In this document: in pieces, positions 1 through 10,000 of the stretch | Numbering within the stretch: the first letter of the stretch is position 1 | How the letters are laid out: each line of letters starts with the position of its first letter | Origin: Flavobacterium sp. | Lineage (GTDB): Bacteria > Bacteroidota > Bacteroidia > Flavobacteriales > Flavobacteriaceae | Direction: 5' to 3' | Length of the DNA: 10,000 bases | Assembly: GCF_020217025.1 (NCBI RefSeq) | Contig: NZ_JAIWOF010000117.1 | Location: forward strand, 1-10,000 | Translations under genes and position numbers: made by a program | Notes under the pieces: generated by a model | Database searches by the model: none | Told to the model about the DNA's origin: nothing | What the model saw: only the letters and a program-made list of their open reading frames with translations

Positions 1-1
1 T

Positions 2-151
2 TTTAGAATTCATCATTCTTATGTTGTTAATATAAAAAAAATAGTTAAAATTGTAAAAAAAGACGGGTTTTATTGTGAGTTTGATTTTGGAATTTCGTTA
101 CCTGTTGCAAAAAGAAGACAAGAAGAGTTTGTGAAATTTATTAAAATATAA
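2..151 (+). CDS. LytTR-family DNA-binding response regulator, C-terminal fragment
   Basis: This is the 3' end of a gene that begins before the window; 49 codons are visible before the TAA. The translation opens with FRIHHSYVVNIKKI and later has GISLPVAKRRQEEF. These match the last strands of the LytTR DNA-binding domain, in which an RxHxSY(L/V)VN segment is followed by a strand ending in (I/L)PV(S/A)RRR. LytTR proteins of Bacteroidetes usually carry an N-terminal receiver domain and pair with a membrane histidine kinase; that part is not visible, so the full architecture is inferred. The next gene, a single-domain receiver, starts 4 nt after this stop, so the two are probably co-transcribed. 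LytTR identity is fairly secure from the motif; the target genes are unknown. Confidence 0.8.
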   Translation, partial: FRIHHSYVVNIKKIVKIVKKDGFYCEFDFGISLPVAKRRQEEFVKFIKI

Positions 152-155
152 ATTG

Positions 156-545
156 ATGAAAGCAAAAGTAAAAAAAGTAATGATTGTAGATGACAATGAG
201 TTTGATTGTTACTTCACATCAAAAATCATCACTAATTTTGATGAAACAGCGGATATTATGGAATTTAATTCTTCCGTAACGGCCATTCAATATTTAGAAG
301 AATTTCAAAATGTTCCGGCTAAATTACCTGATTTCATTTTTTTGGATATCTATATGCCTCTTTTAGATGGTTTTGCTTTTATTGAAAAGTTTAATACGCT
401 TTCTGATACTTTGAAGCAGCATACTAAGATATGTATATTATCTACTACAGTTGATGATTTGTATATTCACAGGGCAAAAATTGACGAATCGGTTTTGTTT
501 TCTAGTAAGCCTATTACAAAGGAATTCATTGCAAGTATTTTTTAA
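156..545 (+). CDS. Single-domain (CheY-like) response regulator
   Basis: A 129-residue protein consisting only of a receiver domain with no output domain. Visible motifs are the acidic pair D12-D13 in VMIVDDNE, the probable phospho-acceptor D64 in FLDIYMP, the switch S96/T97 in ICILSTT, and the conserved lysine K118 in SSKPIT. Such stand-alone receivers usually act by phospho-dependent protein contact or phosphorelay, not by DNA binding. The ATG at 156 is chosen over the TTG immediately upstream at 153 because it gives a normal receiver N-terminus. It lies 4 nt after a LytTR-domain gene, suggesting a shared signalling unit. A hairpin follows the stop, so it is probably not in the same transcript as the polysaccharide genes. 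Its partner kinase cannot be told from the window. Confidence 0.93.
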   Translation: MKAKVKKVMIVDDNEFDCYFTSKIITNFDETADIMEFNSSVTAIQYLEEFQNVPAKLPDFIFLDIYMPLLDGFAFIEKFNTLSDTLKQHTKICILSTTVDDLYIHRAKIDESVLFSSKPITKEFIASIF

Positions 546-548
546 TTT

Positions 549-572
549 CGTTTCCGTTTGAAACGTTTTCTT
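549..572 (+). terminator. Probable intrinsic terminator after the response regulator
   Basis: A perfect 6-bp stem CGTTTC (549-554) / GAAACG (560-565) with a 5-nt loop CGTTT is followed at once by TTTTCTT. It starts 4 nt after the stop codon of the response regulator, the expected place for a rho-independent terminator. The stem is short and only half GC, so its efficiency is uncertain. Confidence 0.55.
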
Positions 573-600
573 GGATTGTTTCAACATAATTGTATATTTA
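571..600 (+). promoter_or_regulatory. Candidate flavobacterial promoter for the acetyltransferase gene
   Basis: TTG at 571-573 is followed after 19 nt by TATATTTA at 593-600, which matches 7 of 8 positions of the Bacteroidetes -7 element TAnnTTTG. The spacing fits the published flavobacterial range. Transcription would start only some 10-15 nt before the ATG at 619, giving a very short leader. The site lies just after the putative terminator, consistent with a new transcription unit. Confidence 0.4.
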
Positions 601-618
601 CTTTTTATTTAAAAGTAA

Positions 619-1170
619 ATGAATCTATTACATTTAATACATACCGATTATAAAAAGTATAAAAAATACGGTGGAAATTTTTTTACTATTGTATTTTTCA
701 CGCAGGGTTTTTGGGCTGTCTTTCAATATAGAATAGCGCACTCTGTTTATCGCCTTCCAATTCCCATTTTAAAGCAACTCCTTCAATTTTTTTGTTTGAT
801 TTGGCAAAAAGTAATTGAAATGACTACAGGTATATCTATTCCTGCCTCTGCTCAGATAGGACATTCGTTCTATATTGGACATTTTGGAGGTATTATTTTA
901 AATGCTAAAACAAGTATTGGGAATAATTGTAATCTTTCGCAAGGAGTCACTATTGGAGTGTCAGGCCAGGGAGAAAATAGAGGAGTTCCAAAAATCGGAA
1001 ATAATGTGTATGTTGGGACTAATGTAGTAATTGCAGGAAATATTATGATAGCAGATAATGTGTTAATTGGAGCTTGTTCTCTTGTTAACACAAATGTTGC
1101 TGCAAATAATGTAATGCTTGGAGTGCCGGCTGTAAAGATTTCAGAAAAAAGTTCGGAGGGTTATGTATAG
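619..1170 (+). CDS. Serine-acetyltransferase-like hexapeptide O-acetyltransferase (exopolysaccharide type)
   Basis: 183 residues. Residues ~70-175 form left-handed beta-helix repeats (IGHSFYIG, IGNNCNLSQGVTIG, IGNNVYVGTNVVIAG, IADNVLIGACSLV), ending in GVPAVKI, the usual C-terminus of this acyl-CoA-dependent family. The fold and the GVTIGxxGxGxxxGVPxIG segment resemble CysE, but the long N-terminal alpha-helical domain of biosynthetic CysE is missing and the CysE 'IHP' histidine position reads SIP (residues 73-75). H88 in IGHFGG aligns with the second CysE active-site histidine. This pattern is known from short SAT-like enzymes in polysaccharide loci such as WcaB. Together with the downstream glycosyltransferases it suggests O-acetylation of a sugar, not cysteine synthesis. 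The N-terminal ~60 residues are hydrophobic and may associate with the membrane. An octanucleotide repeat array begins 4 nt after the stop. Family confident; substrate inferred. Confidence 0.88.
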   Translation: MNLLHLIHTDYKKYKKYGGNFFTIVFFTQGFWAVFQYRIAHSVYRLPIPILKQLLQFFCLIWQKVIEMTTGISIPASAQIGHSFYIGHFGGIILNAKTSIGNNCNLSQGVTIGVSGQGENRGVPKIGNNVYVGTNVVIAGNIMIADNVLIGACSLVNTNVAANNVMLGVPAVKISEKSSEGYV

Positions 1171-1173
1171 ACT

Positions 1174-1285
1174 GGGAGATTGGGAGACTGGGAGACTGGG
1201 AGATTGGGAGATTGGGAGATTGGGAGACTGGGAGACTGGGAGACTGGGAGATTGGGAGACTAGGTGATTGGGTGATTGGGAGACT
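1174..1285 (+). repeat. Octanucleotide tandem array 1 (14 units)
   Basis: Fourteen consecutive 8-bp units in perfect register, nearly all GGGAGATT or GGGAGACT, with three-base-substituted variants near the end (AGGTGATT at 1262, GGGTGATT at 1270). It begins 4 nt after the acetyltransferase stop and ends abruptly at GGACGGAT. The first eleven units all keep the GGG triplet, giving G-tracts separated by 5-nt loops. Both strands stay open for long stretches, which creates a spurious minus-strand ORF rich in SQSP motifs. Same family as the arrays at 2301, 2982 and 8175. Confidence 0.97.
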
Positions 1286-1320
1286 GGACGGATCTTACTA
1301 ATTTTGAATGCTGATTGACG

Positions 1321-1390
1321 AATGTTGAATTTTGAGATTTTTACACCGAGATGCATTGAGATTTTTTGAAGTGGATTGTGTTGGATAGAG
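1321..1390 (+). repeat. Imperfect ~70-bp direct repeat, copy A
   Basis: Begins AATGTTGAAT and contains ACACCGAGATGCAT, a T-rich run, GAA and then GTGTTGGATAG. It aligns over its full length with 1600-1670 at roughly 80% identity by hand, with one extra T in the T-run of the other copy and a one-base gap near the end. A related ACACAGAG core recurs at about 1393. Neither copy encodes a recognisable peptide, and the conserved core looks like a dispersed intergenic repeat. Confidence 0.75.
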
Positions 1391-1472
1391 CTACACAGAG
1401 TCTGAAGTTTCGGACGTTTCACTTGCGGGAGTTTCGAGTTACAGGTTTGATGTCTTTGGAATAAGAATTGAT

Positions 1473-1503
1473 ACTGACTTAACGGATTTTGATTTAAGTT
1501 AGT
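1473..1503. repeat. Inverted repeat, 10-bp stem
   Basis: ACTGACTTAA (1473-1482) pairs with TTAAGTTAGT (1494-1503): nine Watson-Crick pairs and one G-U, with an 11-nt loop. No T-tract follows on the plus strand, so a simple intrinsic terminator is unlikely. It lies between the two ~70-bp direct repeats, about 245 nt before the next start codon. It could be an RNA hairpin or an operator-like palindrome; the sequence alone does not decide. Confidence 0.5.
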
Positions 1504-1599
1504 GTCCGCTAAAGAGGATAGTTACGGGTTTTTTCTGCGACTGAAAACTAATTTTTAGAGATTTAGTTATCGGGTTTTTGAATATTGAATGGGGAATAA

Positions 1600-1670
1600 A
1601 ATGTTGAATATTGAAATTTTCACACAGAGATACATCAAGATTTTTTTGAAATTGATCGTGTTAATAGAAT
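1600..1670 (+). repeat. Imperfect ~70-bp direct repeat, copy B
   Basis: Begins AATGTTGAAT and contains ACACAGAGATACAT, a 7-T run, GAA and GTGTTAATAG; partner of copy A at 1321-1390 and in the same orientation. It is preceded by further TTGAATATTGAAT sequence. The offset between copies is 279 nt. Its end lies about 80 nt before the glycosyltransferase start. Confidence 0.75.
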
Positions 1671-1699
1671 TCTAAAGGGGTGTTATACTTAATTAGAGT

Positions 1700-1728
1700 T
1701 TGAAGTTGATTTTTGAAATTGTAACTTG
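1700..1728 (+). promoter_or_regulatory. Weak candidate promoter before the first glycosyltransferase
   Basis: TTG at 1700-1702, then a 19-nt spacer, then TAACTTG at 1722-1728. The second element resembles the Bacteroidetes TAnnTTTG box with one T missing. It lies about 20 nt upstream of the proposed TTG start. The long upstream gap makes an own promoter likely, but this particular site is a weak match. Confidence 0.3.
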
Positions 1729-1747
1729 CACCCAAAATTAAGATATC

Positions 1748-2971
1748 TTGAAACTTTTAGTTATATCCTCAGCACCTATTGTTGAATTGAATGGCAAATT
1801 ACATTTGTATGCTCCCTATGAAAAGGAAATGCAATTGTGGGCAAAATATGCTGATGCAATACAATTTTGTTGCCCTATTTGGAGAGAAGATAAAAAACTT
1901 TTAATCGCTCCGATTTCTTTCAAAGTTGATACGATTGTAGCACTTCAAGAATTTGATATCACTTCATTTTCAAATAAACTGAAAGCAATTCCTCTTGCTT
2001 TTTTAGCTTTAGTAAAAATTTTCAAAGCCATGAAACAAGCCGATCATATTCATTTGCGTTGTCCAGGGAATATTGCCTTATTAGCATGTTTGGTTCAAAT
2101 TTTATTTCCTAATAAACAAAAAACGGCTAAATATGCAGGAAACTGGGATCCTAAAAGTCAACAACCTTGGAGCTATCGCCTTCAAAAATGGATTTTATCT
2201 AATCCTTTTTTAACTCGCAATATGCAGGTTTTGGTCTATGGGGAATGGGAGGGAAGTAGTACGAATATTAAATCATTTTTTACCGCTACTTATAGTGAAG
2301 AGGAGATTGGGAGATTGGGTGACTGGGAGATTGGGAGACTGGGAGATGGGGAGACGAGGAGATTGGGAGACTGGGAGATTGGGAGATTGGGAGATGAGGA
2401 GACGAGGAGATGGGGTGATGGGGTGACTGGGAGAAGAGGAGATGGGGTTAAGTTTTTATTTGTGGGGACACTTTCGCCTGGAAAGCAGCCTTTATATGCT
2501 ATTCAATTAGTGGAAGAGTTTCATAAAAAAGGGAAAAAAGTGGCTCTTGAACTTTATGGGGAAGGTGTTTTACGAAAAGAATTAGAACTTTATATAGCCC
2601 AAAATAATTTAGAAAGTATTGTTACTTTAAAAGGAAATCAAACTAAAGAAACGGTTTTAAAAGGGTATCAAAACAGTCATTTTTTAATTTTACCATCCAA
2701 AAGTGAAGGTTGGCCAAAAGTAGTAGCGGAAGCTATGTTTTGGGGTTGTGTTCCAATTGCTTCACCTGTTTCTTGTGTTCCCTTTATGATGGGTAATGGA
2801 AGTAGAGGTATTGTTTTGAAAGAACAACTACACAACGATATAAGTCAAATAATGAACGTTTTAAATAATCAAGAAGTTTATAAAAAAATGGCTTTAGATG
2901 GACAAACTTGGTCTAGACAATTCACAACCGATAAGTTTGAAATAGAAATTAAGAAGTTGTTGAGAAATTGA
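1748..2971 (+). CDS. GT-B glycosyltransferase (GT4-like) with a repeat-encoded linker insert
   Basis: 407 residues. The N-terminal Rossmann-like domain spans about 1-183. The C-terminal domain, of glycosyl-transferases group 1 type, spans about 234-407. It opens with KFLFVGTLSPGKQP and contains the EX7E motif as E320 and E328 in SEGWPKVVAEAMFWG, where the sugar-nucleotide donor binds in GT4-type retaining enzymes. Between the domains, residues 185-232 are six octapeptides of the type EIGRLGDW, encoded by an 18-unit octanucleotide array. Without them the protein would be about 359 residues, ordinary for the family. The start is TTG at 1748: it gives the typical MKLLVISSAP N-terminus, whereas the first in-frame ATG is codon 28, inside the fold. 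The role is presumably sugar transfer onto a lipid-linked polysaccharide intermediate at the inner face of the membrane. Whether the enzyme tolerates the insert is unknown; both domains look intact. Donor and acceptor cannot be predicted. Confidence 0.88.
   Translation: MKLLVISSAPIVELNGKLHLYAPYEKEMQLWAKYADAIQFCCPIWREDKKLLIAPISFKVDTIVALQEFDITSFSNKLKAIPLAFLALVKIFKAMKQADHIHLRCPGNIALLACLVQILFPNKQKTAKYAGNWDPKSQQPWSYRLQKWILSNPFLTRNMQVLVYGEWEGSSTNIKSFFTATYSEEEIGRLGDWEIGRLGDGETRRLGDWEIGRLGDEETRRWGDGVTGRRGDGVKFLFVGTLSPGKQPLYAIQLVEEFHKKGKKVALELYGEGVLRKELELYIAQNNLESIVTLKGNQTKETVLKGYQNSHFLILPSKSEGWPKVVAEAMFWGCVPIASPVSCVPFMMGNGSRGIVLKEQLHNDISQIMNVLNNQEVYKKMALDGQTWSRQFTTDKFEIEIKKLLRN
2301..2444 (+). repeat. 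Octanucleotide array 2 (18 units) inside a glycosyltransferase gene
   Basis: Exactly 18 units in unbroken 8-bp register (144 bp, 48 codons), more varied than array 1: position 1 is A or G, position 4 A or T, positions 7-8 mostly CT, TT, TG or CG. Positions 2, 3, 5 and 6 (G, G, G, A) are invariant in all 18. It is translated in frame as six Arg/Gly/Asp/Glu/Trp-rich octapeptides. TGA trinucleotides created by T-variant units (for example 2320, 2416, 2424) all fall outside the gene's frame. The array lies at the boundary between the two GT-B domains. Confidence 0.97.
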
Positions 2972-2981
2972 TTTTGAGACA

Positions 2982-3053
2982 GGGAGATGGGGAGATTTTG
3001 AGATGAGGAGATTGGGAGATTGGGAGACTGGGAGACTGGGAGACTGGGAGATG
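2982..3053 (+). repeat. Octanucleotide array 3 (9 units) after the first glycosyltransferase
   Basis: Nine units in register, beginning 11 nt after the stop codon, with one TTGAGATG variant at 2998 and a flanking half-unit on each side (TTTGAGAC before, GGGTGTTT after). Positions 3007-3052 are identical over 46 nt to 1207-1252 in array 1. A T-rich stretch with three GTTTGAT motifs (3058, 3083, 3097) follows. Confidence 0.96.
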
Positions 3054-3084
3054 GGGTGTTTGATATTGATTTTTGTTCTTGTGT

Positions 3085-3117
3085 TTGATTTTCTTCGTTT
3101 GATTTTTTCTATTTTTA
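3085..3117 (+). promoter_or_regulatory. Weak candidate promoter before the second glycosyltransferase
   Basis: TTG at 3085-3087, a 22-nt spacer and TATTTTTA at 3110-3117, a 7-of-8 match to TAnnTTTG, about 28 nt before the proposed start codon. Spacing is at the long end of the flavobacterial range, and the T-rich context makes chance matches likely. Confidence 0.3.
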
Positions 3118-3144
3118 CAACTTAATCTTAATAAGTAAAACCAT

Positions 3145-4239
3145 TTGGCTTCTCCAAAAGAAATACGTGTTATTCAACTAATTGATAGTTTAGAACCTGG
3201 TGGCGCTGAACGAATGGCAGTTACCATTGCAAATGGACTTTTAGAGAAAGTGGGATTTTCTGGTTTAGTAACTACCCGATTGGAAGGCGGTTTGAAAACC
3301 ACAATGAATGAAAAAGTCGAATATGCTTTTCTGAATAAAAAAAAAGTAATCGACATTAAGGCAATTATTCGGTTAAGAGATTACATCAAAGCTAATAAAG
3401 TAAATACGGTTCATGCTCACGGCAGTTCTTATTTTTTTGCTGCTTTATTAAAGATGACGATGCCTTCTCTTCAAATTTTTTGGCATGATCATTTTGGTAA
3501 TCGTGTACATGCTAAAAATAATTATTTTTTATTACGTATTCTTTCTGTTTTTTTTAGTGGTGTTTTTACTGTGAACGAGGCATTAAAAAATTGGGCATTA
3601 AAAAAGTTAAGAGTCAAATATGTAGTGTTTCTATCCAATTTTACTTCGGCATCTGCAGACGAGATACCCGTAACCATTTTAAAAGGAACTCCCGATAAAA
3701 GAATCGTGTTTTTAGCTAATTTACATCATCCTAAGAATCATATCTTAGCATTGCAATCTTTTTTAGCTAGTCAAATTGCAAATGAAGGTTGGACTTTACA
3801 TTTGATTGGGAAAGATAAGCAAGATGATTATTCGAATGAACTTAAAGGTTTTATATCACGTAATAACTTGAATGAATCCGTTTTTATTTATGGTTCTTGT
3901 ACTGATGTGAAATCTATTTTGAAGCAAGTTAAGGTGGGGATTTTGGTTTCAAGTTATGAAGGATTTCCCGTAACTTTACTGGAATATGGAATGGCCGAAT
4001 TGACTGTAATTAGTACGGATGTGGGCTATTGTAGTACAATTATTCAGAATGAAGTAACAGGTTATTTGATAGCTTCAGATAATGAAGCACAACTTCAAAG
4101 TGCTTTTATTAAAGTAGCAAATGAATCCCATAAAAATGCTACTCTAGCTAAAAATTTGAATACTTTTGTTAAGATTAATTATTCACCTGAAAAAGTGATT
4201 CAAAAAATAATAGCAGCCTATCAAAAGAAATATGAATAG
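3145..4239 (+). CDS. GT4-family glycosyltransferase
   Basis: 364 residues with two GT-B domains. The N-terminal domain carries the family signature DSLEPGGAERM (residues 14-24) and the acceptor-side histidines in VHAHG (89-93). The C-terminal domain begins near KRIVFLANLHHPKNH (185-199) and has EX7E as E272 and E280 in SSYEGFPVTLLEYGMA. This is the retaining GT4 pattern, expected to add a sugar from an NDP-sugar to a polyprenyl-linked intermediate on the cytoplasmic side. The start is taken as TTG at 3145: an in-frame TAA lies at 3136-3138, no ATG intervenes, and the first ATG (codon 24) would remove the GGAER motif. The gene overlaps the next by 8 nt, indicating translational coupling. The specific sugar is unknown. 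Confidence 0.9.
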   Translation: MASPKEIRVIQLIDSLEPGGAERMAVTIANGLLEKVGFSGLVTTRLEGGLKTTMNEKVEYAFLNKKKVIDIKAIIRLRDYIKANKVNTVHAHGSSYFFAALLKMTMPSLQIFWHDHFGNRVHAKNNYFLLRILSVFFSGVFTVNEALKNWALKKLRVKYVVFLSNFTSASADEIPVTILKGTPDKRIVFLANLHHPKNHILALQSFLASQIANEGWTLHLIGKDKQDDYSNELKGFISRNNLNESVFIYGSCTDVKSILKQVKVGILVSSYEGFPVTLLEYGMAELTVISTDVGYCSTIIQNEVTGYLIASDNEAQLQSAFIKVANESHKNATLAKNLNTFVKINYSPEKVIQKIIAAYQKKYE

Positions 4240-5584
4240 CGAAACCTCACAATATTTAAAATTTGTAATCATCCATTTATTAATTGGATTGGCTGTTTTT
4301 TTAGTTCCGCCCATTTCAAAGGTGTATGCTGTAACTATTATTTTGGTTGGTTTTCGTTATGTAATTCTAAGAAAGAATGCTAATAATGAAGCCTTGTATG
4401 TGGCAGCCTACATAGTTGGAGCAGAGGTTTTTTTACGGATGACACAGGGGAATTTTTTTGAACAATTTGCTAAATATGGAGTAATAGGAGTTCTGATAAT
4501 CGGGATGATGTATAGGGGTTTTTCTAAGAATGCTACTTTGTATTGGATTTTTGGTTTGCTTTTAATTCCTGGGGTTGTCTTGTCTTTTTTTACATTGAAT
4601 TTTGAAACGGATATTCGAAAAGCGATAACCTTTAATATTATTGGTCCCATTACCTTAATGATTAGTGCTATCTATTGTTATCAAAGGAGAATATCTTTTG
4701 ATCAAATAAAGCGAATAATTGATATGCTGGCTTATCCATTAATAGCAACAGTAGTTTATATGTATTTATATACACCTAGTGTTAAGGATGTGGTGACAAA
4801 TACAGAATCAAACTTTGAGACTTCAGGTGGTTTTGGTCCTAACCAAGTTTCTACGATTTTAGGGTTGGGAATCTTTTTATTTTTTGTAAAGATTGTTTTG
4901 ATTTCTAAAACTGCATGGATTCGAAATATTAATATTTTATTTTTTGTAATCATTACTTTTAGAGGTATTGTAACGTTCTCTAGAGGAGGAGTTATTGCTG
5001 GATTAGTTATGATTATAATTGTAGTCGTTTTACTTTTATTCTATACAAAGTCATATGTAAAGTCTAAGATAATAATGTTAGTAGTATTTGGACTTTTTGC
5101 TTTGAGTGGTATTTGGGCTTATAGTTCCATACAAACTAGTGGTCTTATTGATAAACGTTATGCTAATCAAGATGCAAGAGGAAGAGAGAAGGCAAGTAAA
5201 CTAACTGGAAGAGAGCGATTAATCGAATCAGAATTTAATATGTTTTTAGATAATCCTATTTTTGGTATTGGTGTTGGAAAAAATAAAGAGTATAGGCTTG
5301 AAACAACAGGTATTGATGCAGCTTCACATAATGAGATTACAAGAATGTTAGCTGAACATGGAATGTTCGGATTATTTGGATTGATTATTCTATTAATCAC
5401 TCCCATGGTGTTGTATTTGAATAATAAACAAAACATTTTTGTTTTTTCTTTTGTTGTTTTTTGGCTCCTTACTATCAACCACGCCGCCATGCGATTAGCG
5501 GCACCAGCTTTTGTATACGCCTTGTCACTTTTAAAAGTTCAATTTGTAGATGAAACTACTGTATCTAGGGAATCAGTTAAGTAA
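4232..5584 (+). CDS. O-antigen ligase / polymerase family membrane protein (Wzy_C type)
   Basis: 450 residues with around ten or more hydrophobic segments. The family signature lies in the second half: GGFGPNQVS (199-207), TFSRGG (248-253), then a long hydrophilic loop (about 300-375) with GRERLIESEFNMFLDNPIFGIG (GR at 326-327), HN at 366-367 and AEHGMFGL. These are hallmarks of the WaaL/Wzy group, whose large periplasmic loop handles lipid-linked glycan. It either polymerises repeat units (Wzy) or transfers glycan to an acceptor (WaaL); sequence alone does not separate the two. Its position amid glycosyltransferase genes slightly favours a Wzy-like role. It overlaps the upstream gene by 8 nt and the downstream one by 35 nt, so it is the centre of a coupled three-gene unit. 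Confidence 0.9.
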   Translation: MNSETSQYLKFVIIHLLIGLAVFLVPPISKVYAVTIILVGFRYVILRKNANNEALYVAAYIVGAEVFLRMTQGNFFEQFAKYGVIGVLIIGMMYRGFSKNATLYWIFGLLLIPGVVLSFFTLNFETDIRKAITFNIIGPITLMISAIYCYQRRISFDQIKRIIDMLAYPLIATVVYMYLYTPSVKDVVTNTESNFETSGGFGPNQVSTILGLGIFLFFVKIVLISKTAWIRNINILFFVIITFRGIVTFSRGGVIAGLVMIIIVVVLLLFYTKSYVKSKIIMLVVFGLFALSGIWAYSSIQTSGLIDKRYANQDARGREKASKLTGRERLIESEFNMFLDNPIFGIGVGKNKEYRLETTGIDAASHNEITRMLAEHGMFGLFGLIILLITPMVLYLNNKQNIFVFSFVVFWLLTINHAAMRLAAPAFVYALSLLKVQFVDETTVSRESVK

Positions 5585-6557
5585 GCATGGTTTTAATAAA
5601 ACCACAATAGAAACTTTAGGACTTCAGCTAGAGCAGGAAGGTTATACAATTTATTATGCTTCTGATAAAAAGTCCTTTTTATTTCGATTGTTGGATATGA
5701 TATGGGCTGTATTTATCTATCGCAAGCAGGTGTCTTACATTTTGATTGATACCTATAGTACAAAAGCGTTCTGGTATGCTTTTTTTTGTAGTCAATTGGC
5801 ACGTATTTTCAATATTAAATATATTCCTATTTTGCATGGTGGCGCTTTACCAAATCGGTTAAAAAAGAATCCCAAGTTATGCCAAATATTGTTTGCCAAT
5901 GCACACAAAAATATTGCCCCATCAGGTTACTTAAAAAAAGCTTTTGAGAAAGCAGCTTTTACAAATGTAATCTACATTCCGAATTCTATTGAAATTGAAA
6001 AATATCCCTTTAAAAAAAGAACTGAATTAACTCCAAAATTACTTTGGGTTCGTGCATTTGCTTCTATTTATAATCCTGAAATGGCGGTTAAAGTTTTACA
6101 ACAACTTCAAAAAAAATCTCCTTCTGCTACTTTAACTATGGTAGGGCCTGATAAAGATGGAAGTTTACAAACCACTAAGGATTTTGCCAAGTCTATTGGT
6201 GTTACAGTAAATTTTACGGGGCAATTGCCTAAAGAAGATTGGTGGCAGTTGGCTACAACTCATGATATTTTTATCAATACCACTCATTTTGATAATACGC
6301 CTGTTAGTGTTATGGAAGCTATGGCTTTAGGATTGCCAGTGGTGAGTACGAATGTAGGCGGAATTCCTTATTTATTACGTGATAAAGAAAATGCGTTATT
6401 GGTTAATGATAATGATGTTGTAGCGATGACGAATGCTATTTGTAGTTTGCTAGAAGATCGAGAACAATGCAAAACCTTAGCATTAAATGCTCGTAACTTT
6501 ATAGAACAGATGGACTGGGATGTAGTGAAGGAAGGTTGGAAGCTGGTTTTGAGGTGA
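5550..6557 (+). CDS. GT4-family glycosyltransferase (DX7E variant)
   Basis: 335 residues. The ATG at 5550 gives the typical N-terminus MKLLYLGNQLSKHGFNKTTIE and makes the gene overlap the end of the ligase/polymerase gene by 35 nt. The N-terminal domain includes ILHGGALPNR (94-103) and IAPSGYLKKAF (122-132); the C-terminal domain begins near TPKLLWVRAF (161-170). The usual EX7E motif appears as D248 and E256 in FDNTPVSVMEAMALGLPVVS, a conservative change seen in some GT4 members. The protein is compact but both domains are complete. It is likely to extend the same lipid-linked glycan as the neighbouring enzymes. TGATTTTGAGAC at its stop codon is identical to the stop context of the glycosyltransferase at 1748-2971. 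Confidence 0.9.
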   Translation: MKLLYLGNQLSKHGFNKTTIETLGLQLEQEGYTIYYASDKKSFLFRLLDMIWAVFIYRKQVSYILIDTYSTKAFWYAFFCSQLARIFNIKYIPILHGGALPNRLKKNPKLCQILFANAHKNIAPSGYLKKAFEKAAFTNVIYIPNSIEIEKYPFKKRTELTPKLLWVRAFASIYNPEMAVKVLQQLQKKSPSATLTMVGPDKDGSLQTTKDFAKSIGVTVNFTGQLPKEDWWQLATTHDIFINTTHFDNTPVSVMEAMALGLPVVSTNVGGIPYLLRDKENALLVNDNDVVAMTNAICSLLEDREQCKTLALNARNFIEQMDWDVVKEGWKLVLR

Positions 6558-6577
6558 TTTTGAGACGAGGGGAGAGG
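6558..6577 (+). repeat. Probable short remnant of the octanucleotide repeat
   Basis: Directly after the TGA stop is TTTTGAGACGAGGGGAGAGG. It contains a TTTGAGAC variant and GAGG/GGGGAGAG pieces of the RGGWGAYK unit, out of strict 8-bp register. The preceding TGATTTTGAGAC is identical to the sequence leading into array 3. The assignment rests on that shared lead-in and the position; the stretch is too short to stand alone. Confidence 0.5.
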
Positions 6578-6715
6578 TTTCTGATGTTTTTTATGAACTT
6601 TTTGATATTATCTTTTTAAGTTAAAAAACTTATATAACTTTTACGTTGGTTTTTAGTTTCAGGTTTTTTGAACACTGACTGGAGTAATCTTTAAAATTTT
6701 ATATTACTATTTTAA

Positions 6716-6723
6716 TAAATTTG
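6716..6723 (+). promoter_or_regulatory. Candidate -7 element (TAnnTTTG) before the sugar transferase
   Basis: TAAATTTG is a perfect match to the Bacteroidetes -7 consensus, 58 nt before the ATG. No TTG lies 17-23 nt upstream, so the -33 half is missing. A second near match, TTACTTTG at 6756-6763, also lacks a properly spaced TTG. The 224-nt gap at 6558-6781 and the change to a stand-alone gene make a promoter here plausible. The rest of the gap is AT-rich, with only a weak TAAGTT/AACTTA hairpin at 6617-6632. Confidence 0.35.
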
Positions 6724-6781
6724 CAATCATGATTTCATGGTTTCTTTTAAATTCGTTACTTTGCGTTAGAATTATAAACGA

Positions 6782-8164
6782 ATGAGTGCCTTCCAAAAAA
6801 TACATTTTGAAATTTCAGAACGCAAAATCTTATTGCGTGTCATGGATGTGTTTTTTACTTTAATGACTTTAGCATTAATTGGACATTATACAAAATTTGA
6901 TTATTTCAAAATATCCCAAACCAATTTTTACTGGACAATCGTTTTAGCTCTTTATTTGGTTTTCTTCGGAACAATTTTCGAAATGTACAATTTACAAACC
7001 GCAAGTAACCGATTTCAAATATCTAAAAGTATTATTTTAACAACTTCTGTAACTGTTTTACTTTATTTGTTAACTCCTTTTTACACTCCTGTTTTGCCTT
7101 CTAATCGTTTCCAAATTATTCTGTTTTTCTTTTCTATTTTAATTTCATTGTCCATTTGGCGTTATACTTACATTATTTTTTTGGCTTCCAATCGATTTAT
7201 GAAAAAAGTACTTTTTGTGGGAAGTAGTAAAGATATAGATGGTTTGGTAAATGAATTGGCTAAATTTAATCCGCATTATAAAGTTATGGGTTATGTTGCT
7301 GTAGATGAACAACCTAATAATACAAATGTAGCACGTATTTTAGCGGAAAATCTAGATACGTTTGTGTCCCAAAATTATATTTCTGAAATTGTGGTAGCCA
7401 ACGTTAAAAATAAATTGACTTCCGTTAATTTGTATAATAAATTACTGCGATTGCTCGAAAAAGGGATTGTAATTCGAAAATACAATCAAGTTTATGAAAA
7501 CAGTACCTATCGATTACCTATTCATTTTGAAGATCGCGAGTTATATAAGTTTTTTCCGTTTAGTAGAAGCAATCAAAATAAATTATATGTGTATTACACT
7601 CGTTTTTTTGATATCGTTTTTTCACTAGTTGGATTAATTGGTTTTTTTATGTTGGCCCCCTTTTTATGGATAGTCAACCTTTTTGTAAACAAGGGAAGTT
7701 TCTTTTATACTCAAGAGCGCGTAGGAAAAAATGGTGTTCCTTTTACAATTTACAAAATGAGAACCATGGTGCAAAATGCCGAACAAAACGGGGCTGTTTT
7801 TGCAACAACTAATGATAGTCGAATTACTCCTTTTGGTAAATTTCTAAGAAAGACAAGATTAGATGAATTACCCCAATTTATCAATGTGTTGAAAGGCGAC
7901 ATGGCCATCATCGGTCCACGACCAGAACGACCTGTATTTGTTGATCAAATTGCGGCTTCAATTCCTTTGTACCAAACTCGCCACGTTATTAAACCTGGAC
8001 TTACAGGTTGGGCACAAGTGAATTATCCTTACGGTTCTAATTTAGAAGACAGTTTAATGAAGCTTCGTTATGATTTGTATTATATCAAACATCGTAGCTT
8101 GTTTTTAGATATCAATATTGTTGTGAAAACAATGAGTACGGTATTGTTTTTTAGAGGGCAGTAG
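6782..8164 (+). CDS. Undecaprenyl-phosphate sugar-1-phosphate transferase (polyisoprenyl-phosphate hexose-1-phosphotransferase, WcaJ/WbaP-like)
   Basis: 460 residues. About four N-terminal membrane segments lie within 18-137. A cytoplasmic Rossmann-like (CoA-binding-like) domain starts at KKVLFVGSSKDID (141-153). A further membrane helix follows at about 274-301, then the C-terminal bacterial sugar transferase domain. The catalytic domain shows QERVGKNG (311-318), FTIYKMRTM (321-329), RKTRLDELPQ with the Asp-Glu pair D361-E362, GDMAIIGPRPER (372-383) and KPGLTGWAQV (404-413), all typical of this family. The enzyme moves a hexose-1-phosphate from an NDP-sugar to undecaprenyl phosphate at the inner membrane, the first committed step of repeat-unit assembly. 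Full length is normal for the long WcaJ/WbaP class; glucose or galactose cannot be distinguished. Being last in the plus-strand locus is common in Bacteroidetes polysaccharide clusters. An octanucleotide array starts about 11 nt after the stop. Confidence 0.95.
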   Translation: MSAFQKIHFEISERKILLRVMDVFFTLMTLALIGHYTKFDYFKISQTNFYWTIVLALYLVFFGTIFEMYNLQTASNRFQISKSIILTTSVTVLLYLLTPFYTPVLPSNRFQIILFFFSILISLSIWRYTYIIFLASNRFMKKVLFVGSSKDIDGLVNELAKFNPHYKVMGYVAVDEQPNNTNVARILAENLDTFVSQNYISEIVVANVKNKLTSVNLYNKLLRLLEKGIVIRKYNQVYENSTYRLPIHFEDRELYKFFPFSRSNQNKLYVYYTRFFDIVFSLVGLIGFFMLAPFLWIVNLFVNKGSFFYTQERVGKNGVPFTIYKMRTMVQNAEQNGAVFATTNDSRITPFGKFLRKTRLDELPQFINVLKGDMAIIGPRPERPVFVDQIAASIPLYQTRHVIKPGLTGWAQVNYPYGSNLEDSLMKLRYDLYYIKHRSLFLDINIVVKTMSTVLFFRGQ

Positions 8165-8174
8165 AGAGGGGACT

Positions 8175-8238
8175 GGGAGATTGGGAGACGAGGAGATTGG
8201 GAGACGAGGAGATTGGGAGACGAGGAGACGAGGAGATG
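8175..8238 (+). repeat. Octanucleotide array 4 (8 units) after the sugar transferase
   Basis: Eight units in register, followed by a GGGTGAAG half-match. Here the units alternate, GGGAGACG then AGGAGATT, forming a 16-bp higher-order repeat from 8183 (two exact copies and a third with a changed second half). Fewer GGG triplets are consecutive than in the other arrays. It lies between convergent genes, and its reverse strand gives a spurious SQSP-type ORF. Confidence 0.96.
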
Positions 8239-8273
8239 GGGTGAAGATTTTTTCTTCCTGATTTTGTTAGTGT

Positions 8274-8287
8274 TTCGCAATTGCGAA
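8274..8287. terminator. Palindrome in the convergent intergenic region, possible terminator
   Basis: TTCGCAATTGCGAA is a perfect 14-bp palindrome that could form a 5-bp stem with an AATT loop, followed on the plus strand by TCTGTTTTATT. It sits 10 nt from the end of the minus-strand gene and about 110 nt after the plus-strand stop. A weaker GAAGA/TCTTC hairpin with a T5 loop lies at 8243-8257. A bidirectional terminator role is plausible from position, but the T-tract is poor. Confidence 0.35.
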
Positions 8288-8296
8288 TCTGTTTTA

Positions 8297-9415
8297 TTAG
8301 CGTGCTAGATTTGATTTCTTAATCTGCAATACAATTTTTCCTATCCAATAAAAATGTAAGGCTATAAAAGGCCAAACGATTTCCAGATGAATTTTAGTGG
8401 TCATGTAGGCTAGATAAACCAATAACATTGCTAAAATAATTTGCCCAAACAACACTATTCTTTCTTTAATTCCTTTTTTAAGGTACCAAGCGAATACTAA
8501 TAAAAGCGGATTAAATAGTAAAATATTATAATTCCATAAGATTTCTTCGTGCAATGAGTATAATCCTACCAAAGAGAAGAAAAGTCCTAATATTCCCGCA
8601 AATATAAAGTAGCTAATTTTTATCCATTTTTTGTTTAAAAATACTAAGATTAAAAGTGCTGTAAGTAAAGAATAAATTGAGTTTAACCAGTTAAATGGAG
8701 TTTCGGCTTTGGTTACTTGCAAAATTTTTGAATTACTCTTTTCAATTTTATTTCCATTTATTTTTGCAGTTGAAATAGCGTCTTTGAATTCGTAAGGTAA
8801 AAATAAGCGAGTTGCCTGTTCATCTACTTTTGTTCCAAAAATCAATTGAATTCCTAATTTCATATAAAAATCACTCATATAAGGATACAGAATTTCTCTA
8901 TAGGATTGGTTGGAAGTATCTGATTTGATAGCTTCTTTTCCTATAATCCCATTGATTTTATCTACTACCATAGTCGTACAATTTCTGTCGATGAATTTAT
9001 AGGTATAAAATCGGTCCTCACTATAAACCGATTGATTTAATTGTTGAAACAGGGTGTTAATTTGAGATGGTTTAAGGTTTAATTCTTGTTCAATGATTTC
9101 TCTATTTTCCGCTTGGTAAATGTAATAGAAATCGATAAAACTACCGTTGGTTACAAAATATTGTAAATCGCCTTTTATGAATCTGCCAATAAAATTAGGT
9201 GTGCTAAAATCAAATGCACCATAATTGTAAACTACATCAATTCCGTAAATACTGTCTTGAATACGAATGCCCGTATGCCCATACATAGCATACGATTCTG
9301 GACCTAAACCACAAGTTAAAATGCTAACTTTTGCTTTTTTGGAAAGTGAAATGTTTTGGGAAAACCCACAAAAAGAAATTAAAATAAGTAAAGCGAAAAG
9401 TAGTTTTTTTGTCAT
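8297..9415 (-). CDS. DUF4105 (Lnb N-terminal-like) domain protein with C-terminal membrane segments
   Basis: 372 residues. A signal peptide (MTKKLLFALLILISFCGFSQ) ends near residue 20; the cysteine at 16 does not fit a lipobox. The exported N-terminal domain (about 28-230) has the DUF4105 landmarks: LTCGLGPESYAMYGHTGIR (C35, H47), YNYGAFDF (63-70) and DRNCTT (C146). About five membrane helices follow (near 246-260, 266-287, 297-311, 318-338, 345-362) with a SLHEE.LWNYN..LFNPLLL stretch between the second and third. DUF4105 corresponds to the N-terminal domain of Lnb, the Gram-positive enzyme that moves an acyl chain within lipoproteins, where a histidine and a cysteine are thought to be catalytic; H47 and C146 are the candidates here. 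A lipoprotein-acylation role in this organism is inference. The start follows a same-strand barrel gene by 46 nt, so the two may be co-transcribed; it converges with the polysaccharide locus. Confidence 0.85.
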   Translation of the reverse strand: MTKKLLFALLILISFCGFSQNISLSKKAKVSILTCGLGPESYAMYGHTGIRIQDSIYGIDVVYNYGAFDFSTPNFIGRFIKGDLQYFVTNGSFIDFYYIYQAENREIIEQELNLKPSQINTLFQQLNQSVYSEDRFYTYKFIDRNCTTMVVDKINGIIGKEAIKSDTSNQSYREILYPYMSDFYMKLGIQLIFGTKVDEQATRLFLPYEFKDAISTAKINGNKIEKSNSKILQVTKAETPFNWLNSIYSLLTALLILVFLNKKWIKISYFIFAGILGLFFSLVGLYSLHEEILWNYNILLFNPLLLVFAWYLKKGIKERIVLFGQIILAMLLVYLAYMTTKIHLEIVWPFIALHFYWIGKIVLQIKKSNLAR

Positions 9416-9461
9416 TTTATATAAAGTCTTTCTTCTTGTTTCTTTTCTCTAGCTTCTAAAA

Positions 9462-10000
9462 TTATCTAAACAATTCCCAATCCACTTTTAAGGAAAAAAT
9501 GTTGGAATATAAAGCAGCACTTTGATCTCCTAAATCGGTTAAAGCATAATCCACTTGAATGCCTTTGTATTTGAATCCCAATCCAATATTTGGTTGAAAA
9601 CTCAATTTCTTTGAATTATCAATTTGAGTTATTTGCTGAAAATTTCCAACGCCTGCTCTTAAATAAACCAAATCAATATAGCCAAATTCTAGACCTAATG
9701 CTGGGTCAATACTTACCGCATTAGTAGAAATGATATCATTTGTTCGTGCAAATTGCATGTTTAAATTGGTGGCTGCTAACAAGCTGTAGTCATAACGTAT
9801 AATCCATTTTTTTGACATTCCTAATTGTGCTTTTGGCAATGTGATTTCGCTAGTTTCTGGTAATTCTTGATTTTCACCTGGAATGGCATCGGCAATTTCT
9901 TGGTATTTATCTTTGTCTATGGTCCAAGTATTATAAGTGGTAGTAATGTCTCGAATCATTAAACCAAATTTCCAATCCTCGTCATCACTGATGTATTGAA
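9462..10000 (-). CDS. Outer-membrane beta-barrel protein, PorV/PorQ-like, C-terminal part (5' end outside window)
   Basis: The open frame runs unbroken off the right edge of the window; its upstream residues read QYISDDEDWKFGLMIRDITTTYNTW, so the ATG at 9957-9959 is internal and not the start. About 179 codons are visible. Alternating hydrophobic/polar strands (WIIRYDYSLLAATNLN, LGLEFGYIDLVYLRAGVG, FQPNIGLGFKYKGIQVDYALTDLG) and a C-terminus ending in an aromatic-rich strand (SLKVDWELFR) indicate an outer-membrane barrel. The overall style and the G(L/V)xIRDITTT segment resemble PorV/PorQ-type proteins of Bacteroidetes, some of which serve type IX secretion. That family call is moderate: there is no diagnostic motif I can verify, and the N-terminus is absent. 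It is upstream of the DUF4105 gene on the same strand with a 46-nt gap. Confidence 0.6.
   Translation of the reverse strand, partial: QYISDDEDWKFGLMIRDITTTYNTWTIDKDKYQEIADAIPGENQELPETSEITLPKAQLGMSKKWIIRYDYSLLAATNLNMQFARTNDIISTNAVSIDPALGLEFGYIDLVYLRAGVGNFQQITQIDNSKKLSFQPNIGLGFKYKGIQVDYALTDLGDQSAALYSNIFSLKVDWELFR

Follow-up and report, generated by a model that had tools for sequence, protein, structure and literature searches.

The window, the whole 10,000-nucleotide stretch of DNA that was analysed, is part of a surface-polysaccharide cluster of Flavobacterium. It carries a hexapeptide-repeat acetyltransferase-like gene (SAT, 619-1170), the GT-B glycosyltransferase gene GTA (1748-2971, forward strand), a second glycosyltransferase gene (GTB), an O-antigen-ligase-like gene (WZY), a third glycosyltransferase gene (GTC), a sugar transferase gene (PGT, 6782-8164) and an Lnb-like gene on the strand opposite to the rest of the cluster. 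The order GTA-GTB-WZY-GTC-PGT is kept in 11 distinct relatives, as far as the fetched stretches extend, with SAT upstream in seven of them and the Lnb gene downstream in nine. The gap between SAT and GTA (1171-1747), just 2 nt long in F. proteolyticum, measures 577 nt here; repeats and other sequence have thus been loaded into this spacer.

The GTA gene begins with a TTG start codon and encodes 407 amino acids. By predicted function the product is a GT4-like glycosyltransferase; it has the two-domain organisation of the GT-B fold, and Glycos_transf_1 (PF00534) matches its C-terminal half with 74 bits against a cut-off of 26.4. Alignment and structure model place the N-terminal domain at residues 1-182 (1748-2293, forward strand) and the C-terminal, Glycos_transf_1 domain at residues 236-407 (2453-2968, forward strand). 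Between them lies an in-frame octamer array on the same strand (2302-2448, with 18 units up to 2445), which TRF reported both as a period-8 array at 2302-2434 (score 140) and as a period-32 array at 2302-2448 (score 161). This insert is a direct array and not a palindrome. It is imperfect, with eight distinct kinds of octamer and no more than two identical units in a row. The preliminary description had rightly recognised an array of 18 units but had placed it at 2301-2444; its start is moved to 2302, because the 18 octamers, or 144 nt, count from there. As also stated in that description, 18 × 8 = 144 nt keeps the frame: the ORF 1748-2971 is translated straight through the array to the 407-residue product, with no stop in the coding frame and one and three stops in the other two. 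The proposed position between the two domains agrees with the structure model, where pLDDT falls below 50 only at residues 191-230, flanked by two confident domains. The array is a translated and, judging from the model, probably disordered hinge joining the two GT-B domains.

The octamer is not confined to the gene. Arrays on the forward strand lie between SAT and GTA, where the array reaches into the stop codon of SAT (1169-1287), immediately after the GTA stop codon (2970-3056) and after the PGT stop codon (8174-8236), and a short remnant follows the GTC stop codon (6553-6575). The arrays at 1169-1287, 2970-3056 and 8174-8236 are all intergenic, and the hinge array is, as had been claimed, the sole array of this octamer within a gene in the window. 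The further claim that one DNA element acts as spacer and as coding linker also holds: the octamer occurs outside GTA, as expected of an inserted dispersed repeat, and 60% of the hinge 11-mers recur elsewhere in the window, although the coding-piece control of this test was faulty in that pieces counted themselves. In the same 11-mer test the window was the only clear case; the hinge DNA of 12 other long hinges had no clear recurrence near its own locus.

In the source genome the pattern GGGAGAYTGGGAGA occurs 23 times and its reversed control not once. The double octamer, with 0-2 mismatches, was found in that genome only on the window contig and on contigs C138 and C136, and on these two further polysaccharide contigs, as in the window, the octamer comes after stop codons and on the coding strand. 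Read from ORF translations only, the genes of C138 include two for nucleotide-sugar dehydrogenases besides Wza- and Wzc-like ones, and those of C136 are of acetyltransferase and other sugar types. C138 has a further octamer fragment at 74-99, and a stretch of about 100 bases beside the octamer array of this contig (L054, 1-340) occurs twice in tandem. The octamer was rejected as a genus-wide feature, the exact 18-base pattern being present in only 4 of 348 genomes of the genus. A plasmid search with a spacer array as the query gave no match. Recent copying of the hinge from a spacer array was likewise rejected: the longest stretch common to the hinge and a spacer array is 38 nt (on C138), which is attained by 13 of 200 unit shuffles, so recent copying is not demonstrated.

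The hinge array contains two four-G-run motifs on the coding strand (2309-2351 and 2365-2391, together spanning 2309-2391). They are intragenic and not adjacent to a stop codon; sets of four coding-strand G runs no more than 50 bp past a stop codon occur in two of the spacer arrays, at 1174-1256 and 3014-3056, and the motif is absent from the spacer array at 8174-8236. The two hinge motifs would suit an mRNA G-quadruplex that slows the ribosome at the domain border and aids separate folding of the domains. However, the heptamer and palindrome hinges of relatives, described below, are not G-run repeats, and most relatives have no array at all, which makes this function highly improbable.

The hinge of the window GTA comprises 53 residues. 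It comprises 17-19 residues in 91 of 109 distinct genome-derived rows, and 62 of 79 named loci have a linker of 18 residues (80 loci were fetched and the hinge of one was not measurable); orthologues without the insert therefore exist. In the 120 nearest database proteins listed, a set skewed to the near clade because it is ranked by similarity, the hinges range from 20 to 134 residues. The expectation that the insert would be absent from relatives is thus correct for most of them, but in many of the closer relatives this place is occupied by other repeats. The outcome named as refuting the preliminary description, homologues with a linker of this same length and sequence, was confined to the three nearest database proteins.

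The hinge repeats were assigned to classes by motif after data inspection. The octamer type is translated as EIGRLGDW and the AATTYAG heptamer type as QNSEFRI; other heptamer types give YEVRSTK- and NYELRIT-like peptides. The palindrome type has a 26-residue unit (LSLRAESRTNEN...) encoded by a 78-nt palindromic element. Types may also be combined: the hinges of P0018 and P0045 consist of a heptamer stretch followed by octamers, and GTA of F. sasangense has a heptamer-plus-palindrome hinge, with an octamer array just past the stop codon of the same gene. The proteins P0002, P0003 and P0004, 91-99% identical to the query, have exactly its 53-residue hinge. Since P0001-P0004 retain one common hinge despite up to 9% difference elsewhere, the variation of the hinge is not always fast.

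These data also bear on whether the array was misplaced into the GTA gene during assembly. The source genome is fragmented (238 contigs) and repeats of the same type lie nearby. Nevertheless, the same hinge is present in three other database proteins, whose longest contigs are 31.7, 252 and 2.9 kb (P0002, P0003 and P0004, respectively), a 472-kb contig of F. proteolyticum, an isolate, carries an octamer-type hinge, and a single-contig genome (G213) has an insert-bearing hinge of another, non-octamer type. An assembly artefact is accordingly very hard to credit.

Among 230 aligned GTA homologues, strong variation in length is confined to the hinge. Over 357 anchor columns, the stretch 187-236 spans 12-129 residues, and the only other stretch with a range of at least 2 (401-402) spans 0-4. 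The neighbouring genes were compared in 83 loci plus the window, with 37-79 sequences aligned per gene for six genes. No stretch ranging by at least 5 residues was found in the aligned orthologues of SAT (44), GTB (79), GTC (37) and the Lnb gene (62); WZY (74 aligned) has one stretch of 0-5 residues and PGT (73 aligned) one of 0-8. In GTA (84 aligned), stretches with a range of at least 5 occur only between residues 188 and 235. GTB and GTC are two other GT-B-type enzymes of the cluster and lack a comparable variable site; therefore, a GT-B hinge as such is not enough. The preliminary description had put the insert at the site of the fold most tolerant of insertion: the insert does lie in the hinge, but this is insufficient as an explanation, as the two other GT-B-type enzymes have no stretch that varies by at least 5 residues.

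The lengths of the hinges fall into classes. The 14 distinct octamer-type hinges are 21, 22, 24, 30, 37, 45 or 53 residues long, which is 5 mod 8 in ten, 6 mod 8 in three and 0 mod 8 in one. For the 38 distinct palindrome-type hinges, two classes mod 26 hold 20 and 10, with eight elsewhere. Because three octamers equal eight codons, such classes mean growth by units with the frame kept, and do not point to a particular mechanism. In silico, gain or loss of one or two octamer units shortens GTA from 407 to 188-256 residues, and gain or loss of three units gives 399 or 415. The main hinge units are open when read, and some variant units would give stops if repeated purely. Six of eight spacer heptamers of other species contain a stop as written and are open on the other strand, their orientation to the genes being unchecked. 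On these reading-frame data, any stop-codon filter on the hinge repeats is probably weak.

Glycosyltransferases are typical targets of repeat-driven switching, and the GTA array, like a simple-repeat contingency locus, has a non-triplet repeat unit within an ORF. As 8 is not a multiple of 3, octamer gain and loss could shift the frame and switch GTA off and on, with the truncated products of 188-256 residues computed for changes of one or two units. However, the array is not a pure, slippage-prone run, having at most two equal units consecutively, the same hinge is kept in four database proteins, and in many relatives the hinge is built from other repeats or contains no repeats. No GTA truncation ending in octamers was found among the 120 listed matches to the N-terminal domain plus array, two of which are shorter than 300 residues. 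Switching of this kind appears quite improbable. Two interrupted genes were recorded: the GTA orthologue of G147 (L198, on a 3.27-Mb contig) breaks into two ORFs at its plain hinge, near an A run, and P0121 ends within a palindrome-type hinge. Both are unrelated to octamers.

The hinge turns over relative to its flanks. On a quick tree of 93 rows, built from 167 flank columns and with branch support by SH-aLRT only, the nine hinge classes require 39 changes, and the starred branches alone force five changes for the octamer class and eight for the heptamer-plus-palindrome class. Among pairs with flanks at least 93% identical, hinge similarity is below half in 133 of 551. When the flanks are at least 98% identical, 145 of 233 pairs share an identical hinge and 16 differ in its length. 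Of 354 positions outside the hinge, only 5 distinguish P0038 from P0042, whose hinges of 56 and 21 residues are unrelated; P0050 and P0075 differ at 6 of 354 and have hinges of 21 and 134 residues. Between P0041 and P0063, five of six differences are located at 237-253. Over 16 such different-hinge pairs, the zone reaching 33 residues out from the hinge holds 38 of 157 mismatches, versus 57 of 862 in 111 same-hinge pairs, this zone making up 66 of the 354 columns; the near-identical pairs share members and most are metagenome contigs, so mixed assemblies or strain mixing could mimic hinge exchange. The enrichment of mismatches beside the hinge fits the exchange of a short stretch that would include the hinge.

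A related possibility is that the array serves as a patch of homology for swapping the N- and C-terminal domains of glycosyltransferases. The GTA gene is mosaic; in the close set the segment-distance correlation is 0.30 across the hinge versus 0.49 and 0.48 within the domains, and P0005 and P0006 are alike in the first part of the hinge and different after it. Yet another place within the C-terminal domain is equally low (0.30), and the sliding correlation has its minima near residues 332 (0.19) and 93 (0.11), not at the hinge (0.35 and 0.33). Of 669 change-points, 14 fall at 176-182 and 236-245, though a further 148 fall at 246-260, and the conserved flanks blur their placement and limit the resolution. 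Domain shuffling at the hinge was rejected as a candidate, as the change-point histogram and the segment and sliding correlations gave no clear hinge-specific signal, and an array kept as such a joint is considered improbable. Phase switching and hinge-specific domain shuffling are both less supported. As a separate observation, residues 1-100 of GTA vary from 17 to 100% identity to the window protein among relatives, residues 101-182 are conserved, and the sliding-correlation minimum near residue 93 belongs to the genome set, suggesting that the segment 1-100 may itself be exchanged among relatives.

Selection might favour the variation, if the enzyme or its polysaccharide is adjusted through linker length or charge and the hinge is a diversity cassette of a surface-sugar enzyme. 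The hinge type turns over among proteins with nearly identical flanks, and the site has no counterpart elsewhere in GTA or in the two other GT-B-type enzymes of the cluster. Against this, P0001-P0004 keep one hinge despite their divergence elsewhere, and neutral tolerance accounts for the same pattern; a selected hinge is unlikely. The broader conjecture that populations keep swapping in spacer-repeat linkers, with the diversity selected because the surface polysaccharide would be altered by hinge length or charge, is entertained as possible, if on the doubtful side.

The repeats found in GTA hinges also enter other genes. Of 10 genomes searched, 9 contain dispersed copies of the palindrome and all 10 contain the AATTYAG heptamer, with no match for the reversed controls. 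In F. tibetense there are 29 matches to the palindrome pattern, two of them in GTA, and the other 27 were covered by 20 fetched regions. By a mechanical test the palindrome is inside a long ORF in nine of the 20; one of these was judged to be upstream of the likely start, leaving eight. Seven loci of this species (L215, L216, L221, L224, L226, L227, L234) have the palindrome in frame in apparent housekeeping genes, and LeuRS-, MetH- and HemW-like ORFs, named by reading the translations, hold it in frame. A palindrome-derived in-frame insert, CHFERSREA, was followed in HisA (L217, L255-L264): 12 genomes were searched, two were without a match, and the insert is present in four of the other ten, partial in two and absent in four, including the source genome. 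For the AATTYAG heptamer, 20 regions were fetched from three genomes; two of them have it within an ORF, which is one GT2-like gene in both, and these heptamers are translated in the GT2-like glycosyltransferase of two species (L236, L250). Thus, HisA, the other palindrome-bearing ORFs and the GT2-like gene make in-frame repeat uptake wider than GTA. GTA stands out in that several repeat families are collected at one site.

We consider that the GTA hinge is a tolerant, frame-filtered landing site for resident spacer repeats, whose alleles are exchanged between strains, and assign this reading a probability of about 0.7. Resident spacer repeats would enter the tolerant hinge, in this genome the octamer that also trails stop codons in polysaccharide loci, and in relatives heptamers or the palindromic element would be taken into the same hinge. 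Only repeats and copy numbers that leave the frame open would persist, so that octamers would accumulate in steps of three units (8 residues) and the 78-nt element in any whole unit (26 residues). Hinge alleles may then pass between strains as short recombined stretches via the conserved flanking sequence. The position of the array, its open frame, the repeat families, the length classes, the uniqueness of the site and its turnover relative to the flanks are direct observations; we infer that the repeats were captured from spacers, that strains exchange them by recombination, and that the protein for the most part tolerates the insert and does not depend on it. The reading is weakened by the hinge-spacer match of 38 nt, no longer than unit shuffles allow, and by the 12 other long hinges whose DNA had no clear recurrence near its own locus.

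Spacer DNA seems to have supplied this one protein hinge again and again. Accounts of protein evolution usually leave intergenic simple repeats aside, and this single site documents how several unrelated spacer repeats became protein. Its stepped lengths and near-identical flanks make the origin of repeat linkers, their exchange and their functional cost testable in one gene. For annotators, GRLGDWEI- or QNSEFRI-like peptides may be real parts of proteins and not misread spacer. No published titles on repeats in this GTA hinge were found in a search whose coverage left out most subscription journals.

Several known systems are comparable. Simple-repeat contingency loci are known, for example, in Haemophilus influenzae; the GTA array resembles them in having a non-triplet repeat unit in a glycosyltransferase gene and differs in being impure, in lying at a domain hinge and in giving no sign of switching. 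Palindromic elements within protein-coding genes of Rickettsia were reportedly described by Ogata in 2000. According to a later review, the Rickettsia palindromic elements are dispersed repeats that lie in frame in protein genes and are translated (PMC10969869). The palindromic element of Flavobacterium is like them as far as that account goes, being in frame in genes such as HisA. In contrast to the elements as presented there, the GTA hinge collects several unrelated families, including tandem arrays of 7-8 nt, its content turns over between near-identical proteins, and the window insert is not palindromic.

In Xanthomonas and Nostoc, heptamers with G runs, GGGAATC and GGGGA(C/T)T, are described as located between co-directional genes, close past stop codons and on the coding strand, and as under-represented in coding regions (PMC4692102). 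The octamer shares with them, on that description, the character of a short G-run tandem repeat after stop codons on the coding strand, whereas its sequence is GGGAGA(C/T)T, it is restricted to polysaccharide loci in the source genome and it is translated in one gene. Arrays of the heptamer TAACTGA in Beggiatoaceae, Cyanobacteria and some Bacteroidetes are mostly intergenic, with some in ORFs, and their author expects them to be tolerated between the subunits of modular proteins or at protein ends (PMC4679880). Most of the in-ORF cases given in the accessible text of that work lie at the ends of proteins or belong to hypothetical proteins, and, unlike for GTA, no recurrent hinge is described there (PMC4679880). 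Repeat variation is also known in F. psychrophilum (PMC8400371). The in-frame uptake of dispersed repeats is a known kind of event, and the GTA hinge is a variant of it.
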